Source: Microbacterium sp. AK031 (GTDB lineage Bacteria; Actinomycetota; Actinomycetes; Actinomycetales; Microbacteriaceae). From it: DNA of 64,000 nucleotides. The notes beneath the pieces were generated by a model. It saw only the letters and a program-made list of their open reading frames with translations. It did not search any database and was not told the DNA's origin. Below, one piece after another: positions 1 to 64,000 of the stretch; position 1 is the stretch's first letter; every line of letters begins with the position of its first letter. The translations under genes and the position numbers were made by a program. The stretch is from assembly GCF_024807145.1 (NCBI RefSeq), contig NZ_JANUCA010000007.1, forward strand, positions 124,001-188,000, written 5' to 3'.

Positions 1-1
1 C

Positions 2-1243
2 GAGAAGAACTTCTACCAGCAGGGTCAGTCGACCCCTTACGGCCAGCTCGTCAAGGATGCCGCCCGCACGGGCAAGATCTGGAACCAACTACGCGACGAG
101 GCGAACGTCGACGAGCGCCGCGCCGAGATCGCAAAGTTCAACGCGAACAGCCCGCACGCCAAGCGGGCTCTGGCGATGACACCGGTCAAGTTCGGCATCT
201 CGTTCAACTTCGCGGCCTTCAACCAGGCCGGCGCGCTCGTGCACGTCTACAAGGACGGCTCGGTGCTGATCAATCACGGCGGCACCGAGATGGGCCAGGG
301 CCTGCACACCAAGATGCTGCAGGTCGCGGCCACGGCGCTCGGCCTCGAGCTGCACCAGGTGCGGCTCGCGCCCACGCGCACCGACAAGGTGCCGAACACG
401 TCAGCGACCGCGGCGTCGTCAGGCGCCGACCTCAACGGCGGCGCGGTGAAGAACGCGTGCGAGCAGATCCGCGAGCGCATGGCGGATGTCGCCGCGCGCC
501 TGCTGAACGTCGACGCGCGCGACGTTCGCTTCTCCGCCGGCCTGATCACCGGTCTCGGCAACACCGAGAAGGCGCTGACCTTCGGCGAGGTCGCCAACGC
601 CGCCTACCTGCAGCGCGTGCAGTTGTTCGCGGCGGGCTATTACCGCACCGAGGGCCTGCACTGGAACCCCGAGATCATGCAGGGCTCTCCGTTCAAGTAC
701 TTCGCGTACGGATGTGCGGCGACCGAGGTCGAGGTCGATGAGTTCACCGGGGCGTACCGGGTGCGCCGAGTGGACATCGTCCACGATGTGGGTGATTCGC
801 TCTCTCCCATGCTCGACGTCGGCCAGATCGAGGGCGCCTACGTGCAGGGCGTCGGCTGGCTGACGCTGGAGGAGCTGCGCTGGGACACCAGCGCCGGTCC
901 GAATCGCGGACGTCTGCAGACCCAATCGGCGTCGACCTATAAGCTGCCGAGCTTCTCGGAGATGCCGGAAGAATTCAACGTACGGCTGTTCGAGGACGCC
1001 CGAGAGGACGGCGCGGTCTACGGCTCCAAAGCCGTGGGCGAGCCGCCGTTCATGCTCGCGTTCAGTGCGCGCGAGGCGATCCGTGAGGCCGTCGGCGCAT
1101 TCGGACCGGAGGGTCAAATGGTCGAACTCGGCTCGCCCGCGACGCCGGAAGCCGTCTTCTGGGCGGTCCGTGCCGTGCAGCAGGCAGTTGCGGAGGCGAC
1201 GCCCGCTCGTGCCGGTGCTCACGAACTCGCAGCCGTTCGCTGA
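2..1243 (+). CDS. xdhB: Xanthine dehydrogenase, molybdopterin-binding subunit (3' part)
   Basis: The open frame enters from outside the window, so only the last 413 residues are seen. It is the Moco-binding subunit of a xanthine oxidase-family hydroxylase, which oxidises hypoxanthine/xanthine to urate in the cytoplasm. Recognisable family elements are 'GTEMGQGLHTKM' (cofactor-binding loop), 'NTSATAASSGADLNG' (dimer/cofactor region) and 'GSKAVGEPPFMLA', whose Glu in GEPP is the catalytic base of the family. The stop lies 12 nt before xdhC, and a purine permease, a guanine deaminase and the whole Moco pathway follow, which supports a purine substrate. A related hydroxylase (for example of another aromatic heterocycle) cannot be excluded from the C-terminal part alone. 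Confidence 0.93.
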   Translation, partial: EKNFYQQGQSTPYGQLVKDAARTGKIWNQLRDEANVDERRAEIAKFNANSPHAKRALAMTPVKFGISFNFAAFNQAGALVHVYKDGSVLINHGGTEMGQGLHTKMLQVAATALGLELHQVRLAPTRTDKVPNTSATAASSGADLNGGAVKNACEQIRERMADVAARLLNVDARDVRFSAGLITGLGNTEKALTFGEVANAAYLQRVQLFAAGYYRTEGLHWNPEIMQGSPFKYFAYGCAATEVEVDEFTGAYRVRRVDIVHDVGDSLSPMLDVGQIEGAYVQGVGWLTLEELRWDTSAGPNRGRLQTQSASTYKLPSFSEMPEEFNVRLFEDAREDGAVYGSKAVGEPPFMLAFSAREAIREAVGAFGPEGQMVELGSPATPEAVFWAVRAVQQAVAEATPARAGAHELAAVR

Positions 1244-1255
1244 TCGGAACACGAG

Positions 1256-2173
1256 ATGGACTGGCTCGATGCACTTCAGGATCTGCGCACGCGGCGCGTT
1301 CCTGCCGTCGTCGTGACCATGGCCCTCGTCCGCGGTCATGCGCCCCGCAACGGCGGCGCGAAGATGGTCGTCTCCCCCGATGGCGTGTTCGGCACGATCG
1401 GTGGCGGCAACCTCGAGGCGACGACGATCGATCGAGCCCGTGCGATGCTCGCATCCGGGTCGACAGAACCCGAACTGCTCACGCTCACGCTCAGCGACAA
1501 GGCGACGACGGAGTATGGCGTGCAGTGCTGCGGAGGAGAGGTCACGATGATGCTCGAGCCGATGCGGGTCGTCCCCGTCGTCGCGATCTTCGGGATCGGG
1601 CACGTCGGCCTGGAGCTCGCGCGCGTGCTCGCCCGGCACGAGATCGATCTGCATCTGATCGATTCCCGGCCCGAGATGCTCGCGCTCGCGCGCGTCGGCG
1701 AGCCGGGCCGCGACGGCGTCTTCGCGGATGCTGTCGCCAGGATCCACATCACGCACTCCCCCGTTCCCGAGGCGGCGCTCATGACCTTGCCGACCGACGC
1801 GCACGTGCTGGTGATGACGCACGACCATGTCGAGGATCTCGCCGTCGTCGATCAGTCGCTTCGCACAGGCGGCATCCGCTCCATCGGCCTGATCGGCTCG
1901 GCATCCAAGTGGGCGCGTTTCCGCAAGAAGCTCACCGAGCTCGGGCACGCCGAGGCGGATCTCGCGCGCGTCACGACGCCGATCGGCGTGCCGGAGGTGT
2001 CGGGAAAGCAGCCGGCCGTCATCGCCGTGAGCGTCGCGGCCCGCATCCTGCAGCTCATCGACGAGGCGGCGCCCGTCGTAGTGGAGAGCGCCAAGCACGC
2101 GGATGACGAACCTGATGCAGACGACCCGGATGCCGTGAACCACACGGGCGACGTCGATCGAGCGCACCGTTGA
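1256..2173 (+). CDS. xdhC: XdhC/CoxI family Moco insertion factor
   Basis: This 305-residue protein binds and sulfurates or delivers Moco to the xanthine dehydrogenase encoded just upstream. The N-terminal XdhC/CoxI domain includes the 'GVQCCGGEV' cysteine motif. The C-terminal half is a Rossmann-like domain with 'FGIGHVGLELA' and 'GLIGSASKWARFRKKL', both typical of the family. The ATG at 1256 is chosen because it starts at the conserved N-terminus, 12 nt behind xdhB. The stop overlaps the next start as TTGA, so the two are almost certainly cotranscribed. A short acidic tail (about 20 residues) follows the conserved domain. Confidence 0.92.
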   Translation: MDWLDALQDLRTRRVPAVVVTMALVRGHAPRNGGAKMVVSPDGVFGTIGGGNLEATTIDRARAMLASGSTEPELLTLTLSDKATTEYGVQCCGGEVTMMLEPMRVVPVVAIFGIGHVGLELARVLARHEIDLHLIDSRPEMLALARVGEPGRDGVFADAVARIHITHSPVPEAALMTLPTDAHVLVMTHDHVEDLAVVDQSLRTGGIRSIGLIGSASKWARFRKKLTELGHAEADLARVTTPIGVPEVSGKQPAVIAVSVAARILQLIDEAAPVVVESAKHADDEPDADDPDAVNHTGDVDRAHR

Positions 2174-2934
2174 CCGGCGCACCCGCCGCTTCGGCGATCG
2201 TCACCGGTGCCGGCAGCGGCATCGGCCGCGCGATCGCCCGAGCACTCCTCGATGCAGGCTTCGGCGTGACCCTGGCCGGTCGGCGCAGCGCGCCGGTGCA
2301 GGAGACAGCCGCGATCGACGGCATCCGTCACCCCGACGCCCTCATCGTCGAGACCGACATCACCGATCAGTCGCAGGTGGATCGACTTTTCGCACGCCAT
2401 GTGGAGCGCTTCGGCCGACTGGACATGCTGGTGAACAACGCCGGCGTGTTCGGTCCTAACGCCGACGTCGGCGACCTCACGATCGCCGAGTGGGAGTCGA
2501 CCCTCGCCGTCAATCTCACCGGCGCGGTGCTCTGCGCGGGAGCGGCCTTCCGGCAGATGAGCACCCAGTCGCCCGTCGGAGGGCGCATCATCAACAACGG
2601 GTCGATCTCAGCGCAGACGCCGCGCCCGCGTTCAGTGGCGTATACGACGACCAAGCACGCGATCGCGGGGCTGACGAAGTCCATCGAGCTCGATGGACGC
2701 GCTCACCGGATCACTGCGACCCAGCTCGACATCGGCAACGCCCGCACTGAGCTGATCGACCGGCTGGTCTCAGACGGCGCTCTGCAGGCCGATGGCTCAC
2801 GTCGACCCGAGCCGACGATGGACGCCGGACACGTCGCCGACCTCATCGTTCAGCTCGCACGCACGCCGCTCGAGGTCAGCGTCCCTCAGCTGACCGTCAC
2901 AGCGGCCGGCATGCCGTTCATCGGACGCGGGTGA
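2170..2934 (+). CDS. SDR family NAD(P)-dependent oxidoreductase
   Basis: A 254-residue classical short-chain dehydrogenase. It has the dinucleotide motif 'TGAGSGIG' near residue 12, 'NNAG' near residue 90, and the catalytic 'YTTTK' (YxxxK) preceded by the active-site Ser in 'NNGSISAQTP'. The TTG start overlaps the xdhC stop by 4 nt (TTGA), so translation is probably coupled and the gene belongs to the xdh transcript. The substrate cannot be told from sequence; the position suggests a step linked to purine or other heterocycle oxidation, but this is only inferred from neighbourhood. Confidence 0.85.
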   Translation: MTGAPAASAIVTGAGSGIGRAIARALLDAGFGVTLAGRRSAPVQETAAIDGIRHPDALIVETDITDQSQVDRLFARHVERFGRLDMLVNNAGVFGPNADVGDLTIAEWESTLAVNLTGAVLCAGAAFRQMSTQSPVGGRIINNGSISAQTPRPRSVAYTTTKHAIAGLTKSIELDGRAHRITATQLDIGNARTELIDRLVSDGALQADGSRRPEPTMDAGHVADLIVQLARTPLEVSVPQLTVTAAGMPFIGRG

Positions 2935-2979
2935 CTTCGTGACACCGGACGCCGGGCCACACCCGCCTAACCTGAAGAG

Positions 2980-3342
2980 GTGGACGCGATCATTGGCAAG
3001 ATCACAGCGACACCTCTACAGTCTCGGCGTGGCTGGGGAGCAGCGGCGATACTTGCGCTGGCGGTTGCAGCCGTCATTCTCACTTGGGCCGTGGCAGTGC
3101 CGGTTGGGCCCGAAGTGTGCGCGTTGACTTACCCAGGGCCTCGGAACTGCTTCGCTGTCGATCGGATTTCGGCGGCGATCGTCTGGACAACGGTGCTGGG
3201 GCTACTGACTATTGCGCTACTGCTGGTGTTCATCCTCAGCCGCACTCGACGCCGGGCGGTGGTTGTCATAGGCATCGTGTTGGTGGGGGTGGCTTCAGCT
3301 GGTGCATATGTTGCGGTGGCTTGGATACCTGCGCTGGCATGA
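2980..3342 (+). CDS. Small membrane protein of unknown function
   Basis: A 120-residue protein not assigned to a family. Three hydrophobic segments are visible (about residues 20-42, 66-87 and 95-115), with a short loop holding two cysteines ('EVCALTYPGPRNCFAVD') between the first two and a basic turn 'SRTRRR' between the last two. The loop cysteines would lie outside if the N-terminus is inside, so a disulfide is possible. The GTG at 2980 follows a -10-like TAACCT (2968-2973) by 6 nt, which suggests a leaderless transcript independent of the xdh operon. Confidence 0.55.
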   Translation: MDAIIGKITATPLQSRRGWGAAAILALAVAAVILTWAVAVPVGPEVCALTYPGPRNCFAVDRISAAIVWTTVLGLLTIALLLVFILSRTRRRAVVVIGIVLVGVASAGAYVAVAWIPALA

Positions 3343-3484
3343 CCGGTGCGCCTCGTTCTACGAAGTCGGCGCTGAGTCGTCGGGCACCGCCCCCCGGGTG
3401 ACCAAGGCCGGTGAAGGGGCGCATTCGCGCCGTTTCGATCGCCAGCCACCCTTTCGGGCACGAGCGGGACACGATCGCAACAGA

Positions 3485-3540
3485 TGGAAGAAGAGTTTCC
3501 GGGCTTCCGGTGCTCGCCGAGCCCGGAAACTCTTCTTCCA
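3485..3540. terminator. Long perfect hairpin, likely bidirectional terminator
   Basis: Positions 3485-3505 and 3520-3540 are perfect 21-bp inverted repeats around a 14-nt loop. The hairpin sits 20 nt past the stop of the minus-strand purine permease and about 140 nt past the plus-strand gene ending at 3342. No U-tract follows on either strand, so it could be a Rho-independent-like actinobacterial terminator or an mRNA-stabilising 3' hairpin. Confidence 0.65.
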
Positions 3541-3560
3541 TGCGCTGGGGCGCCGCGAAC

Positions 3561-5075
3561 TCAGCCTCCGAGAAGCGCCTCGATCGGTCCGCGCACGAAG
3601 TAGAGCGTGAAGCCGGCGGCGACGATCCACATCAGCCAGTGCACCTTCTTCGCGCGCCCGGAGAGCGCGTTGATCAGCGCCCAGGAGATGAACCCGACGC
3701 CGATGCCGTTGGCGATCGAGTACGTGAGCGGCATGGTCACGATCGTGAGGAACACCGGCAGCGCGACCGCGAACTTGGTGAACTTGATCTCCTTGACCTG
3801 CGCCATCATCATCGCGCCCACGACGACCAGCGCCGCAGAGCCGACCTCGATCGGCACCACGAGCGTGAGAGGGGTGAAGAACATCGACAGCAGGAACAGC
3901 GCACCGACGACGACCGACGACAGACCCGTGCGCGCACCCTCGCCGATGCCGGCCGCGCTGTCCACGAAGACGGTGTTCGACGATGTCGAGGTCGCACCTC
4001 CGGCCACAGCGCCCAGTCCCTCGACGACGAAGGCCGAGCGCAGGCGGGGGAACGTGCCGTCCTTGTACGCAAGGCCCGAGTTCTTGGCGAGGCCGGTCAT
4101 CGTGCCCATGGCGTCGAAGAAGTTCGAGAACACGAGCGTGAAGACCAGCATCGTCGCGGCGAGCGCGCCGATGCGCCCGAATGAACCGAACAGGTCGAAC
4201 TGCCCGACCAGACCGAAGTCGGGGATCGTCACGAACGAGGTCGGCAGCTCCGGGATGGTCATGTGCCATCCGCCCGGATCTTCCGCGCTCGAACCGAGCT
4301 TGAGGAACGACTGCGCGACGATAGCGATGATCGTCGACGCGACGATGCCGATCAGGATGCCGCCCGGCACCTTGCGCGCCACGAGCACGCCGATCAGGAT
4401 CAGGCCGATCAGGAAGATGAACGTCGGCACCGAGGTGATGGATCCGCCGTCGCCCAGCTGCACGGGCGGGCCACCGGGAGTGCGGCTGACGAACCCGGAG
4501 TCGACGAAGCCGATGAACGCGATGAACAGTCCGATGCCGACCGTGATGGCCGCTTTGAGAGCGTGGGGCACGGCGTTGAAGATCGCGGTTCGGATGCCGG
4601 TGGCTCCGAACAGCACGATGAGGAGGCCGTTGATCACGACGAGTCCCATGGCCTCCGGCCAGGTCACCTGACCGACGACGGCCACCGCGAGGAACGAGTT
4701 GATGCCGAGCCCTGCGGCGAGCGCGAACGGCAGACGGGCGACGACACCGAACAGGATCGTCATGACGCCGGCGGTGAGCCCGGTCGCCGCACCGATCTGC
4801 GCGCTCTGCAGCGCATTGCCGGCGACATCCTCCACACCACCGAGGATGAGCGGATTCAGGATCACGATGTACGCCATGGTCACGAATGTGACGACGCCTC
4901 CGCGGACCTCACGAGCGACGGTGGAGCCGCGCTGAGTGATCTCGAAGAACCTGTCGAGCGCGTTCTTGGGCTTCGCGTCGACGGTCGTCGTGGCCCCGGT
5001 GGGGAGCGGCGGACGCACCGGCGGTGGCGTGGCTTCGCCAGAATCGTCGCGCGTGGAAGTTGTTGAAGACATCAT
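3561..5075 (-). CDS. NCS2-family (AzgA/PbuG-like) purine permease
   Basis: A 504-residue multi-pass membrane protein of the AzgA-like branch of nucleobase:cation symporter 2, which imports adenine, guanine and hypoxanthine with protons. The N-terminal 'FVTMAYIVILNPLILGG' and the later 'SSNTVFVDSAAGIGEGART' are characteristic of this branch, and the length fits. Twelve or more hydrophobic segments are visible. It lies 32 nt downstream of the guanine deaminase gene on the same strand, so the two form an import-plus-deamination unit feeding xanthine to the xanthine dehydrogenase encoded upstream. Two consecutive ATG codons mark the start. Confidence 0.9.
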   Translation of the reverse strand: MMSSTTSTRDDSGEATPPPVRPPLPTGATTTVDAKPKNALDRFFEITQRGSTVAREVRGGVVTFVTMAYIVILNPLILGGVEDVAGNALQSAQIGAATGLTAGVMTILFGVVARLPFALAAGLGINSFLAVAVVGQVTWPEAMGLVVINGLLIVLFGATGIRTAIFNAVPHALKAAITVGIGLFIAFIGFVDSGFVSRTPGGPPVQLGDGGSITSVPTFIFLIGLILIGVLVARKVPGGILIGIVASTIIAIVAQSFLKLGSSAEDPGGWHMTIPELPTSFVTIPDFGLVGQFDLFGSFGRIGALAATMLVFTLVFSNFFDAMGTMTGLAKNSGLAYKDGTFPRLRSAFVVEGLGAVAGGATSTSSNTVFVDSAAGIGEGARTGLSSVVVGALFLLSMFFTPLTLVVPIEVGSAALVVVGAMMMAQVKEIKFTKFAVALPVFLTIVTMPLTYSIANGIGVGFISWALINALSGRAKKVHWLMWIVAAGFTLYFVRGPIEALLGG

Positions 5076-5107
5076 CGGCTCCAGTCAGTGGTTCGAGCAG
5101 TGGGTGA

Positions 5108-5638
5108 TCAGTACTCGGTGCGAGTGGCCGTGTGCGTCCACTCGGTGAACGCGGCGACGCGCTGTGCCGGCGGGAGCGGCTCCTGCGCGACCGGCATGAT
5201 AGCCCGGTCTTCCGCTCCTCCTTCGAAGTAGCGGTAGAAGACCGCGTCGTCGAAACCTGCGTCGGCCGCGTCGTTGCGATCGGCGGCGAAGTAGACCTTC
5301 TCGACCCGTGCCCACAGCGAGGTGGCGAGACACATCGGGCACGGCTCGCAGCTGGTGTATAGCACCGCGCCGGTCAGGTCGAAGGTGCCCAGAGCCTGAC
5401 AGGCGTTCCGGATGGCGGTGACCTCGGCGTGGGCCGAAGGATCGAGATTGGCGGTGACGCGGTTGACGCCTTCGAACACCCGCCCGTCGGCCGACACGAT
5501 GATGGCGCCGAACGGGCCGCCCTCATTGCGGACGTTCTCTGTCGCGAGTTCCACCGCACGGGCCAGGTACTCGGCCGGAGTCGGGGTGCCGCCTGCAGGT
5601 GACGGTGCAGTGGACGAGTTGATACCGATCGTGTCCAT
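5108..5638 (-). CDS. Nucleoside/guanine deaminase (CDA fold)
   Basis: A 176-residue zinc-dependent deaminase. 'HAEVTAIRNAC' supplies the zinc His and the proton-shuttling Glu, and 'TSCEPCPMCLATSLWARV' supplies the two zinc cysteines (PCPMC). This combination, with the C-terminal tyrosine-containing tail, matches GuaD-type guanine deaminases that make xanthine. It is the promoter-proximal gene of a two-gene operon with the purine permease. Substrate preference between guanine and other purines or cytosine-type bases cannot be fixed by motif alone, but the permease and xanthine dehydrogenase context favours guanine. Confidence 0.87.
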   Translation of the reverse strand: MDTIGINSSTAPSPAGGTPTPAEYLARAVELATENVRNEGGPFGAIIVSADGRVFEGVNRVTANLDPSAHAEVTAIRNACQALGTFDLTGAVLYTSCEPCPMCLATSLWARVEKVYFAADRNDAADAGFDDAVFYRYFEGGAEDRAIMPVAQEPLPPAQRVAAFTEWTHTATRTEY

Positions 5639-5871
5639 GGGGAGAGCTTCCTTGCGTCGGACGCTGATGCGACGAGGCCTCGCCGGGTGTCTTGCGTGGT
5701 CCTCGTCGATCCGCTGGCTTCTGGGTTCCTGCCGACCCGTTTCTTCGCGGGTCGCAGGGCTTTATGACACTAACAGCGAAACGACCTCTCGTCCACCTTT
5801 TTTGGAATGATTCTTCCGCTCTGCGGTATTTATGATTGTGCCGCCGCAAATGCGGGAGTAGTCTGCGTAAT
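5639..5871. promoter_or_regulatory. Divergent intergenic region and deaminase leader
   Basis: This 233-nt region separates the minus-strand deaminase/permease operon from the plus-strand molybdate regulator. On the deaminase side it would give a long 5' leader containing a 7-bp hairpin (5733-5739 with 5748-5754, loop TTTCTTCG). The stretch 5790-5850 is unusually AT-rich and probably holds both promoters. On the plus side a -10-like TAGTCT (5859-5864) lies 7 nt before the ATG at 5872. I do not recognise a known purine riboswitch core in the leader. Confidence 0.45.
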
Positions 5872-6276
5872 ATGACGCATTTTCGGATAAGCGAAGCCGC
5901 CGCGCTCCTGGGTGTCAGTGACGACACGGTTCGCAGATGGTGTGCCGACGGCATCCTTTCGGTCTCTCTGGACGATTCCGGCCGGCAGGTGGTCGATGGT
6001 GTCGAACTCGCGGCACACGCCAAAGTGCTGGCGTTTGACGTCGCCGACGTCGGCGACGTCAAACGCAGCGCTCGCAATCGCTTCACAGGTCTGGTCACGA
6101 AAGTCGAGATCGACGGGCTCATGGCTCAGGTCGAGCTCCAGTGCGGCCCCAACCGAGTCGTGTCGCTGATGTCCTCCGAGGCTGCTCGAGAGCTGAAGCT
6201 CGACGTCGGATCCAAGGCCGTCGCAGTCGTCAAGGCCACCATGGTCATCCTCGAGACGGACAGGGACGCGGGATGA
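5872..6276 (+). CDS. Helix-turn-helix/TOBE molybdate-binding regulator
   Basis: A 134-residue protein with an N-terminal MerR/excisionase-like helix-turn-helix ('ISEAAALLGVSDDTVRRW') and a C-terminal TOBE (molybdate/tungstate-binding) domain starting at 'SARNRFTGLVTKVEIDG'. It probably senses oxyanion level and controls modABC and perhaps the moa/moe genes. The start at 5872 rather than an in-frame ATG 12 codons upstream is chosen because the helix-turn-helix begins directly there and a -10-like box sits 7 nt before it. Its stop overlaps the modA start (ATGA), so regulator and transporter are translationally coupled. Whether it acts as repressor or activator is not visible. Confidence 0.8.
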   Translation: MTHFRISEAAALLGVSDDTVRRWCADGILSVSLDDSGRQVVDGVELAAHAKVLAFDVADVGDVKRSARNRFTGLVTKVEIDGLMAQVELQCGPNRVVSLMSSEAARELKLDVGSKAVAVVKATMVILETDRDAG

Positions 6277-7070
6277 TGCCCTCTCCCGACCGTCGGCACG
6301 CGGCCGCGATCGCGATGATCGTCGGCGCCATCGCTCTCGCAGGATGCACCGCGAACTCTGGCGGCGAACGAGAAGGTCGTTCAGGTGAGGGACCGAGCGG
6401 CGAGCTCACGATCTTCGCCGCCGCCTCGCTGTCCGGAGCGTTCGACGAGCTCGCGACGCAGTTCGAAGCGGAGCATCCGGATGTCGATGTCCTCCCGATC
6501 AGCTACGACGGCTCCTCAGTGCTCGCGACCCAGCTGATCGAGGGTGCTTCCGCCGACGTGTTCGCCTCCGCCGACGAGCGGAACATGACCGAGGTGGTCG
6601 ACGCCGGGCTGACGGCCGGCGCCGAGCCGTTCGCGACGAACACCATGCAGATCGCCGTCGCCCCCGGCAACCCTGAGCGCATCGACGGCCTGACCTCTCT
6701 CGCACAAGACGAGCTCCTCGTCGTGATGTGCGCTCCCGAGGTTCCGTGCGGCACCGCGGCGCAGGCGCTGCTCGATACCGCCGGCGCCGAGGTGGCTCCG
6801 GCCAGCGAGGAGCAGAACGTGACGGCGGTGCTGGCGAAGGTGAAGTCCGGTGAAGCCGATGCGGGATTGGTCTACCGGACCGACATCGCCGCGGCCGGTG
6901 GCGCAGTCGACGCCGTCGACATCACCGACGCCGACCGCGCGACGAACGTGTACCCGCTTTCGGCGATGACGGATGCCGCGAACCCGGCGGCCGCGGAGGC
7001 CTTCGTGGCCTTCGTGCTCTCGGATGCCGGGCAAGCGGTCCTCCACGACTTCGGGTTCGAGGCACCATGA
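6273..7070 (+). CDS. modA: Molybdate ABC transporter, substrate-binding lipoprotein
   Basis: A 265-residue periplasmic-type binding protein anchored as a lipoprotein: the signal peptide ends in 'AIALAGC', with Cys25 as the lipidation site. The mature part begins with 'GELTIFAAASLSGAFDELA', the standard ModA opening in which the two Ser residues bind the oxyanion, followed by 'YDGSSVLATQLIEGASADVF'. The start at 6273 overlaps the preceding stop as ATGATG. It delivers molybdate to ModBC, and overlaps modB by 4 nt. Confidence 0.94.
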   Translation: MMPSPDRRHAAAIAMIVGAIALAGCTANSGGEREGRSGEGPSGELTIFAAASLSGAFDELATQFEAEHPDVDVLPISYDGSSVLATQLIEGASADVFASADERNMTEVVDAGLTAGAEPFATNTMQIAVAPGNPERIDGLTSLAQDELLVVMCAPEVPCGTAAQALLDTAGAEVAPASEEQNVTAVLAKVKSGEADAGLVYRTDIAAAGGAVDAVDITDADRATNVYPLSAMTDAANPAAAEAFVAFVLSDAGQAVLHDFGFEAP

Positions 7071-7906
7071 GCATGGCATCGGAGGCAGCGCCGCAGGCCA
7101 GAGCGACTGGGTCGGTGCTGCGGCGGATCCCCCCGTGGCTGGCAGTGCCCGCAGCGCTCGGCGCACTCGTTCTCGTGCTGCCGTTCATCGCTTTACTCTC
7201 GCGGCTGGACTGGGCGGGGGTGCCGGCCGCGATCACGTCGCCGGCGGCGCTGCAGGCGCTCACCCTGTCGCTGTCGACCGCGTCGATCGCAACCGTGGTG
7301 TGCGTGATACTCGGGGTGCCGCTGGCGCTCGTGATCGCGCGCAGCCCGCAGTGGCTCGCCGCGCTCCTTCGCACGCTGACGACGCTGCCGCTCGTGCTGC
7401 CTCCGCTCGTCGGCGGCATCGCGCTGCTCTCCCTGCTGGGGCGAAGCGGCATGTTCGGCGGCGCACTCGCTGCGGCCGGGATCCAGATCCCGTTCACGAC
7501 CGTTGCCGTCGTGGTCGCTCAGGTCTTCGTCGCGCTGCCGTTCCTGGTGATCTCCGCCGAGGGTGCGCTGCGCACCGCGGGTACCGGCCATGAACTCGTC
7601 GCAGCGTCCCTGGGTGCCGGCAGATTCACCGTGTTCCGCCGGGTGACGCTTCCCTTGGTCGCGCCGGGGCTCGTGGCGGGCACGGTGCTCTGCTTCGCCC
7701 GCGCGCTCGGCGAGTTCGGCGCGACGGCGCTGTTCGCGGGCAACGCCCCTCGCGTCACCCGCACGATGCCGCTCGCGATCTACACCGCGTTCAACGGCGC
7801 CGGCGTGCAGGAGGACACCGCCATCGCGCTGTCGCTGATGCTCATCATGGTCGCTGTCGCGGTGCTGCTGCTGATGCGCGGCTGGCGAGCGGATGCGCTG
7901 CGATGA
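7067..7906 (+). CDS. modB: Molybdate ABC transporter permease
   Basis: A 279-residue integral membrane permease with about six hydrophobic segments. The BPD_transp_1 cytoplasmic loop is visible as 'EGALRTAGTGHELVAASLGA' followed by 'RVTLPLVAPGLVAGTVLCFA' and 'ARALGEFGATALFAGN', a signature of ModB. It is joined to modA and modC by ATGA overlaps on both sides, so the three are a single translationally coupled unit. Confidence 0.94.
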   Translation: MSMASEAAPQARATGSVLRRIPPWLAVPAALGALVLVLPFIALLSRLDWAGVPAAITSPAALQALTLSLSTASIATVVCVILGVPLALVIARSPQWLAALLRTLTTLPLVLPPLVGGIALLSLLGRSGMFGGALAAAGIQIPFTTVAVVVAQVFVALPFLVISAEGALRTAGTGHELVAASLGAGRFTVFRRVTLPLVAPGLVAGTVLCFARALGEFGATALFAGNAPRVTRTMPLAIYTAFNGAGVQEDTAIALSLMLIMVAVAVLLLMRGWRADALR

Positions 7907-9039
7907 AGCTCGACGTCGATGTCCGTGCCCGAGTCGGGACGTTCATGCTCGAGGCGGCGATCACCGCCGCCGAGGGCGAGGTTCTCGCGATTCTCGGGCC
8001 CAACGGTTCTGGTAAATCGACCCTGCTCGGAGCGATCGCCGGACACCTCGATCACGTCGGCCGTCACGCCGAGGTCACCGGCCGGATCACCCTCGGCGGG
8101 CGGATGCTGGATCAGTCCGTTCCGCCCGAGCGCAGAAGAATCGGCCTGCTGGGCCAGCACACCACGCTGTTCCCTCATCTGACTGCCTTGGACAACGTGG
8201 CGTTCGGCCCACGCGCCCAGCGGATGCGGCGAGCGGACGCCGAAGAGCTCGCTCGGAGGCATCTCGCGGATGTCGGCCTCGGCGACCTCGGTGATCGACG
8301 GCCATCCCAGCTGTCCGGCGGGCAGCGTCAGCGCGTCGCTCTGGCCCGCGCATTGGCGGCGGCACCCGATGCGCTGTTACTGGACGAGCCGTTCGCCGCG
8401 CTCGACGCGCAGACCTCGGCCCAGGCCAGACGCCTGGTGTCGCAGCTGCGCGATCGAGTGAGCGTTCCGATGGTGCTGGTGACGCACGACCCCATGGATG
8501 CCGTCATGCTCGCGTCTCGCACCGTGGTGCTGCATGAGGGACGTGTCGTGCAGGAAGGCTCGACCAGGGATGTGCTCGGCCACCCGAACTCGCCGTTCGT
8601 GGCGGCCATCGCCGGCGTGAACCTCGTGTCGGGCATCGCGAGCAGCGAGGGGATTCTGCATACGGCGGGCGACGCCACGTCGACGACCGGAGCGACGATC
8701 GGGCCCAACCGCTGGATCGGGCACGGTGACCGGTTGGCACCGGGCGAAGCGGGCACCGCAGTCTTCTCCCCCGGCGCCGTACGGGTTCACCCTGGCGCGG
8801 CGCGAGCTTTCGAGAGTCTGCCCGCCTCGGATGACTCCGGCACTGCACCCAACATGTGGAGCGGCACTGTGGCGCACCTCGAGGCGATCCCCGGCGGAGT
8901 GCGTCTGTTCACCACCGAGCATCCTGACATCGCGGTCGACTGCTCCTCGATGGCCGCCGTCGACGCCGGCATCAGACCCGATGCGGTGCTCACGTTCTCG
9001 GTGCTCGAGCAGGACGTATCAGTGCGCCGTTCGCACTGA
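7903..9039 (+). CDS. modC: Molybdate ABC transporter, ATP-binding protein
   Basis: A 378-residue ATPase that powers ModAB. The Walker A is 'GPNGSGKST', the ABC signature 'LSGGQRQRVALARAL', the Walker B 'LLLDEPFAAL', and the switch His lies in 'VTHDPMDAV'. After about residue 230 comes a TOBE-type regulatory domain, as in ModC proteins, where molybdate can inhibit transport. It overlaps modB by 4 nt and ends 35 nt before moaA, so it may be cotranscribed with the cofactor gene. Confidence 0.94.
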   Translation: MKLDVDVRARVGTFMLEAAITAAEGEVLAILGPNGSGKSTLLGAIAGHLDHVGRHAEVTGRITLGGRMLDQSVPPERRRIGLLGQHTTLFPHLTALDNVAFGPRAQRMRRADAEELARRHLADVGLGDLGDRRPSQLSGGQRQRVALARALAAAPDALLLDEPFAALDAQTSAQARRLVSQLRDRVSVPMVLVTHDPMDAVMLASRTVVLHEGRVVQEGSTRDVLGHPNSPFVAAIAGVNLVSGIASSEGILHTAGDATSTTGATIGPNRWIGHGDRLAPGEAGTAVFSPGAVRVHPGAARAFESLPASDDSGTAPNMWSGTVAHLEAIPGGVRLFTTEHPDIAVDCSSMAAVDAGIRPDAVLTFSVLEQDVSVRRSH

Positions 9040-9074
9040 GCGGTGCTACCGTTGCCCACACGAAAGGGAAGGCG

Positions 9075-10169
9075 ATGGCGATCATTCCGATTTCCGCACC
9101 AGAGCGGGCGACAGGGGCGTCGCGCCTGCCCTCGACCGGTGGGCTGGTCGACCGATTCGAACGCCCGATGCGCGATTTGCGGATCTCGGTGACCGACCGA
9201 TGCAACTTCCGCTGCGTCTATTGCATGCCTCGCGCGGTATTCGGCCGCGACTATGCATTCCTCGATCGTGATGAACTGCTCAGCTTCGAGGAGATCGAGC
9301 GGATCGCGCGCGTGGCCGCAGCGCACGGCGTGCGAAAACTGCGGTTGACCGGCGGCGAGCCGCTCCTGCGCCGCGGGATCGAAGAGCTCATCGCTCGCCT
9401 CGCGGCACTGCGCACACCGGGCGGCGAGAAGCTCGAGATCGCCCTCACGACGAACGGCTCCGCGCTGACCGTGAAGGCGCAGGCACTCAAGGATGCCGGC
9501 CTCGGCCGCCTCACCGTCTCGATCGACTCGCTGAACGACGAACTCTTCCAGCAGATGAACGACGTGCGCTTCCCCGTCTCACGCGTGCTCGACGGCCTCG
9601 ATGCCGCCCACGCGGTCGGGCTCGGCCCGATCAAGTTGAACATGGTCGTCAAGCGCGGCCTGAACGACGGCGAGATCGAGGCCATGGCGTCGCATTTCAA
9701 GGGCACTCCCTACACGCTGCGCTTCATCGAGTACATGGATGTCGGCACCTCCAACGGGTGGTCGCTCGATGAAGTGGTGCCATCGGCCGAGATCGTCGAG
9801 CGGATCAGCGCACAGCATCCGCTCGAGCCGATGGGCGCGACCGTGACGAGTGAGACCGCGCAACGCTGGCGTTACGCGGATGGCTCGGGCGAGATCGGCG
9901 TGATCTCGTCGGTGACCAACACCTTCTGCGGCACCTGCAACCGGGCTCGGATCTCCACAGAAGGCAAGCTCTTCACCTGCCTCTTCGCGACAGAGGGGCA
10001 CGATCTTCGCGCGCTGCTGCGCGAAGGCGCCGACGACGAGCAACTCGCAGCAGCAATGGCGTCGATCTGGGGTGCTCGTGACGACCGGTACTCCGAGATC
10101 CGCTCGAGCCTCACACCAGAACTTCGCGCCTCCCGCCCGCGCGTCGAGATGAGTTACATCGGCGGCTGA
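9075..10169 (+). CDS. moaA: GTP 3',8-cyclase (Moco step 1)
   Basis: A 364-residue radical SAM enzyme that starts cyclic pyranopterin formation from GTP together with MoaC. The N-terminal cluster motif is 'CNFRCVYC', the SAM-binding motif 'TGGEPLLRRG', and the second, GTP-binding cluster has 'CGTCNRARISTEGKLFTC'. The C-terminus ends in the conserved Gly-Gly (YIGG). The ATG at 9075 follows 'AAAGGGAAGG'. Convergent with moaE, from which it is separated by a hairpin. Confidence 0.95.
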   Translation: MAIIPISAPERATGASRLPSTGGLVDRFERPMRDLRISVTDRCNFRCVYCMPRAVFGRDYAFLDRDELLSFEEIERIARVAAAHGVRKLRLTGGEPLLRRGIEELIARLAALRTPGGEKLEIALTTNGSALTVKAQALKDAGLGRLTVSIDSLNDELFQQMNDVRFPVSRVLDGLDAAHAVGLGPIKLNMVVKRGLNDGEIEAMASHFKGTPYTLRFIEYMDVGTSNGWSLDEVVPSAEIVERISAQHPLEPMGATVTSETAQRWRYADGSGEIGVISSVTNTFCGTCNRARISTEGKLFTCLFATEGHDLRALLREGADDEQLAAAMASIWGARDDRYSEIRSSLTPELRASRPRVEMSYIGG

Positions 10170-10199
10170 GAGCCACCGATGCATCGGGCCCGTGGGCTC
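10170..10199. terminator. Convergent terminator-like hairpin between moaA and moaE
   Basis: GAGCCAC (10170-10176) pairs with GTGGGCTC (10192-10199) with one bulged G, and the loop contains a perfect CGATGCATCG palindrome (10177-10186). It lies just past the moaA stop and overlaps the moaE stop, so it can end transcription from both sides. Confidence 0.5.
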
Positions 10200-10611
10200 A
10201 GAGTCCGACCCACTCCGAGACGCCGTCGTCGTAGTGCTGCCGCTTCCAGATCGGAACGCCGCGCTTGATCTCCTCGACCACCAGTTCGCAGGCGCGGAAG
10301 GACTCCGCGCGATGACCACCGGATGCTGCGGCGTACAGGGCGATGTCGCCGATGCGCAGATCGCCGACACGATGAGCCGCTGCCACCAGCAGCCCGGTCT
10401 CCGCCCGTACGCGTTCGACGATCTCGGCCAGGAATCGCGCAGCATCCGGGTGCGCACGATAATCGAGCGAGCGCACCGACCGGCCTCCGTCGTGATCGCG
10501 CACGACCCCGCAGAAGGTGACGATCGCGCCGTGCGCGTCCGAGCCGACGGCGTCCCGCACGGCCGCCTCATCGATGGGCTGCTCGGAGATCAGGGCGAAT
10601 GTCGTCGTCAT
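10198..10611 (-). CDS. moaE: Molybdopterin synthase catalytic subunit
   Basis: A 137-residue MoaE, which with thiocarboxylated MoaD inserts the two dithiolene sulfurs into cyclic pyranopterin monophosphate. Family hallmarks are 'GAIVTFCGVVRDHDGGR', 'LDYRAHPDAARFLAEI' and 'VAAAHRVGDLRIGDIAL', and the catalytic Lys region 'CELVVEEIKRGVPIWKRQHY'. The start overlaps the moeZ stop by 4 nt (ATGA), so the two are coupled. It is on the strand opposite to moaD, an arrangement that splits the two synthase subunits into divergent transcripts. Confidence 0.94.
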   Translation of the reverse strand: MTTTFALISEQPIDEAAVRDAVGSDAHGAIVTFCGVVRDHDGGRSVRSLDYRAHPDAARFLAEIVERVRAETGLLVAAAHRVGDLRIGDIALYAAASGGHRAESFRACELVVEEIKRGVPIWKRQHYDDGVSEWVGL

Positions 10612-11801
10612 GAGGACACCATCTCGGTCGGGGTGTTTTCGGGACTCGCAGCATCCTGCACCACGTCGCCGCCGACGGCGACGAAGGCCTGAATGCCACC
10701 GGAAAGATACGTCACGCGGAATCCACGCTCGGTCAATGTCCGCGCGGCTCGGCGAGAGCGCGGGTCGCGTTCGCAGTAGATGACGATCGGTGCGTCCTGC
10801 GCATCGTCGGGCGCGGCTTCGAGGCCCTCCCCCTCATCGAGGCGGCCCATCGGCAGCAGTTCTCCTCCGGGGATACGCCGTGCGCGGGCTTCGTGCGGTT
10901 CGCGGACGTCGATCAGCCGCACCGGCCTGCGCTCTCTCCTCCATTGCAGCAACTCAGCGGCAGATGTCGCCTCCACATCGTCGGCGGCCGAATCACTCGG
11001 AATCCCGCAGAACTGCTCGTAGTCGATGAGCTCGGTCACCGGTGCGCGCGCGTCATCAGCGGCGTAGGCGATCTCGCGGGTGCGAGAAGTGAGGGCATCG
11101 TAGAAGAGCACCCGGCCCAGCAGCGGCTCGCCGATCCCGACGACCAGCTTGACGACCTCGGTCGCCATGAGCGATCCGATCGCGGTGCACAGGCTCGGCA
11201 GCACGCCGCCCAGCTCGCACGAGAGCGTCTCGTCCGCCGGCGGCGGCGACGGGAACAGGTCGCGGAACGTCGGTCCGCGGTCGCGCCACGCGACTCCGAC
11301 TTGCCCGTGGAAACGCAGGATGGACCCCCAGACGAGAGGCTTGCCCGCGAGTTCTGCCGCGTCGTTCGCGAGATAGCGGGTCGGGAAGTTGTCGCTGCCG
11401 TCGACGACGAGGTCGTATTGCTCGAGTATCGCCGAGAGATTCTGCGAGGTCAGTCGCTCGTGGTGGATGATCAGTTCGCGGTCAGAGTCGATCGCCCTCA
11501 CGGTGTCGGCGAGGGAGTCGACCTTGGGACGACCGATATCTCCGACACCATGGCTGAGCTGGCGATGCAGGTTCGACAGCTCGACGACATCGTCGTCGGC
11601 GACGCCGATCGTGCCGATGCCGGAGCCTGCGAGAACGGGAACGATCGCGCTGCCGAGCCCACCGGCGCCTATGACGAGAACTCGCGCAGCGCCGAGTCGC
11701 CGTTGCGCGTCTTCGCCGAAGCCGGGCAGCATGAGCTGTCGGCTGTAACGGGTGATGCGCTCGGGCTCCAGCGCGGGGCCCGGCTCGACCAGCGGGATCA
11801 T
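10608..11801 (-). CDS. moeZ: MoaD adenylyltransferase/sulfurtransferase (MoeB-rhodanese fusion)
   Basis: A 397-residue fusion. The N-terminal E1-like domain has the ATP-binding 'VLVIGAGGLGSAIVPVLAG' and the 'DDDVVELSNLHRQ' segment, and adenylates the MoaD C-terminal glycine. The C-terminal rhodanese domain (from about residue 290) carries the persulfide cysteine in 'VIYCERDPRSRRAA'. The usual zinc CxxC near 'PCYRC' of E. coli MoeB is replaced by 'PTFRDLFP', as is common in actinobacterial MoeZ. The start is set at the ATG at 11801, where the conserved 'ERITRYSRQLMLPGFG' begins 15 residues later; the upstream in-frame extension lies in the divergent promoter region. Confidence 0.92.
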   Translation of the reverse strand: MIPLVEPGPALEPERITRYSRQLMLPGFGEDAQRRLGAARVLVIGAGGLGSAIVPVLAGSGIGTIGVADDDVVELSNLHRQLSHGVGDIGRPKVDSLADTVRAIDSDRELIIHHERLTSQNLSAILEQYDLVVDGSDNFPTRYLANDAAELAGKPLVWGSILRFHGQVGVAWRDRGPTFRDLFPSPPPADETLSCELGGVLPSLCTAIGSLMATEVVKLVVGIGEPLLGRVLFYDALTSRTREIAYAADDARAPVTELIDYEQFCGIPSDSAADDVEATSAAELLQWRRERRPVRLIDVREPHEARARRIPGGELLPMGRLDEGEGLEAAPDDAQDAPIVIYCERDPRSRRAARTLTERGFRVTYLSGGIQAFVAVGGDVVQDAASPENTPTEMVSS

Positions 11802-11892
11802 GGTGCAATAGTACGCGTCGAACTTCACTACGCGGCAGCGAGTTTCCACGATGTGAAGTTTTAATTCCACTCACTCGGCTAGAATGGACAGT
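11802..11892. promoter_or_regulatory. Divergent moeZ/moaD promoter region
   Basis: This 91-nt AT-richer stretch separates the two divergent Moco transcripts. On the plus strand TAGAAT (11880-11885) is a good -10 and ends 7 nt before the ATG at 11893, pointing to a leaderless moaD mRNA. A near-repeat of AACTTCAC in opposite orientations (11821-11828 and, as GTGAAGTT, 11853-11860) could be an operator. Confidence 0.5.
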
Positions 11893-12141
11893 ATGGCAAT
11901 CGTGACGGTGCGATACTTCGCTGCCGCCTCTGAGGCAGCAGGTCGCGAGCAGGAAGACCTCGATCTCGGCGAGGCTTCGACCCTCGGCGAGCTGCGCGAG
12001 GTTCTGGTGCACGCCTATGGCGAGCCGATGTCTCGCGTTCTCCGCTCCGGTTCGTTCCTGCTCGACGGTGTCGTGCGGCGTGATCTCGCGCACCCGGTGG
12101 GCGCGCAGGTCGACATCCTCCCGCCGTTCGCCGGAGGATGA
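11893..12141 (+). CDS. moaD: Molybdopterin synthase sulfur carrier subunit
   Basis: An 82-residue ubiquitin-fold protein ending in the obligatory Gly-Gly ('LPPFAGG'), which is adenylated and thiocarboxylated by the MoeZ encoded divergently. 'VRYFAAASEAAGREQEDLDL' is the usual MoaD beginning. The ATG at 11893 is preferred over the in-frame ATG at 11884 because the latter overlaps the -10 hexamer. It heads the plus-strand run moaD-moeA-moaC-mog. Confidence 0.92.
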   Translation: MAIVTVRYFAAASEAAGREQEDLDLGEASTLGELREVLVHAYGEPMSRVLRSGSFLLDGVVRRDLAHPVGAQVDILPPFAGG

Positions 12142-12148
12142 TCGAACG

Positions 12149-13432
12149 GTGAACGCATCCACTCCCGCTGAGCATGCCCACGCCGTCGCCGCCCTCCTCG
12201 CTCCTGTGCTCGACCGCCTCGTTGACGACGCACTCGCCGAGCTGATCACGCTCACCCCGGGCGCCGCGGCTGGCCGCGTGCTGTCTGTGGATGTGCACAG
12301 TCGCATCCAGGTGCCGCCGTTCACGAACTCGCAGATGGACGGGTACGCCGTGCGCGCCGCCGATCTGGAATCCGCGTCGACCGATACGCCGGTGCGGCTG
12401 GACATCGGCACGACCAGCGCCGCGGGCGACGCCGTGCATGGACACGTTCCCGGCACGGCATCGCCGGTGATGACCGGCGCGGCGATCCCCTCGGGGGCGG
12501 ATGCCGTCGTGCCGATCGAGCTCGCCGATCCGCCCCGTTTCATGGGGATCGGCAAAGGGGCAGGGGTGCGCCCCGGAGACTCCACCGTTCGCTTCCACGC
12601 GCCGGTCGAGGTGGGCACATTCGTCCGAGAGGCGGGCGCCGACCTCGCAACGGGATCGACCATCCTGCCCGCCGGCACGCGGCTCGGGCCGGCGCAACTG
12701 GGCTCGCTGGCCTCCGCCGGAGTCACCGAGGTGCGGGTGCGTCGACGTGAGGTCGTGCTGCTGCTCTCCACGGGTCATGAGCTGCGCGCACCAGGCGACG
12801 AGCTCGAGCCCGGGCAGATCTACGATGCGAACACCGCGTCGCTCACGGCTGCGATGGAGGAATCCGGTGTGATCGTTCAGGTCGCGTTCGCACCGGACGA
12901 CGCCTCGGCTGTGCTGGATGCGATCGCACAGCATCCCGATGCCGACCTGATCGTCACGACCGGCGGAGTCAGCGCCGGTGCCTTCGAGGTGGTGCGCGAT
13001 GCTCTCGAACCGGCCGGCGTGCAGTTCGGGAAAGTGGCGATGCAGCCGGGCGGTCCGCAGGGACTCGGTGACGCGCGGGTGCCTTCGGGCGACGGCGAGC
13101 GCACGGTGCCGGTCATCGCCTTCCCTGGCAATCCGGTCTCCGCGCTGCTGTCGTTCGAGATGTTCCTGCGGCCGATCCTGCGCGGCGCCGCCGGACTTGA
13201 TCCCTCGCGTCGGGTGCATCAGGCCCCTCTGGCCGAGGCGCTCAGCTCTCCGCCGGGAAAGCACCAGATCCGTCGCGGGAGGCTCCGCGAGGACGGTACC
13301 GTCGAGGTGGGAGCTCCCGGATCGCACCTGCTGCACGATTATGCGCGGGCGACGGTCCTGGTGCATGTTCCGATCGGCGTCGACACGCTCCCTGCGGGCG
13401 CTGAGGTCGAGGTATGGAGAATCGATGAGTGA
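12149..13432 (+). CDS. moeA: Molybdopterin molybdotransferase
   Basis: A 427-residue enzyme that inserts molybdate into adenylylated molybdopterin. 'VPPFTNSQMDGYAVRAADL' holds the conserved MoeA active-site residues near the N-terminus. The central MoCF domain shows 'LIVTTGGVSAGAFEVV' and 'VAMQPGGPQGLG', and 'VIAFPGNPVSALLSFEMF' is a further hallmark. The GTG at 12149 is chosen because GGAGG (12133-12137) lies just upstream and the frame before it has no family similarity. Its end overlaps moaC by 8 nt. Confidence 0.94.
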   Translation: MNASTPAEHAHAVAALLAPVLDRLVDDALAELITLTPGAAAGRVLSVDVHSRIQVPPFTNSQMDGYAVRAADLESASTDTPVRLDIGTTSAAGDAVHGHVPGTASPVMTGAAIPSGADAVVPIELADPPRFMGIGKGAGVRPGDSTVRFHAPVEVGTFVREAGADLATGSTILPAGTRLGPAQLGSLASAGVTEVRVRRREVVLLLSTGHELRAPGDELEPGQIYDANTASLTAAMEESGVIVQVAFAPDDASAVLDAIAQHPDADLIVTTGGVSAGAFEVVRDALEPAGVQFGKVAMQPGGPQGLGDARVPSGDGERTVPVIAFPGNPVSALLSFEMFLRPILRGAAGLDPSRRVHQAPLAEALSSPPGKHQIRRGRLREDGTVEVGAPGSHLLHDYARATVLVHVPIGVDTLPAGAEVEVWRIDE

Positions 13433-13895
13433 CCTGACGCACCTGCGTTCTGACGGCTCGGCACACATGGTCGACGTCACCGACAAGGCGGTCACGCGCC
13501 GCGAGGCGCGGGCACAGGCCGTGCTCGTGACGACCGAGGATGTCGTCGCGAAGATCGCCGACGGCTCGCTGCCCAAGGGTGAGGCACTCGGAACGGCGCG
13601 GCTGGCGGGCATCATGGGCGCGAAGCAGACGTCGAACCTGATTCCGCTGTGCCATCCACTGCCTCTGACCAAGCTCTCCGTCGACCTCGAACCGCAGGGC
13701 GATCGCGTGCGGATCGTCGCGACGGCTGTGACGAACGGCGTCACCGGCGTCGAGATGGAGGCGCTGACGGCAGCGAGCGTCGCCGCTCTCACGCTCTACG
13801 ACATGATCAAGGCCGTCGACAACCGCGCCGTGATCACCGATGTGCTCGTGCTCGCAAAGTCGGGCGGCAAGAGCCGCGACTGGTCGCGGGAATGA
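13425..13895 (+). CDS. moaC: Cyclic pyranopterin monophosphate synthase
   Basis: A 156-residue MoaC, acting after MoaA to make cyclic pyranopterin monophosphate. 'AHMVDVTDKAVTRREARAQA' opens the fold, 'ARLAGIMGAKQTSNLIPLCH' and 'VTGVEMEALTAASVAALTLY' hold conserved substrate-binding residues, and 'DMIKAVDNRA' carries the catalytic Lys-Asp pair. The ATG at 13425 lies inside the last codons of moeA (8-nt overlap), and the stop overlaps mog by ATGA, giving tight translational coupling. Confidence 0.95.
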   Translation: MSDLTHLRSDGSAHMVDVTDKAVTRREARAQAVLVTTEDVVAKIADGSLPKGEALGTARLAGIMGAKQTSNLIPLCHPLPLTKLSVDLEPQGDRVRIVATAVTNGVTGVEMEALTAASVAALTLYDMIKAVDNRAVITDVLVLAKSGGKSRDWSRE

Positions 13896-14371
13896 CCAGG
13901 CGTGCCGCGGTTCTCGTCGCCTCGACCCGCGCGGCAGCGGGCACGTACGAAGATCGCACCGGTCCGGTGATCACCGATTGGCTGCGCTCTCGAGGTTTCG
14001 AGGTGGTCGAGCCGGTCGTCGTTGCGGATGCCGTGATCGCCGATGCGCTCTCAGAGCAGCTCGCGCAGCATCCGGACCTGATTCTCACGACCGGCGGCAC
14101 CGGCGTCTCGCCGGATGACCGCACGCCGGAGGCGACCAGAGCGCTACTGGACATGGAGTTGCCGGGTATCGCCGAGGAGGTGCGGCGGCGGGGAGCCGAG
14201 GTCACGCCGTCCGCCATTCTCAGCCGGGCGATCGCCGGTGTCGCCGGTCGCACGCTCGTGATGAACCTGCCCGGCTCCAGCGGTGGCGTGCGCGACGGGC
14301 TCGCCGTGCTGGGCGACGTGCTCGATCATCTGATCGACCAGATCTCCGGCGGAGACCACCCGGCGCACTGA
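13892..14371 (+). CDS. mog: MogA/MoaB family molybdopterin adenylyltransferase
   Basis: A 159-residue MoCF-domain protein that activates molybdopterin by adenylylation before MoeA adds the metal. 'LILTTGGTGVSPDDRTPEAT' is the canonical motif containing the MPT-binding Asp residues, and 'RTLVMNLPGSSGGVRDGLAV' forms the second part of the site. It overlaps moaC by 4 nt and closes the plus-strand Moco operon. About 155 nt without coding potential follow it before the next gene. Confidence 0.93.
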   Translation: MTRRAAVLVASTRAAAGTYEDRTGPVITDWLRSRGFEVVEPVVVADAVIADALSEQLAQHPDLILTTGGTGVSPDDRTPEATRALLDMELPGIAEEVRRRGAEVTPSAILSRAIAGVAGRTLVMNLPGSSGGVRDGLAVLGDVLDHLIDQISGGDHPAH

Positions 14372-14526
14372 GAGTCATGCGACGCGCAGTGTCGACGGGC
14401 CACTCGCCGCGCGTCGTCAACGGAAGACCGTGACGAATGTCATGCCGATAGAGGACTGTTGTGCACTTCTTCGCGCCGCAGGCCGCTTGTAGCGTCGATA
14501 TCACTGACGTGAAACGGGGATGACGA

Positions 14527-15162
14527 ATGTTGCGCAAGGCGAAGCCGGGAGACGATCACCCGCTGCAGCGCTACCGCTGGTGGCAGCTGTTCTCACGCTC
14601 ACTGTTCCATCTGCGTCAGGACGGCATCGCCGGCGTATCGGAAATCTGGTCGGTCGACGTCCGCCATGGTGGCGACTCGAACGGAGAGGTACGGGCCCTG
14701 CTCTACCTCGACGGACGCAACCACTCACGCTCCAAGCTTCCCGCGGCGTTCCGCATCCCCGGTGGCACGATCGAAGTGGCCACCAGCAGCTACGGCCTCA
14801 AGCGCTGTCACTACGTCGCCGACGACGGGACGGTTCGGATGCTCGAACCTGACCCCGCCTCTGCCGAGGGGCGACGCGCGCGCCTCGATCACACCCGCCC
14901 GGCTTTGAGCCGCTCCATCGGCGTCGTGTCGTTCGTGGTGCTCGTGATCGCGCTCGTACTCGGTGTGCCGCAGATCATCGAGGACATCACACGGATCCCT
15001 CCCGTCGCCGACGCGGTCGGAACATTCATCAGCCCGTTCCACCTTCCGGCGTGGGCGAACATCTCGCTGGTCGTCGCGGGGCTCGTGGCGAGCACCGAGC
15101 GGACCCTTCGCATGCGCTACAACTGGATACTCGACGGCGGCCTGTTCGACGGTGACGATTAG
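14527..15162 (+). CDS. DUF2550-unlike membrane protein of unknown function
   Basis: A 211-residue protein that I cannot assign. The first 120 residues are soluble, with a beta-rich character ('IWSVDVRHGGDSNGEVRALL', 'AAFRIPGGTIEVATSSYGLK') and many charged residues. Two hydrophobic segments follow (about 137-156 and 174-192). An RBS-like GGGATGACGA lies before the ATG. Its stop overlaps the convergent HxlR gene by 4 nt. Nothing in the context shows its role. Confidence 0.6.
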   Translation: MLRKAKPGDDHPLQRYRWWQLFSRSLFHLRQDGIAGVSEIWSVDVRHGGDSNGEVRALLYLDGRNHSRSKLPAAFRIPGGTIEVATSSYGLKRCHYVADDGTVRMLEPDPASAEGRRARLDHTRPALSRSIGVVSFVVLVIALVLGVPQIIEDITRIPPVADAVGTFISPFHLPAWANISLVVAGLVASTERTLRMRYNWILDGGLFDGDD

Positions 15163-15659
15163 GCGGCACCCGAGCGCTCGAGCTCCTCGAGATACGCGTC
15201 CGTGAGAGCACCCAGCACGCTCCCCGAGCCGTCGGTGCGCGGGATTCCCAGGTGCAGCTCTCTGAGTTCGTCCATGAATGCGTCCCAGAGTTCGGGGCCG
15301 CCGTTCTCGAGCAGTTCTGCCCGGATGGCGAGCTCGGGCGAGGCCGGAAGGTGGCGTCGCCCCCACGCGCCGAGCTGAGCGAACACGGGCACGAGCTGGA
15401 TCGACGGCTCGGTGAGGCTGTAGATCACCTTCTGCTTGTGAGAGGGATCGGCCGCGCGCGACAGCATCCCCAGCTCGACGAGCCGCGCGAGCCGGTTCGC
15501 GAGGATGTTGCTGGCGATGTGCTCATCGGAGTTCGCCAGCAGTTCGCCGTAGTGCCGGCGATTGCCGAACATGATGTCTCGCAGCACGAGGAGCGACCAC
15601 TTGTCGCCGAACACCTCAAGGGAGAGATTGATCGGGCATCCGGATCGGTGCGCATCCAC
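15159..15659 (-). CDS. HxlR-family transcriptional regulator
   Basis: A 166-residue winged-helix regulator. 'CPINLSLEVFGDKWSLLVL' near the N-terminus is the defining HxlR motif including the conserved Cys, followed by the recognition segment 'IASNILANRLARLVELGML'. The GTG at 15659 is taken as the start because it directly precedes that motif and an AAGGGA lies 8 nt upstream. It is divergent from two DHFR-fold genes, and paired half-sites occur in the shared promoter, so it probably controls them in response to a thiol-reactive or small-molecule signal. Confidence 0.85.
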   Translation of the reverse strand: MDAHRSGCPINLSLEVFGDKWSLLVLRDIMFGNRRHYGELLANSDEHIASNILANRLARLVELGMLSRAADPSHKQKVIYSLTEPSIQLVPVFAQLGAWGRRHLPASPELAIRAELLENGGPELWDAFMDELRELHLGIPRTDGSGSVLGALTDAYLEELERSGAA

Positions 15660-15677
15660 TGGTGAATCCCTTCGTCA

Positions 15678-15740
15678 AACCACTTGCAATCTACCACCGG
15701 TTGTGGCTACGCTCAATCCGATTGCAGAACACAAGTGGTT
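15678..15740. promoter_or_regulatory. Candidate HxlR operator half-sites
   Basis: AACCACTTG (15678-15686) and its exact reverse complement CAAGTGGTT (15732-15740) flank the divergent promoter, with a related CCACCGGTTGTGG (15694-15706) between. Such paired sites fit a dimeric HxlR protein controlling both directions. Confidence 0.5.
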
Positions 15741-15750
15741 AGGAGCCAGC

Positions 15751-16347
15751 ATGTCGTTCGTGTTCAGTGACATCACGATCTCCATCGACGGATTCGCATC
15801 CGGGCTCGGCCAGACGGCCGAGAAACCATTCGGCGATAGTCCGGCACAAGAGCTGCACCGATGGATGTTCGAGGACGCCGAGGAGAACGCCGCCGAGATC
15901 AAGGCCGTCGCGGCCGCGGATGCATTCGTGATGGGACGCAACATGTTCGGTCCGGATCGCGGAGAGTTCGACCTGCATTGGATGGGGTGGTGGGGACCGA
16001 ATCCGCCATATCACGGCCCAGTTTTCGTGCTCAGCCACCACAAGCGCGAGCCACTCGAGATGGAAGGCGGCACCACGTTCACCTTTGTCAACGACGGCAT
16101 CGAGGCGGCTCTCGAGCAGGCGACAGCAGCGGCCGGCGCGGAAGGGCGGGTGTCGATCGCCGGTGGAGCGGCGACCGTCAATCAGTACCTCAAAACCGGA
16201 TTGATCAACGAGCTGCGCACCCATATCGCACCGGTGATCCTCGGCGCTGGAGAGCGCCTCCTGCTCGACGTCCCCGCCCGGACGGTGAGTATCGCCTGCG
16301 CTCGGGGCTCGGCGCTCGCCACGCACATCAGCTATCGGATCGAGTGA
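15751..16347 (+). CDS. DHFR-fold (RibD C-terminal-like) reductase
   Basis: A 198-residue protein of the RibD_C/dihydrofolate-reductase fold, an NADPH-dependent reductase family of mostly unknown substrates. The typical N-terminal 'ITISIDGFASG' and the conserved 'GRVSIAGGAATVNQYLKTGL' with 'LRTHIAPVILGAGERL' are present. The ATG at 15751 follows AGGAG. It is the first gene of a pair divergent from the HxlR regulator, 3 nt upstream of a paralogue. Confidence 0.83.
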   Translation: MSFVFSDITISIDGFASGLGQTAEKPFGDSPAQELHRWMFEDAEENAAEIKAVAAADAFVMGRNMFGPDRGEFDLHWMGWWGPNPPYHGPVFVLSHHKREPLEMEGGTTFTFVNDGIEAALEQATAAAGAEGRVSIAGGAATVNQYLKTGLINELRTHIAPVILGAGERLLLDVPARTVSIACARGSALATHISYRIE

Positions 16348-16350
16348 GTC

Positions 16351-16920
16351 ATGGGCAAAGTCGCATGGGGGTTCACCAGTTCGATCGACGGATTCATCGC
16401 CGGTCCCGGTCACGATATGAGTTGGCTGTCGGCGGGGGAGCCGATGGCCGAAGGCATGACGGCGAGCATGGCCGGCGAGGTGGCGGTGATCATTTCCGGC
16501 AGGGACGGCTACGACGCCGCGAAGGCTCAGCAGGACGAGCGCGACGAGATGACCTCCGAGGCGTACGGCGGCGCGTGGTCGGGAACCGAGTTCATCCTCA
16601 CGCACCGGCCGGAGGAGATCGCGGATGACCCGACGATCACTCCGCTGAACTGCGACATCGTCGAGGCCGTCCGCCGCGCCCAGGAGATCGCGGGAGACAG
16701 GGATGTGCAGATCATCAGCGCGGACATCGCCCGTCAGGCTCTCGAGCACGATCTCATCGACGAGTTGCAGGTCTTCGTCGCTCCGGTGTTCCTTGGCGAC
16801 GGCATCCGGATCTTCGACGTCCCCGGCGGGCGTCGCTACGACTGGGAGCTCGTCGAGATCTACGAGGGCGCGGAGCGGAGTTTCGGCAGGACATACCGGC
16901 CGAAGCGCGATGAACGATAG
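16351..16920 (+). CDS. DHFR-fold reductase, second copy
   Basis: A 189-residue relative of the preceding gene: 'WGFTSSIDGFIAGPGHDMSW' opens it, and 'DVQIISADIARQALEHDLID' plus 'LQVFVAPVFLGDGIRIF' end it. The first gene's stop and this ATG are 3 nt apart. The usual nucleotide-binding 'GG' of the 'GGA' motif is replaced by 'SADI', so cofactor binding may differ. Its stop codon abuts the reverse transcriptase stop codon with no spacer. Confidence 0.8.
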   Translation: MGKVAWGFTSSIDGFIAGPGHDMSWLSAGEPMAEGMTASMAGEVAVIISGRDGYDAAKAQQDERDEMTSEAYGGAWSGTEFILTHRPEEIADDPTITPLNCDIVEAVRRAQEIAGDRDVQIISADIARQALEHDLIDELQVFVAPVFLGDGIRIFDVPGGRRYDWELVEIYEGAERSFGRTYRPKRDER

Positions 16921-18297
16921 TCACCACCGGATACGCGCGAACTCCTGACGAAGTCTCCCGCCCCGCTGGGCGTTGAGGCTCTCGACCCACGAGATGCGAC
17001 CCAGCAGATGCGCACGGAAGTCGTCGACCCTGCGGTGATTCTGCGTGTGAGGACCATGCACGACGCAGTTGTGGATCGTCGCCTTCAGCCGGTCGTAGTC
17101 GACCCGGGAGACGTTGACATGCTGATTGACGACGATGCCGGTGACGGTCTGCCTGACGCCCTGGCGCCTGACTCTCGTCTTCCTCGGGTTGGCCGAGTGA
17201 CCTTCGTCCTCGATGATCCACCGCACGCCGCGGATGAAGGCATCCGGTCGCTTCGCGAATACACCGCTGCCGCTGAATGCGAGGTCGTCCGCGTAACGCG
17301 TGTAGGTCGCACCCGCTGCATCCGCCCATCCGGAGAGTCGCGAGTCGAGCCGCCGGATCGCGAGGTTCGCCAGCATCGGTGAAGAAGGCGCGCCCTGCGG
17401 CAGGTGACTCGCGGCCAGAGCGCGGCGCAGCGCGAAACGCTCATCCGGCGATCCTCCTGATGGCATCGCGGCAAGCACGCGCGGAGGGACGGCGTTGGTG
17501 CACAGCCCGGTGATCGTGTGCGCGACGGATTCCGAAAAGCCGGATTGACGAAGCGTCCCGTAGACACGTCCCGCCGTCACGCGCGCGAAGAATGTCGTGA
17601 GGTCGAGGGAGATGACCGCGTCCGATGCCACGTGTCGTGCCGCACCGGTCGCCGCGCTGCGACCGGGGATGAACCCGTGGGCGGCGTCATTGGCGGGGAT
17701 GAGCGCCAGCAAGCTCGACAGCAGTGTGCGTTGGGCACGGCGCAGCCTCTGCTCGGGAACCTCCAGCAATCGCGGGACCCGCCCCGGCCTCGTCCGCCAC
17801 TCGTATCGGTATTGGTGGAGAGGCCCGGGCCGTGCGCGCCGATTCCAGTGCTTCGTGTCGGCGAACCACTGCAGCTGGCCGATGTCCAGATCGAGCAGAG
17901 ATGCGAGATCCGGGATGCCGTGGATGCTGGGGAGAACGCCCCCGACGTCGGGCGACGTCGAGGGTCTGACGACGTGATGGTGGATCCGCAGCGGAGACCG
18001 GCGCTCATCCGCCTTGCGCACCGCTTCACGGAAGTCCGGCGAGCGGAGGATCACTGACGTGAGCAGCCGCGGAGCGTCGGCAGGTGGGCGGACGAAAGCG
18101 CTCATCACCTCGCTGACGAGCGGCACGAGCCAGCGGCGGCGCGCGCCCATGGCGAAGGCGCCGGCGTCGATCAGCTGATTCTTCGTCCAGGGATCTGCCG
18201 CGAGAAACGCATCGGCGAGCGCAGCGGCGACGGCGGACGGCAGTGGATGCGGCTTCCGAGCGAGCACGCGCGTCGCGATCGTCACCGCATCCGTCAT
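16921..18297 (-). CDS. Retron-type reverse transcriptase
   Basis: A 458-residue RNA-directed DNA polymerase. In order: an uncharacterised N-terminal extension (about 1-140), 'LQWFADTKHWNRR' (142-154), 'AAHGFIPGRSA' (205-215), the first catalytic Asp in 'ISLDLTTFF' (D232), 'LPQGAPSSPMLANL' (299-312), the catalytic 'YTRYADDLAFSG' (D337, D338), and 'VTGIVVN' (385-391), the VTG motif that marks retron enzymes. The enzyme would copy the RNA encoded at 18342-18510, 44 nt upstream, into branched multicopy DNA. Length and the long N-terminal part resemble the Myxococcus group of retrons. No toxin or other effector gene adjoins it on this strand; any effector function would have to lie in the N-terminal extension or elsewhere. 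A group II intron maturase is unlikely because no maturase or endonuclease domain is present. Confidence 0.9.
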   Translation of the reverse strand: MTDAVTIATRVLARKPHPLPSAVAAALADAFLAADPWTKNQLIDAGAFAMGARRRWLVPLVSEVMSAFVRPPADAPRLLTSVILRSPDFREAVRKADERRSPLRIHHHVVRPSTSPDVGGVLPSIHGIPDLASLLDLDIGQLQWFADTKHWNRRARPGPLHQYRYEWRTRPGRVPRLLEVPEQRLRRAQRTLLSSLLALIPANDAAHGFIPGRSAATGAARHVASDAVISLDLTTFFARVTAGRVYGTLRQSGFSESVAHTITGLCTNAVPPRVLAAMPSGGSPDERFALRRALAASHLPQGAPSSPMLANLAIRRLDSRLSGWADAAGATYTRYADDLAFSGSGVFAKRPDAFIRGVRWIIEDEGHSANPRKTRVRRQGVRQTVTGIVVNQHVNVSRVDYDRLKATIHNCVVHGPHTQNHRRVDDFRAHLLGRISWVESLNAQRGGRLRQEFARIRW

Positions 18298-18341
18298 CAG
18301 AAGGCAGCCATCGGCCGGGCAGTGACCGGACCGTCGCGCAG

Positions 18342-18510
18342 CGTGCGATGACCTGCGGACGACTCGTCCATCAGTGCGGGCACCGGTCTGCGCGAAGCGC
18401 AGTGAGGTGCCTGCGGCGTTCGTTCCAGATCAAACTGCGTCCCCCGGGGTGACCCCGGAGAGAGCGGAACACATCGTGAACCACTCGCCTCGTCCGCAAG
18501 CCATCGCACG
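18342..18510 (-). ncRNA. Retron msr-msd non-coding RNA
   Basis: On the minus strand the RNA begins with a 21-nt a1 arm (18510-18490) that pairs over its whole length with the a2 arm (18362-18342), using 19 Watson-Crick and two G-U pairs. Between them, in order, are a 5-bp stem (18466-18470 with 18422-18426) enclosing a strong hairpin CCGGGG-TCA-CCCCGG (18458-18444), taken as msr, then a two-tier hairpin taken as msd: GGCACC/GGTGCC (18411-18406 with 18384-18379) outside CTGCGC/GCGCAG (18402-18397 with 18393-18388) with a TTC loop. The priming G would be one of the Gs right after a1 (18489-18488). An extended -10 TGCTATTGT (TATTGT at 18521-18516) places the transcription start at about the first base of a1. 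The order a1-msr-msd-a2-RT is the retron arrangement. Confidence 0.85.
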
Positions 18511-18532
18511 GCGCCACAATAGCAAGGAACAC

Positions 18533-18566
18533 CGACATCGGGTGGGGCGGTCGGCATCCGATGTCG
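18533..18566. repeat. 9-bp inverted repeat in the retron/S4 divergent promoter
   Basis: CGACATCGG (18533-18541) and CCGATGTCG (18558-18566) are perfect inverted repeats 16 nt apart, upstream of the retron -10 and of the S4-gene -10 (TAGCAT, 18577-18582). The placement suits an operator acting on one or both divergent promoters. Confidence 0.45.
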
Positions 18567-18588
18567 CGTAGACGGTTAGCATTCAGGA

Positions 18589-18816
18589 ATGACGAACGCT
18601 GATCAGATCGACGACGTGCCCATCGGTGGCGACGTCATCCGCCTCGGGCAGTTCCTCAAGTTCTCCGGCCTGCTCGACTCCGGCGGCAACGCCAAAGAGG
18701 TCATCATCGACGGCTTCGTGAGCGTCAACGGCGAAGAGGAACGCCGCAGGGGCCGCCAGCTCCATGACGGCGATCTGGTCACGTTCGAGGGACGGACCGT
18801 TCGCGTTCGGCCGTGA
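18589..18816 (+). CDS. S4-domain RNA-binding protein
   Basis: A 75-residue stand-alone S4 domain of the YbcJ/YaaA type: 'IRLGQFLKFSGLLDSGGNAK' and 'IIDGFVSVNGEEERRRGRQL' make the L-shaped RNA-binding surface, and it ends in a basic strand. The role is unknown but such proteins bind structured RNA or ribosomes. A -10-like TAGCAT ends 6 nt before the ATG, indicating a leaderless mRNA. It is divergent from the retron RNA and separated from it by about 80 nt. Confidence 0.85.
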   Translation: MTNADQIDDVPIGGDVIRLGQFLKFSGLLDSGGNAKEVIIDGFVSVNGEEERRRGRQLHDGDLVTFEGRTVRVRP

Positions 18817-18833
18817 GAGTACGGCCGGGTCCG

Positions 18834-19187
18834 TCAGGCCGGGGGCTTGTGCCAGACCACCAGATAGCGCCACATCGGCAGTCGAGACCAGGTGGCGCCG
18901 CCGAGCATTCTGGCAGTGCTGCGTTTGACGTCGGCGTACGTGTGAGGTGGCGGCCACACGATCGGGGCTGAGTGCTCCCAGATACCGTGGCGGCGCGTGT
19001 ATCCGAGCACTGCGGCGTCGATGTCGATTCCGGTCACGTCGGGCACGCGCTCATGCAGGTCGGCGGCGAGCAGGCCGTTCCCGGTGCCGAAGTCGAGAGC
19101 GGTCCGCGCTCCCGCCGGCACCGCATCGAGAATGCGACGGTGATAGTGAATGTTGTTGTTCCACCGCACTGCCCGCGCATCCGTCAT
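18834..19187 (-). pseudogene. SAM methyltransferase with an internal in-frame deletion
   Basis: Only 117 residues remain. The start is a normal class I methyltransferase: 'TALDFGTGNGLLAADLHERV' (SAM motif I) and 'VTGIDIDAAVL'. At about residue 61 it jumps straight to what is normally the C-terminal part, 'RRHGIWEHSAPIVWPPPHTY' and 'LPMWRYLVVWHKP'. Motifs II to VI, roughly 90-100 residues in full-length relatives, are absent, so the protein should be inactive. The junction lies near 19003-19007. The reading frame is kept, so a short product may still be made. Confidence 0.7.
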
Positions 19188-19220
19188 CCGTCCACCTTCG
19201 CACCTGGCTGCGATCCGCGC

Positions 19221-19622
19221 TCACCGCCGGTTCCAGTGCCGCAGCTTCTCCGGGTTGCAGACGACCCAGACGCTGGACAACTGTCCCGATCGCATCTCGG
19301 CAGTGACCGCTGCGACGACCGTTTCATCACGAGTGAGAGTGAACCCTGGAGTGCTGTTGATCGATGCCATCTCCACGGACGTCCCCGACGTCATCAATTC
19401 CAGCAATGCGGGTGCTGCGGCCGAGTGCCCTTCCAATGGCGTGGATGCCGTCGACACCAGTCCGCCGCTGTCGATGATCAGAACCACGTCCGAGTGAAGC
19501 ACCGCGCGGATCGTGGCTCCGTCGGCCGAGATCATGGCGGCTGCCAGCCGCTCCATCGTGGCCTCGTCGGGCGCACTTCGACGTCTCCGGCGCGCCCACG
19601 CCGGGTACTGCCTCCGGATCAT
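19221..19622 (-). CDS. Stand-alone SnoaL-like protein resembling an ECF41 C-terminal domain
   Basis: A 133-residue NTF2/SnoaL-fold protein whose ATG overlaps the stop of the ECF41 sigma gene (ATGA). It ends in 'VWVVCNPEKLRHWNRR', matching the NPDKL motif that closes ECF41 sigma factors, and 'LHSDVVLIIDSGGLVSTAST' corresponds to the ligand-pocket strand of that domain. It thus looks like a separated extra copy of the sigma factor's regulatory domain. The first 15 residues are very basic ('WARRRRR'). Its role is inferred, perhaps to modulate the sigma factor. Confidence 0.7.
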   Translation of the reverse strand: MIRRQYPAWARRRRRSAPDEATMERLAAAMISADGATIRAVLHSDVVLIIDSGGLVSTASTPLEGHSAAAPALLELMTSGTSVEMASINSTPGFTLTRDETVVAAVTAEMRSGQLSSVWVVCNPEKLRHWNRR

Positions 19623-20524
19623 GCGCCTACCGCGGCGACGTGACGGAGCTTGGGCGGGCTCATCACCCAGAGAAGCTGAAGGATGCCGTCGCTCGAGGTC
19701 GTCACCGTCACCAGGGTTGTGATCTCTCCGCCCTCGGTGAGCGTCGCCGCCGGCTGCCCGTTCACCTGCACCCAGTCGATCGACTTGCCCGTCCAGAAAT
19801 GGTGCGCGAAGGCGGCGACGAACTTCGCCACCCTCCCGCACCCGATCACCGGGATCCTGGCTGCGAGCTTCACGCCGTTGCCGTCCGAGTAGCTCACGAC
19901 ATCGGAGACGAAGAGGCTCTCCAGTTCTTGAGCGTCACCCTTCTGGGCTGCTGTGAGGAACGCCTCCAGCAGCCGACGCTGAGCGGCCGGCTCCACCGTC
20001 ACGCGGCGAGTCGACTCCAGATGCGCGCGGGCCCTGCTGACGAGCTGCCTGGCACTGACGACGCTGGAGGAGATCACCTCGGCGATACGCGGATACGGGT
20101 AGTCGAAGGCCTCCCGCAGGATGTACGCCGCTCGCTCGGTCGGTGTCAGCTTCTCCAGTGTCAGCAGGATCGCGAACTGCAGCGCCTCGGCGCGCTCTGC
20201 CCCGAGGGCCGGGTCGTCTTCGGTGTTGACGGGCTCGGGGAGCCAAGGCCCGATGTACGTCTCCCGCTTGGCGTGAGCGGACTGCAGCACGTTGATCGAA
20301 AGCCTCGTCGTGATCGTCGCGAGGAATGCCGCCGGCTCGAGGACTTCCGTCCGGTCGGTGTTCTGCCACCGGATCCAGGTCTCCTGGACGATGTCCTCAG
20401 CGTCGGCAACGGTGCCCAGCATCCGGTACGCGATTCCGAACAGACGCCGTCGCTGCGCAGTGAAGACCGTCATCGCGTCGTCGAGGTCGCCGGTTCCGCC
20501 GTGTTCGTCGTTCGTCACTGTCAC
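19619..20524 (-). CDS. ECF41-group RNA polymerase sigma factor with SnoaL-like domain
   Basis: A 301-residue sigma factor. Region 2 ('FGIAYRMLGTVADAEDIVQE') and region 4 ('LTLEKLTPTERAAYILREAF') are followed from about residue 185 by a SnoaL-like domain with 'VVSYSDGNGVKL' in the position of the ECF41 DGGGR motif and 'VMSPPKLRHVAA' in the position of NPDKL. ECF41 factors lack a classical anti-sigma factor and are controlled by this fused domain. A GTG start at 20524 follows GGGAAGG. It is divergent from NmrA-like oxidoreductase genes, the expected ECF41 partner type, and both promoters carry ECF41-like boxes. Confidence 0.9.
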   Translation of the reverse strand: MTVTNDEHGGTGDLDDAMTVFTAQRRRLFGIAYRMLGTVADAEDIVQETWIRWQNTDRTEVLEPAAFLATITTRLSINVLQSAHAKRETYIGPWLPEPVNTEDDPALGAERAEALQFAILLTLEKLTPTERAAYILREAFDYPYPRIAEVISSSVVSARQLVSRARAHLESTRRVTVEPAAQRRLLEAFLTAAQKGDAQELESLFVSDVVSYSDGNGVKLAARIPVIGCGRVAKFVAAFAHHFWTGKSIDWVQVNGQPAATLTEGGEITTLVTVTTSSDGILQLLWVMSPPKLRHVAAVGA

Positions 20525-20578
20525 CTATCGCCTTCCCATCTCTCATGATCCATCCGCACGGCGTTTCTCGGAAGCTCT

Positions 20579-20605
20579 GACCGTGAATCCTCGCGATCTG
20601 TGACA
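20579..20605 (-). promoter_or_regulatory. ECF41-type promoter of the sigma gene
   Basis: On the minus strand TGTCACA (20605-20599) is followed after exactly 16 nt by GGTC (20582-20579), close to the TGTCACA-N16-CGTC consensus known for ECF41 factors. This implies autoregulation with a leader of about 50 nt. Confidence 0.65.
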
Positions 20606-20621
20606 GAGAAGGCCACGATGC

Positions 20622-20648
20622 TGTCACAGCTGATGAGGCTGTCCTGTC
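20622..20648 (+). promoter_or_regulatory. ECF41-type promoter of the oxidoreductase gene
   Basis: TGTCACA (20622-20628) followed after 16 nt by TGTC (20645-20648), one base from the CGTC consensus. It mirrors the divergent sigma-gene promoter and would give a leader of about 45 nt before the ATG at 20699. Confidence 0.65.
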
Positions 20649-20698
20649 TATTGAGTACGGGGACTAGCCCGTGGCCAGCTGACATTCGAAGGAGCGAC

Positions 20699-21493
20699 AT
20701 GAGAATCACAGTCATCGGCGGAACCGGTCTGATCGGAACCAAGCTCGTCCGAGCTCTCCGATCTTCTGGTCACGAGATCGTCGTCGCCTCGCGTGCGACG
20801 GGCGTCAACTCCTACACGGGCGAAGGGCTGGAGGATGCTCTGGCCGGCACGGAGGTCGTGGTCGACGTCTCCAACTCGTCGTACACAGACGAGGACGCGG
20901 CCCGCGAGTTCTTCTACACCTCCACCATGAACCTGCTCAGCTACGGCGAATCAGCGGGTGTGCGCCACCACGTCGCACTGTCGGTGGTCGGCACCGATCG
21001 CCTGGCCCGCGCAGAAGGCGGGTACTTCATCGCCAAGGAGCAGCAGGAGCGCCTCATCTCGGCGTCACAGCGACCGTTCTCGCTCGTACACGCGACCCAG
21101 TTCTTCGAGTTCATCCGCAACATCACCGATCACGCCGTGCGCAGCGGCGTCGTGCGCGTCGCGGACGTGCTCATTCAGCCCATGGCCGCGGACGATGTCG
21201 CTGCCGCGGTCGCTCAGACAGCGCTTGCAGACCCGATCCACGGCACCGTGGAGTTCGGTGGACCGGAGGTCTTCAGCCTCGGCGAACTGGCCGTGCTCGA
21301 TCTGCGGTACCGCCAGGAGGAACGTGATGTCGTACCCGACCCGCTCGGCACGTACTTCGGAGCACGCCTGTCTCATCGCGATCTGCTGCCAGAGGCCACG
21401 GCCACGATCGCGCCGACCCACTACCACGATTGGCGCATCCGGAGCGGGTCAGGTTCGGAGCCCGTCACACCTGACGGCGCACTCCGGTCTTAG
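20699..21493 (+). CDS. NmrA-like NAD(P)-binding oxidoreductase
   Basis: A 264-residue atypical SDR of the NmrA/NAD(P)H-binding type. 'ITVIGGTGLIGTKLVRALRS' is the GxxGxxG cofactor motif, followed by 'VDVSNSSYTDEDAAREFFYT' and 'HHVALSVVGTDR'. The Tyr-Lys catalytic pair of classical SDRs is not evident. The start at 20699 is chosen for the GAAGGAG 5 nt upstream and because the Rossmann fold begins there. It is divergent from the ECF41 sigma gene and is its most likely target; a paralogue follows 45 nt downstream. Confidence 0.85.
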   Translation: MRITVIGGTGLIGTKLVRALRSSGHEIVVASRATGVNSYTGEGLEDALAGTEVVVDVSNSSYTDEDAAREFFYTSTMNLLSYGESAGVRHHVALSVVGTDRLARAEGGYFIAKEQQERLISASQRPFSLVHATQFFEFIRNITDHAVRSGVVRVADVLIQPMAADDVAAAVAQTALADPIHGTVEFGGPEVFSLGELAVLDLRYRQEERDVVPDPLGTYFGARLSHRDLLPEATATIAPTHYHDWRIRSGSGSEPVTPDGALRS

Positions 21494-21538
21494 CTGACGG
21501 ATGCCACGAGGGCACCCTTCAATCGGAAAGGCATGGAA

Positions 21539-22294
21539 ATGGCAAAGATCGTCGTCATAGGAGGCACCGGCCTCATCGGCTCAAAGGTCGTCGCGCAGCT
21601 GACCGAGCACGGACATGAGGCGGTGGCCGCATCACCCAACACGGGCGTCAACTCCCTCACCGGCGAAGGCCTCGCTGAGGCGCTCGCGGGGGCGAGCACG
21701 GTCGTGGACGTGTCGAACTCGCCGTCGTTCGCGCCGGAAGACGTGTTGGAGTTCTTCACCACCTCGACCCGCAACCTGCTCCAGGCTGAGGCGGCGGCCG
21801 GCGTCACCCACCACGTTGCTCTCACGATCGTCGGCACGAACCGGCCGCAGAACATCCCCTACTTCACGGCGAAGGTCGCGCAGGAGAAGCTCATCCGCGA
21901 ATCCAGAATCGCCTACTCCCTCGTGCACGCAACGCAGTTCTTCGAGTTCGTCGGCAGCATCGCCGACATCTCGACTGAGGGTGACACGGTGCGCCTGCCA
22001 GGGGCGCTCATCCAGCCGATCGCGGCCGAGGATGTCGCCACCGCCGTAGTACGTGCAGCAGCCGGCGCCCCGCTCGGCGATGTCGAGATCGCAGGTCCCG
22101 AGGCGTTCGGGTTGGACGAGTTCGTCCGCCGTGGGCTGACCTTCCGAGGAGACTCCCGCACCGTCGTCCGCGACGACGACGCGCCGTACTACGGCGCCAA
22201 GATCGAGGAGCGCACGCTCATTCCGCTCGACGGCGCGCAGATCTTCGAAACCCGGCTGGAAGGGTGGCTGCCTCTCAACCCGCCGCGCAAGTAG
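21539..22294 (+). CDS. NmrA-like NAD(P)-binding oxidoreductase, tandem paralogue
   Basis: A 251-residue close relative of the preceding gene: 'IVVIGGTGLIGSKVVAQLTE', 'VVDVSNSPSFAPEDVLEFFT' and 'HHVALTIVGTNR' all correspond. Two in-frame ATGs lie at 21533 and 21539; the second has the better distance (7 nt) from GGAAAGG. It probably belongs to the ECF41-controlled transcript, as no separate promoter is seen. A tandem duplication is the simple explanation. Confidence 0.85.
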   Translation: MAKIVVIGGTGLIGSKVVAQLTEHGHEAVAASPNTGVNSLTGEGLAEALAGASTVVDVSNSPSFAPEDVLEFFTTSTRNLLQAEAAAGVTHHVALTIVGTNRPQNIPYFTAKVAQEKLIRESRIAYSLVHATQFFEFVGSIADISTEGDTVRLPGALIQPIAAEDVATAVVRAAAGAPLGDVEIAGPEAFGLDEFVRRGLTFRGDSRTVVRDDDAPYYGAKIEERTLIPLDGAQIFETRLEGWLPLNPPRK

Positions 22295-22317
22295 CGCACC
22301 CGTCTGGTGGGTGCGCT
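22293..22317 (+). terminator. Terminator-like hairpin after the oxidoreductase pair
   Basis: AGCGCACCC (22293-22301) and GGGTGCGCT (22309-22317) form a perfect 9-bp stem with a 7-nt loop, beginning inside the stop codon of the second oxidoreductase gene. No T-run follows. Confidence 0.6.
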
Positions 22318-22377
22318 GGTGGAAGGCGCACTCACCAAGGGCTGCGGTCAGCAGAATATGAGTCGGTCAGGCGTTCG

Positions 22378-23187
22378 TCACGTGCGCGCCGGCACGGTCT
22401 CCTCCTGAGCATCCTCCCGGCCGACCGTCAGGGCTCGACGCCATGTCGCGAGCAGCACCGGTGGGATCGCCAGCACAGAGGTGCCCGCGATGAACAGCGA
22501 AACGGCATCCGTCTCGAGGAAGCCCGGGATCGCGAAGTAGCCGAAGATCACGCAGGTCGACACGACGAGCACGAACGCCCGCGCCCACGTCGTGAGCAGC
22601 CCGCTCGTGTCGAGGGCCTCCGGCAGGACACGACGATAGAAGGCGACGAGCCCCCACAGGACGAGATAGCCCACGACAACGTAGGCCAGCCATGGAGAGG
22701 CACCCGTCGCCCAGATGAAGTGTCGGAAGTCGCCGTCCGCCGCAAAGGCACGGATCGGGATGTAGCACCACAGATTTGCGAGGTTGACGACGATGAGCCA
22801 GAACACGACCCAAGCGGCGAACGGCCTCGCCTTCACCCAAGCGGTCGTGGAGAGCTTCCGGAAGATCAAATACATCCCCCCGTTCGCCAGCAGAGGTCCG
22901 GAGAGCGCGACGATGGCGACCGCGAGAGTCCTACCGGCGTCCAATGCGCCGTGATAATCGACGTTCTCATCGATGTGCACGAGCAGCAGGATGTTGAGCA
23001 GGCCGACCCCACCCCAGTCGATCAGCCACGGATTCTCTTTGATTCCGAGAACCCAGGCCAGTATCGAGTGAGTGAACTCGTGCGGAAGCACGGCGATATA
23101 GTGCGTGAGGAGGAGCACCAGTGGAGTGCTTGCGAGCATGAGCCCTGCGCCGCGCGAAGTCCGCACTTGTGTCGTTTCGGTGGTCAT
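22378..23187 (-). CDS. Integral membrane protein with an HEFTH (HExxH) motif
   Basis: A 269-residue protein with about six hydrophobic segments. The first ends in 'AVLPHEFTHSILAWVLG', an HExxH zinc motif embedded at a membrane boundary, as in M50-like site-2 proteases. No clear NPDG-type third ligand motif is visible, so protease activity is uncertain. It is the third gene on a minus-strand run after a serine hydrolase and a PBP4-like carboxypeptidase (39-nt gap), which suggests a role in cell-envelope upkeep. Confidence 0.65.
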   Translation of the reverse strand: MTTETTQVRTSRGAGLMLASTPLVLLLTHYIAVLPHEFTHSILAWVLGIKENPWLIDWGGVGLLNILLLVHIDENVDYHGALDAGRTLAVAIVALSGPLLANGGMYLIFRKLSTTAWVKARPFAAWVVFWLIVVNLANLWCYIPIRAFAADGDFRHFIWATGASPWLAYVVVGYLVLWGLVAFYRRVLPEALDTSGLLTTWARAFVLVVSTCVIFGYFAIPGFLETDAVSLFIAGTSVLAIPPVLLATWRRALTVGREDAQEETVPART

Positions 23188-23226
23188 CTCAAACTCTCTG
23201 AATCGGTGACCGCGGATGCTGGACGC

Positions 23227-24798
23227 TCAGTAGTGCTGCTGGATGCTTGCTGCGACCACCCCGACGTCGTCGTTCGCCGTGAACACACCGTCGATGTCGG
23301 GAGTGAATCCCTGGTTCATGATGATGATGAATGCCAGGTTTCGACCGCTCTTGGTCTCCATGACGCCGCCCAGAGCCTTGGTATTCAAGCGGAAGCGTCC
23401 GTTGAGCTCGTCGCCTCCCACCAGCGTTCCAGTCTTGGCGAACACGTGACCGGCAGCAGGGCTGTCAGCTTGCACCTCTGCGAGCGAGCCGTCGACCCCG
23501 AGGATCGGCATGGTCGCCTTCCACGCCTCGGCATCTGGCCGCTCCGCCATGATCGCCTGGGTCGCGACGGCATTCTCGGCAGTGACGAAGTTGCCGTTGA
23601 GACCCGAGCCGTCCACGAGTGACGCACCCTCGATGTCCAATCCCTCCTCTGCCCAGATTCGCCCGATCTCGCTGATGCCGGTACTGCAGTCATCCGCTCC
23701 AGCCTCGACCGCCAGAAGGCAGACGTAGGTCTGCGCACCACGGTTGTAGCTGATCTTCATGATGTACGTCGCCTGCTCGGCGAGCGGGAGAGACTCGAAC
23801 TCCGCGACCGAGGGCAGCGCGTCCACAGCATCCGTGTCCGCAAGCGCCGATGTCGAGTTCGCGGCCACCGGGTCGCTGCTCACCGTCACACCGGCTCGGC
23901 CGAGGGCCTCGATGAAGGCCGTGCGAGCGAAGGTGGCCGGATCCTCCAGCGCGAACACCTTCAGCACTGGTTCGCTGTCAGCGGCGATGGTGCCGCCGAT
24001 CGCGATCTGGCCGTGCTGCGAAGACTCCGGGTCGGAGATCGACGTGTCCTCACCAGCAGCGACGGTCTCGACCTCGCCGACGATGTGCCACGGGGCGACA
24101 GCCGGCGTCATCTCGACCGTCGCCGACTCGCCCGCCTCGCCCGGGGTGACCAGGACATCGATCAGGTTCTGGTTGACGACGATCGGCGTGATCGGCTCGC
24201 CCGCCAGTTCGCCCTGAAAGAGGCGGTCGTCGACGATGACGTCTCCTGTCACCGTGTCGATTCCCGACGCTCTGACCTGAGCGGCGAGGTCGTCGATGCC
24301 CGTCAGCGGGTCTTCGGTCGTGAGGGTTGCGCCGGGCAATGGGTTCGCATCGTTGTGGTCAAGATTCGTGTAGTCGACTGTGCCGTCTGGCTTGGTACGG
24401 CCGCCCAGCGTGATATCGCCTTTGCCGACGAGCACGAGGTCTCCCTCGAGGGTCGTCCCGGCGACATCGCCGGTACGTTTGACCGGTGTGACGATCTGAT
24501 GGTCGGGTCCCCAGTTCAGCCACGCCGCACCGACACTGTACGTCTTGGTGAAGGACGCGGGCTCAGCCATCTTGTCGCCGTCGAGGTCGATGAGCATCTC
24601 TCCGGTGTCGAGATCGGACACCTGAATCATCCATCGAGCATTGTCGTACTGCGGCTGGTTCATGATCTCGAGCGCGGCTTCCGGGAGATCGGCCTCGTTC
24701 GCCGAGTGAGGAGTATCCGCCGTGCACGCTGTCGCCGTTGCGGCGATGACGACGAGTGCGAGGACACCCGCACCGAGTCGGAGGGCGTTGCCGTTCAT
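23227..24798 (-). CDS. dacB: D-alanyl-D-alanine carboxypeptidase, PBP4 (S13) family
   Basis: A 523-residue exported peptidase. The N-terminus is a lipoprotein signal ending in 'IAATATAC'. The three penicillin-binding motifs are present: 'EPASFTKTYS' (SxxK), 'ISYNRGAQ' (SxN) and 'FAKTGTLVGG' (KTG). Between the first two lies the large inserted domain of S13 enzymes. It trims or cleaves peptidoglycan stem peptides outside the membrane. The ATG at 24798 begins the signal peptide and overlaps the stop of the upstream serine hydrolase by ATGA; the long in-frame extension upstream is antisense shadow of that gene. Confidence 0.88.
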   Translation of the reverse strand: MNGNALRLGAGVLALVVIAATATACTADTPHSANEADLPEAALEIMNQPQYDNARWMIQVSDLDTGEMLIDLDGDKMAEPASFTKTYSVGAAWLNWGPDHQIVTPVKRTGDVAGTTLEGDLVLVGKGDITLGGRTKPDGTVDYTNLDHNDANPLPGATLTTEDPLTGIDDLAAQVRASGIDTVTGDVIVDDRLFQGELAGEPITPIVVNQNLIDVLVTPGEAGESATVEMTPAVAPWHIVGEVETVAAGEDTSISDPESSQHGQIAIGGTIAADSEPVLKVFALEDPATFARTAFIEALGRAGVTVSSDPVAANSTSALADTDAVDALPSVAEFESLPLAEQATYIMKISYNRGAQTYVCLLAVEAGADDCSTGISEIGRIWAEEGLDIEGASLVDGSGLNGNFVTAENAVATQAIMAERPDAEAWKATMPILGVDGSLAEVQADSPAAGHVFAKTGTLVGGDELNGRFRLNTKALGGVMETKSGRNLAFIIIMNQGFTPDIDGVFTANDDVGVVAASIQQHY

Positions 24799-25991
24799 CG
24801 TTCTGCTCCTGTCGTGAGAATCTGGGCCACCCGGCGGAACATCTGGTCGGCTGGGTGCGCTTTGGGTGTGACGTTCGATTCGTTCATGAACACCGCGATG
24901 GTCGCCCCGGAATCGGGGTGATGGAAGATGGCCGCGGTGAATCCGAGGCCTTCGCCGTTGTGTCCCCACCATCCGTCGGTCTCGCCGATACCGAGCGCGT
25001 AGATGCCATACGGTGGACCGGCCTCCAAGGGCGCACCCTCCTGGCGCTCTGACTGCGTCGCAGGATCCAGCAGGGCGCCCGTTGCGAGCGTCTGCCCCCA
25101 GACGCGGGCGTCGTCGAGGGTGGTGATCATGGATCCCGCCGGGCCGAAAATGGAGATGTTCCGCGGTTGCGGCGCGAGCGTTTCGCCGTCCGGTGCATAC
25201 CCGACGGGATGAGGCTGCGTCCACTTCACGGCGTCCAAGATGTAGCGTGTGCCCTCCTGCCCGAGCGGCCCGAGGATGCGCTCGTCGAGGACATCGGCGA
25301 ATTCCTCTCCGGTCACGTCCTCGATAACGGCGCCGAGCAGATTGGTGTTGGCGTTCGTGTAGATCTTCTCTGTGCCAGGGGCGAACTGCGCAGGCTTGTC
25401 GAGCATGAAGCCGTTCAGCTCGTCAAGGGTGAAGATCGTCTCGGGATCTTCGGTGAAGGCTGCGAGGAAGTCCTCGTTCGTGTAGTCCGCGTTGCCGCTG
25501 GACATGTCAGCGAGCTGGCGCAGGGTGATCTCGTCGCCTTCGGTGACGCCGTCGACGTACTGCCCGATGGTGTCGTCCAGGCTCACCTTGCCTTCGTCGA
25601 CCAGTTGCAGCAGGAGAGTCACCGTGTAGGACTTCGTGACGCTGCGCATGGGCCACGTCATCTCGACGTCGACGGGCACACCGCTCTCGATGTCGGCCAG
25701 TCCGGACGCGGTCGTCCACGCGCCCTCGCCGGGGATCCACACGCCCGCCGCCGCCCCGGGCACCTCGTACTCGCTCATCGTCTCGTCGAGCGCCGCCTGC
25801 AATTGCGATTGCAGCGGCTCAGGCAGTTCCCCTTCCGGGGCGGCGGGTCGGAGGACTTCTGGAGGCGCCTCGCCTGGCGCGGTGGTGGGAGAGGGCGCAC
25901 AGCCGGCGACGGCGACAAGACAGGCTGCGACAGCGGCCACGAGCATCGGGCGCCGTAATCGTACGTTCCGACGATCGTGATGATTCGACAT
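24795..25991 (-). CDS. Serine hydrolase, class C beta-lactamase/DD-peptidase family
   Basis: A 398-residue lipoprotein: the signal peptide ends in 'LVAVAGCAPSPT'. The catalytic Ser-Lys pair is in 'MRSVTKSYTV' (SxxK), the Tyr motif is 'KIYTNANTN' (YxN), and 'WWGHNGEGLGF' provides the HxG form of the third motif. It could be a DD-peptidase or an esterase; true beta-lactamase activity cannot be inferred. The ATG at 25991 follows GGAGGAACG. It heads an operon with dacB and the HEFTH membrane protein. Confidence 0.87.
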   Translation of the reverse strand: MSNHHDRRNVRLRRPMLVAAVAACLVAVAGCAPSPTTAPGEAPPEVLRPAAPEGELPEPLQSQLQAALDETMSEYEVPGAAAGVWIPGEGAWTTASGLADIESGVPVDVEMTWPMRSVTKSYTVTLLLQLVDEGKVSLDDTIGQYVDGVTEGDEITLRQLADMSSGNADYTNEDFLAAFTEDPETIFTLDELNGFMLDKPAQFAPGTEKIYTNANTNLLGAVIEDVTGEEFADVLDERILGPLGQEGTRYILDAVKWTQPHPVGYAPDGETLAPQPRNISIFGPAGSMITTLDDARVWGQTLATGALLDPATQSERQEGAPLEAGPPYGIYALGIGETDGWWGHNGEGLGFTAAIFHHPDSGATIAVFMNESNVTPKAHPADQMFRRVAQILTTGAER

Positions 25992-26160
25992 CGTTCCTCC
26001 TGCTCGGTTCACCTGCGAAGCATGACGCACGGCTCAGGATCGACGATGGCAGAGCGGCGGTGCATTCGCTATGGATGTAGGTCGCCTATCGGCGCAGGGC
26101 TCGTACCGTGCGGGCGCGACACGCCAGAATGGGAAGACCTCGTCCGTCGGAAGGGTCTCG

Positions 26161-27912
26161 ATGTCTGCAGCGCCCCGCGTCCAACCGTCCCTCTCACGGT
26201 CTCTCCATCGCGCTCTGCTCATCGTGGCGCTGATATCGGCGCTGCTGATGATCACGGTCATCGGCCTGATGCCGCTCGACGGACCTGCGGGCCTGCTGCT
26301 GGTGACGTTGCCGATCATCTTCGGGATCTACGTGGTCGCGGGGCTGATCGCATGGCTCCGTCGCCCCAGCAACGGGATCGGATTTCTCATCGTCCTCGCG
26401 GGCCTCATGGTCCTCATCGGAGGCGTCGCGAACACAGAGGTGCCCGTCCTTCTCGCGATCGGGGCAGTGGGGGCCACGCTCGCCCTCCCCGCGACCGTTC
26501 ACCTTCTTCTCGCCTTCCCGACCGGACGGCTTCCCGACGGGCGGTCGCGCGCGATCGTGGTCGCGCTCTACGCCACCTCCCTCGTGCTCCAGATGCCGGA
26601 GTACCTCCTGGACCCTGAAGGTGCCTATCCGCCGTTCGCGGTCGCGGATGCACCGGAAATCGTCGCGCTGACCGGAACTGCACAGACCGTCGTGGCGACG
26701 GGGATCATGATCGTGGTGGCGTTCGTCCTCCTGGAGCGGCTTCGTCGGGCGGATGCTGTGCACCGTCGCGTGCTGGTCCCCCTGTTCACATATGGCATCT
26801 TCACGGTCCTGTTCCTGCCGCTCATCGCCATCGCCCTCGACCGGGTCTTCCACGTCGAACCGGCGGTGCGAGGGATGCTGCAGTTCACGGCGGTCGCCGG
26901 CATCCCGATCGCATTCGCGCTGGGTCTGCTGCGTGGCGGGTTCGCGCGAACGGGTGAGCTGGAAGAGCTCGGAACGTGGCTCGGCGCCGCCAACACATCG
27001 GGACAGCCACTCGTCTTCGCTCTCGCTCGCACGCTCGGTGATCCATCACTACGGTTGTACTTCTGGTCGGAGGAGCGTGGTGAGTTTCTCGATGCCGAAG
27101 GCCGGTCGGCACCTGAAGCAGTCCGCACGGATCCCCGGCGAGGGTGGCAGGAGATCACGCTCGACGACCGTGCGATCGGTGCGATCGAGTACGACGCCTC
27201 GCTGCTCACGGACAGCGAGCACGTGCACGCTGCGGGGCGGATCGTGGCGATCGCTCTCGAGCGCGAGCGTCTCACTGCTGACCTGCGGGCGAGCCGGCGT
27301 GCTCTCCTGCGCTCACGGGAGCGCATCGTCGAAGCGGCCGACCTTGAACGTCGCCGCATCGCACGCGACCTCCACGACGGACTGCAGGTGCAGCTGGTCC
27401 TGCTGGCGCTCGAGGCGCAGCAGATCGGCACCGCTCCCGCTCCTGCAGTTCGCGACCGCGCAACCCGACTCCGCGTCGACCTCGATGCCGCCGCCGCCGA
27501 AGTGCGCACACTCGTGCGCCACCTCGTTCCGGCGGCTCTCGTCGAGCGGGGACTGAGCGCGGCCGCCGAGGACCTCACCGATCGCATGCCGGTCTCGACA
27601 GTGTTCGAATCCGACGTGAGTGACACCAGGCTCAACAATCTCGTCGAAACGACCACGTATTTCGTCCTGGCCGAGACCCTCGCGAACGTCGTCAAGCATG
27701 CCAGCGCCACGAGTGTGCGGGTGCGTCTCATCCTCCACGATGGACGACTTCGTCTCGACGTCGAGGACGACGGAGTGGGCGGGGCGTCGATCGAGGCCGG
27801 TACTGGTCTTCGCGGCCTCGCCGACCGCGTGGAAGCCATCGGTGGAACCATCTCGCTCTCGAGCCCTCCGGGCCTCGGAACGAGAGTGTGGTCGGAGGTG
27901 CCATGCGCGTAG
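26161..27912 (+). CDS. Two-component sensor histidine kinase (NarL/DesK type)
   Basis: A 583-residue membrane kinase. Seven or so hydrophobic segments occupy residues 15-270. A GAF-like linker region follows, then a HisKA_3 dimerisation domain with the phospho-acceptor in 'RRRIARDLHDGLQVQLVLLA' and a HATPase with 'ETLANVVKHASATSVRV' (N box) and 'DDGVGGASIEAGTGLRGLAD' (G boxes). The ATG at 26161 is chosen for the GGAAGGG 6 nt upstream. The stop overlaps the response regulator start by 10 nt. Confidence 0.88.
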   Translation: MSAAPRVQPSLSRSLHRALLIVALISALLMITVIGLMPLDGPAGLLLVTLPIIFGIYVVAGLIAWLRRPSNGIGFLIVLAGLMVLIGGVANTEVPVLLAIGAVGATLALPATVHLLLAFPTGRLPDGRSRAIVVALYATSLVLQMPEYLLDPEGAYPPFAVADAPEIVALTGTAQTVVATGIMIVVAFVLLERLRRADAVHRRVLVPLFTYGIFTVLFLPLIAIALDRVFHVEPAVRGMLQFTAVAGIPIAFALGLLRGGFARTGELEELGTWLGAANTSGQPLVFALARTLGDPSLRLYFWSEERGEFLDAEGRSAPEAVRTDPRRGWQEITLDDRAIGAIEYDASLLTDSEHVHAAGRIVAIALERERLTADLRASRRALLRSRERIVEAADLERRRIARDLHDGLQVQLVLLALEAQQIGTAPAPAVRDRATRLRVDLDAAAAEVRTLVRHLVPAALVERGLSAAAEDLTDRMPVSTVFESDVSDTRLNNLVETTTYFVLAETLANVVKHASATSVRVRLILHDGRLRLDVEDDGVGGASIEAGTGLRGLADRVEAIGGTISLSSPPGLGTRVWSEVPCA

Positions 27913-28553
27913 TCATCGCTGAGGACGAGGCATTGATCCGACGGGGTCTCGAGCTCGTTCTGGAAACAGGCGGGCACGAGGTCGTAGCCGCGGTCGGAGA
28001 TGCTGAACAGATAACGGATGCTGTCGCACGCCATCGACCTGATCTGGTGGTGACCGACATCCGGATGCCCCCTACGCACACGGACGAAGGACTCGTCGCG
28101 GCGCTGCGCGTCCGGCGGGAGCACCCAGAGACCGCAGTGGTCGTGCTGTCGCAGCATGTGCAGCGCCGCTATGCGAAGGATCTCCTCGCCCGCGGCAGCG
28201 ACCGCGTCGGTTACCTGCTCAAGCAGCGGATCGCCGATGTCGGCACTTTTCTCGCAGACCTCGAACGCGTCGCCGGAGGCGGCACTGCACTCGATCCCGA
28301 TGTGATCGAGGTGATGGTCGGTCGGGCACGACATTCCGAGAGCGGCGTGAGCAGCCTCACCGCTCGCCAACGGGAGGTGCTCGCACTGGTGGCGGAGGGA
28401 CGCAGCAATGCCAGCATCGCCGCAAAGCTCTTCCTCACGGAGAAGGCCGTCGTGCAGCACGTTTCGCGCATCTACAGCGCACTGGGGCTACCCCCCGACT
28501 CCGATACGCACCGCCGTGTTCACGCGGTCATCCTCTTCTTGAACCGGGATTGA
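27903..28553 (+). CDS. LuxR/NarL-family response regulator
   Basis: A 216-residue partner of the preceding kinase. The receiver domain has acidic residues in 'IAEDEALIRRG', the phosphoacceptor Asp52 in 'VVTDIRMPP' and Lys in 'YLLKQRI'. The C-terminal LuxR helix-turn-helix is 'LTARQREVLALVAEGRSNAS' and the segment after it. The ATG at 27903 lies inside the kinase's last codons. Its 3' end overlaps the convergent exported-protein gene by 26 nt. Confidence 0.9.
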   Translation: MRVVIAEDEALIRRGLELVLETGGHEVVAAVGDAEQITDAVARHRPDLVVTDIRMPPTHTDEGLVAALRVRREHPETAVVVLSQHVQRRYAKDLLARGSDRVGYLLKQRIADVGTFLADLERVAGGGTALDPDVIEVMVGRARHSESGVSSLTARQREVLALVAEGRSNASIAAKLFLTEKAVVQHVSRIYSALGLPPDSDTHRRVHAVILFLNRD

Positions 28554-30282
28554 CGGCGCGTCGTGCTGCGAGGAATCTCTTCAAGAACAGCACTGCGCCC
28601 ATCAGCACCGCGGCGATCGCGATCCATGTCGGTCCAGTCCAGTCGACGTCGGTGCCGGTCGCTGCCAACGCGCCGGACGCCTTCCCCTGCCCCATCGCGC
28701 CGTCAACGCCAGAGTGGGTCGGATCGATCGGAGCGGGCGTCGGCGGCGGCTCCGATCCGACTCCCCCGCCGGGTACTGCCACGACGTCGCGCGTGAAGGA
28801 GGACAGGTGTCCGATTCCCTTGTCGTCCGGGACAGTGAAGCTCCCGCCGGTCACCCGGTACCAGGTTCCGTCCACCTCGAACAGGAAGTCTCCTGCGATT
28901 TTGCGATAGGCCGGGGCGTATTCGAACCAACCTTCCTGATGTGCAGGAATCTTCATGGCTGCGACCCACTTCTCCGTGGTCTCGTCCGTGTGCTCGTAGC
29001 CGTACGCGACTTTGATCGACGCTTTGAAGATCTCGAGCACATTCACTTCGGCAGAAGCGGTGATGTCGAACGTGTGTGTTATCGAGCGCGCGGTGGCGTA
29101 GTAGAACGAGTAGTCCGCTTCCTCGGATCCGTTGTTCGCGTATGGTGCGCCAAGCACCTTGCCATGTTCGATGAGCGTCTCATCCGACGTCGGCACGAAG
29201 TAGCACGAGCCGGCACCCGGGTCGCTGCAGCCGGCCGCTATGTAGTCGCGCGCTCGAAGGGGTCCGAGCGTCTGGATGGAAGCGGCCTGCACTCGGAAGT
29301 CGACCCGATAGTCGGCGTTGCCGTCTACCTTGGTCGTCGCCATGTCACAGCTGTAGGGCGATGCGCTGACGACAAGGGCACCGGTGAGGGGATCGCCGTC
29401 GTAGATCGCGCAGTCGTAGTCCCAGTTGAACTCGACCCCGCGCCAGTTCGAGGCGTAGCCAGACACCCAGAACCTGGTCGGGACGCCGCCGTCGTAGATG
29501 CGGTATGAAAAGAGCCCCTCTGCGTTGGCGGTGGACTCACCGTTGCGGCGGAATGCTGCGAAGTTCAGCGTCGCGCCCGGCTCGATCGTCGCATACGGCT
29601 TCTGCTCACTGGGATCACTCGGATACCAGCGACCATCGACGACGAAACGCGTGCTCGGCGACTCGACGTGTCCGTCGCCCAGCATCACCGTGCCCTGCGG
29701 CATGATCGCGCCACGCGCCGCCGCCCAGTTCAACGAAGTGATCGTGAACGTTTCGGAGAACAACTGCCGGGGATGCTCGCCTGTCGTCTGTTCGTATCCT
29801 GGCGACCAGCATTGGTATGGAGACGCGTCCTCGCCCAGCGGCTGACTTCCCGCCGCCGGATCGCCGAGGTAGATCTGGCAGTCGCTCGCGTAGGTCGAGC
29901 CGCTTTCCTCGACGTACACGAACGCCTTGATCCAGTAGTCCGTCGTCCGGCCGAAGTCGACGATCCGAGCGTTCATCTCTGAAATCAGAGATCCGTGTAT
30001 GGTCCCGAGTGACCACGTTGCCGATGAGGTCGTGCTGGCCGGCCCCGGTTCCACGTCGGGTCCAGGCGTAGCCGACCCGCCGTCCCTGGAAAAGTCGTAC
30101 CGGATCGAGTGCAGTTCAAGGTTTCCCGCGATCCTCATTGTCGTCGTGGTGGCGATGTCCCCATCGACGGCAGCCAGAGCCGGTGAAGCGACGAGGACGC
30201 TCGCTGCCAAAATGCCGATTCCGATCATTCCGGCCACGACACGGTTGGTTCCTCGCCGGACGGCGCTCGAGATATCAGTCAT
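28528..30282 (-). CDS. Wall-anchored exported protein of unknown function
   Basis: A 584-residue protein, unassigned. It has a signal peptide ending near 'VLVASPALAAVDGD' and a long beta-rich mature part with several Cys pairs ('YASDCQIYLGD' and 'NWDYDCAIYDGDPLTG' look like two repeats of one module). It ends with Pro-rich spacer, 'ALAATGTDVDW', a hydrophobic segment and 'RFLAARRAV', that is, a LAxTG sortase signal. The start at 30282 is the ATG before the signal peptide; the longer frame upstream has no such features. It is convergent with the two-component system with a 26-nt overlap. Confidence 0.7.
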   Translation of the reverse strand: MTDISSAVRRGTNRVVAGMIGIGILAASVLVASPALAAVDGDIATTTTMRIAGNLELHSIRYDFSRDGGSATPGPDVEPGPASTTSSATWSLGTIHGSLISEMNARIVDFGRTTDYWIKAFVYVEESGSTYASDCQIYLGDPAAGSQPLGEDASPYQCWSPGYEQTTGEHPRQLFSETFTITSLNWAAARGAIMPQGTVMLGDGHVESPSTRFVVDGRWYPSDPSEQKPYATIEPGATLNFAAFRRNGESTANAEGLFSYRIYDGGVPTRFWVSGYASNWRGVEFNWDYDCAIYDGDPLTGALVVSASPYSCDMATTKVDGNADYRVDFRVQAASIQTLGPLRARDYIAAGCSDPGAGSCYFVPTSDETLIEHGKVLGAPYANNGSEEADYSFYYATARSITHTFDITASAEVNVLEIFKASIKVAYGYEHTDETTEKWVAAMKIPAHQEGWFEYAPAYRKIAGDFLFEVDGTWYRVTGGSFTVPDDKGIGHLSSFTRDVVAVPGGGVGSEPPPTPAPIDPTHSGVDGAMGQGKASGALAATGTDVDWTGPTWIAIAAVLMGAVLFLKRFLAARRAVNPGSRRG

Positions 30283-30316
30283 ACGCCCGACGTTAGGGAC
30301 CTGGCAGCGCCCTTCG

Positions 30317-30349
30317 CGAGAGACTTGAGTCGTCAACCCAAGACTCTCG
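30317..30349. promoter_or_regulatory. Inverted repeat upstream of the exported-protein gene
   Basis: Arms 30317-30327 and 30339-30349 pair over 11 positions with one A-A mismatch around an 11-nt loop. It sits 35 nt upstream of the exported-protein start and about 100 nt past the CDF stop, so it may be an operator, or a terminator for the CDF operon. Confidence 0.4.
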
Positions 30350-30446
30350 TGTTCAGGTATGAGTACGTCGCCGGGGCACTGTTCGCCGATCCGTTCCATG
30401 AGGAGTTCGGCACGTGGGTGTGGGGATACACACCTTACGGCGGCGG

Positions 30447-31199
30447 TCACTTCGGGGAGGTCGCCGCCGTGGCTGCGGCCGTCGGAGATGGCGACGACGG
30501 TGCGTTCTTCGACGCATGGGTCAGCGCAGGCGACCGATGCTCGAGAGGGTCGCCTCCCTCATCGAGGAGCATCCCGACCGAGGTCGCGCATGCGTCTCCG
30601 CGCCATGCTTCGACACCCTCGCGCACCGCGAACCCGGCGATGACGAGCCCCGCGATCGCATCGGCCCACCACCAGCCGAGGACGCTGTTGAGCACAAGAC
30701 CGATGAGGACGGCAGCGGAGAGGTACGTGCAAAGAAGCGTCTGCTTGGAGTCGGCGATGGCGGTGGCGGACCCCAGCTCTTTTCCTGCACGCCGCTCGGC
30801 GCAGGAGAGGAACGGCATGATGACGACGCTCAGCGCGGTGATCGCGATTCCGACGGGCGAGTGCTCGACCTCGACGCGCACCAGCAACGCGAGGACCGAG
30901 CTCGCGCTCACGTAGATCGCCAGAGCGAAGAACGCGACGGCGATCACCCTCAAGGTGCCCTTCTCCCACCGCTCGGGGTCGCGGCGGGTGAACTGCCAGG
31001 CGACCGCGGCAGCCGAGAGCACTTCGATGGTCGAATCCAGCCCGAACCCGATCAACGCAGCCGATGAGGCGATCGTTCCCGCGGTGATCGCGACGACGGC
31101 CTCGATGAGGTTGTAGACGATCGTGGCGGTGACGATCCAGCGGATGCGCCGCTGCAGAATGTGTCTGCGGGCGTCGGCAGAGACGTTCGAGCCGCTCAT
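30447..31199 (-). CDS. Cation diffusion facilitator-type metal transporter
   Basis: A 250-residue membrane protein with about six hydrophobic segments. 'SSAALIGFGLDSTIEVLSAA' and 'AIADSKQTLLCTYLSAAVLI' carry the Asp residues of the CDF metal site, and 'WWADAIAGLVIAGFAVREGV' the second pair. It would export a divalent metal. It overlaps the CmtR-like regulator gene by 4 nt, fixing the start at 31199. The last 45 residues after 'EAWRGDAC' lack the Cys-rich tail common in actinobacterial relatives and look unlike a normal domain, which hints at an altered 3' end. Confidence 0.8.
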   Translation of the reverse strand: MSGSNVSADARRHILQRRIRWIVTATIVYNLIEAVVAITAGTIASSAALIGFGLDSTIEVLSAAAVAWQFTRRDPERWEKGTLRVIAVAFFALAIYVSASSVLALLVRVEVEHSPVGIAITALSVVIMPFLSCAERRAGKELGSATAIADSKQTLLCTYLSAAVLIGLVLNSVLGWWWADAIAGLVIAGFAVREGVEAWRGDACATSVGMLLDEGGDPLEHRSPALTHASKNAPSSPSPTAAATAATSPK

Positions 31200-31534
31200 G
31201 CGCAACCGCAGTTCTCGCCGGCGCAGCATCCGGGCTCGACGTGGAGCACGACGCGCAGCAGCTCATCCAGCGCGGGCGCCAGGTGTGCGTCCGCGAGCCG
31301 ATACGAAGTGCGGCGCCCTTCTGGGACGGCCTCGACCAGACCGCATCCGCGCAGGCACGCGAGCTGATTGGACATCACCTGACGCGACACGCCCAGCGCG
31401 TCCGCGAGGTCGGATGGATACGCGGGCGATTCCCGCAGAGCGAGAAGCACACTGGCGCGGGTCTGGTCAGACAGGGCGTGACCGAGCCGTGCGAGCGCGG
31501 CGGTGTGCGTCACCGTGGCCGTCATGGTCATCAT
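31196..31534 (-). CDS. cmtR: ArsR/SmtB-family metal sensor, CmtR type
   Basis: A 112-residue winged-helix repressor. 'MSNQLACLRGCGLVEAVPEG' puts Cys60 and Cys64 in the recognition helix exactly as in the Cd(II)/Pb(II) sensor CmtR, and the C-terminus 'EPGCCAGENCGCA' supplies the third thiolate and more. Metal binding should release DNA and switch on the overlapping CDF transporter gene. The start at 31534 is the ATG pair before the conserved N-terminal helix. Confidence 0.85.
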   Translation of the reverse strand: MMTMTATVTHTAALARLGHALSDQTRASVLLALRESPAYPSDLADALGVSRQVMSNQLACLRGCGLVEAVPEGRRTSYRLADAHLAPALDELLRVVLHVEPGCCAGENCGCA

Positions 31535-31605
31535 GGGGTCGACGATACAGGATTTTCTGAACAATAGGCATCGGCAGGCGTCCGTCGTGTGACAGATTGG
31601 AATCG

Positions 31606-32469
31606 ATGACCTCTTCCGCTTCCACGATCCCCGCGCCACCCGCGCCACCCGCGCGCACCTTGCTCGTCGGCTTCGGCAAGCTCGGGCGGAGCCTCGCGCC
31701 GCGCCTCCTCGCCGACGGCGGCGACGTCATCGCGCTCCGTCGCAGCGACGATGACCTGCCGGAGGGCGTCGTCGGCATCCGCGCCGATCTCGCGGCGCCC
31801 CTGAAGGAGCAGCTGCCGACCGTCGACGCGATGGTCGTGACTCTGCCGCCACCCGGAGGCGTGGCCGGCTATCGCACCGCGCTGACGCACCTCGCGGATG
31901 CGCTGCCATCGGTTCCCGCGCGAACGGTCTTCGTGTCTTCGACGGGAGTCTTCGAAGACTCGGCATCCACGCATCCGATCACTGAACAGGACGAACCCAC
32001 GCCGACCGGCGAACGCGCCCGAGGACTCTACGACGGCGAGCGCGCAGCGATCGAACTGTTCAGCGCGGTCATCGTGCGACCGGCCGGGATCTATGGTCCA
32101 GGTCGAGGATTCCTCTTGCGACAGGTGCGGGAGAACGCCGTCGTGAACCACCGTCGGCGCACGAACCGAATCCACGAACACGATCTCGTGCGAACGCTCG
32201 ACGTTCTGCTCCGGATGCCGGAGCCACCGGCGCTCGTGCATGCAGTGGACGCGGCACCCGTCCCCCTCGGGGAGGTCGTCGAGTTCATCGCCCGCACGCT
32301 CGGCGTCGACGCGCCACGCGATGATCCTTCAGCCGGGCCTGTCGGACTGGTGCACGACGGCGCGCTGCTCCGATCGCTGCTGGGTCGGCTGCAGTACCCG
32401 ACGTACGTCGAGGGGTACTCCGCGATGATCGCAGAGGCGACGCGCGCGGATGGCGGGCGGGTCAGCTGA
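31606..32469 (+). CDS. NAD-dependent epimerase/dehydratase-like protein
   Basis: A 287-residue extended-SDR-fold protein of the YeeZ-like group. 'TLLVGFGKLGRSLAPRLLAD' is a GxGxxG-type cofactor motif, 'TVFVSSTGVFEDSAS' holds the Ser-Ser-Thr segment, and 'AVIVRPAGIYGPGRG' is the usual later strand. The classical YxxxK is replaced by 'LYDGERAAI', so catalysis is uncertain. The ATG at 31606 is preferred to an in-frame TTG 9 nt upstream. Its last 8 nt overlap the convergent MarR gene. Confidence 0.75.
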   Translation: MTSSASTIPAPPAPPARTLLVGFGKLGRSLAPRLLADGGDVIALRRSDDDLPEGVVGIRADLAAPLKEQLPTVDAMVVTLPPPGGVAGYRTALTHLADALPSVPARTVFVSSTGVFEDSASTHPITEQDEPTPTGERARGLYDGERAAIELFSAVIVRPAGIYGPGRGFLLRQVRENAVVNHRRRTNRIHEHDLVRTLDVLLRMPEPPALVHAVDAAPVPLGEVVEFIARTLGVDAPRDDPSAGPVGLVHDGALLRSLLGRLQYPTYVEGYSAMIAEATRADGGRVS

Positions 32470-32836
32470 GCCCGGAATCCGTACCCAGGTGACGGCGGAG
32501 CGCGGCGGAGATGTCGTCGAGGTGGGCGAGCTGCTGCGGGGTGAGAGCGTCGACGAACACCTCGCGCACGGCGCGCAGGTGCGGGACGGACCCGGCGCGG
32601 AAGATCTCCCGACCGGACTCCGTCGCCGTGACATCCACGCCGTGCACGTCGTCCGCACACGGGACGCGGCGGATCAGGTGGCGCTTCTCCATCCGGCCCA
32701 GATGATGCGAGAGCCGGCTGCGCTCCCAACCGATCAGCGCCGCCAGTTCCGCTGACCGCAGCGTGTACTGCCGCGCCTCCGTCAGAGCGAGCAGCACCTG
32801 GTAGTCCCCAGCCGACAGCGCCGACTCAGTCAGCAT
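32462..32836 (-). CDS. MarR-family regulator, N-terminally truncated
   Basis: A 124-residue winged-helix protein: '[20 protein letters not shown]' is the recognition region and '[20 protein letters not shown]' the wing. The frame stays open upstream to 32900 and encodes '[17 protein letters not shown]', the normal MarR first helix, but no start codon lies there. It then runs into a truncated gene of the opposite strand. The original 5' end and promoter therefore appear deleted, and the remaining ATG at 32836 may or may not be used. Confidence 0.65.
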
Positions 32837-32892
32837 GCGACTGCCCAGGCGCGTGCGCAGCGACTGGGCAGTCTCGATGTAATCTCGCCAGG

Positions 32893-33444
32893 CGGATCGC
32901 GCTCACGATCGATGTGCTCGCACCCGGCGCGGCGGCGGTGCGCTCTGAGGTGGCCGCCCTCGAGGCCGATATCGTCGTGCTCGCACTGCCCCTGGGGAAG
33001 TACCGTCATGTACCTGTCGCGGAGCTTGAAGGCAAGCTCGTGGTGGATTCCATGAATTACTGGTGGGAGACGGATGGCATTCGCGACGATCTGAACGATC
33101 CGCGCACCTCGACGAGCGAGATCGTGCAGGAGTTCCTGCCGCGATCACGCGTCGTGAAGGCGCTGAACCATATGGGGTATCACGATCTCGAGGAAGAAGC
33201 CCGTCCGGCCGGAGCGGACGGCCGCAAGGCGATCGCGATCGCGGGCGACCGGGAGGCCGACGTCGCGCGTGTCTCAGAGTTCGTCGACGCGTTGGGGTTC
33301 GACGCGCTCATCGCCGGGCCCCTCGCCGCGGGTGCTCTGCTGGAGCCCGGTAGGCCCACGTTCGGGGCGGACCTTCCGATCGAGGAGTTGCACGCGCTCA
33401 TCGAGTTGGCTGCCGCTGAAACGTCGCACACTCGCGCTACGTGA
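32893..33444 (+). pseudogene. F420-dependent NADP oxidoreductase, 5' end deleted
   Basis: The frame reads '[13 protein letters not shown]', then '[18 protein letters not shown]', '[17 protein letters not shown]' and '[19 protein letters not shown]', all hallmarks of NADPH:F420 reductases. The first about 35 residues, including the GxGxxG nucleotide-binding turn, are missing, and the sequence instead joins the truncated MarR gene at about 32890-32900. A GTG at 32914 could still start a product, but without the Rossmann loop it should not bind NADP. Confidence 0.72.
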
Positions 33445-33530
33445 CGGGGTCGGCCATCGAGAGTGGCAAGATCGATCCAGTCCTCCGCAGAGGCGCCAAC
33501 GTGATGGTCACCAGCGCGAACCGCATCTAG
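33441..33530 (+). other. Possible 29-codon ORF or gene remnant
   Basis: A GTG overlaps the stop of the preceding pseudogene (GTGA), and the frame 'SAIESGKIDPVLRRGANVMV' runs to a TAG at 33528-33530. Amino-acid composition looks protein-like, and it may be the tail of a lost gene. I do not recognise a family. Confidence 0.25.
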
Positions 33531-33539
33531 TGCGCTGAC

Positions 33540-33740
33540 TTACCGGTCGCGTTCGAGTTCGTCGTCCTCAGCCGTGACCTTTTTGCCCAACGGGCCTCGG
33601 ATGGCGCCCGGCGGAACCTCTCCGTCACTCGACCCGAGGCCAGGAGCCCCGCTCTGTGGCAGTCAGTCGGATGCGCTGCGAGCGTGCTCGCGCTCGAGCT
33701 GCTCGGCATCGACTTCGCGCTCTCTGCTGTCACTACTCAT
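33540..33740 (-). pseudogene. Small acidic protein gene with an in-frame stop
   Basis: An AGGAG precedes an ATG at 33740 that encodes 'MSSDSREREVDAEQLEREHA' and then meets TGA (33665-33663). The same frame continues without another stop through 'SGAPGLGSSDGEVPPGAIRG' and 'KKVTAEDDELERDR' to TAA at 33542-33540. The two halves together make a 66-codon hydrophilic protein with coherent composition, so the TGA looks like a nonsense change (for example from CGA). Each half is too short to be listed as an ordinary ORF. The family is not known to me. Confidence 0.6.
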
Positions 33741-33861
33741 GCGTCGCTCCTGCGTGCTGTGTGGGCGGTGGAACAGGGCGTTGACAGGGACGGCGGATGC
33801 TTGCATCGTGCGGCGAGCGGATGCGCGTCATCTGCGGCAACGGTGTTGAGCGAGCCCACCA

Positions 33862-33900
33862 CACCCCGACGTGCGCCGCGGTGCAGCGCCCGTCGGGGTG
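33862..33900 (-). terminator. Terminator-like hairpin after the lyase gene
   Basis: CACCCCGACG (33862-33871) and CGTCGGGGTG (33891-33900) form a perfect 10-bp stem around a GC-rich 19-nt loop that can itself pair. It lies 20 nt past the stop of the minus-strand operon ending at 33921. Confidence 0.65.
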
Positions 33901-33920
33901 CGGTCCTTCCACATGGCTCA

Positions 33921-35942
33921 TCAGTTCAGATGGGCACGGCGCCTCCAGGAAACGACGATTCCGACTGCTCCGAGACCCATCGTCACAAGACCGACGGCGA
34001 CCCACACGATGTAGTCCGGTCCGCCCGTGGCTGCTAGCGCGGCGGCCGAGATCGCGCGACCATCTTGGGATCCGGGGGTGAGCCCTGCTCCATCGCCGGG
34101 CTCGGGTGAGCCGCCATCGGGCGTCCCGGGCGACCCCGGCCCCTCTGGGTTTTCAGGCTCCGGATCAGTCTCACCTGGTCCCTCCTCAGCGCCGGGATCC
34201 GCCAGCCCACCATGCGTGAGACTCAGGTGCGGGATGGAATGGATGCTCGTCATCGCGCCCTCCTCGACGAGGATTGCGGCCACCGGGTCGGAGGGGAAGT
34301 GGTTCTGTGCGAGTTCGAAATAGCTCATGCTGTGTGCGATCACGCCACCCTCGCGAAGGTAATCCACCGTGCGCACGTTCGCCAGGTCCGCGACATCGCC
34401 AGTGAAGAACTCGAACGACTCCGGGTCGGCGACCCAGCCCGAGGCTGCGTCGACGGCGTCCGACAAACCGACGCCGTTGGCGTTGGCATACGAGAAGAGA
34501 TCGATGTCGTGAGCGGCGAGCGTCTCGGCCACGAGGAACAGGGGCTGCAGCGAGAAGTGCGTGTACCAGATGCCGTAATCGCCGACTCCGTTGTTGCGCG
34601 TGATCTCCTCGGGGAGGTGTCCGTTCGGATCTATCTGATGCTCGAGCAGTTCCGTCGCCCGCTCGGCGGCGGCGGCGATCCCTGCGTCGTCGTTGAGATA
34701 GGAGGCACCGACGGTCGTGAGCTCCAGTGCCCAGCTGCCCCAGTTGTTCGTCCGATGCAGAATCGAACCTGCGACCGGGATCGCGGTCTCTTCGAGGAAC
34801 CCCGCGAACGCCAGTTCGCCCTCGCTCGACCACACGGGTGAGCCGTTCAGAAGCTCCGCAGCGTAGACGAACGCGGGAAAGTGGTAGCTGAAGGCAAGCG
34901 CCGAGTCTTCGCTGGTGCGGACGCACTCGACAGTGTTCGTCCATGCGTCGAGGAACTCCGCCGCATGCTGCCCATAGGACGCATCTCCGGTGAGCCGATA
35001 CGCCAGCGCGAGCTGATAGGCCGTGTTCGCGTCATTCTGCAGACCGTCCCGCGCCGCGCGATGAGCGTCAGGATCTTTGTAGAAGAAGGGAACGAAGTAG
35101 TTCTCCGGCGGCGCAGGCTCGCGCAGCATCCCCTTCGCCACATCCTCCATGAGCCGCTGGTATCCCGACGCCTGGGGCTCGGCCCCATCCTGAACGCGCG
35201 CAGAGACGGCGGCGATTCGCTCGTCGCTGTTCAGCACGTCACCGCGCTCACCTGACTCGCCCGGCTCGCCGGACCACACGATGCAATCTGCGGGAAGTGG
35301 CTCTGCCCGCTCGACGATGCCGTCGATCTCGACCGCGTCGATCGCCATCCGCAGGTCGCGATGCGCGGCGAAGGAGAAGCCGCCCTGATCGAATGTGTCA
35401 TCGGAAACACTCAGCGTCGGCTCGGGGTCGTCGCCGATCGTGACGGCGAGGGAGCCGCCGTCCCGTTCCACCGTGAGTGTCACCCAGTCGAGACCGGGCA
35501 GCGCGGAGGTGGCAGCACGGTCGAGGTACGTCACGCCTCCGTCGCCCGCCGCCTCGATGACGCCGAGTTCGCCGTTGTTGCGCAGCAGCACCGTGTATCC
35601 CGATTCTGTGTAGTCGTCATCGAGTGCGTTTCGGTCGAATGTGAATCCGGCCCACGCGGTGTCGCCTCCGCCGTCGGTTCGGAAGGTGACAGTGGTCGTG
35701 CTCACATCATCGAGCGCATGGTCGGTCAGCGCGAGAATCGACCCGCGGGAGCTGCCCGGTGTCGTGACGCGGGCGACGCCGTCTGATGCTTCCCATGCCC
35801 CGGCGGCCTGGGTCCAACGCGGGGCGAGTGAGTCGAAATCATCTCTCAAGGCGGACTCGTTCTCAGCCGCGGCGGCCGGTGTGGCCAGCGCGACGAGCGC
35901 GACCGCGGCAACTGCCGCGAGCGAGGATCCCCATCGATTCAT
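33921..35942 (-). CDS. Wall-anchored alginate-lyase-like polysaccharide lyase
   Basis: A 673-residue surface protein. A signal peptide (about 1-26) is followed by a concanavalin-like domain of about 180 residues beginning 'LRDDFDSLAPRWTQAAGAW'. The next domain is an alpha-toroid of the alginate lyase family, with 'DANTAYQLALAYRLTGDASY' and 'RTNNWGSWALELTTVGASYL' (Asn-Asn-Trp-Gly). Then come a Pro/Gly/Glu-rich spacer, 'AALAATGGPDYIVW', a hydrophobic segment and 'SWRRRAHLN', a LAxTG sortase signal. It would cleave uronic-acid or similar glycans at the cell wall, with products taken up by the ABC importer encoded in the same operon. The exact substrate is unknown. Confidence 0.8.
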   Translation of the reverse strand: MNRWGSSLAAVAAVALVALATPAAAAENESALRDDFDSLAPRWTQAAGAWEASDGVARVTTPGSSRGSILALTDHALDDVSTTTVTFRTDGGGDTAWAGFTFDRNALDDDYTESGYTVLLRNNGELGVIEAAGDGGVTYLDRAATSALPGLDWVTLTVERDGGSLAVTIGDDPEPTLSVSDDTFDQGGFSFAAHRDLRMAIDAVEIDGIVERAEPLPADCIVWSGEPGESGERGDVLNSDERIAAVSARVQDGAEPQASGYQRLMEDVAKGMLREPAPPENYFVPFFYKDPDAHRAARDGLQNDANTAYQLALAYRLTGDASYGQHAAEFLDAWTNTVECVRTSEDSALAFSYHFPAFVYAAELLNGSPVWSSEGELAFAGFLEETAIPVAGSILHRTNNWGSWALELTTVGASYLNDDAGIAAAAERATELLEHQIDPNGHLPEEITRNNGVGDYGIWYTHFSLQPLFLVAETLAAHDIDLFSYANANGVGLSDAVDAASGWVADPESFEFFTGDVADLANVRTVDYLREGGVIAHSMSYFELAQNHFPSDPVAAILVEEGAMTSIHSIPHLSLTHGGLADPGAEEGPGETDPEPENPEGPGSPGTPDGGSPEPGDGAGLTPGSQDGRAISAAALAATGGPDYIVWVAVGLVTMGLGAVGIVVSWRRRAHLN

Positions 35943-35986
35943 CGTTCGTTTTCCTTTCCTTCAGGTTTCTGTGAGCGGCGAGGAGG

Positions 35987-38236
35987 TCAGTAGACCCGGA
36001 AGGAGACGACCCTCGCCTGAGGCACGCCATTCGTCGCGAGCACCCTGAGTCGCACCGCATCGGCACGCACGTTCACGGTGTGCACCCGCTGTCGACGTCG
36101 ATTCGCCTCCACCCGAGCGAGCTCGTTCCATTCGGAGCCGGAGCGCGCCTCGAGCACGTAATCTCGCACGAGTTCTGGGAAGACACGATCGGGCGTGCGG
36201 TGGTGATGCAATGTGTTGAGTTCGACATCGGTGTCGTCGTCGAATACGAGACGGATGCTGCGGACGTCCTGCGGTTCGTCCCACTCCAGCGTCAACGACC
36301 GCTGGTCGTCACCGGCTTGCGAGACCCACATGTTCGGCCCGCCGTAGAAGCGCTGATATCCGCCGACGGCCTTACGCTCGGAGTAGGCCTCGGTGCCCGG
36401 CGAAAGACGCAGGCGCGGCGTCGTGCCCCGCATCGGGATGGCCGGCCAGGCGATGACGCTCTCTGACTCCTCCACGAGGACATTCGCATCACCGTCCGCC
36501 TGCGGTCGGTGCGGAAGCGCGAGGACGCCCGGTACTTGCGCTTCGGAAAGAACGACGGAGACACCTTCGGCTGCCTCGAGCACGATCACGACGTTCTCGG
36601 GCTCGTGCGGCGTCCATTCGAGCGGAAGACGCACCCACTGCGGCTCATCCGACGCGGTCACAGCGACTTCGATCCGAGCGCGCTCGTCGATCGGCACCGC
36701 ATTCTGCCGACGCCCCGTGGTCCACAGGCCGGCCCCGAGCGTCGCGTCCTTCGAAACCACGAGCAGCACCTCGAGGAAGTCGAGGCGAGGATCGACGGGA
36801 ACGAGGATCCCCAGGTCCCTCCCGAGGGAGAAACGTGTCTGCGCAGCATCCGAGAACAGCTCGATCGGGTCGATCGTCCGAGCGACCGACGACGCGACGA
36901 CGCGAGCGGAACGCGCCAGATCGTCCGGATCGGTATTGCGGATACCGAACACAGAGGCGTCCTGGCGCAGCACGAGCTGGCGCAACGCGTCGACGTGTCG
37001 CGTGGCGAGCTCACGCGGACGCACCCCCAGATCGAGCGCGAGCGATGCACCGGTGCCCGCGGCTTCGCCTCCGGCACCGCACGTCGCCATCACGCGCGTC
37101 GACCCGAAGGCGACGTGCGTCGCCGAGATGTCGCGTCCGGCGAGCAGCAGGTTCGCAATGTCGCGAGAGTAGTAGCTGCGGAAGGGGATGCCGTAGATGC
37201 CGTCCGAGTAGCGCTGGTGCGCTCCAGGACTGGTCGCGTACATTCCCTCGACCGGGTGCAGGTCGATCGACCAGCCGCCGAAGGCGACATCATCGTCATG
37301 GTCGACCTGATCGAGGAGGTCATTCTGAGTCAGAACGTGATCACCGAGGAAGCGGCGGTACTCACGCTTGCCGGGCAGTGCACCGACCCACTCGAGATCG
37401 AGATTCTCGGCGTCGAAGTCGCCCGAGTTCTTGATGTGGTCCCAGATGCCGAAGATCACCGATCGCAGTTCGTCGCGGATCAGCTCGTTGTCACTCACGG
37501 TGTCGAGGTGACCACCCCACTCGATCCACCAGTAGTGCGCTCCCGAATCACCGGAACGAAGGATGCGCGAGGTGGGGATGGGAGTCTTCGTGATGTCCTT
37601 CGCCGAGTCGGGTGCGACGAAATCGACGGGCCGGCCGAGATCCTTCGTGTAGAAGAGGATCGTCGAGCCGAGAAGCTCAGTATCGGCTTCTTCCGGTGCC
37701 CACGCTTCGTCGAACTCGTGGCGCGCTTCGCGTCCGATGCGGTACTCGGCACCTGCGAGGTGGCCGATGAGCCCATCGCCTGTGCAGTCGAGGAAGTAGG
37801 GACTGCGGAAGGTCGTCCAGATCTCCGAACCCATCGTCCACGCTCGAACCGATGTCACAAGACGTTCACCGTCGATCTCGGCTGTATCGATCTCCCGCAC
37901 ATCGGTGTTGAGGAACAGGGTGATGTTCTCCTCCGCTCGCACTGCGTCGAGCACCACCTCGTCCCAGATGATCGGGTTGCCTTCGGGGTTTCGGTACTGA
38001 TTCTCGACGTAGAGCTCCCCGATCACGCCGCTCTCTCGCGCAAATCGCTGCACACCGTGCGCGGTGGCGCCGACCACCCAAACCCGCACCTCCGAGGACG
38101 AGTTGCCGCCGAGCACCGGACGATTTCCGATCAGCGCGACTCGCTTGCCGAGGCGCGCCGCGCTGACGGCCGCGCATACTCCGGCCAACCCTCCCCCCAC
38201 CACGGTGATGTCGGCTTCGAACGTTTGAGTGCGCAT
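35987..38236 (-). CDS. FAD-dependent oxidoreductase of a glycan-utilisation cluster
   Basis: A 749-residue flavoprotein of the FAD_oxidored (PF12831-like) type. 'ITVVGGGLAGVCAAVSAARL' is the FAD-binding GxGxxG, and 'RPVLGGNSSSEVRVW' with 'DCTGDGLIGHLAGAEYRIG' are typical of the family. The C-terminal 250 residues look like beta-sandwich, carbohydrate-binding modules ('YQRFYGGPNMWVSQAGDDQR', 'VRSIRLVFDDDTDVELNTLH'). No signal peptide is seen, so it acts in the cytoplasm. Lying between the solute-binding protein (72 nt) and the lyase (44 nt), it probably oxidises an imported sugar or oligosaccharide. Confidence 0.8.
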   Translation of the reverse strand: MRTQTFEADITVVGGGLAGVCAAVSAARLGKRVALIGNRPVLGGNSSSEVRVWVVGATAHGVQRFARESGVIGELYVENQYRNPEGNPIIWDEVVLDAVRAEENITLFLNTDVREIDTAEIDGERLVTSVRAWTMGSEIWTTFRSPYFLDCTGDGLIGHLAGAEYRIGREARHEFDEAWAPEEADTELLGSTILFYTKDLGRPVDFVAPDSAKDITKTPIPTSRILRSGDSGAHYWWIEWGGHLDTVSDNELIRDELRSVIFGIWDHIKNSGDFDAENLDLEWVGALPGKREYRRFLGDHVLTQNDLLDQVDHDDDVAFGGWSIDLHPVEGMYATSPGAHQRYSDGIYGIPFRSYYSRDIANLLLAGRDISATHVAFGSTRVMATCGAGGEAAGTGASLALDLGVRPRELATRHVDALRQLVLRQDASVFGIRNTDPDDLARSARVVASSVARTIDPIELFSDAAQTRFSLGRDLGILVPVDPRLDFLEVLLVVSKDATLGAGLWTTGRRQNAVPIDERARIEVAVTASDEPQWVRLPLEWTPHEPENVVIVLEAAEGVSVVLSEAQVPGVLALPHRPQADGDANVLVEESESVIAWPAIPMRGTTPRLRLSPGTEAYSERKAVGGYQRFYGGPNMWVSQAGDDQRSLTLEWDEPQDVRSIRLVFDDDTDVELNTLHHHRTPDRVFPELVRDYVLEARSGSEWNELARVEANRRRQRVHTVNVRADAVRLRVLATNGVPQARVVSFRVY

Positions 38237-38308
38237 GGATTTCCTTCGCGGGGCGTGGGGAGGAGCCCGCGCGCAATATCGCGCGCGGGCGGTCGGTCGT
38301 ACGAGCGG

Positions 38309-39595
38309 TCAGAGCAGCTTGGTGATGGCGTCTCCGGCGGTCTTCATCGCATCCTTCGCCGAGCTCTGGCCGATCAGCACCGCCTGCACCTGTTCGGCGA
38401 TCGCCGTCTCCATCTGCCCGTAGCCGGGGTACTTCCACAGCGGGCTCGCCTTTGCGGTGGACGTGATCGATGAGGTGAATGCTTCGACGAACGTGTTCGA
38501 CGTGACCGCGCTCGACGCGAGCGCAGCATCTGTCGTGGGCGGAAGGCCGAGGGCGGTGAAGTACGCCTCGCTCTGCTTCTGATCGCTCGTGAGCCACTGA
38601 GCGAAGTCGGCAGCGGTCGATGCGCCGTCGCCGTCGACGACGACGACGAGGTGTCCCCACAGCACATGCTGCGGGGTGTCGCCGGCTGCGAGTGTCGGCC
38701 GTGCGACGGGAATCATCTTGTCGCCGAGACCCGAGTCGGGCGACTGGGCGACGACGGCCGACTTGCCGACAGGCGCGTCGTCGTAGAGCGCCGCGGCGCC
38801 CTGCGCGAATAGCGTGCGGGCGGCGGCACGATCGACGTCGGGTGCGATCAACCCCTCGTCGTACAGCTTTTTGTACCACGCGACCGCTTTGACAGATGCT
38901 TCATCTCCGATCGCGGCTCGATCGCCGTCGAGGATCGGCGAACCGAAGGTCTGCATCCAGACGATGATGTCCTTCAGCTGCGCTGCCTTCGTGCTCGCGG
39001 CATACGGAATGACCCCGATGCCCTTGAGCGCGCGGAGTCCTTCTTCGAATTCCTCGATCGTGCCGGGCGTGAGTGTAGCGCCGGCACGATCCATCAGCTC
39101 CTTGTTCCCGATCAGGCCCACAGCGCCGATGGTCCACGGCAGCGCGAGCTGCGCACCATCAAGGGTTCCCGCACCGAGCGCTGACTCGGTGTAGCCGCGA
39201 TCGGAAGCGAATGCCGAGAGGTCGGTCAGCTTTCCCAGTGCGGCGAGCGCCGACAGCCACGCGACGTCGAGCTGAGCAGCTCCGGCGAACTGACCGCCGC
39301 GCACCTGCAGTGTCAGCTGGTTCAGGTAGTCGTTGTACGGATAGGCAGTGGTGTCGATCGTGATGCCTTCGCCCTGTGAGAACGAGTCGAGCGCGGCTTC
39401 GACCGTCGGCTTGGCCGCATCTTCCGACAGGCTCCACGATGCGAACGTGAAGTCGGTCGCCTTGCCGGCGCCTGGAGTCACGGCGCTTCCGCCCGACTGA
39501 CCGGGCGCGCAGCCGGCGATGGCGAACAGGGCGGCGCCGCCGACGCCGAAGGCGGAGTAGCGCAGCAGTGAACGACGAGAGATTTCGGTGACCAT
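38309..39595 (-). CDS. Sugar ABC transporter, substrate-binding lipoprotein
   Basis: A 428-residue family 1 extracellular binding protein. The N-terminus 'SRRSLLRYSAFGVGG' is Tat-like and ends in the lipobox 'FAIAGC'. 'QLDVAWLSALAALGKLTDLS' and 'LALPWTIGAVGLIGNKELMD' are typical of the oligosaccharide-binding group. It delivers the substrate to the two permeases encoded 57 nt upstream. No ATPase gene is present in the cluster, so a shared MsiK-type ATPase elsewhere is likely. Confidence 0.88.
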   Translation of the reverse strand: MVTEISRRSLLRYSAFGVGGAALFAIAGCAPGQSGGSAVTPGAGKATDFTFASWSLSEDAAKPTVEAALDSFSQGEGITIDTTAYPYNDYLNQLTLQVRGGQFAGAAQLDVAWLSALAALGKLTDLSAFASDRGYTESALGAGTLDGAQLALPWTIGAVGLIGNKELMDRAGATLTPGTIEEFEEGLRALKGIGVIPYAASTKAAQLKDIIVWMQTFGSPILDGDRAAIGDEASVKAVAWYKKLYDEGLIAPDVDRAAARTLFAQGAAALYDDAPVGKSAVVAQSPDSGLGDKMIPVARPTLAAGDTPQHVLWGHLVVVVDGDGASTAADFAQWLTSDQKQSEAYFTALGLPPTTDAALASSAVTSNTFVEAFTSSITSTAKASPLWKYPGYGQMETAIAEQVQAVLIGQSSAKDAMKTAGDAITKLL

Positions 39596-39652
39596 GGATT
39601 CTCCTTCGAAGCGGATGGTTCGGATTGTTCGGACGAGTGGTGAGAGTGCGAT

Positions 39653-40549
39653 TCAGCCCTTGACCGCGCCGGCGGTGATGCCGCCCACGAGGAAGCGTTG
39701 CAGAAGGATGAAGGCGATGCAGACCGGAACGGACACGATGAGCGATGCCGCCATCAACGCCGGCCATGACGTACTGGCCTCGGAGATGAATGTGTTGACG
39801 AGCCCCGGAGGGAGTGTCTGCCGGTCTGGCCCCGCAAGAGTGAGGGCGAAGATGAAGTCGTTCCATCCGCGCACGAAGGCGAAGAGTCCGGCCGCCACGA
39901 GCCCGGGTGCCGCCAGCGGCAGGATCACCGAGTGGAAGATGCGCCAAGGGCTCGCGCCGTCGATACGCGCGGCCTCGATGAGGTCATCGGGAAGGGCGTC
40001 GAAGAACCCCTTCAGCATCCAGACGCAGAGCGGAAGCGTGAACGTCGTGAACGAGAGGATCAGCGCGAGGTAGGTGTTCAGCAGGCCGAACTGGGCGAAG
40101 ACGAGGTACAGCGTGACCAGCAGCAGCGCCTGGGGGAACATCTGACTCGACAGCACGAAGTACATGAGCGACTTGCGTCCGCCGAAGCGGTATTTCGAGA
40201 ACGCGAACCCCATGTACATCGAGACGACCACCGAGAGCACCGCTGTGATCACCGAGACGATGATGCTGTTTCGCAGGTAGCCGAAGATCTCGGGGTTCCC
40301 GAAGACCGTCGCGTAGTGATCGAAGGTGATCTCGCTGGGGAGAAGACTCGGAGGGAACTGGAAGACCAGGTGATCCGGTGTGAGTGAGGTCCTCAGCAGC
40401 CAGTAGGCCGGTGCGAATCCGAAGAATGCGATCACGGCGAGCGTGATCCACATCCCCCAGCGCACACGGCCTCGGCGGCGGCGACGCTTCGGCGTCGGCG
40501 TTGATTCCGCTTCGACCACGTGGACGGGGGCGGGTGCGATCGTGCTCAT
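39653..40549 (-). CDS. Sugar ABC transporter permease (MalG type)
   Basis: A 298-residue permease with six hydrophobic segments. The ATPase-contacting loop is 'EAARIDGASPWRIFHSVILP' followed by 'LAAPGLVAAGLFAFVRGWND'. It is the second permease of the carbohydrate importer and overlaps the MalF-type gene by 4 nt (ATGA at 40546-40549). Confidence 0.92.
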   Translation of the reverse strand: MSTIAPAPVHVVEAESTPTPKRRRRRGRVRWGMWITLAVIAFFGFAPAYWLLRTSLTPDHLVFQFPPSLLPSEITFDHYATVFGNPEIFGYLRNSIIVSVITAVLSVVVSMYMGFAFSKYRFGGRKSLMYFVLSSQMFPQALLLVTLYLVFAQFGLLNTYLALILSFTTFTLPLCVWMLKGFFDALPDDLIEAARIDGASPWRIFHSVILPLAAPGLVAAGLFAFVRGWNDFIFALTLAGPDRQTLPPGLVNTFISEASTSWPALMAASLIVSVPVCIAFILLQRFLVGGITAGAVKG

Positions 40550-41481
40550 CTGCGCACTCCTTCCTCGTCGCGCTCGGAGAGCCAGACGTAGACCACGACG
40601 AGCACGGTGAGCAGGATCATCCAGAGGAGACCCAGTGCGCCCGCATGACCGAGGTCATAGCCCTTGAAGGCGGCGTCGTACACCTCGGTCGCGAAGGTGC
40701 TCGTCGTTCCGGCCGGGCCTCCGCCTGTGAGCACGAAGATCGTGTCGAAATGCTGGAAGTTCCAGATGAACTCGAGCAGGATGACGAGGGCTGCCACGCC
40801 GCGGATATGCGGCCATGTCACAGCGAAGAATCGTCGGACGCTGTTCGCCCCGTCCATCTCGGCAGCCTCGTGGAGCTCACCAGGCACGGTCTGAAGCCCC
40901 GCGAGAAGCATGACCATGATCCACGGGAACGTGTTCCACGTCTTGGCGACGATCAGCGCCGTGCGCGCGGTGTCAGTCTGGAAGAGCCACGCGATCGGGC
41001 TGTCGATCGCGCCAAGACTCATCAGGATACCGTTGAGTACGCCATAGTTCGCATCGAAGATCCACATCCAGAGGAAAGAGACGACAACTCCGGGGATGAG
41101 CCAGGGGATGAGGAAGGCGCCACGCAGAAGACGGGATCCCGGGAACCGCTGGTTCAGCACGAGTGCGAGTGCGAGGCCGATGAGGAACGGGAAGCCGGTC
41201 GCGCCGACGGTGAAGATCAACGTCTGTCCGACGAGGCGGGGGAAGTCGTCCGTGAGCACAGCCGCGATGTTGTCAAAGCCCACGAACTCCATGCCCGGGT
41301 AGAGCAGGTTCTCATCGAAGAACGCCGACACCAGCGAACGGATAAGGGGGTAGAGGACGATCGCGCACAGGAGGACCACTCCTGGCAGCAGCAGGAATGC
41401 GAGGAATGTACGTTCGCCGAGGCGGGCGCCGAGAGTGCGCCGCTTACTCAGCGCGGCATCCACGGTGGATGAGGTCATCAT
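40546..41481 (-). CDS. Sugar ABC transporter permease (MalF type)
   Basis: A 311-residue permease with six hydrophobic segments and the loop 'EAAEMDGANSVRRFFAVTWP' near residue 230. It is the first gene of the minus-strand glycan operon, divergent from the IclR regulator. Two consecutive ATGs (41481, 41478) mark the start. Confidence 0.92.
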   Translation of the reverse strand: MMTSSTVDAALSKRRTLGARLGERTFLAFLLLPGVVLLCAIVLYPLIRSLVSAFFDENLLYPGMEFVGFDNIAAVLTDDFPRLVGQTLIFTVGATGFPFLIGLALALVLNQRFPGSRLLRGAFLIPWLIPGVVVSFLWMWIFDANYGVLNGILMSLGAIDSPIAWLFQTDTARTALIVAKTWNTFPWIMVMLLAGLQTVPGELHEAAEMDGANSVRRFFAVTWPHIRGVAALVILLEFIWNFQHFDTIFVLTGGGPAGTTSTFATEVYDAAFKGYDLGHAGALGLLWMILLTVLVVVYVWLSERDEEGVRR

Positions 41482-41575
41482 CGTCCTTCTTCATCTCAAA
41501 CAGAGGGCTTCGTTTTTCGGCGCCGTGTCAGTAAGGCGACATCGGCTCGTGATCAGAGTGCACGAACTTCTCATC

Positions 41576-41606
41576 TTGTGCAACTGCTATGCAGTATGTG
41601 CATAAT
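41576..41606 (+). promoter_or_regulatory. IclR promoter/operator candidate
   Basis: CATAAT (41601-41606) is a good -10 with TTGTGC (41576-41581) upstream. It overlaps the inverted repeat ATGCA-N5-TGCAT (41589-41603) and further TGTGCA copies, as expected for an IclR operator that also controls the divergent transporter operon. Confidence 0.5.
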
Positions 41607-41648
41607 AGTCCCGGATCGGTCCAGTTCCCCGACTGAGAGGCGGAGGCC

Positions 41649-42422
41649 ATGGTTACGGAAAAAGGTGCAAACCAGAGCGTCGAGAAGGCGATGGCAGTGC
41701 TGGAGACGTTCGCAGGCGGTGAGCCGATGCGTGTCAATGACGTTGCTCGGGCAGCGGGGATCGGGCAATCGACCGCGTCCCGACTGCTCGCGACTCTCGA
41801 GTCGGGCGGTTTCGTCGAGCGCGATGCGCAGACTTCGCTGTTCTTCCTCGGTTCAGAGCTGATGACTCTCGCCGGCGTTGCGATCAATCAGAGCAACGTG
41901 CACCGCGCTGGACGCCAGATCGCACAGAACCTCGCCGGGCAGCTCGGCCTCGGGGTCAACATCGCGCTGCTGCGCGGCGCCGAGCTTGTGTATCTCGCCA
42001 ACTTCGAGGGACCGCTGTCGCCGAAGTCCCACACTCTCATGGGCCAGCGGGTGCCTCTGCACGCAACGAGCATCGGCAAGTCCACGCTCATCGGCTCGAC
42101 CCGCGAAACGCGCCAACGGCTCATGCCGCATCTGACTGGATTCACGAACGCGACGATCACCTCGCACGACGCACTCGACCGGGAGGTCGCACTGATCTCG
42201 CGCCGCGGCTACGGCACCGAGGCGGAGGAGTTCGTTCTCGGCCGCGCCTCGGTCGCCGCGCCGATCCTCGACCAGTTCGGTAAGATCGTCGCCTCAATCT
42301 CGATCTCAGGACCGCTCACGACGATCGATCTCGCCTCGCGCGAAGCCGAGCTCGCGCGGATCGTGATCGAGACGGCTGATCGCATCAGTTCCGGCCTGGG
42401 TTACCACGGCCCGATGGCGTGA
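41649..42422 (+). CDS. IclR-family transcriptional regulator
   Basis: A 257-residue regulator with an N-terminal winged helix ('DVARAAGIGQSTASRLLATL') and a C-terminal IclR effector domain ('GQRVPLHATSIGKSTLIGST', 'AAPILDQFGKIVASISISGP'). It is divergent from the sugar ABC operon and most likely represses it until a sugar ligand binds. The stop lies 38 nt from the convergent dnaB stop. Confidence 0.9.
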   Translation: MVTEKGANQSVEKAMAVLETFAGGEPMRVNDVARAAGIGQSTASRLLATLESGGFVERDAQTSLFFLGSELMTLAGVAINQSNVHRAGRQIAQNLAGQLGLGVNIALLRGAELVYLANFEGPLSPKSHTLMGQRVPLHATSIGKSTLIGSTRETRQRLMPHLTGFTNATITSHDALDREVALISRRGYGTEAEEFVLGRASVAAPILDQFGKIVASISISGPLTTIDLASREAELARIVIETADRISSGLGYHGPMA

Positions 42423-42460
42423 TCTCACTCAAGCCGACGAGCGTGACCCACGGCTCATCA

Positions 42461-45031
42461 TCAGTTGAAGTCCCCGCCAGGAGCCATGTCCGCGAACCGC
42501 GAGTAGTGGCCCTGGAAGGCGACGTTGATCGTCGCGGTCGGGCCGTTACGGTGCTTGGCCACGATGAGGTCGGCCTCGCCGGGGCGGACGTCCTTGTCGT
42601 ACACGGAGTCGCGGTGCAGCAGTATCACCATGTCGGCATCCTGCTCGATCGAGCCCGACTCACGCAGGTCGCTGATCTGCGGCTTCTTGTCCTGACGAGC
42701 CTCAGACCCACGGTTCAGCTGCGACAGCGCGATGACCGGAACCTGCAGCTCCTTCGCCAGCAGTTTCAGCGCACGCGAGAACTCCGAGACTTCCTGCTGA
42801 CGTGACTCGACGCGCTTGCCGCTCGTCATCAGCTGCAGGTAGTCGATCACGACCATGCGCAGACCCGAGCGCTGCTTGAGGCGACGGCATTTCGCGCGGA
42901 TCTCGACCAGGGTCATGTTGGGGCTGTCGTCGATGTACAGCGGGGCGTCGTTGATGCGGCCACGAGTCGCAGCGACCGTGGTCCAGTCGCGCGGGTCGAG
43001 CGTTCCCTTGCGCATGTGCTGCAACGGGATCGCCCCTTCTGCGCTGAGCAGACGCATCGCGATCTCGCTCTTGCCCATCTCGAGCGAGAAGAAGATCGCG
43101 GGCTGGTTGTGACCGATCGCCGCGGCGCGTGCGAAGTCGAGCGCAAGCGTCGAGTTGTGTGTGGGGACCATCGACTCACCTGCGAGATACAGGTGCTCCG
43201 CATTGTCCACCTGGACACACCGCACCGGGACGCTCTCGATCGGTCGGATCGCCTTGACGTACCGGCGGCCGATCCGTGCCTCGCTCACCGGACGCTCCTG
43301 CGCATGCAACTGTCGCTTGCGCTCGAATCGGAAGACATCATCGACCGTTGAGAAGTTCAGGATGTAGCACGTCGAGGAGGCCTCGGTGCGGCCGTTGACT
43401 CGCTTCGTCGTCCGCCCGCACTTGTATCCGAGACTTACGATCAGCTCGTACACGGAGTCAGCCAGGCGCTTGTTCGTCACCGCGAACTGGCACGAACCCA
43501 CCCCGCGCACCACGGTGCCGTCGGTGTCCATCAGACCGGCGAGCAACGCACGGCGCTGAGCCGTCGAGGCGCGCAGATACATCGCAGGGATGTGCTTGTC
43601 GCGGAGAACTCCGATCCCACGCAGCAGCGCGGTGAACGACCCATGCTCGTGATAGCAGGCGGCGCAGCGCTGCGCTTCGCCGGAGAACGGCTCACCACAT
43701 TCGGGGCAGGACAGCCGCTCGGGATGGGCGCCCTTGTTCTTCGGGCCGCAGGTACGACCGCACGTACGCACATGCGGGTGCCGTGCGATGAACTCCGTGC
43801 CGCACACCTCGCACTCGCGCACGAGCGTGGTCCGCGCCGGCAGCTTGACGGCGTAGAGCATCGCCCCTCGAGACTCGACCCGCAGCCCCTCCTGCTCGAT
43901 GAATGAGGAGATCTCATCGGTCCCACTCGTCAGTCGCGCACCATCCGTGTGACCGTCACCGAGCCAGGCGCCCAGAGCGTACGGCGGGATCGGAAGTTCG
44001 GCATCGGCAGCGCACAACGGTGCCGCATTTGCGATCGAATGGTTGGCGCGTCGGTCCGCTCCGACCGTGAGCGTCTCGAGCATCTGCTCGGTGGTGACCG
44101 TCGCCGAGCCGCCCGCCGGCGACCGTCGCGTGGCACGGGTCTGGGTCACCCATTGATGCTCGGCGTCCGCGATGATCCGGGTTCCGTCCGAGAACTCCAC
44201 CTCATAGCAGGGACGCCCGGTCATGACCTCCGTGGCTGCCACGACACGCGTCGGACGACCGTGCGCATCGTAGAGCTCATCACCTACCTGCACGTCGCCC
44301 ATGGTGGTCCAGCCTGTCGGCGTGGGCAGTCGCGTGTCGAGCGCAAGCGCCTTGCCCATGGCCGGCCTCGCCGCCACCACGATCATCTGCCCGCCGTGCA
44401 GGCCGTTCGTGAGCTCATCGAGCTCCTTGAAGCCGGTCGGCACGCCCGTCATCGAGCCGTCGCGACCGCTGGCCGCCTCGATCTCTTCGAGCGCAGCATC
44501 CACGGCGACCGTCAGGGGGACGTAATCCTCCGCTGTCTCGGTGCCGGTGACGGCGTAGATCTCGGCTTGAGCGTTGTTGACGAGGTCGGTCGCATCGCCC
44601 TGCCCGTCGTACCCGAGCTGAACGATGCGCGTACCGGCGTCGACGAGGCGGCGCAGGATCGAACGCTCGGCTACGATGCCGGCGTAGTACCCGGCGTTCG
44701 CCGCGGTCGGGACGATCGAGGTCAGAGTGTGCAGGTAGTCGGCGCCGCCGGCGCGCCCCAGCTCGCCCGTCTTGATGAGCTCATCGGTGACGGCGACCAC
44801 GTCGGTGGGCTCGCCGTGCGAGTACAGCGAGAGGATGGCCTCGAAGATCAGTTCATGCTTGGGGATGTAGAAGTCGGCGCCCTTGAGAGTCTCGATGACA
44901 TCGGCCACAGCATCCTTCGACAGCAGCATGCCGCCCAGCGCACTCTGTTCGGCGAGGAGATCGTGCGGCGGCACACGCTCCGGCTTGCGCTGGCCTCCGA
45001 GTCGCTCCTCCGAGATGTCGGCAATCGACAC
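42461..45031 (-). CDS. dnaB: Replicative DNA helicase DnaB, intein-containing precursor
   Basis: An 856-residue precursor; after removal of a 399-residue intein the helicase has 457 residues, the normal DnaB size. Extein features: the N-terminal domain 'PPHDLLAEQSALGGMLLSKD', the Walker A 'ARPAMGK' interrupted exactly after GK and resumed as 'STLALDFARAA', the Walker B 'MVVIDYLQLMTS', and 'SDLRESGSIEQDADMVILLH'. It unwinds DNA at the fork. The GTG at 45031 is chosen because AAGGGAGC precedes it and DnaB homology starts there; the longer in-frame ATG start adds 34 unrelated basic residues. It is separated from rplI by two plus-strand surface-protein genes. Confidence 0.93.
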   Translation of the reverse strand: MSIADISEERLGGQRKPERVPPHDLLAEQSALGGMLLSKDAVADVIETLKGADFYIPKHELIFEAILSLYSHGEPTDVVAVTDELIKTGELGRAGGADYLHTLTSIVPTAANAGYYAGIVAERSILRRLVDAGTRIVQLGYDGQGDATDLVNNAQAEIYAVTGTETAEDYVPLTVAVDAALEEIEAASGRDGSMTGVPTGFKELDELTNGLHGGQMIVVAARPAMGKALALDTRLPTPTGWTTMGDVQVGDELYDAHGRPTRVVAATEVMTGRPCYEVEFSDGTRIIADAEHQWVTQTRATRRSPAGGSATVTTEQMLETLTVGADRRANHSIANAAPLCAADAELPIPPYALGAWLGDGHTDGARLTSGTDEISSFIEQEGLRVESRGAMLYAVKLPARTTLVRECEVCGTEFIARHPHVRTCGRTCGPKNKGAHPERLSCPECGEPFSGEAQRCAACYHEHGSFTALLRGIGVLRDKHIPAMYLRASTAQRRALLAGLMDTDGTVVRGVGSCQFAVTNKRLADSVYELIVSLGYKCGRTTKRVNGRTEASSTCYILNFSTVDDVFRFERKRQLHAQERPVSEARIGRRYVKAIRPIESVPVRCVQVDNAEHLYLAGESMVPTHNSTLALDFARAAAIGHNQPAIFFSLEMGKSEIAMRLLSAEGAIPLQHMRKGTLDPRDWTTVAATRGRINDAPLYIDDSPNMTLVEIRAKCRRLKQRSGLRMVVIDYLQLMTSGKRVESRQQEVSEFSRALKLLAKELQVPVIALSQLNRGSEARQDKKPQISDLRESGSIEQDADMVILLHRDSVYDKDVRPGEADLIVAKHRNGPTATINVAFQGHYSRFADMAPGGDFN
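43154..44350 (-). other. Class 3 intein with LAGLIDADG endonuclease inside DnaB
   Basis: Codons 228-626 of dnaB encode a 399-residue intein inserted in the P-loop. Its first residue is Ala, not Cys or Ser ('ALALDTRLPTPTGWT'), and it ends 'MVPTHN' before Ser+1. The class 3 W-C-T set is present: Trp67 in 'EHQWVT', Cys378 in 'VRCVQVD' (block F position 4) and Thr397 in 'VPTHN'. LAGLIDADG blocks are 'ALGAWLGDGHTD' and 'LLAGLMDTDGTV'. Between them a Cys-rich insert (CxxC, CxxxC, CxxC, CxxC) looks like two zinc ribbons. Confidence 0.88.
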
Positions 45032-45196
45032 GTTGCTCCCTTCGGTGCGCTTGTGGCTGGTGAGGCGTGGAGACCGAGTCCCGAGCGCCATACGACTACG
45101 GAGTGCTTCGCGGTCGTATTTTGAGCGAACCACGCACCACCGACATCTCGTCGCTCGTCCACGTTAGAAGCGCGTCACTCCGACTGCAATACAGCC

Positions 45197-45339
45197 TGTG
45201 GATAACTCTGTGGAGAGTGTGCGGAGAACTTCGCGGTGTCTGTGCAGAACCGATGTGGATAACCCTGTGATGCACAACGAATGAGCACTGGTTTATTGGC
45301 TTTGAGCTGGTCTTTACCGGTTCCCCAGCCTGTGGATGA
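45197..45339. promoter_or_regulatory. Three DnaA boxes upstream of dnaB
   Basis: TGTGGATAA occurs at 45197-45205 and 45254-45262 and TGTGGATGA at 45331-45339, all in one orientation (TTATCCACA on the dnaB strand). They lie in the 528-nt gene-free stretch 45032-45559, which also contains an AT-rich segment (about 45280-45320). No other gene is seen in it. The boxes may bring DnaA control to dnaB or bind DnaA as an accessory site. Confidence 0.7.
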
Positions 45340-45559
45340 GAATCTGTTTAAACGCACCGTTGAAGGTTGCGGCCGGGAGCGGCGCATGTGTACAACCTGG
45401 GGAGAAGTCAACCCCGGATATTCTCGGGCGCGTCTGCCTTCGTGTTGCTGACGAACGCGCTGGTCACGAGTCAATAACCCTGGACAGCCGCGTGCCGCCG
45501 GAGTATGTTCAAGCGCACGACGCACCCCGCGCCGCGAAGCAGGCCACTGGGAGAGGGGG

Positions 45560-46558
45560 ATGAACGTGACCGTCGCCGTGTCCAGTCGGATACCGAGCGG
45601 AGTCGCGCTCGGCGCCCTCGGCGTGCTCGCATGGGTCACGCTCAGCATTCTCACCGGCGGCGATGCTGCGCATGGGGACGACGAGTCCGAATCGCCCCCG
45701 GGTCTGGTCACCTCCGTCGTCGATTCGACTCTTCAGTCGGCCACAGATCCGGTGGTCGCAGAGGTGACCCAGCCTGCGGTGAGCGACGCGGTCGTCCCGA
45801 TCGTGCAGACGGTGATCGCTCCCGTCGTGCATGTCTCACCGCCCGTCGGTGACCTCGCAGCGGTCGCGTCCGACACCGTAACCGACGTCGTGGTCGACCC
45901 CGTCACCGATCAGTTGAGCGATTCGCCCGTCTCGCACGCCATCGCTCCCCTGGTGAACACAGTCGCCGATGTTCCTGTCGTCGGCGAACTGCTCGACGAT
46001 ACCGGCGCCACCGAGGCCGTGATCGACCTCGCCGACGCCGTCGACGCGACGACCGGCCGGATCGCAGAGACTCTCGACACCGCTGTGTCGCCCGTGACCG
46101 AGGCCCTGCACCCGGCACCATCTCCCGCCGCTCCTGATCAGTCGACTCCAGGTCAGAACGCCCCCGCCGCTTCACCCGTCGGAACGGAGCCGGTGGTGCT
46201 GCCGATCATGGATCCGTCCATCGAAGCGTCTCCGGCGCCGTCAACGCTCACGCCGCACCCGTATGCGGATCGCCTCCTCGACGAGTTCCGCGAAGCCGGC
46301 CATGGCACGTCGGCGCCCGCGACGATGGCAGGTGCGCGACCGCTCTCCGCGCCGCCTGGAGACGGGGCGCATGGGCCGCCGGGGCCCCCTGCCACCTCCT
46401 CGTCTGCCGCTGCCGGCAGCAGCACTGGCCTCTCAGCCGGCGCGCACGTCGAAAGCACCGAACGCGACGCGCTTCGCGCGTGGAAACAGACCCGAACCGC
46501 ATCGGACGACGATCTTCCATCGTCCCCTCCCGCCGGCACCGACAACTCTCCTGACTGA
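45560..46558 (+). CDS. Exported Ala/Val/Asp/Pro-rich protein of unknown function
   Basis: A 332-residue protein. A hydrophobic segment (about 13-33, 'GVALGALGVLAWVTLSILTG') acts as signal or anchor. The next 150 residues are an irregular Val/Asp/Thr repeat of the form 'VVDSTLQSATDPVVAEVTQP' and 'PVTDQLSDSPVSHAIAPLVN', followed by a Pro/Ser-rich disordered tail. A strong GAGAGGGGG precedes the ATG. No enzyme motif is seen. It lies 102 nt before the chaplin-like gene on the same strand and may be cotranscribed with it as part of a surface system. Confidence 0.65.
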   Translation: MNVTVAVSSRIPSGVALGALGVLAWVTLSILTGGDAAHGDDESESPPGLVTSVVDSTLQSATDPVVAEVTQPAVSDAVVPIVQTVIAPVVHVSPPVGDLAAVASDTVTDVVVDPVTDQLSDSPVSHAIAPLVNTVADVPVVGELLDDTGATEAVIDLADAVDATTGRIAETLDTAVSPVTEALHPAPSPAAPDQSTPGQNAPAASPVGTEPVVLPIMDPSIEASPAPSTLTPHPYADRLLDEFREAGHGTSAPATMAGARPLSAPPGDGAHGPPGPPATSSSAAAGSSTGLSAGAHVESTERDALRAWKQTRTASDDDLPSSPPAGTDNSPD

Positions 46559-46660
46559 ACGGGGTCATGTCATCCCTCGCGGATGACAGACGCAGTGCTG
46601 CGCGCACATCGATCGCGCGCAATCATTCGACCCTTTATCTCAGTCAGGAGCTGAATCATC

Positions 46661-48082
46661 ATGCGAACCATCATCACGCGCGCCCTCTGGGGCGTGCTGG
46701 TAGCCGGCGGGATCACCCTGCTCGGCGCCACCGCCGCGAACGCGGCAGAAACCGACGGAGAGGACGGCATCCTCTCCGGATCCCAGGCGGTCATTTCCGT
46801 CTCGGTGCCGGTGAACGTCGCCGGCAACGCCGTCTCCGTTCTCGGCACCTCCACCGTGGATGCACCGGCACCGGCACCCGAGCCCGAGCCGGCGCCGGCC
46901 CCAGAGCCGGCAGCGGCGGTCACGACGAGCGGCGCAGAGGGCATCGCGTCCGGCACTCAGGCCATCGTCGCCGTCGACGCTCCGGTGACGATCCAAGACA
47001 ATGCGGTGAGCGTCCTCGGCTCATCCTCAATCGACACCCCTGCCGCCGATTCCCAGAGCGGCGATCCCCAGTCGCCGCCGAGTGCGGCTCCCCAGACCGA
47101 TGCTCCGGAGGCAGGGGTGCCTTCCACCACCACATCGGGTGACGATTCGATCCTCGGCGGCACGCAGGCGCTGGTTCCAGTGGACGCGCCCGTCACGATC
47201 GTGGGAAACAGCATCTCAGTGCTCGGCGGCAGCGATGTCGGCCCGGCGACGTCGGCGGAACCCGGCGCGTCGGCAGACGAATCGTCGATGCCGACCGCGC
47301 CGGATGCCGTCACCGACGGGTCCGACTCGATCGCCGGCGGGACACAGGTGATCGCACCGGTCACCGCTCCGATCACTGTGACCGGCAATGCGGTCAGCGT
47401 GCTCGGCACCAGCGACGTGAGCGCGGCACCGCCGGCGTCTTCCGGGGCTGCGGCATCCGGATCACCTGGGACGGCAGAGACATCGGGCGAGTCGTCGATC
47501 CTGGGCGGCAGCCAGGTGGTCGCACCGGTCGTCGCGCCGATCTCGGTCGTGGGCAACGCCATCAGCGTGGCGGGGAAGAGTACCGTCACCGGAGATGGGG
47601 CAGCTGCCCCGACCGGCGTACCGGCGGGAGGTGACATCCTCACCTCGGGGCACGGCTCAGTGCTCGGCGGCACGCAGATCGTGGCGCCGATCAGCATCCC
47701 TCTCACGATCGGAGGGAACGCGATCTCGGTGATCGGGACGAGCACAGTCACCGATCCGGGACCGGGGACGACACCGACGGACCCGGGGACGGATCCAGGG
47801 ACTGACCCGGGCACCGACCCCGGAACGGACCCAGGGACTGACCCCGGAACGGACCCAGGGACTGACCCGGGAACGGACCCCGGAACGGACGCCGGAACCG
47901 ACCCCGGGACAGATCCGGGCATGACGCCGAACACCACTCCGAGCGCTCACGGCTCGACGGTCGCCGCATCCGGTGAACGACTCGCCACGACGGGAGGTGA
48001 TGACGCCCGCTGGCCCGCTGCCGTGGCCGTTCTGCTGATGCTGCTCGGCGCAGGGCTTGCGCTCCGCCGGCGCATGGCCTGA
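46661..48082 (+). CDS. Wall-anchored protein with six chaplin-like repeats
   Basis: A 473-residue surface protein. After a signal peptide (about 1-29) come six units of about 33 residues starting near 36, 93, 162, 222, 278 and 332, for example 'GGTQVIAPVTAPITVTGNAV' and 'GGTQIVAPISIPLTIGGNAI'. The pattern G-x-Q-V/I-x-V/A-P-x-x-x-P-x-x-V-x-G-N-x-x-S-V is that of chaplin domains, but the chaplin cysteines are missing. A (DPGT)n spacer and 'RLATTGGDDARW' with a hydrophobic segment and 'LRRRMA' give a LAxTG sortase signal. It may form an amyloid-like or hydrophobic surface layer, as long chaplins do in Streptomyces; this is inferred. Confidence 0.75.
   Translation: MRTIITRALWGVLVAGGITLLGATAANAAETDGEDGILSGSQAVISVSVPVNVAGNAVSVLGTSTVDAPAPAPEPEPAPAPEPAAAVTTSGAEGIASGTQAIVAVDAPVTIQDNAVSVLGSSSIDTPAADSQSGDPQSPPSAAPQTDAPEAGVPSTTTSGDDSILGGTQALVPVDAPVTIVGNSISVLGGSDVGPATSAEPGASADESSMPTAPDAVTDGSDSIAGGTQVIAPVTAPITVTGNAVSVLGTSDVSAAPPASSGAAASGSPGTAETSGESSILGGSQVVAPVVAPISVVGNAISVAGKSTVTGDGAAAPTGVPAGGDILTSGHGSVLGGTQIVAPISIPLTIGGNAISVIGTSTVTDPGPGTTPTDPGTDPGTDPGTDPGTDPGTDPGTDPGTDPGTDPGTDAGTDPGTDPGMTPNTTPSAHGSTVAASGERLATTGGDDARWPAAVAVLLMLLGAGLALRRRMA
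47780..47923 (+). repeat. Tandem 12-bp repeat encoding (DPGT)n
   Basis: Twelve successive 12-nt units encode DPGT (nine exact copies, then DAGT, DPGT and DPGM). The units vary at third codon positions. It is a flexible wall-spanning spacer and a site prone to length change by slippage. Confidence 0.85.
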
Positions 48083-48202
48083 TCACCACACGCCCTACGG
48101 CGATGCCATCGCACGTCCGGCGGGTCGGCGGCCTCGGGAGGAGCCGTCGATCCGCCGGCGCGCGGCTTCGTTCAGCATCCGCTCGATCGTCCACATCGCG
48201 CA

Positions 48203-48236
48203 GAACGCCCCCTGTCCCGAAGGGCAGAGGGCGTTC
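48203..48236 (-). terminator. Terminator of the rpsF-ssb-rpsR-rplI operon
   Basis: GAACGCCC (48203-48210) pairs with GGGCGTTC (48229-48236), and the stem continues inward with small defects to CCC-GAA-GGG (48216-48224). It lies 16 nt past the rplI stop and could also stop the plus-strand surface-gene transcript. Nothing else is seen in 48083-48202. Confidence 0.7.
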
Positions 48237-48251
48237 GAGAGGTGCTGCGGA

Positions 48252-48704
48252 CTACTTGGCCGCGACGACCTGAAGGGTGATGACGGCGACGACGTCTTCG
48301 TGCAGACGCACAGTCGCCTCGTGGTCACCGGTCGACTTGATCGGCGAGGTGATGGTCACCTTGCGCTTGTCGATCGTGCCGAGGCCGGCAGCCTCGACAG
48401 CGTTCGCGACGTGCTCGGTCTTGACCGATCCGAACAGACGTCCGGCGCCGCCGGCCTTGACGGCCAGACGGACCTTCGTGTCCTCGATCTTGTCCTTGAG
48501 CGCCACAGCCTCGTCGCGATCGTGGATCGCGCGCGACTTGCGTGCGGCCTGGATCGACTCGACCTGCTTTGCGCCGCCGCGGGTCCACGCCGTAGCGAGG
48601 CCCTGGGGGATGAGGTAGTTGCGGGCGTACCCGTTCTTGACCTCGATAACGTCACCGGCGCTTCCGAGCCCGGCGACCTCATTCGTGAGAATCAGCTTTG
48701 CCAT
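48252..48704 (-). CDS. rplI: 50S ribosomal protein L9
   Basis: A 150-residue L9. The N-terminal domain '[20 protein letters not shown]' and '[20 protein letters not shown]' is diagnostic, followed by the long helix and a C-terminal domain starting '[20 protein letters not shown]'. It binds 23S rRNA domain V. Last gene of the rpsF-ssb-rpsR-rplI operon, 11 nt after rpsR. Confidence 0.97.
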
Positions 48705-48715
48705 ATCGATACCCC

Positions 48716-48970
48716 TTAGCGGCCAGCGCCGGCGTAAGGCAGGAGCGCCATCTCGCGTGCGTTTTTGATCGCAGTGGCGATCAGACGCTGCTCCTGCACC
48801 GAGACACCGGTGATACGACGGGCGCGGATCTTGCCGCGCTCCGAGACGAACTTGCGAAGGGTTGCGACATCCTTGTAATCGATGACGCCGACCCGGATCG
48901 ACTTCGCGGGAGCGGTGGGCTTGCCACCCTTCCGCGGCTTGCGGCGGTCGCCGCTCGACTTTCCAGCCAT
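48716..48970 (-). CDS. rpsR: 30S ribosomal protein S18
   Basis: An 84-residue S18: '[20 protein letters not shown]' and '[20 protein letters not shown]' are the family core. The N-terminus '[17 protein letters not shown]' is basic. There are no zinc-binding Cys residues, so this is the zinc-free form. Actinobacteria often hold two S18 paralogues; the copy beside ssb is the usual housekeeping one. Confidence 0.96.
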
Positions 48971-49031
48971 GGTTATTCCTTATTGATGAGCGGATGCCGT
49001 GCCTCTTGCGAGACTCGGATCCAGAAGTTGT

Positions 49032-49538
49032 TCAGAATGGGGTGTCGTCGCCGAAGCTGCCCGGAGTGCTCCAGGCATCTGCGCTGGTTGAAGAACCGGG
49101 GGTTGACCACGGCTCCTCCGACACCTGCTGCTGCTGCTGCGCGGGACGCTGTCCACCGCCACCGGCTCCGCCGGAAGCGGCACGGGTGACCTGTGCCGTC
49201 GCGTATCGCAGCGAAGGGCCGATCTCGTCGACCTCGAGCTCGATGGCCGTGCGGTTGTTACCCTCACGGTCCTGGTAGGAGCGCTGACGAAGACGGCCCT
49301 GCGCGACAACACGCATGCCCTTCGTCAGTGACCCAGCCACGTGCTCGGCGAACTCGCGCCACACGGACGCACGGAGGAACAGCGCATCGCCGTCCTTCCA
49401 CTCGTTCGCCTGACGGTCGAAGGTTCGCGGCGTCGATGCGATGGTGAAGTTCGCCACCGGCAGCCCGTTCTGCGTGTAACGCAGCTCGGGGTCGGCCGTG
49501 AGGTTGCCCACCACGGTGATGACGGTTTCGCCGGCCAT
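49032..49538 (-). CDS. ssb: Single-stranded DNA-binding protein
   Basis: A 168-residue SSB. The OB fold opens with '[20 protein letters not shown]' and continues '[20 protein letters not shown]'. The C-terminal region is Gly/Gln-rich and ends in 'GSFGDDTPF', close to the acidic DDxPF tip that recruits partner proteins. Second gene of the ribosomal/ssb operon, 5 nt after rpsF. Confidence 0.96.
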
Positions 49539-49543
49539 GAGCC

Positions 49544-49912
49544 TTAGGCCTTCGCTGCCTTGGCAGCCTTGCGAGCTGCCTTCTCCTCGGAGCGCTTGGC
49601 TTCGAAAGCGACCATCGCCTGAGCTTCTTCAGAACGAAGAACCTTGGTGCGCATGATCTGCTCGTTCAGGCCCAGCTGACGGTCGAGCTCCTTGGTGGCA
49701 TCGCTCGTCGCGGTGAAGTTGACGACGGCGTAGATGCCCTCGTTCTTCTTCTGGATCTCGTATGCAAGACGGCGCTTGCCCCAGATGTCGACCTTGTCAA
49801 TCGAGCCACCATCGTTGGTGATGACCTTCAGGAACTTGTCGAGCGTAGGGGCGACCTGGCGCTCGTCGATCTCGGGGGTCAGAATGACCATGAGTTCGTA
49901 CTGGTGCGTCAC
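49544..49912 (-). CDS. rpsF: 30S ribosomal protein S6
   Basis: A 122-residue S6: '[20 protein letters not shown]' and '[20 protein letters not shown]' identify it. The C-terminal tail '[16 protein letters not shown]' is a basic extension common in actinobacteria. The start is a GTG at 49912 behind a strong GAAGGAGG. First gene of the operon. Confidence 0.96.
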
Positions 49913-50109
49913 TTACCCACCTCCTTCGGACTAGAACGGCTTCCGGGCATTTCCCGAAAGCAGGAGGGTGTGTGCACGTGCCCGCCCATGCGCGCAGGAT
50001 GCACGCAGAAGACAGACAACCTGGACAGTCTAGCGGAGTTCCGGGCGTGTCGCGAACGGCATCAGTCGACCGATCCCCGCGGCACGATCCGGCAGGTACC
50101 GTGGACGCC
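49913..50109. promoter_or_regulatory. Divergent promoter region of rpsF and a hypothetical gene
   Basis: On the minus strand TAGACT (50032-50027) is a likely -10 for rpsF, giving a leader of over 100 nt in which L-protein autoregulation is possible. On the plus strand TACCGT (50097-50102) lies 7 nt before the ATG at 50110, indicating a leaderless transcript. Confidence 0.45.
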
Positions 50110-51072
50110 ATGGAGTGGATCGCGGACCCGACGGCGGCAGGCGGCTGGATCCGCGACCGCCTCGACGCCGACTGGTCGATGCACCACTTCGTGCCGCACG
50201 GCTCTCCGGCGTACGCGCGCATCTTCCATCCCACGGAGGTGCGGTCGCTGCCGGATCGACGTGTGCCGACGACGAATGAGTGGTCGCGGATGCCGGATGC
50301 CGAGCAGCAGCGCCTGGTGGAGATGCTCGTCGCCACGCCTGCCTCGTGGGCGGATGCCGCGGCGGCCTTCGGCACGACCATGCATGCGTTCGCGCAATGG
50401 CAGCGCCTCGTCCGAACGTCGAGCGACGGCGACTGGCACCCCAGCATCGCCCCCGACGGGAGGGAGTTCTCGTCACCGAACATGGGCTCCATCTCGCCCG
50501 AGCTGCTCGCTGCGATCGCCGGCCGCCTCATCGAACACACCACGACGCCGGATGCCGGATTCGTCGCCGTCTGGGAGGGCTGGGGCGGACTCGTCGGGGC
50601 ATACGGCAGCACAGGTCGCGGCTTCATCGAGTTCACCGACGAGACGCCGAAGCCGATGCGGTGGCGCAGTCTCCGCGGGAGCTTCGAGATGCCGTTCCGC
50701 CAGGCGAAGTGGCAGCCGGGCATTCTCTCCGACGACATCTCCAAGGGGCCGCGGTTCGAACTGCCCGATCGTGATCACGTGCTCTTCTCGGCGGCGCCGA
50801 CGATGTTCGCGGATCCGGAGTGGATCCTCGATGCGCCGTGGCGCGATCGTGAAGCCGAAAGTCACGGATTCTCGCCATCGGCACAGCATCCCAGCATCCT
50901 CTGGCCCGCAGACCGCGCCTGGGTGATGGCGAGCGAGATCGACTTCGACTCGACGATCGTCGCGGGTTCGGAAGAGCTGATCCGTGCGATCTGCACGGAT
51001 CCCGCGATCGAGGCTCTGCTGGTACCCGAGGGCGCGTCGTTGCACTGGGACGCCGACGAGATCAACCGCTGA
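50110..51072 (+). CDS. Soluble protein of unknown function
   Basis: A 320-residue protein, not assigned. It is Trp-rich and acidic without signal peptide or membrane segments. Notable stretches are 'LDADWSMHHFVPHGSPAYAR', 'FVAVWEGWGGLVGAYGSTGR' and the C-terminal 'LWPADRAWVMASEIDFDSTI', a pattern seen in actinobacterial proteins annotated only as hypothetical. The ATG at 50110 follows a -10-like TACCGT by 7 nt, so the mRNA is probably leaderless; the longer frame upstream is rejected. Confidence 0.7.
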   Translation: MEWIADPTAAGGWIRDRLDADWSMHHFVPHGSPAYARIFHPTEVRSLPDRRVPTTNEWSRMPDAEQQRLVEMLVATPASWADAAAAFGTTMHAFAQWQRLVRTSSDGDWHPSIAPDGREFSSPNMGSISPELLAAIAGRLIEHTTTPDAGFVAVWEGWGGLVGAYGSTGRGFIEFTDETPKPMRWRSLRGSFEMPFRQAKWQPGILSDDISKGPRFELPDRDHVLFSAAPTMFADPEWILDAPWRDREAESHGFSPSAQHPSILWPADRAWVMASEIDFDSTIVAGSEELIRAICTDPAIEALLVPEGASLHWDADEINR

Positions 51073-51112
51073 CTCCCCGCAACCGCTGCTGACGCCGCAA
51101 CCGCGCCACCCT

Positions 51113-51179
51113 CGAAACAGGTCGTGCGCGACGAAACAGGCCGTGGCACCACCTGTTTCGAGCGGCAAGGCCTGTTTCG
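51113..51179. repeat. 67-nt nested palindrome, copy A
   Basis: Four 9-nt blocks in the order CGAAACAGG, CGAAACAGG, CCTGTTTCG, CCTGTTTCG (51113, 51132, 51152, 51171) with spacers of 10, 11 and 10 nt. Outer blocks pair with each other and inner blocks likewise. A second copy with identical architecture lies at 57236-57302. The element is just past the 3' end of the nonulosonate operon. Confidence 0.85.
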
Positions 51180-51203
51180 GCGCGGGCTCGGACAGGCGCG
51201 GGC

Positions 51204-52601
51204 TCAGCGCCGCACGGGGTCCCGGTGCGGGGTCGGCTCGAGCGTGTAATCGGTCGTGGGGTCGGCCCAGGTGTCGGCGGTGGCGCGACCCCGGGCGCGG
51301 CGCATGCCGAGGATTCCCTGCACGAGCGGAGCGCCGACGCTGAGCGCGATGGCGCCCGCGAACGAGCGGTCCTCCGAGCCCAGCACGCTCTTGCGATGCC
51401 ATGCCGCATGGAGCGCGCCGCCACGACCCGTCGGAACGACCTTCGCTTGCAGGCGTCCCTCGCGGCGCAGCGCGACGAGCTCTTCGACGCATCGCCACCA
51501 GTTGGTGTCGGACTCCGGCTGGAAGTAGTTGTCGCGCTGCCAGCCGGCGAGCGGATGCCGGAACCGGCGCCCGATGACCTCCTCGGCCCCACCCAGCAGC
51601 CCGCTGCCCGTGAATACCGTGTTCAGCAGCGTCTTGTGCACGCCGAACGTGTCGAGCGCGATGACGGGAACGTTCTGCGCGAGCGCCTCGATCGCCGCGG
51701 TGGAGCTGACGGTCACCAGCCCTTCGGCACGGGTCAGCGCCGTCGACATCGGCTCGTGGGAGAGGACCATGTTGCGTGGACGCGCCGCCAGCAGATCGGT
51801 GTAGGCATCGCGTTCGAAGTGCGCCTCGGCCTCGCCGGGCCGCGAGCGCAGCTTGACGACGACGCGCTTGGTCGGGTCCGCATCGGCTGCACTGTGCAGC
51901 ATGTCGGCGATCTGCTCGCGCTCATGTCGCGCGGCCGGCACCAGTGCCTGAGCGGCGAACACGAGATCCGTGCCGCCGGGGCGGGCGAACGGAGCAGGAG
52001 CCAAGCGGCCGGCACGCGAGACACCACCCGCGACGGCACCGACCAGCTCGCGCTCCGCGACGCGAGCAGGTCCTGCAGTGACAGCATCCGGAGCCGTCCG
52101 CGCGAAAGGCAGCGTCGCCAGCGCGGTCGGCACCTGCATGCCGATGCGGCGGCCCAGTTCGGCGAAGGCCCGCTCCTCGCGGTGCGAGTGCACGACCATC
52201 AGGTCGCTCTCGCGTCGGTACTCGAGCGCGCCGCGCTGTGCGGGGATCGACATGCCGGGCAGTCCGCTCACCACGACCGGTCTGCGCGCCAGCCGGTCGA
52301 TCTGGCGCGCCATCAGTCGCACGAACGGTCCCCGTCCGGAGAGCACGACGACGTCGGGCTGGTGGCCAGTCAGCCACCCGCGCACCTCGTCGAAGCCGAG
52401 ACGGGTGACGTCGGCATCCGCGAAGCTCGTCCCCGCGAGGGCCGTACGCTCCTGTTCCGCACTGACGGTGAGCGGCGTGCGCACCAGCAGCATGTGGCGG
52501 CGGATGCCGGTGATGCCCGACAGCAGCGACGCCGACCATTTCACGAACGAGTCGGCATCCGCGATCGCGACGACGCGGAGTTCCAGCGTGCTGGTGATCA
52601 T
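51204..52601 (-). CDS. Putative glycosyltransferase of the nonulosonate cluster (DUF6716-like)
   Basis: A 465-residue protein with the outline of a GT-B transferase. N-terminal 'LELRVVAIADADSFVKWSAS' and 'PDVVVLSGRGPFVRLMARQI' are followed by a C-terminal domain with 'EGLVTVSSTAAIEALAQNVP', which resembles the nucleotide-sugar site of polysialyltransferase-like and capsule transferases. It overlaps the NeuB gene by 4 nt and is the last gene of the operon. The start at 52601 is fixed by that overlap. Acceptor and donor are unknown. Confidence 0.7.
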   Translation of the reverse strand: MITSTLELRVVAIADADSFVKWSASLLSGITGIRRHMLLVRTPLTVSAEQERTALAGTSFADADVTRLGFDEVRGWLTGHQPDVVVLSGRGPFVRLMARQIDRLARRPVVVSGLPGMSIPAQRGALEYRRESDLMVVHSHREERAFAELGRRIGMQVPTALATLPFARTAPDAVTAGPARVAERELVGAVAGGVSRAGRLAPAPFARPGGTDLVFAAQALVPAARHEREQIADMLHSAADADPTKRVVVKLRSRPGEAEAHFERDAYTDLLAARPRNMVLSHEPMSTALTRAEGLVTVSSTAAIEALAQNVPVIALDTFGVHKTLLNTVFTGSGLLGGAEEVIGRRFRHPLAGWQRDNYFQPESDTNWWRCVEELVALRREGRLQAKVVPTGRGGALHAAWHRKSVLGSEDRSFAGAIALSVGAPLVQGILGMRRARGRATADTWADPTTDYTLEPTPHRDPVRR

Positions 52602-53476
52602 GCTCCTGCCGGAACGCGACGCAGCTTCGCCATCGGGGCCTGCTCGCCGGGGAAGACGCGCTTGACGCCGTCGCCGAGCGCGGTCTCGATCACCCGGATG
52701 TCGCGCACGAGGTGCGAGAGACCTGTCGGCTCGAGCGATGCGGCGTGATCGGAACCCCACATGGTGCGATCCAGCGTGATGTGCCGCTCGACGGCGACCG
52801 CGCCGAGTGCGACGGCCGCGAGCGAGATCTGCAGACCGCGCTCGTGCCCCGAGTAGCCGATCGGCACACCGGGGTAGCGGTCACGGAGCGTCGTGATGAC
52901 GCGGAGGTTGGCCTCTTCCGGCTCCATCGGGTACGTCGACGTCGCGTGCATGAGCACGACCCGGTCGGTGCCGAGGGTCTCGAGCGCGCGATCGATCTGC
53001 TCGATGGTCGACATGCCCGATGAGAGGATGATGGGCTTGCCCGTCTCGCGCAGGGCGGTCAGCAGCTCGAGGTCGGTGACGCTGGCCGAGGCGACCTTGT
53101 GCGCGACGACGTTGAGCTTCTCGAGGAAGGCGACACTGGGCACATCCCACGGGGAAGCGAACCAGTCGAGTCCTCGCAGCGTAGCGTGGTCGCCGACCTC
53201 GACGTACTCGTCCTCGCCGAACTCGACGCGACGGCGATAGTCGAGGTAGGTCATCGTGCCCCACGGCGTCTCGCGAGGGACGTCGCGCATGTGCTCAGGC
53301 GTGGAGATCTCGGGGGTGCGCTTCTGGAACTTCACGGCATCCGCGCCGGCATCCGCCGCGACGTCGATGAGGCGCTTGGCGATGTCCACGTCACCGTTGT
53401 GGTTCAGGCCGATCTCAGCGATGACGTAGGCGGGTCGACCGCCCCCGATGACGCGTGATCCGATGCTGACAGTCAT
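52598..53476 (-). CDS. neuB: Nonulosonic acid (phosphate) synthase, NeuB family
   Basis: A 292-residue PEP-condensing aldolase making a nine-carbon keto acid. 'YVIAEIGLNHNGDVDIAKRL', 'AVKFQKR', 'KPIILSSGMSTIEQI' and 'YPGVPIGYSGHERGLQIS' are family hallmarks. The C-terminal SAF (antifreeze-like) domain of ordinary NeuB (about 60 residues) is absent. With the HAD phosphatase domain encoded next door, the likely product is a 9-phosphate, for example Kdn-9-P from mannose-6-P. The start at 53476 follows GGAGGACC. Confidence 0.85.
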   Translation of the reverse strand: MTVSIGSRVIGGGRPAYVIAEIGLNHNGDVDIAKRLIDVAADAGADAVKFQKRTPEISTPEHMRDVPRETPWGTMTYLDYRRRVEFGEDEYVEVGDHATLRGLDWFASPWDVPSVAFLEKLNVVAHKVASASVTDLELLTALRETGKPIILSSGMSTIEQIDRALETLGTDRVVLMHATSTYPMEPEEANLRVITTLRDRYPGVPIGYSGHERGLQISLAAVALGAVAVERHITLDRTMWGSDHAASLEPTGLSHLVRDIRVIETALGDGVKRVFPGEQAPMAKLRRVPAGA

Positions 53477-53496
53477 GGTGGTCCTCCAGTCGTCGT

Positions 53497-53548
53497 ACCC
53501 CTCATTCCTGAGTACGCCGCGACTGTGAACACCGCGCGAATGAGGGGT
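53497..53548 (-). promoter_or_regulatory. Intra-operon hairpin between the CMP-transferase and neuB genes
   Basis: ACCCCTCATTC (53497-53507) and GAATGAGGGGT (53538-53548) are perfect 11-bp inverted repeats spaced by 30 nt, filling the only sizeable gap in the operon and touching the upstream stop codon. It may attenuate or stabilise part of the transcript. Confidence 0.5.
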
Positions 53549-54741
53549 TACCGGTGTCGGTCGGCTGTCAGAACGCGCTCGATGAGCTCGCGCACCGCGC
53601 CCTGTCCGCCCGACTTGTCGAGCACGACCCTGGCGGCAGCACGCACCTCCGGATGCGCGTTCGCGACGGCCACCGGCCACCCGACGATGCGCATGGCGGG
53701 CAGGTCGTTGACGTCGTTGCCGAGATAGGCGATGTCTGCAAGGGCGATGCCGTTCTCCACCGCCCATGCGGAGAGCGCCTCCTCCTTGTCGTCGATGCCG
53801 TGCCGCACCGCAACGCGAAGCTTGTCGGCCCTGGCCCGCACGACCTGATTGACCTCGGTGGAGAGGATGAGCATCGGGATGCCGGCGCGCCTGAGCCGCG
53901 CGACCCCCATGCCGTCCTCTCTGCTGACCCTCACCTGCTCACGCCCTTCGGCATCGACCAGAGCGGTGTCGTCCGTGTGCACACCGTCGAAGTCGGTGAC
54001 GACGGCCTTCACGTCGATGCTCTCGGGCTGGTCCATGAGGGGGGCAAGAGCGGATGCCACGGCGGCATGCTGCTCGTCGTCGATCTCGACCGCGCTCAAC
54101 TCCGGAACCTCGACGATCCCCACCCGGCCGAAGAAGCGGTGCCCTCCTCGGCGGAAGCCGTCGGCCCGGAACACGTAGAACGCGCCGGTCTCGAGGTAGT
54201 GCGGCTCGCGGTCCTGGCGGCGGGGGCGGCGGGCGGCATCGTGGTTGATCGCGGCTGCTGCCTGGTCGTCGTCGCGCCGCCACAGGAATCCATACGTCTC
54301 GTGCGCGGAGAACATGCTGTCGTATCGGCCCGAGCGCACCTCGTCGACGGCCGCGTCGATACGGTCACTGGGGATGAACGGCGACGTCGCCTGGATGAAG
54401 ACGACGATCTCCACGGTCTCTCCTGCCGATTCGAGGGCATCGAGGGCGTGCAGCACGGCGCTCTCGGAGGAGGCGGTGTCCCCGGAGATCTCGTCCGGTC
54501 GACGGATGGCCCGTGCCCCGGCCGCGACACTGAGTTCTGCGATCTCGTCATCGTCGGTGGAGACGACGACGAGATCGACGTGTTCGGCAGCAGCGGCGGC
54601 TCGCACCGCACGCTGGATGAGCGGGACGCCTCCGATCCGTCGAAGGTTCTTGCGCGGCACGCCCTTCGACCCGCCGCGCGCGGGGATCACCGCGACAGTC
54701 AGGCCGCGTGCGCGCTGGTCATCATCGATGAGCTCGCTCAT
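53548..54741 (-). CDS. neuA: CMP-nonulosonate cytidylyltransferase fused to HAD phosphatase
   Basis: A 397-residue fusion. Residues 1-225 are a CMP-sialic/nonulosonic acid synthetase with 'VAVIPARGGSKGVPRKNLRR' (nucleotide-binding loop) and 'FIQATSPFIPSDRIDAAVDE'. Residues 235-397 are a KdsC-like HAD phosphatase with 'VVTDFDGVHTDD' (nucleophile Asp), 'LILSTEVNQVV' and 'IAYLGNDVNDLPAM'. One polypeptide can thus remove the 9-phosphate and activate the sugar with CMP. The ATG at 54741 overlaps the upstream stop by ATGA; a second in-frame ATG is 7 codons earlier. Confidence 0.88.
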   Translation of the reverse strand: MSELIDDDQRARGLTVAVIPARGGSKGVPRKNLRRIGGVPLIQRAVRAAAAAEHVDLVVVSTDDDEIAELSVAAGARAIRRPDEISGDTASSESAVLHALDALESAGETVEIVVFIQATSPFIPSDRIDAAVDEVRSGRYDSMFSAHETYGFLWRRDDDQAAAAINHDAARRPRRQDREPHYLETGAFYVFRADGFRRGGHRFFGRVGIVEVPELSAVEIDDEQHAAVASALAPLMDQPESIDVKAVVTDFDGVHTDDTALVDAEGREQVRVSREDGMGVARLRRAGIPMLILSTEVNQVVRARADKLRVAVRHGIDDKEEALSAWAVENGIALADIAYLGNDVNDLPAMRIVGWPVAVANAHPEVRAAARVVLDKSGGQGAVRELIERVLTADRHR

Positions 54742-56159
54742 AGCCCGCGCGCCACCTTCCATACTCGTGCGGCGCGTCGACGCGCACCTCTGAGGGTCAA
54801 CCGGATCTCCTCGGCCCTGCCCACTCCCCCCACCGACCGCAGTGCGCGACGCACGATCGGCTCGACAGGAGCGCCGGGGAGGCGGAGTTCGACGAGACGC
54901 CGGAGATCGAAGTAGCGATCCCTCTCGGCGGGATCGAATCGGTCGAGCAGTTCTTCCGCCCGCGGTCGCAGGTGCGCGGCGATCTTCGGCTGCATCGCAT
55001 ATCCCACGGCATCGATGAGCAACTGCAGTTGCGCCGGGTCGCGGTATCGGCCGTCAGTGCGGGTCAGCGCATCGACGATCGTGGCCGGTACGCGGTTGCT
55101 GTTCCCGTAGGGGGTGAGCCTGCGCAGCACGGTCTGCGTGCCGGACGACGCGATCGGGCGGTCGAACAGTGTCTGCACCGTGGGGAGGGCGGTCGAGAAC
55201 CCGGCGACGACGCCGTCGACGTCTAGTCGCTCTGCGACGAGCTCAGCCGACTCGACGCCCCGGTACTCGACGAACTCCGCCCCGTGTGCCTCTGCGCGTT
55301 CCCGCACGGCGTCGGTGACCAGCGGAGGCGCAGACGGATGCGGCTTGAAGACGATGCGCCGCGGGTTCCACGCCGCGGCGCGATTGATCATGTCACCCTG
55401 CATGGCGATCTCCTCCGCGGCCGAGACCAGCCCCAGCGCGGACAGATACTGGCCGAGCACGAGCACGGTCGGCGTGCCGTCGGCGAGCGCGTCGAGCTGC
55501 GGGTCGGCGGCGGCGGTCTCCTGCAGCACCCTGCGGAACGCGGCCGGCGGTACCGGCATCCGCTGTGCGCCGTCATCGCGAGACCGAGCCTGCGGCATGA
55601 GACTTAGGCTGCCTGGCTCGGTCTCGCGCGGCAGGGTCGGTCTCGCACCGCCGAGCACGAGCGGCTCCACACCGGGCACGACGTCGGCGTAGACGACGCG
55701 GCCGACCCGTTCGACGACGGTGCGCGGCAGCTTCACGCGCATCGGCGAGTAGGTCATCAGGCCGTCGCCGATGATCGTGATGCGCGCGTTCGGAAACAGC
55801 GACAGCAGGGTGCGCGCCGGGGCGACCTGCGGGCTCTGCACGAACAGCTCCAGGTCGTCGTCGAGGTTCCAGGCACGCGAGAGAAGGCGCTTCAGGATGG
55901 GGAAGTCAGCCGCCACGGGATGCCAGGAACTCGGATGCAGCGGCGAGAGGATCTCGTCGAGCGGCTCGATGCGATCGAAGCGCGCACACAGCGACCGGAG
56001 GTTGGGCTGCTCGTGGATCGCGAGGCTCGTCTCCGGTATCCGTGCGGAGTTCACGGGCACGAGCACCCGCTCCTCACCCGCCTCGATGAGTCCCTCGTCG
56101 AGTGCGGCCGAAGCTGTGGTGAGTCCGTACGCGCTGTGCAGAATGAAGAGCTGGGTCAT
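54738..56159 (-). CDS. Polysialyltransferase-family glycosyltransferase
   Basis: A 473-residue protein of the alpha-2,8-polysialyltransferase (POLYST) type. It opens with 'QLFILHSAYGLTTASAALDE', and the CMP-sugar-binding motifs are 'ARITIIGDGLMTYSPMR' and 'RRIVFKPHPSAPP' (HP motif) followed by 'VAGFSTALPTVQTLF' (Ser-Thr motif). It would polymerise the CMP-activated nonulosonic acid. It overlaps genes on both sides by ATGA. Confidence 0.82.
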   Translation of the reverse strand: MTQLFILHSAYGLTTASAALDEGLIEAGEERVLVPVNSARIPETSLAIHEQPNLRSLCARFDRIEPLDEILSPLHPSSWHPVAADFPILKRLLSRAWNLDDDLELFVQSPQVAPARTLLSLFPNARITIIGDGLMTYSPMRVKLPRTVVERVGRVVYADVVPGVEPLVLGGARPTLPRETEPGSLSLMPQARSRDDGAQRMPVPPAAFRRVLQETAAADPQLDALADGTPTVLVLGQYLSALGLVSAAEEIAMQGDMINRAAAWNPRRIVFKPHPSAPPLVTDAVRERAEAHGAEFVEYRGVESAELVAERLDVDGVVAGFSTALPTVQTLFDRPIASSGTQTVLRRLTPYGNSNRVPATIVDALTRTDGRYRDPAQLQLLIDAVGYAMQPKIAAHLRPRAEELLDRFDPAERDRYFDLRRLVELRLPGAPVEPIVRRALRSVGGVGRAEEIRLTLRGARRRAARVWKVARGL

Positions 56160-57136
56160 CTCGCGTGTCCCGCCTCACGCAGGGTCCGCGCGAGCACACG
56201 TCGCTTGGATCCTTCCAGCCGCCCTAGAGCGCGCGCGACGTCGGCGGGAGGAAGAGTGGCGAGCAGGTCGCGGATACTGCCGCGCATCTCGCGCCGCAGC
56301 GGGGGCGCCATGCGCCTGGACCGCACGAAGTGATGCGAACTCAGCGCGAGCCCCGTGCGCACCACCTTCGGCATGAAGCGCTGCGCCTCGGCATCCTGCT
56401 CCACGATCTCCACCACCTGCGCGAGCGCACGCGGAAAGTCGAGCTGGCGCCGGTCCCGCACCTGGGTGAGCGAAGTCGCGATGCCGCGCCGGTAGAGCAT
56501 CGCCGGGGCATCGACGGCCGCGAATGACGACGCCTGCAGGTGCAGTCGCCAGATCCATGGCCGGTCCTCTGCGGTGAAGAGCCCTTCCGGGAAGGCGGCG
56601 AGCCCCTGGTCGATGATGCGCCGGTGGAAGATGCCGGCCCAGGCGTACGGGTAGTCGACCATCGTCGTGTCGTCGGACGGCAGGATCGCGTCGCGAGGGG
56701 ATGCGACGACCCCGCGCCAGGCGAAGGGGGCCCGCACGGTCTTGCGCGCAGAGCCGGTGACGCGCACGTGGTCGGTGCGGAGGAAGTCGCATCCGAGTTC
56801 GCGCAGCCGTGCGGCGAGCACCTGCAGCCGGCGCGGCTGCATCCAGTCGTCACCGTCGATGAAGCAGAACGCGTCGCCTTCGACATGAGCGAGGCCCTGG
56901 TTGCGCGCACTCGCCAGCCCGACAGGTCGGGGGTTGACGAGCACCTCGGCGTGCGCGAAGCGTTCTGCGTAGCCGCGCATCTGATCGCCCGTGCCGTCGC
57001 TCGAGCCGTCATCCACCGCGACGAGCTTCAGCGCGGCCGGATCGTCGAACTGCCGCAGCAGCGTCTCAAGAGTCGTGCCGATGTAGGGCGCAGCATCCTT
57101 CGCGGGAAGGATGACGGTGACGAGCGGTGTGCGCAC
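56156..57136 (-). CDS. Family 2 glycosyltransferase
   Basis: A 326-residue GT-A transferase: 'VTVILPAKDAAPYIGTTLET', 'LVAVDDGSSDGTGDQMRGYA', 'ASARNQGLAHVEGDAFCFID' and the DxD in 'FIDGDDWMQ'. The GTG at 57136 is chosen because the GT2 fold begins three residues later and GGGAG lies 4 nt upstream; the much longer frame runs through the palindromic repeat. It is the first gene of the five-gene operon and probably adds the primer or a side sugar. Confidence 0.85.
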   Translation of the reverse strand: MRTPLVTVILPAKDAAPYIGTTLETLLRQFDDPAALKLVAVDDGSSDGTGDQMRGYAERFAHAEVLVNPRPVGLASARNQGLAHVEGDAFCFIDGDDWMQPRRLQVLAARLRELGCDFLRTDHVRVTGSARKTVRAPFAWRGVVASPRDAILPSDDTTMVDYPYAWAGIFHRRIIDQGLAAFPEGLFTAEDRPWIWRLHLQASSFAAVDAPAMLYRRGIATSLTQVRDRRQLDFPRALAQVVEIVEQDAEAQRFMPKVVRTGLALSSHHFVRSRRMAPPLRREMRGSIRDLLATLPPADVARALGRLEGSKRRVLARTLREAGHAR

Positions 57137-57235
57137 AGGTCTCCCGGTGGGTCGGTGGCGTCCGGAATGGTCGCACCCGCACCTTGCCGCCCGGTGGCGC
57201 CGCGGTGAACGGCGGGTATCTCTCGAACCGCCGGG

Positions 57236-57302
57236 CGAAACAGGACTTCCCGCGCGAGACAGGACGTGGCACGCCCTGTCTCGTACGACAAGACCTGTTT
57301 CG
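57236..57302. repeat. 67-nt nested palindrome, copy B
   Basis: Same 9-10-9-11-9-10-9 architecture as copy A. Outer blocks are CGAAACAGG (57236) and CCTGTTTCG (57294), and inner blocks are CGAGACAGG (57255) and CCTGTCTCG (57275). Relative to copy A both inner blocks changed together, so pairing is kept. It lies just upstream of the nonulosonate operon, whose 3' end holds copy A. Confidence 0.85.
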
Positions 57303-57314
57303 AGCGGAAGGCCC

Positions 57315-57428
57315 TCAGCGCGCGATCGGCGGCACGGTCGACCAGGACGCACGGTCTTCCGCGGTTGGTGCGGCGGGAATGCGGCCCTTGCCGTCTGACT
57401 CCGGGATCGCGGCGAGCAGCGTGTTCAC
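57315..57428 (-). other. Possible 37-residue ORF in the gap before the operon
   Basis: The 353-nt gap 57137-57489 holds repeat copy B and this frame: a GTG at 57428 encodes 'LLAAIPESDGKGRIPAAPTA' and runs to TGA at 57317-57315. The composition is protein-like and it could be a small gene or the tail of a lost one. No family is recognised. Confidence 0.3.
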
Positions 57429-57489
57429 CCCTCGATTATCGCGAGCGCATGTCGCCGCGTTTCCACGCGACCCGGGTTAGCGTAGGCGT

Positions 57490-58632
57490 GTGAGCATGCC
57501 CCCTCCGCAACCGCTGACCTTCGACGCCCGCGCCCTCACCGAGCCGGTCGATGCGAAAGCCGTGAGCGCGTTCGCCGCGGAGATGAAGGCTCGTCGCCGT
57601 GGATCGGTCCAGGCATCGACCGTGATCGCGATAGTGATCGCGATCATCGCCGTGCTCGTCATGGTGCCGATGATGTTCGTGCTCATGGTCACGCTGGCCA
57701 CCGGCCGCGATTCCCTCATCGCCATGCTTCCGCTGCTGCTCATCGCGCTCGTGGCGCTCGGAATCGGGATCGCGGCGTGGTCGTCCGTTCGGCGTCGGCG
57801 CGTCGAGAGGTACCGGCTCAGTCGCTTCGCCGCGGCGAACCACATGACCTACGAGGATCAAGTCGACGACCCGCCGCTCCCCGGAATGATCTTCACTCTC
57901 GGCCGCTCGCGCAAGGCGGAGCAGCTCGTCCGCGGTCACTCACCCCGATTCGTGGAGTTCGGCAACTACCAGTACACGACGGGCTCGGGGAAGAACTCGA
58001 CGACGCACAAGTGGGGCTACGTCGCCGTCAAGCTCGACGTGCCGCTGCCGAACATCGTGCTCGATGCCCTCGGCAACAATGCACTGTTCGGCACGAACCT
58101 GCCGGCGTCGTTCCACAAGGAGCAGCGGCTCTCTCTCGAGGGCGACTTCGACAAGTACTTCACCCTGTACTGCCCGGCCGGCTACGAGCAGGACGCCCTG
58201 TACCTGTTCACGCCCGACATCATGGCGCGCTTCATCGACAACGCCGCGCAGCTCGATATCGAGATCGTCGATGACTGGCTGTTCCTCTACACGAAGCGCG
58301 AGGCGTCGACGCTCGATCCGAACACCTGGGCGTGGCTGTTCGGCGCCGTCGGGGCCCTAATCACGAAGTTCGACCAGTGGGCGAGGTGGCGCGATGACCG
58401 CCTGCTCACAGAACAGGGTCGCACGTACTCGCACGCGCAGGCGGCGGCTCCTCCTCCTGGACATGCGCCGGCTGCGCCGTCTCTGCCGTTCGCCGCTCCG
58501 GTGGGGATGCTGACGCCGCCGCCCGGTGTCGCACAACAGGGGCGACGGCTGAAGCGCAGCGGGCGCTGGGTGCCGATCGTGATCGTGGCGGTCTTCGCGA
58601 TCGGCTGGTTCTGGACCCGAACCCTGTCCTGA
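57490..58632 (+). CDS. Membrane protein of unknown function (DUF3137-like outline)
   Basis: A 380-residue protein. Two hydrophobic segments lie at about 45-70 and 77-98, a large soluble domain follows ('RFVEFGNYQYTTGSGKNSTT', 'KYFTLYCPAGYEQDALYLFT'), then a Pro/Ala-rich linker and a C-terminal hydrophobic end ('WVPIVIVAVFAIGWFWTRTL'). The soluble part resembles membrane proteins with a DUF3137-type domain, but I am not sure. The GTG at 57490 follows TAGCGT by 6 nt, suggesting a leaderless mRNA. Confidence 0.65.
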   Translation: MSMPPPQPLTFDARALTEPVDAKAVSAFAAEMKARRRGSVQASTVIAIVIAIIAVLVMVPMMFVLMVTLATGRDSLIAMLPLLLIALVALGIGIAAWSSVRRRRVERYRLSRFAAANHMTYEDQVDDPPLPGMIFTLGRSRKAEQLVRGHSPRFVEFGNYQYTTGSGKNSTTHKWGYVAVKLDVPLPNIVLDALGNNALFGTNLPASFHKEQRLSLEGDFDKYFTLYCPAGYEQDALYLFTPDIMARFIDNAAQLDIEIVDDWLFLYTKREASTLDPNTWAWLFGAVGALITKFDQWARWRDDRLLTEQGRTYSHAQAAAPPPGHAPAAPSLPFAAPVGMLTPPPGVAQQGRRLKRSGRWVPIVIVAVFAIGWFWTRTLS

Positions 58633-58639
58633 TCGCCTG

Positions 58640-59365
58640 TCAGCTCGCGCCCAGCAGCTCGGTCATCCGTTCGTAGAACGGCGCAGGGTCGCCGGCCAGC
58701 GAGCGCTTCACCATCGCCGTCCAGTCGTCGACGATCACCTCGATCGATCCGGCATCCAGACCGTCCAGGGAAAGACGCGGCACGTCGCGAGGATCGATCT
58801 TCGGGCCGTCGAATCCCGCGGCGATGTCTGTGTCGGCCGCGCCGAGGAGAACACCTTGAACGAGCGTCCCCTGCGCGGCGAGCTCGAGTCGCACGCCGTT
58901 CGTCATGTTCCATTCCGCCGCCTTGGCTGCGGCGTACGACCCCGTGCCGGGGCTCGCGAACCAGGACAGTGCCGACAGCACGTTCACGATCGCGCCGCCG
59001 CCGTTCGCGGCGAGCACAGGGCTGAACTCGCGAATCACGTCGAGCGTGCCCCAGAAGTGCGTGTCCATCTCGCGCCGGATCTCTGCGAGGTCGCCCGTGA
59101 CGAGCGCGGCACCCGTGGAGATGCCGGCATTGTTGACGAGGAGGGTCACGTCGTGCGCGATGGCGGACGCAGCGACGACCGACTCATGGTCGAGCAGGTC
59201 CAGGCGCAGAGGCACCACCCGGCTGTCGTCGAAGTCGATGCTCTCGGGCCGGCGGGCCGTCGCGTACACCTTGCTGACCCCGCGCTCGAGCAGTTCGAGC
59301 ACGAATTCGCGGCCGATGCCGCGGTTGGCTCCGGTGGCGAGAGCGATCTGGTCGGCGATGTTCAT
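58640..59365 (-). CDS. SDR family oxidoreductase
   Basis: A 241-residue classical SDR: 'ALATGANRGIGREFVLELLE' (cofactor), 'LLVNNAGISTGAAL' (NNAG), 'NVLSALSWFASPGTGSYAAA' leading into the YAAAK catalytic motif. Its promoter region carries a MerR-type operator and it is divergent from a MerR regulator, which most likely controls it. Confidence 0.87.
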   Translation of the reverse strand: MNIADQIALATGANRGIGREFVLELLERGVSKVYATARRPESIDFDDSRVVPLRLDLLDHESVVAASAIAHDVTLLVNNAGISTGAALVTGDLAEIRREMDTHFWGTLDVIREFSPVLAANGGGAIVNVLSALSWFASPGTGSYAAAKAAEWNMTNGVRLELAAQGTLVQGVLLGAADTDIAAGFDGPKIDPRDVPRLSLDGLDAGSIEVIVDDWTAMVKRSLAGDPAPFYERMTELLGAS

Positions 59366-59440
59366 GGATTCTCCGCTTTCTGAGTGGTCTTCTCGAGGTT
59401 CGGCGGGCCGTACCCGGCGCCGCGTCGACTACTCTAAAAG

Positions 59441-59456
59441 TTGACGTTGACGTCAA
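59441..59456. promoter_or_regulatory. MerR-type operator between the SDR and merR genes
   Basis: TTGACGT-TG-ACGTCAA is a 16-bp inverted repeat with 7-bp arms, containing the perfect palindrome TTGACGTCAA (59447-59456). It overlaps a -35-like TTGACG on the SDR strand, as expected for a MerR-family activator site. Confidence 0.6.
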
Positions 59457-59497
59457 GGGCAAGTCGAGAATCGTTCGTTGATCACAGAGAGGCTTTC

Positions 59498-59899
59498 ATG
59501 CGGATAGGCGACGTCGCACACCGCGCGGGAGTGAGCACCCGCGCCCTTCGTTACTACGAGGAGCAGGGCCTGCTCGACTCGGAGCGCACCCCGAGCGGCC
59601 AGCGCATCTATGCGGAGTCGGCCGTCGAGCGCGTGCAACTGATCCAGCAGTTCTTCACGGCAGGTCTGCCGAGCCGCACGATTCTGCAACTGCTGCCCTG
59701 CGTCGACAGCGGACAGGGGTCGCCCGAGGTCTTCGAGATGCTCGCAGCAGAGCGTGATCGCATCACCGCTGCCATGACCGACCTCGCTGCCACGCGCGAC
59801 GCTCTCGACCGGATCGTCGATATCGCGAACAATCCGACGCCCGAGCACTGCCCCGCGCTGCGCGAACCGGCGTGGGCCCCATACGCCGACGCGGAGTAG
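59498..59899 (+). CDS. MerR-family transcriptional regulator
   Basis: A 133-residue regulator. 'MRIGDVAHRAGVSTRALRYY' and 'EEQGLLDSERTPSGQRIYAE' form the MerR winged helix, followed by the dimerisation coiled coil (about 85-115, 'AAERDRITAAMTDLAATRDA'). A single Cys lies at 'LPCVDS' and one near the end. The ATG at 59498 is chosen as the true MerR N-terminus, behind AGAGAGG. It probably regulates the divergent SDR gene and itself. Confidence 0.9.
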   Translation: MRIGDVAHRAGVSTRALRYYEEQGLLDSERTPSGQRIYAESAVERVQLIQQFFTAGLPSRTILQLLPCVDSGQGSPEVFEMLAAERDRITAAMTDLAATRDALDRIVDIANNPTPEHCPALREPAWAPYADAE

Positions 59900-59964
59900 C
59901 CACCGCCGGATCGCGTCAGGGCCCCCGCTTGAGTCCGACTCGTCGACCCGCCGATCTTGCGTTT

Positions 59965-59997
59965 CGCACACTACTACGCAGTGCGTGGTAGTGTGCG
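59965..59997 (+). promoter_or_regulatory. 33-bp near-perfect palindrome, PadR operator candidate
   Basis: Arms 59965-59980 and 59982-59997 match at 15 of 16 positions around a single central G. It lies 19 nt before the padR start and covers the likely promoter, so PadR autorepression is expected. The inner part ACTACGCAGTGCG resembles PadR sites with ACTACG half-sites. Confidence 0.65.
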
Positions 59998-60016
59998 ATG
60001 CATTGAAGGGGGTTCT

Positions 60017-60367
60017 GTGGATACGACGCAATTGCTCAAGGGCGTACTCGATGTGGCGGTGCTCGCCGTGCTTCGGCAGGAAGACGGCTACGGCTACGAC
60101 ATCGTCCGGCGTCTGCGCGACGCCGGACTCGGAGACGTCGGGGACGCTTCCGTCTACGGCACTCTTCGCCGCCTCTACGCCGCCGGTTCGCTGTCGAGCT
60201 ACGTCGTGCCGTCAGAGGGCGGGCCCCACCGCAAGTACTACGCCATCAACGCGCAGGGCGTGAAGACGCTCGACGCGCAGTCGGCCAGCTGGGCCGAGTT
60301 CGCGGCCGCGATGAGTGATCTGCTCGAACCAGCACGTGCCGCATCCCGCACGATCGGAGAGAAGTGA
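60017..60367 (+). CDS. PadR-family transcriptional regulator
   Basis: A 116-residue PadR: 'LKGVLDVAVLAVLRQEDGYG' and 'VYGTLRRLYAAGSLSSYVVP' with 'GPHRKYYAINAQGVKTL' are the winged-helix core. The GTG at 60017 is preferred because AAGGGGG precedes it and the fold starts there; an upstream ATG lies before the operator. It overlaps the membrane-protein gene (GTGATG), a common PadR/HAAS-domain pairing. Confidence 0.88.
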   Translation: MDTTQLLKGVLDVAVLAVLRQEDGYGYDIVRRLRDAGLGDVGDASVYGTLRRLYAAGSLSSYVVPSEGGPHRKYYAINAQGVKTLDAQSASWAEFAAAMSDLLEPARAASRTIGEK

Positions 60368-61410
60368 TGAACAGCATTGAGATCTCGCTCGACGAGCGCA
60401 TCCGCACCTTCACCGATTCCGTGCGTGAGCACCTCGACGACCTCCCTGCAGACGAAGTCGACGACATCATCGTCGGGCTCACCGCCGACCTCGCCGAGCA
60501 GGCAGCCGACAGCGGAGGGACGCTGGAGCTCGGCGATCCGGCCGTCTACGCCGCCGAGCTGCGATCGGCTGCCGGTCTGCCTGACCGATCGGATGCCGTG
60601 AAGCGGGAATCCGTGCGCGCGCGAGTGTCCAGGCGCCTCGGCTACATCGCCGTCGGCATGCGTCGCAGCGCCTTCGGCGCGTGGCTGCTGGATCTGTTCG
60701 TCGCACTTCGTCCGGTGTGGTGGGTGCTGCGGGGCGTCGCGATCTACGGGGTCGCACATGCGCTGTTCGGGTCGCCATCATTCGGCGGCAGCGGATCGGT
60801 CATGCCGGACACTCTGTTCGGATGGCTCATCCTCCTCGCGATGATTCTCGTCAGCGTGCAGTGGGGACGTGACCGTTGGCTGCCCCGGAACGCGCTGCGT
60901 CACGTGCGCACCGTGGTCAGCGTGATCGCGGTGCTTGCGCTGCCGTTCGCTCTCTCTTCAGTCCTGATTCCGCGCGTCGAGTACGTCTCGGATGGCGGTT
61001 ACGAGCAGCCGGGCCTGCTGCTGGATGGTGTGCAGGTCGGCAACGTCTTCGCATACGACGAGAACGGCGAGCTCATCGACCGTGTGCAGTTGTACACCGA
61101 CCGTGGCACGCCGTTGAACCTGTACGGTGGCGGAGTCGACGATGTCGCTGACGACGGCTGGTACGGGTACATGCAAGACGAGGATGGGCGCGTTCGCGTA
61201 CCGTTCGATGACGCGCGCGGGTCTGAAGTCTGGAATATCTACCCGTTCCAAGAAGGTCGGGTGGATCTGAACACAGGCAAGGTCCGCACCTCGACCGTCA
61301 AGGACGCCCCCGCACCCTTCCTCCGTGCGCCAGGACTCCTCACGCCGTCGCCGACACCGTCCCCGACCGACGCTCCGGTCGAAGAAGCCACACCCACTCC
61401 GGAGCCCTAG
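60364..61410 (+). CDS. HAAS-domain membrane protein, PadR partner
   Basis: A 348-residue protein (GTG at 60364, or ATG at 60367). The first 75 residues form a helical HAAS-like domain ('VREHLDDLPADEVDDIIVGL'), then three hydrophobic segments (about 110-135, 150-168, 185-205), an extracytoplasmic domain of about 120 residues, and a Pro/Thr-rich tail 'TPSPTPSPTDAPVEEATP'. It is cotranscribed with padR and probably transmits or responds to a membrane signal; the function is unknown. Confidence 0.7.
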   Translation: MMNSIEISLDERIRTFTDSVREHLDDLPADEVDDIIVGLTADLAEQAADSGGTLELGDPAVYAAELRSAAGLPDRSDAVKRESVRARVSRRLGYIAVGMRRSAFGAWLLDLFVALRPVWWVLRGVAIYGVAHALFGSPSFGGSGSVMPDTLFGWLILLAMILVSVQWGRDRWLPRNALRHVRTVVSVIAVLALPFALSSVLIPRVEYVSDGGYEQPGLLLDGVQVGNVFAYDENGELIDRVQLYTDRGTPLNLYGGGVDDVADDGWYGYMQDEDGRVRVPFDDARGSEVWNIYPFQEGRVDLNTGKVRTSTVKDAPAPFLRAPGLLTPSPTPSPTDAPVEEATPTPEP

Positions 61411-61419
61411 GCGGAAGCA

Positions 61420-61512
61420 TCAGGTCAGCTGACGAGCGACCTCGGTGAACGGCTTGTCGTCGACCGGGCTGATGTTCTCGATCGGGTTGCGGACGACGCG
61501 TCTCGATAGACT
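61420..61512 (-). pseudogene. Remnant of an aldehyde dehydrogenase N-terminus
   Basis: On the minus strand the frame reads 'VVRNPIENISPVDDKPFTEV' then 'ARQLT' and stops. 'ENISPVxGKPFTEVAR' is the standard segment about 25-45 residues from the start of NAD-dependent aldehyde dehydrogenases. The rest of the gene is absent, so this about 90-nt piece is a relic. It shares the 236-nt gap 61411-61646 with the upstream extension of the next gene. Confidence 0.55.
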
Positions 61513-61646
61513 CAAGAGCGACGGCTGACGATGCGGATGAGAGCGGGTGCGGCCCGTCGTGCTCCTGTGGGGCACCGGGGCGAGAGCAGTTCCTGACGAT
61601 CCGCGCGGTCGCGCCCGCTGCTACCGGCGCACGCACCTCAGCGGCG

Positions 61647-62501
61647 ATGCACTCCGTCGAGCAGGTCAACGTTCCGGCAGGGTCCTTCCTGATGGGCGAC
61701 TCGTCTGGGGACCGCAACATCGGCGACGGTGAGACCCCGGTGCACGATGTTTCGCTCGCGTCGTTCACCATCGATGCCACGCCTGTCACGAACGACGCGT
61801 TCGCCGCATTCGTGGCTGCGACGGGGTACCGCACTGAGGCTGAACTGTTCGCGTTCTCTGCCGTTTTCCACCTCGCCGTCGCTGCTCCAGAAAGCGACAT
61901 TCTCGGTCAGCCCCCGGGGACGCCATGGTGGTTCGGCATTCGCGGTGCGGATTGGTCACATCCGGGCGGGCGGGACTCGAACCTCGACGGGCTGGGCGAT
62001 CATCCGGTCGTCCACGTGAGTTGGAACGATGCGCAGGCGTACTGCGCGTGGGCAGGACGCCGCCTCCCCACTGAAGCCGAGTGGGAGTATGCCGCACGCG
62101 GAGGGCTTCCCTCCGCCAAGTATCCGTGGGGCGATGCGGAGGTGGATGAGGGGCGATGGCGAGCCAACATCTGGCAGGGAAACTTCCCGCGCGAGAACTC
62201 CATGGATGATGGTTTTCTCACCACCGCCCCGGTCCGCAGCTTCGAACCCAACGGATACGGGCTGTGGCAGAGTGTCGGCAACGTGTGGGAGTGGTGTGCC
62301 GATTGGTATGACCCGAAGGCCTACGAAAGCTCGGCCCTGGTGAATCCGGTCGGACCGGCATCCGGAACATCTCGCGTGCTCCGCGGCGGCAGCTACCTGT
62401 GCCACATCTCCTACTGCAACCGCTATCGCAATTCTGCACGCTCGCAGAACAGTCCCGACTCGTCCATGGGCAATGCCGGTTTCCGAACCGTAGCCCTCTG
62501 A
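61647..62501 (+). CDS. Formylglycine-generating enzyme family protein
   Basis: A 284-residue FGE/SUMF1-type protein that oxidises a Cys in sulfatases to formylglycine. 'EQVNVPAGSFLMGDSSGD' starts the domain, 'RRLPTEAEWEYAARGG' and 'VWEWCADWYDP' are conserved, and the copper-binding active-site cysteines are Cys252 and Cys257 in 'SYLCHISYCNRYRNSAR'. The frame remains open upstream and encodes 'SGCGPSCSCGAPGRE', like the Cys-rich N-terminal segment of other bacterial FGEs, but has no start codon, so the original 5' end may be lost or shifted. No sulfatase gene is in the window. Confidence 0.82.
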   Translation: MHSVEQVNVPAGSFLMGDSSGDRNIGDGETPVHDVSLASFTIDATPVTNDAFAAFVAATGYRTEAELFAFSAVFHLAVAAPESDILGQPPGTPWWFGIRGADWSHPGGRDSNLDGLGDHPVVHVSWNDAQAYCAWAGRRLPTEAEWEYAARGGLPSAKYPWGDAEVDEGRWRANIWQGNFPRENSMDDGFLTTAPVRSFEPNGYGLWQSVGNVWEWCADWYDPKAYESSALVNPVGPASGTSRVLRGGSYLCHISYCNRYRNSARSQNSPDSSMGNAGFRTVAL

Positions 62502-62524
62502 CCCGGACCGCGGCGAACAATCGG

Positions 62525-64000
62525 TCAGCGATAGGTTCGGAACCAGTCGAATTGCGCGGAGATCGATGCGTTGTCAGGTTGCGCCGACAGCTGCGCCAGA
62601 TCCTGTGCGACCAGACCGACCTTCGGCTGAGGTCCGGCCGGCAGGGTACGGGTGCCGTGCCATGTCCAGTGCTCCCCGTCTATGCTGAGGGCGGCACGGT
62701 AGAGGTGCTCTCCGTTGTCGGCTACCGTGTGCTGCAGCCGCAGCCACATCGTGTCACGGCTCGGTCCGAGAGCCGCGTGCCCGTATGCGACCGTGCCGGC
62801 GCTGGCCGTCTCCTTGGCGAATGCCGTGAAGCGACGTGACTCGCGGGTCGTATAGGCCAGCTCGACCCATTCATCGTCATCGGTGTAGGCGATCAAACCC
62901 GCCTGCGGCCACCCATAGGGGATGGATTCGCCGAACGGGATCGTCACCTTCGTCTCTGCCGTCCAAGTGCCCGCCGGCATGTCGCGCAGCAGCAGAGAGG
63001 GCAGGGTATCCGCCTGAGGACGCTGGTTGATCAGCGTCGAGCGCTGGATGTCGAAATCGAGTCCTCCGTCGTCAACCGTGGCTGCGGGTTCGCGCAGCCA
63101 ACTCCACTCCTCGGCGAGCTCTCCCTCGAACTCGTCTGAGTGTGCGGAGTCGAGCGCACCGATCATCGGATCGGGCACCCTGTCGGTCTTCGGTGTGTAG
63201 AGGCGCGCGATCGTCACGTCGTCGAAGTCGGCGCCGATGCCCTTCGCCTGCAGAGCCACGTGGCCGGACCGCATGCCCTTCGGCACGCGAAGCGTGACCT
63301 CAGCGACCGGGTCGTACTGGCCCGACTCGGACACAGCGACCCGAAGGCTGCCGTCGGAGAGCACCATCTCGATCTCATGCCAGGTCTCATAGTTGAATCC
63401 CGCCGGCAACGGCGCAGTCGTGGTGCGATTGCCTTGCACCTTGACGGTGAGCTGTTCGGATTCTCGATCGATCGACGCCGTCAGGCTGTGCCTGCCCTGC
63501 GCCGGTATCGAGATGCCGGCCTCACCGCCTTCGCCGCTCGCCAGACGCACGAGCGTCCGCGCGCGCAGATCGCCGTCCACGACAGCAGTCGAGGTGAGCG
63601 GCGTTTCGGATTCTGTGTGTGCGTAACCGCCCGTGGATCCCTCGCTCTTCGACCATCCGTCCGCGCTCATCCATCCCGAGAGATCACCCTCGAAGGCCTC
63701 GCTGATGAATGCGTCGTTGTCCGGCCCCTCCGTAGGACCCGAAGGCATTCCCGCACCGCCGTTGCCGATCGGCCACCCATCGATCCAATCCAGTCGAGTC
63801 AGCGCGATACCGCGCGCGCTCTCCGTACCGGAGACATACGGATCGTGCCGGTCGATCGCATGACTGACGATCCAGTCCTGGCCCGAAAGATCGGTGGCTA
63901 TCGCGTTGTGCCCGGTACTGACGAACTCGTTGCCGTTGGGTGCCAGTACCGGAGTGCCGCCGCCCTGAGGGCCATTCAGCGAGTGTCCGTCGCGGTCCAG
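62525..64000 (-). CDS. GH43-family glycosidase, 3' part of gene
   Basis: The minus-strand frame runs off the window end, so the last 491 residues are seen. The first visible part is the end of a five-bladed GH43 catalytic domain ('STGHNAIATDLSGQDWIVSH', 'ALTRLDWIDGWPIG'). Two concanavalin-like domains follow: 'FEGDLSGWMSADGWSKSEG' and, from about residue 290, 'SDEFEGELAEEWSWLREPA', the C2 module of beta-xylosidase/arabinofuranosidase type. It most likely acts on arabinan or arabinoxylan. No anchor is seen at the C-terminus. Confidence 0.85.
   Translation of the reverse strand: MDRDGHSLNGPQGGGTPVLAPNGNEFVSTGHNAIATDLSGQDWIVSHAIDRHDPYVSGTESARGIALTRLDWIDGWPIGNGGAGMPSGPTEGPDNDAFISEAFEGDLSGWMSADGWSKSEGSTGGYAHTESETPLTSTAVVDGDLRARTLVRLASGEGGEAGISIPAQGRHSLTASIDRESEQLTVKVQGNRTTTAPLPAGFNYETWHEIEMVLSDGSLRVAVSESGQYDPVAEVTLRVPKGMRSGHVALQAKGIGADFDDVTIARLYTPKTDRVPDPMIGALDSAHSDEFEGELAEEWSWLREPAATVDDGGLDFDIQRSTLINQRPQADTLPSLLLRDMPAGTWTAETKVTIPFGESIPYGWPQAGLIAYTDDDEWVELAYTTRESRRFTAFAKETASAGTVAYGHAALGPSRDTMWLRLQHTVADNGEHLYRAALSIDGEHWTWHGTRTLPAGPQPKVGLVAQDLAQLSAQPDNASISAQFDWFRTYR

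Follow-up and report, generated by a model that had tools for sequence, protein, structure and literature searches.

Scattered 67-nt palindromes of Microbacterium as probable solo copies of the ends of a nuclease-gene unit

The 67-nt palindromes found at and within a nonulosonate-type operon of Microbacterium sp. AK031 are, with a probability that we put at roughly 70%, solo, non-autonomous copies of the terminal or target element of a small mobile unit that carries a nuclease gene. The best reading of this arrangement is a system like REPIN/RAYT but based on an unrelated nuclease. Because the palindromes belong to a large scattered hairpin family that is also found on both sides of a nuclease-like gene, we regard them as mobile-element debris and not as operon ends. 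Comparison of genomes reveals the element family, its placement on either side of the gene, the matching of subfamilies, and the precise presence or absence of solo copies and of the unit.

Palindromes in the window and at orthologous sites

The window, which is the whole 64-kb stretch of DNA analysed, contains three copies of the palindrome (Table 1). A 9-10-9-11-9-10-9 layout had been described for copies 1 and 2 from the sequence alone, and all eight 9-mers were recovered at exactly those positions (51113, 51132, 51152 and 51171; 57236, 57255, 57275 and 57294). On both strands, the folds of these two copies are better than all 200 shuffles of each (z -4.2 to -7.9). A single 9-mer, allowing at most one mismatch, has 34 matches in the window against 42.8 expected; as the lone 9-mer is not over-represented, the non-random part is the four-box arrangement. 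A strict three-box pattern occurs at 5 places genome-wide and the same pattern reversed at none. Within the window, Rfam gave 0 matches at gathering score.

Table 1. Positions of the palindromes and associated features in the 64-kb window of Microbacterium sp. AK031
Feature	Position	Strand	Description
Copy 1	51113..51179	.	Four-box palindrome of 67 nt, CGARACAGG subfamily; lies in a convergent gap, 40 nt past one stop codon, with the other 24 nt away
Copy 2	57236..57302	.	CGARACAGG subfamily; between divergent genes
Copy 3	55579..55645	.	CGAGACCGA subfamily; in-frame insertion in a polysialyltransferase-type ORF
ORF with copy 3 inside	54738..56159	-	A-2,8-polysialyltransferase family (PF07388)
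Nonulosonate-type operon	51204..57136	-	Variable host region, outside the mobile element

The operon comprises genes for a DUF6716 putative glycosyltransferase, NeuB, a cytidylyltransferase+HAD protein, the polysialyltransferase and a GT2 protein. Two palindromes had been proposed to bracket it, and both are real, but the operon itself contains a third copy and the genome carries 17 copies in total, including the three of the window. The sequence-only reading had further suggested that the palindromes could be the ends at which a mobile cassette with the operon recombines. In line with this, the operon is variable: some relatives have it, and in others it was not found between the two neighbour genes. 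However, it occurs without any element in the stretches read of L206 and L210, and its borders are element-free in the stretch read of L204. Moreover, copy 3 sits inside the operon, an element copy lies within it in three genomes, and copies are spread across the genome and the genus. For the genome set examined, the orthologous regions rule this reading out, and we consider it very improbable.

At the slot of copy 1, the same intergenic gap in G220 and G125 holds an element of another subfamily, and a weaker element occupies about the same place as copy 2 in G143 (L200 8563-8629). Copy 3 is common to G334 and G143 and is cleanly missing from the orthologs in G125, G146, G194 and G013. Other solo copies are also cleanly absent at orthologous sites (L218:2643 and L090:2528), a count that leaves out the empty-site pairs L086/L156 and L073/L141 as too divergent to read. 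An 8-bp near-duplicate seen by eye next to the ortholog of copy 3 in G143 is unsupported over 190 elements, which as a set carry no direct-repeat signal of target-site duplication, although old copies could have lost one.

Layout, pairing and settings of the element family

The layout of the element is fixed at 67 nt with four boxes, namely CGARAC twice and GTYTCG twice, and its flanks run CCG / CGG (190 elements). The element model matches 205 of 247 Microbacterium genomes, and the richest of 18 genomes examined has approximately 65 copies (129 strand-hits). Among 33 diverse copies, 7 from the AK031 genome and 26 from elsewhere in the genus, covariation is strong: 88.1% of cells are paired versus 67.7% when shuffled, and the covariation score is 0.511 versus 0.163; neither measure was reached in 500 shuffles, which ignore kinship. 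Among 13 copies of the AK031 genome, on the other hand, paired cells (80.6% versus 81.0% shuffled) and covariation (0.124 versus 0.116) do not rise above shuffles, so the inner-stem change between copies 1 and 2 is no evidence for pairing. The covariation put forward earlier as a sign of selection for pairing is seen between species but not among the copies of the genome for which it was proposed.

Elements were mostly found just past stop codons. Of 195 classified, 82 are convergent, 69 codirectional, 14 divergent, 19 inside called genes and 11 at edges, in loci fetched for holding elements or the region, such that the counts describe elements and not genomes. The 82 convergent elements lie a median of 19 nt from the nearer stop, which together with the strong folds would suit a retained role as terminators that act in both directions or as hairpins at mRNA 3' ends, akin to the paired RNA terminators proposed earlier. 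We find this unlikely as the primary explanation, given that at least 5 T in the 8 nt beyond the element occur on either strand in 0 of 190 elements, which rejects an intrinsic terminator, and that copy 2 lies between divergent genes. Furthermore, a terminator needs neither a fixed 67-nt layout nor four conserved boxes, and these elements flank one gene family and insert within ORFs. Terminator-like predictions in 50900-57600 number 2 against 1.2 expected, and one of these (57248-57264, minus strand) is part of the copy 2 palindrome. The elements could still act as terminators in a secondary use.

Dispersed palindromes at gene ends are REP-like as described in PMC3733652, and the suggestion of REP-like elements pointed in the right direction. 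The same paper ties GTAG REP palindromes to the RAYT tyrosine transposase and says that CGTC REPs lack a dedicated transposase. Mobilisation of a classical REP/REPIN by a RAYT (Y1) transposase is nevertheless extremely improbable here: a search of 247 genomes of the genus for Y1_Tnp (PF01797) gave one genome, not that of AK031, and the tags GTAG and CGTC immediately adjoin the 67 nt in 0 and 2 of 190 elements, respectively. As far as PF01797 detects RAYTs, this mobilisation is ruled out for the genus; the family that the elements flank is a different, nuclease-like one.

A nuclease-like gene between two elements

The flanked gene encodes a protein of approximately 320-345 aa with an AbiEi-like N-terminal half and a C-terminal half predicted to be an I-Bth0305I/Vsr-like nuclease. 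Among 69 loci chosen by the similarity of their protein (30 loci and 39 of the next 41 listed protein matches, with G214 and G198 left out), 66 have elements on both sides of the gene; of the other three genes, two have an upstream element only and one a downstream element only. With the five founding genes removed, both-sided elements remain at 61 of 64. The unit consists of a palindrome, approximately 80-240 nt, the gene, and a second palindrome at or near the stop codon, and spans 1157-1446 nt (66 units), or about 1.2 kb, from end to end. By both flanks, the 69 units fall into about 10 sites (37, 17, 6, 3 and six single), and by either flank into 6; they are not independent.

Within a unit the left and right elements agree at a median of 53 of 67 positions, against 35 between units, and two genomes with two complete units each have different subfamilies (51-57 within versus 30-33 between). 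The left element finds its best or equal-best match in the right element of its own unit in only 38 of 66 units; near relatives have units at the same site. Of 29 solo elements, 27 are closest to elements that flank the gene in the genome they come from. At least 10 element strand-hits are found in 118 of 154 genomes with a strong gene match and in 23 of 93 other genomes, counts that are uncorrected for kinship and for which at most 20 candidates per genome were scored; under the same limit, 11 of the 154 have no R2 match at E<=1e-4. A GExDGxxK motif is present in all 69 genes (60 by pattern and 9 by eye), and 11 of the 69 gene stretches have an internal stop in the span read.

In a structure predicted from 9 sequences (pLDDT 85.1), residues 193-296 match I-Bth0305I (3r3p, Z 9.6), 3hrl (Z 8.8) and Vsr (1cw0, Z 8.0), and residues 13-190 loosely match AbiEi (6y8q, Z 8.4, rmsd 6.3 A); the Z values are only 8-10, and a Foldseek search with this model gave no match at E<=0.001, Vsr ranking at E 4. 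It is from the predicted model that the catalytic domain would have an EDxHD/Vsr-like fold. The PADLOC AbiEi profile matched the N-terminal half of four proteins (best E 7.3e-11, 1e-9, 8e-6 and 0.002), and 1 of 7 proteins passed the Pfam AbiEi_1 cut-off. We found no transposase family in the unit protein with Pfam (7 proteins) or NCBIfam (6 proteins), and no sequence relatives in the PDB. A phage origin of the element was also rejected, as viral_contigs contained neither a four-box match nor a relative of the protein.

The AbiEi-like half also fits a regulator. The protein may accordingly be read as an AbiEi-type transcriptional regulator, with the flanking palindromes as operators and the solo copies as its regulon, and one element does lie approximately 80-240 nt ahead of the gene. 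Against this, the second element lies at or near the stop codon, elements favour gene ends and seldom occupy divergent gaps (14 of 195, when such gaps make up 199 of 806 in the background), another 19 of the 195 sit within called genes, and the predicted nuclease fold and the motif are kept; we therefore think a regulon unlikely. AbiEi is a type IV antitoxin family, and the PADLOC matches and the location of most units at conserved sites would also be expected of a host-useful nuclease unit (toxin-antitoxin, defence or addiction) in which the palindromes are protected sites and no mobile element is involved. We judge this rather improbable, since a unit of about 1.2 kb leaves little room beyond one gene and is present or absent as a block, in either orientation.

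The latter behaviour was read between map and thioredoxin. In 19 genomes this site has a gap of 20-229 nt with no element, the whole ~1.2-kb unit being missing, compared with 1355-1930 nt in 14 unit-bearing loci (14 of 17 units used), where the gene runs parallel to map in 6 loci and antiparallel to it in 8. The unit-less genomes come from 20 chosen for having no strong gene match, with G030 excluded for its decayed unit; 10 have no gene match and 9 a weak match of unread place. At the same site in the AK031 genome (contig C2), a decayed gene lies between two decayed palindromes. This is the only remnant of the family read in that genome, so the three copies of the window are probably relics.

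Taking the palindromes as solo copies of the ends of this unit, we infer that the nuclease recognises the boxes, cleaves, and mobilises the element. The protein would most likely bind its own palindrome subfamily via the repeated CGAGAC boxes and then cut or nick it, and copies may spread into intergenic slots, mostly behind stops, by repair or hairpin-mediated copying. The gene would be kept mostly by descent at a few chromosomal sites, with solo palindromes multiplying and drifting, as in RAYT/REPIN systems.

Relation to known systems and occurrence beyond the genus

Like REP/REPIN and RAYT, the Microbacterium system combines dispersed palindromes at gene ends with a gene kept mostly by descent beside its cognate elements, and where one genome has several such genes, their element subfamilies differ. 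It differs in its protein, which is AbiEi-like with a predicted EDxHD nuclease fold and not a Y1 tyrosine transposase, in its element (67 nt and four boxes, versus REPs of 20-40 bp), and in lineage. The predicted C-terminal fold resembles I-Bth0305I, other EDxHD homing endonucleases and Vsr. I-Bth0305I is described in PMC3943268 as a dimer on a target of nearly 60 bp, close to the length of the 67-nt palindrome. Unlike these enzymes, the Microbacterium protein is fused to an AbiEi-like half and encoded between its presumed target palindromes, and the likeness is one of predicted fold. The N-terminal half resembles the AbiEi antitoxin by profile and by model; the nuclease-like domain and the little room in the unit for an AbiEii partner set the protein apart from it. 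As in IS elements and MITEs, a gene lies between two similar terminal repeats and short gene-less relatives exist, but each end is a full palindrome, with no target duplication signal and no Pfam or NCBIfam transposase.

There is about an even chance that these units represent a new class of mobile element across the actinobacterial order, in which a homing-type nuclease joined to an AbiEi-like DNA-binding half would recognise its own non-coding palindrome subfamily and propagate it; we found no earlier description in open-licence PMC papers. If true, such units would join RAYT/REPIN and intron/intein homing as a third means of running a short-sequence population in a bacterial genome. A second unrelated gene in a REP-like arrangement would mean that such systems arose more than once, and would let the reasons for which bacteria keep them be tested independently. 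It would also supply a likely target, the 67-bp four-box palindrome, for an uncharacterised protein family and explain many of the scattered hairpins of Microbacterium genomes.

Outside Microbacterium, matching repeats bracket 15 of 20 homologs, for which left-right flank similarity exceeded the maximum of 80 control genes, themselves from Microbacterium; for the other 5 it was at or below that maximum. A 21st locus (L313) had too short a flank and was not counted. Of 297 genomes of the order, 108 contain the protein family at E<=1e-30, and 13 of the 108 belong to Microbacterium.

The 67-nt palindrome and its distribution

The two palindromes flanking the nonulosonate-type operon (copies 1 and 2, Table) match exactly the positions and layout reported by the sequence-only reading, and fold far more strongly than shuffled sequences. 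Watson-Crick pairs form at 25 of 33 positions in copy 1 and 27 of 33 in copy 2, and as the spacers also pair, each palindrome is one long hairpin. The claim that selection for pairing is visible from these two copies did not hold, since 13 copies from the AK031 genome pair no better than partner-shuffled ones, as would decaying descendants of a single master sequence. Among 33 diverse genus copies, pairing and covariation are very strong in a statistic that ignores kinship.

A covariance model built from AK031's own copies identified 17 element places in this 3.41 Mb genome, among them a third in the window (copy 3). With a genus-wide model, 205 of 247 Microbacterium genomes matched at E≤1e-4, and the richest of 18 genomes searched more fully (no more than 150 candidates scored per genome) yielded at least 129 strand-hits, or ~65 copies. 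The element is 67 nt long, with a few copies of 66 or 68 nt, and the bases between its boxes differ between species. A collection covering 84,980 species yielded at least 117 stretches with the four-box pattern, for which we estimate a chance expectation of ~0.015 places assuming even base use; viral contigs gave no match to it. Counted by eye, 100 of the 117 stretches listed carry Microbacterium titles; the other 17 listed comprise 10 from two unplaced actinobacterial MAGs, 3 from Microbacteriaceae bacteria, one each from Humibacter and Rothia kristinae, and 2 contigs filed as Stenotrophomonas. Contigs L091 and L186, filed as Stenotrophomonas maltophilia P13, carry elements and align to Microbacterium DNA; this Microbacterium-like DNA is probably contamination of the assembly. 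Tandem clusters of 3 or 4 elements, spaced ~110–215 nt apart, occur in several loci (Table).

By our own simple gene caller, 195 elements lie in convergent (82), codirectional (69) and divergent (14) gaps, inside genes (19) or at locus edges (11); background gaps in those loci number 168, 439 and 199, respectively. In convergent gaps the nearer stop codon is a median of 19 nt away. None of 190 elements has a T-rich tail on either strand, and it is quite unlikely that they serve as terminators. The elements are flanked by CCG/CGG and a weak palindromic extension.

Coordinates of the palindromes, their boxes and associated features
Feature	Location	Description
Copy 1	window 51113–51179	67-nt palindrome
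Copy 2	window 57236–57302	67-nt palindrome
Copy 3	window 55579–55645	67-nt palindrome within polyST ORF
Operon	window 51204–57136 (−)	five genes, nonulosonate-type
polyST ORF	window 54738–56159 (−)	
380-aa neighbour gene	window 57490–58632	
Repeat-bearing ORF	window 46661–48082	putative secreted/surface protein
Element-dense region	window 51113–57302	three elements
Box CGARAC	element 1–6 and 20–25	
Box GTYTCG	element 43–48 and 62–67	
Tandem cluster	L063 1501–1927	
Tandem cluster	L076 1501–2076	
Tandem cluster	L112 3417–3954	
Tandem cluster	L295 1120–1451	

A gene family flanked by the palindromes

When proteins encoded near elements were clustered, one family emerged whose 12 members all lie no more than 300 nt from an element; extending the search across the fetched loci gave 13 with the family gene, every one of them no further than 97 nt from an element. 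As these loci had originally been fetched for their elements, we searched the 247 genus genomes by protein alignment and obtained matches at E≤1e-20 in 217 of them, a count that includes weak paralogs. Elements lay on both sides of 66 of the 69 strong matches read and on one side of the other 3; without the 5 founding genes the figure is 61 of 64. Such units span 1157–1446 nt and occupy ~10 sites, two of which are widely shared (37 and 17 loci), and the gene is therefore mostly inherited in place. That it performs a host function is quite improbable. The gap at the map-thioredoxin site measures 20–229 nt and holds no element in 19 genomes that lack a strong gene match, and it measures 1355–1930 nt in 14 unit-bearing loci, where the gene lies in either orientation. 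Decayed units persist there in AK031 (923 nt, the gene remnant broken across reading frames) and in genome G030 (847 nt).

Left and right elements of one unit are identical at a median of 53 of 67 positions, versus 35 between elements of different units; units sharing a genome carry differing elements, and the partner is the best or equal-best match in only 38 of 66 units. Solo elements are closest to their own genome's gene-flanking pair in 27 of 29 cases, both exceptions being in M. telephonicum. Gene presence tracks element copy number (118 of 154 versus 23 of 93 genomes), with kinship ignored and element counts taken as lower bounds. In one Microbacterium locus (L298, genome G043) the family gene sits between near-identical palindromes of quite different sequence (TCCACAAGTCTTCACCGAGTCC...), whose scores as 67-nt elements are just 23.7 and 27.1.

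Across the order, homologs at E≤1e-30 were found in 108 of 297 genomes, including 13 in Microbacterium. Outside the genus, the left and right flanks share a repeat in 15 of 20 readable loci at a level exceeding that of all 80 control genes, these taken from Microbacterium loci; the repeated sequences are other than the 67-nt element. In four loci (L311, L314, L317 and L307), palindromes of 60–81 nt flank the gene on both sides.

The predicted protein and a candidate mode of spread

Pfam and NCBIfam found little in the protein, and PADLOC placed AbiEi in its N-terminal half. In an AlphaFold model of the L171 protein built from 9 sequences (pLDDT 85.1, pTM 0.83), residues 193–296 align with the catalytic domain of I-Bth0305I (Z 9.6), NGO0050 (8.8) and Vsr (8.0), and residues 13–190 with AbiEi antitoxin (Z 8.4, rmsd 6.3); the aligner cautions that Z <8 may reflect mere common arrangement. 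Foldseek alone returned nothing at E≤0.001 for this model. All 69 genus genes carry the motif GExDGxxK (60 recognised by pattern and 9 by eye); outside the genus, a looser pattern finds it in 18 of 21. According to PMC3943268, I-Bth0305I dimerises on a target just short of 60 bp, a size that fits the 67-bp four-box palindrome.

We infer that the protein recognises and cuts its palindrome and that the palindrome is then copied. In the best-fitting reading, cutting or nicking of the palindrome would start its spread; units would remain at few sites while solo palindromes scatter, and these would decay once the gene is lost, as has probably happened in AK031. Counting against this reading are the shared ancestry of most units, a flank comparison that found no target duplication beside elements, and a fold that is model-based. 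That the protein is instead a regulator appears unlikely.

In the REPIN/RAYT system, as outlined in PMC3116915, a cognate gene has dispersed palindromes beside it, as does the Microbacterium gene. Unlike there, the gene does not encode a RAYT and the palindrome has no tag, and the system therefore falls outside REPIN/RAYT; the check for a RAYT proposed by the sequence-only reading detected PF01797 in 1 of 247 genus genomes. The sole Y1 transposase among these genomes is at L219 (G041, contig C15). In searches of open-licence PMC papers we found no earlier description of this pairing of a palindrome with a nuclease-like gene.

The operon and the insertion in its polyST gene

The five operon genes match DUF6716, NeuB, cytidylyltransferase+HAD, polysialyltransferase and GT2 families. 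The neighbourhood of ssb was read in 20 relatives. Of these, L199, L200, L202, L204, L206, L210 and L218 (the last up to its contig end) carry an aligned operon close to the ssb cluster, and ten (L201, L203, L209 and L211–L217) have no aligned operon between a ~366-aa ORF and the 380-aa gene. Gene order beside the operon varies: the ~366-aa ORF is unaligned in L199 and L200, and the 380-aa gene is on the opposite side in L210. In L208 the operon's first part is ~10 kb distant. The operon is a presence/absence locus independent of the palindromes. The proposal that the palindromes form the ends of the operon is refuted for these genomes, as the L206 and L210 stretches contain the operon and no element, and the operon borders in L204 are element-free. 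Elsewhere in the window, a further ORF has long DPGT repeats close to its C-terminus (Table).

Copy 3 is an in-frame insertion within the polyST gene; its length is 72 nt in AK031, 75 nt in G143 and 78 nt in G334; in G125, G146, G194 and G013 the ORF is without it. The slot of copy 1 is filled in G220 and G125 by elements of other subfamilies. The stretch from copy 1 to copy 2 holds 3 elements in 6.2 kb, versus an AK031 average of ~1 per 200 kb, and the corresponding region has 2–4 elements in G125, G220 and G143 (loci L202, L218 and L200); it looks like an element hot spot.
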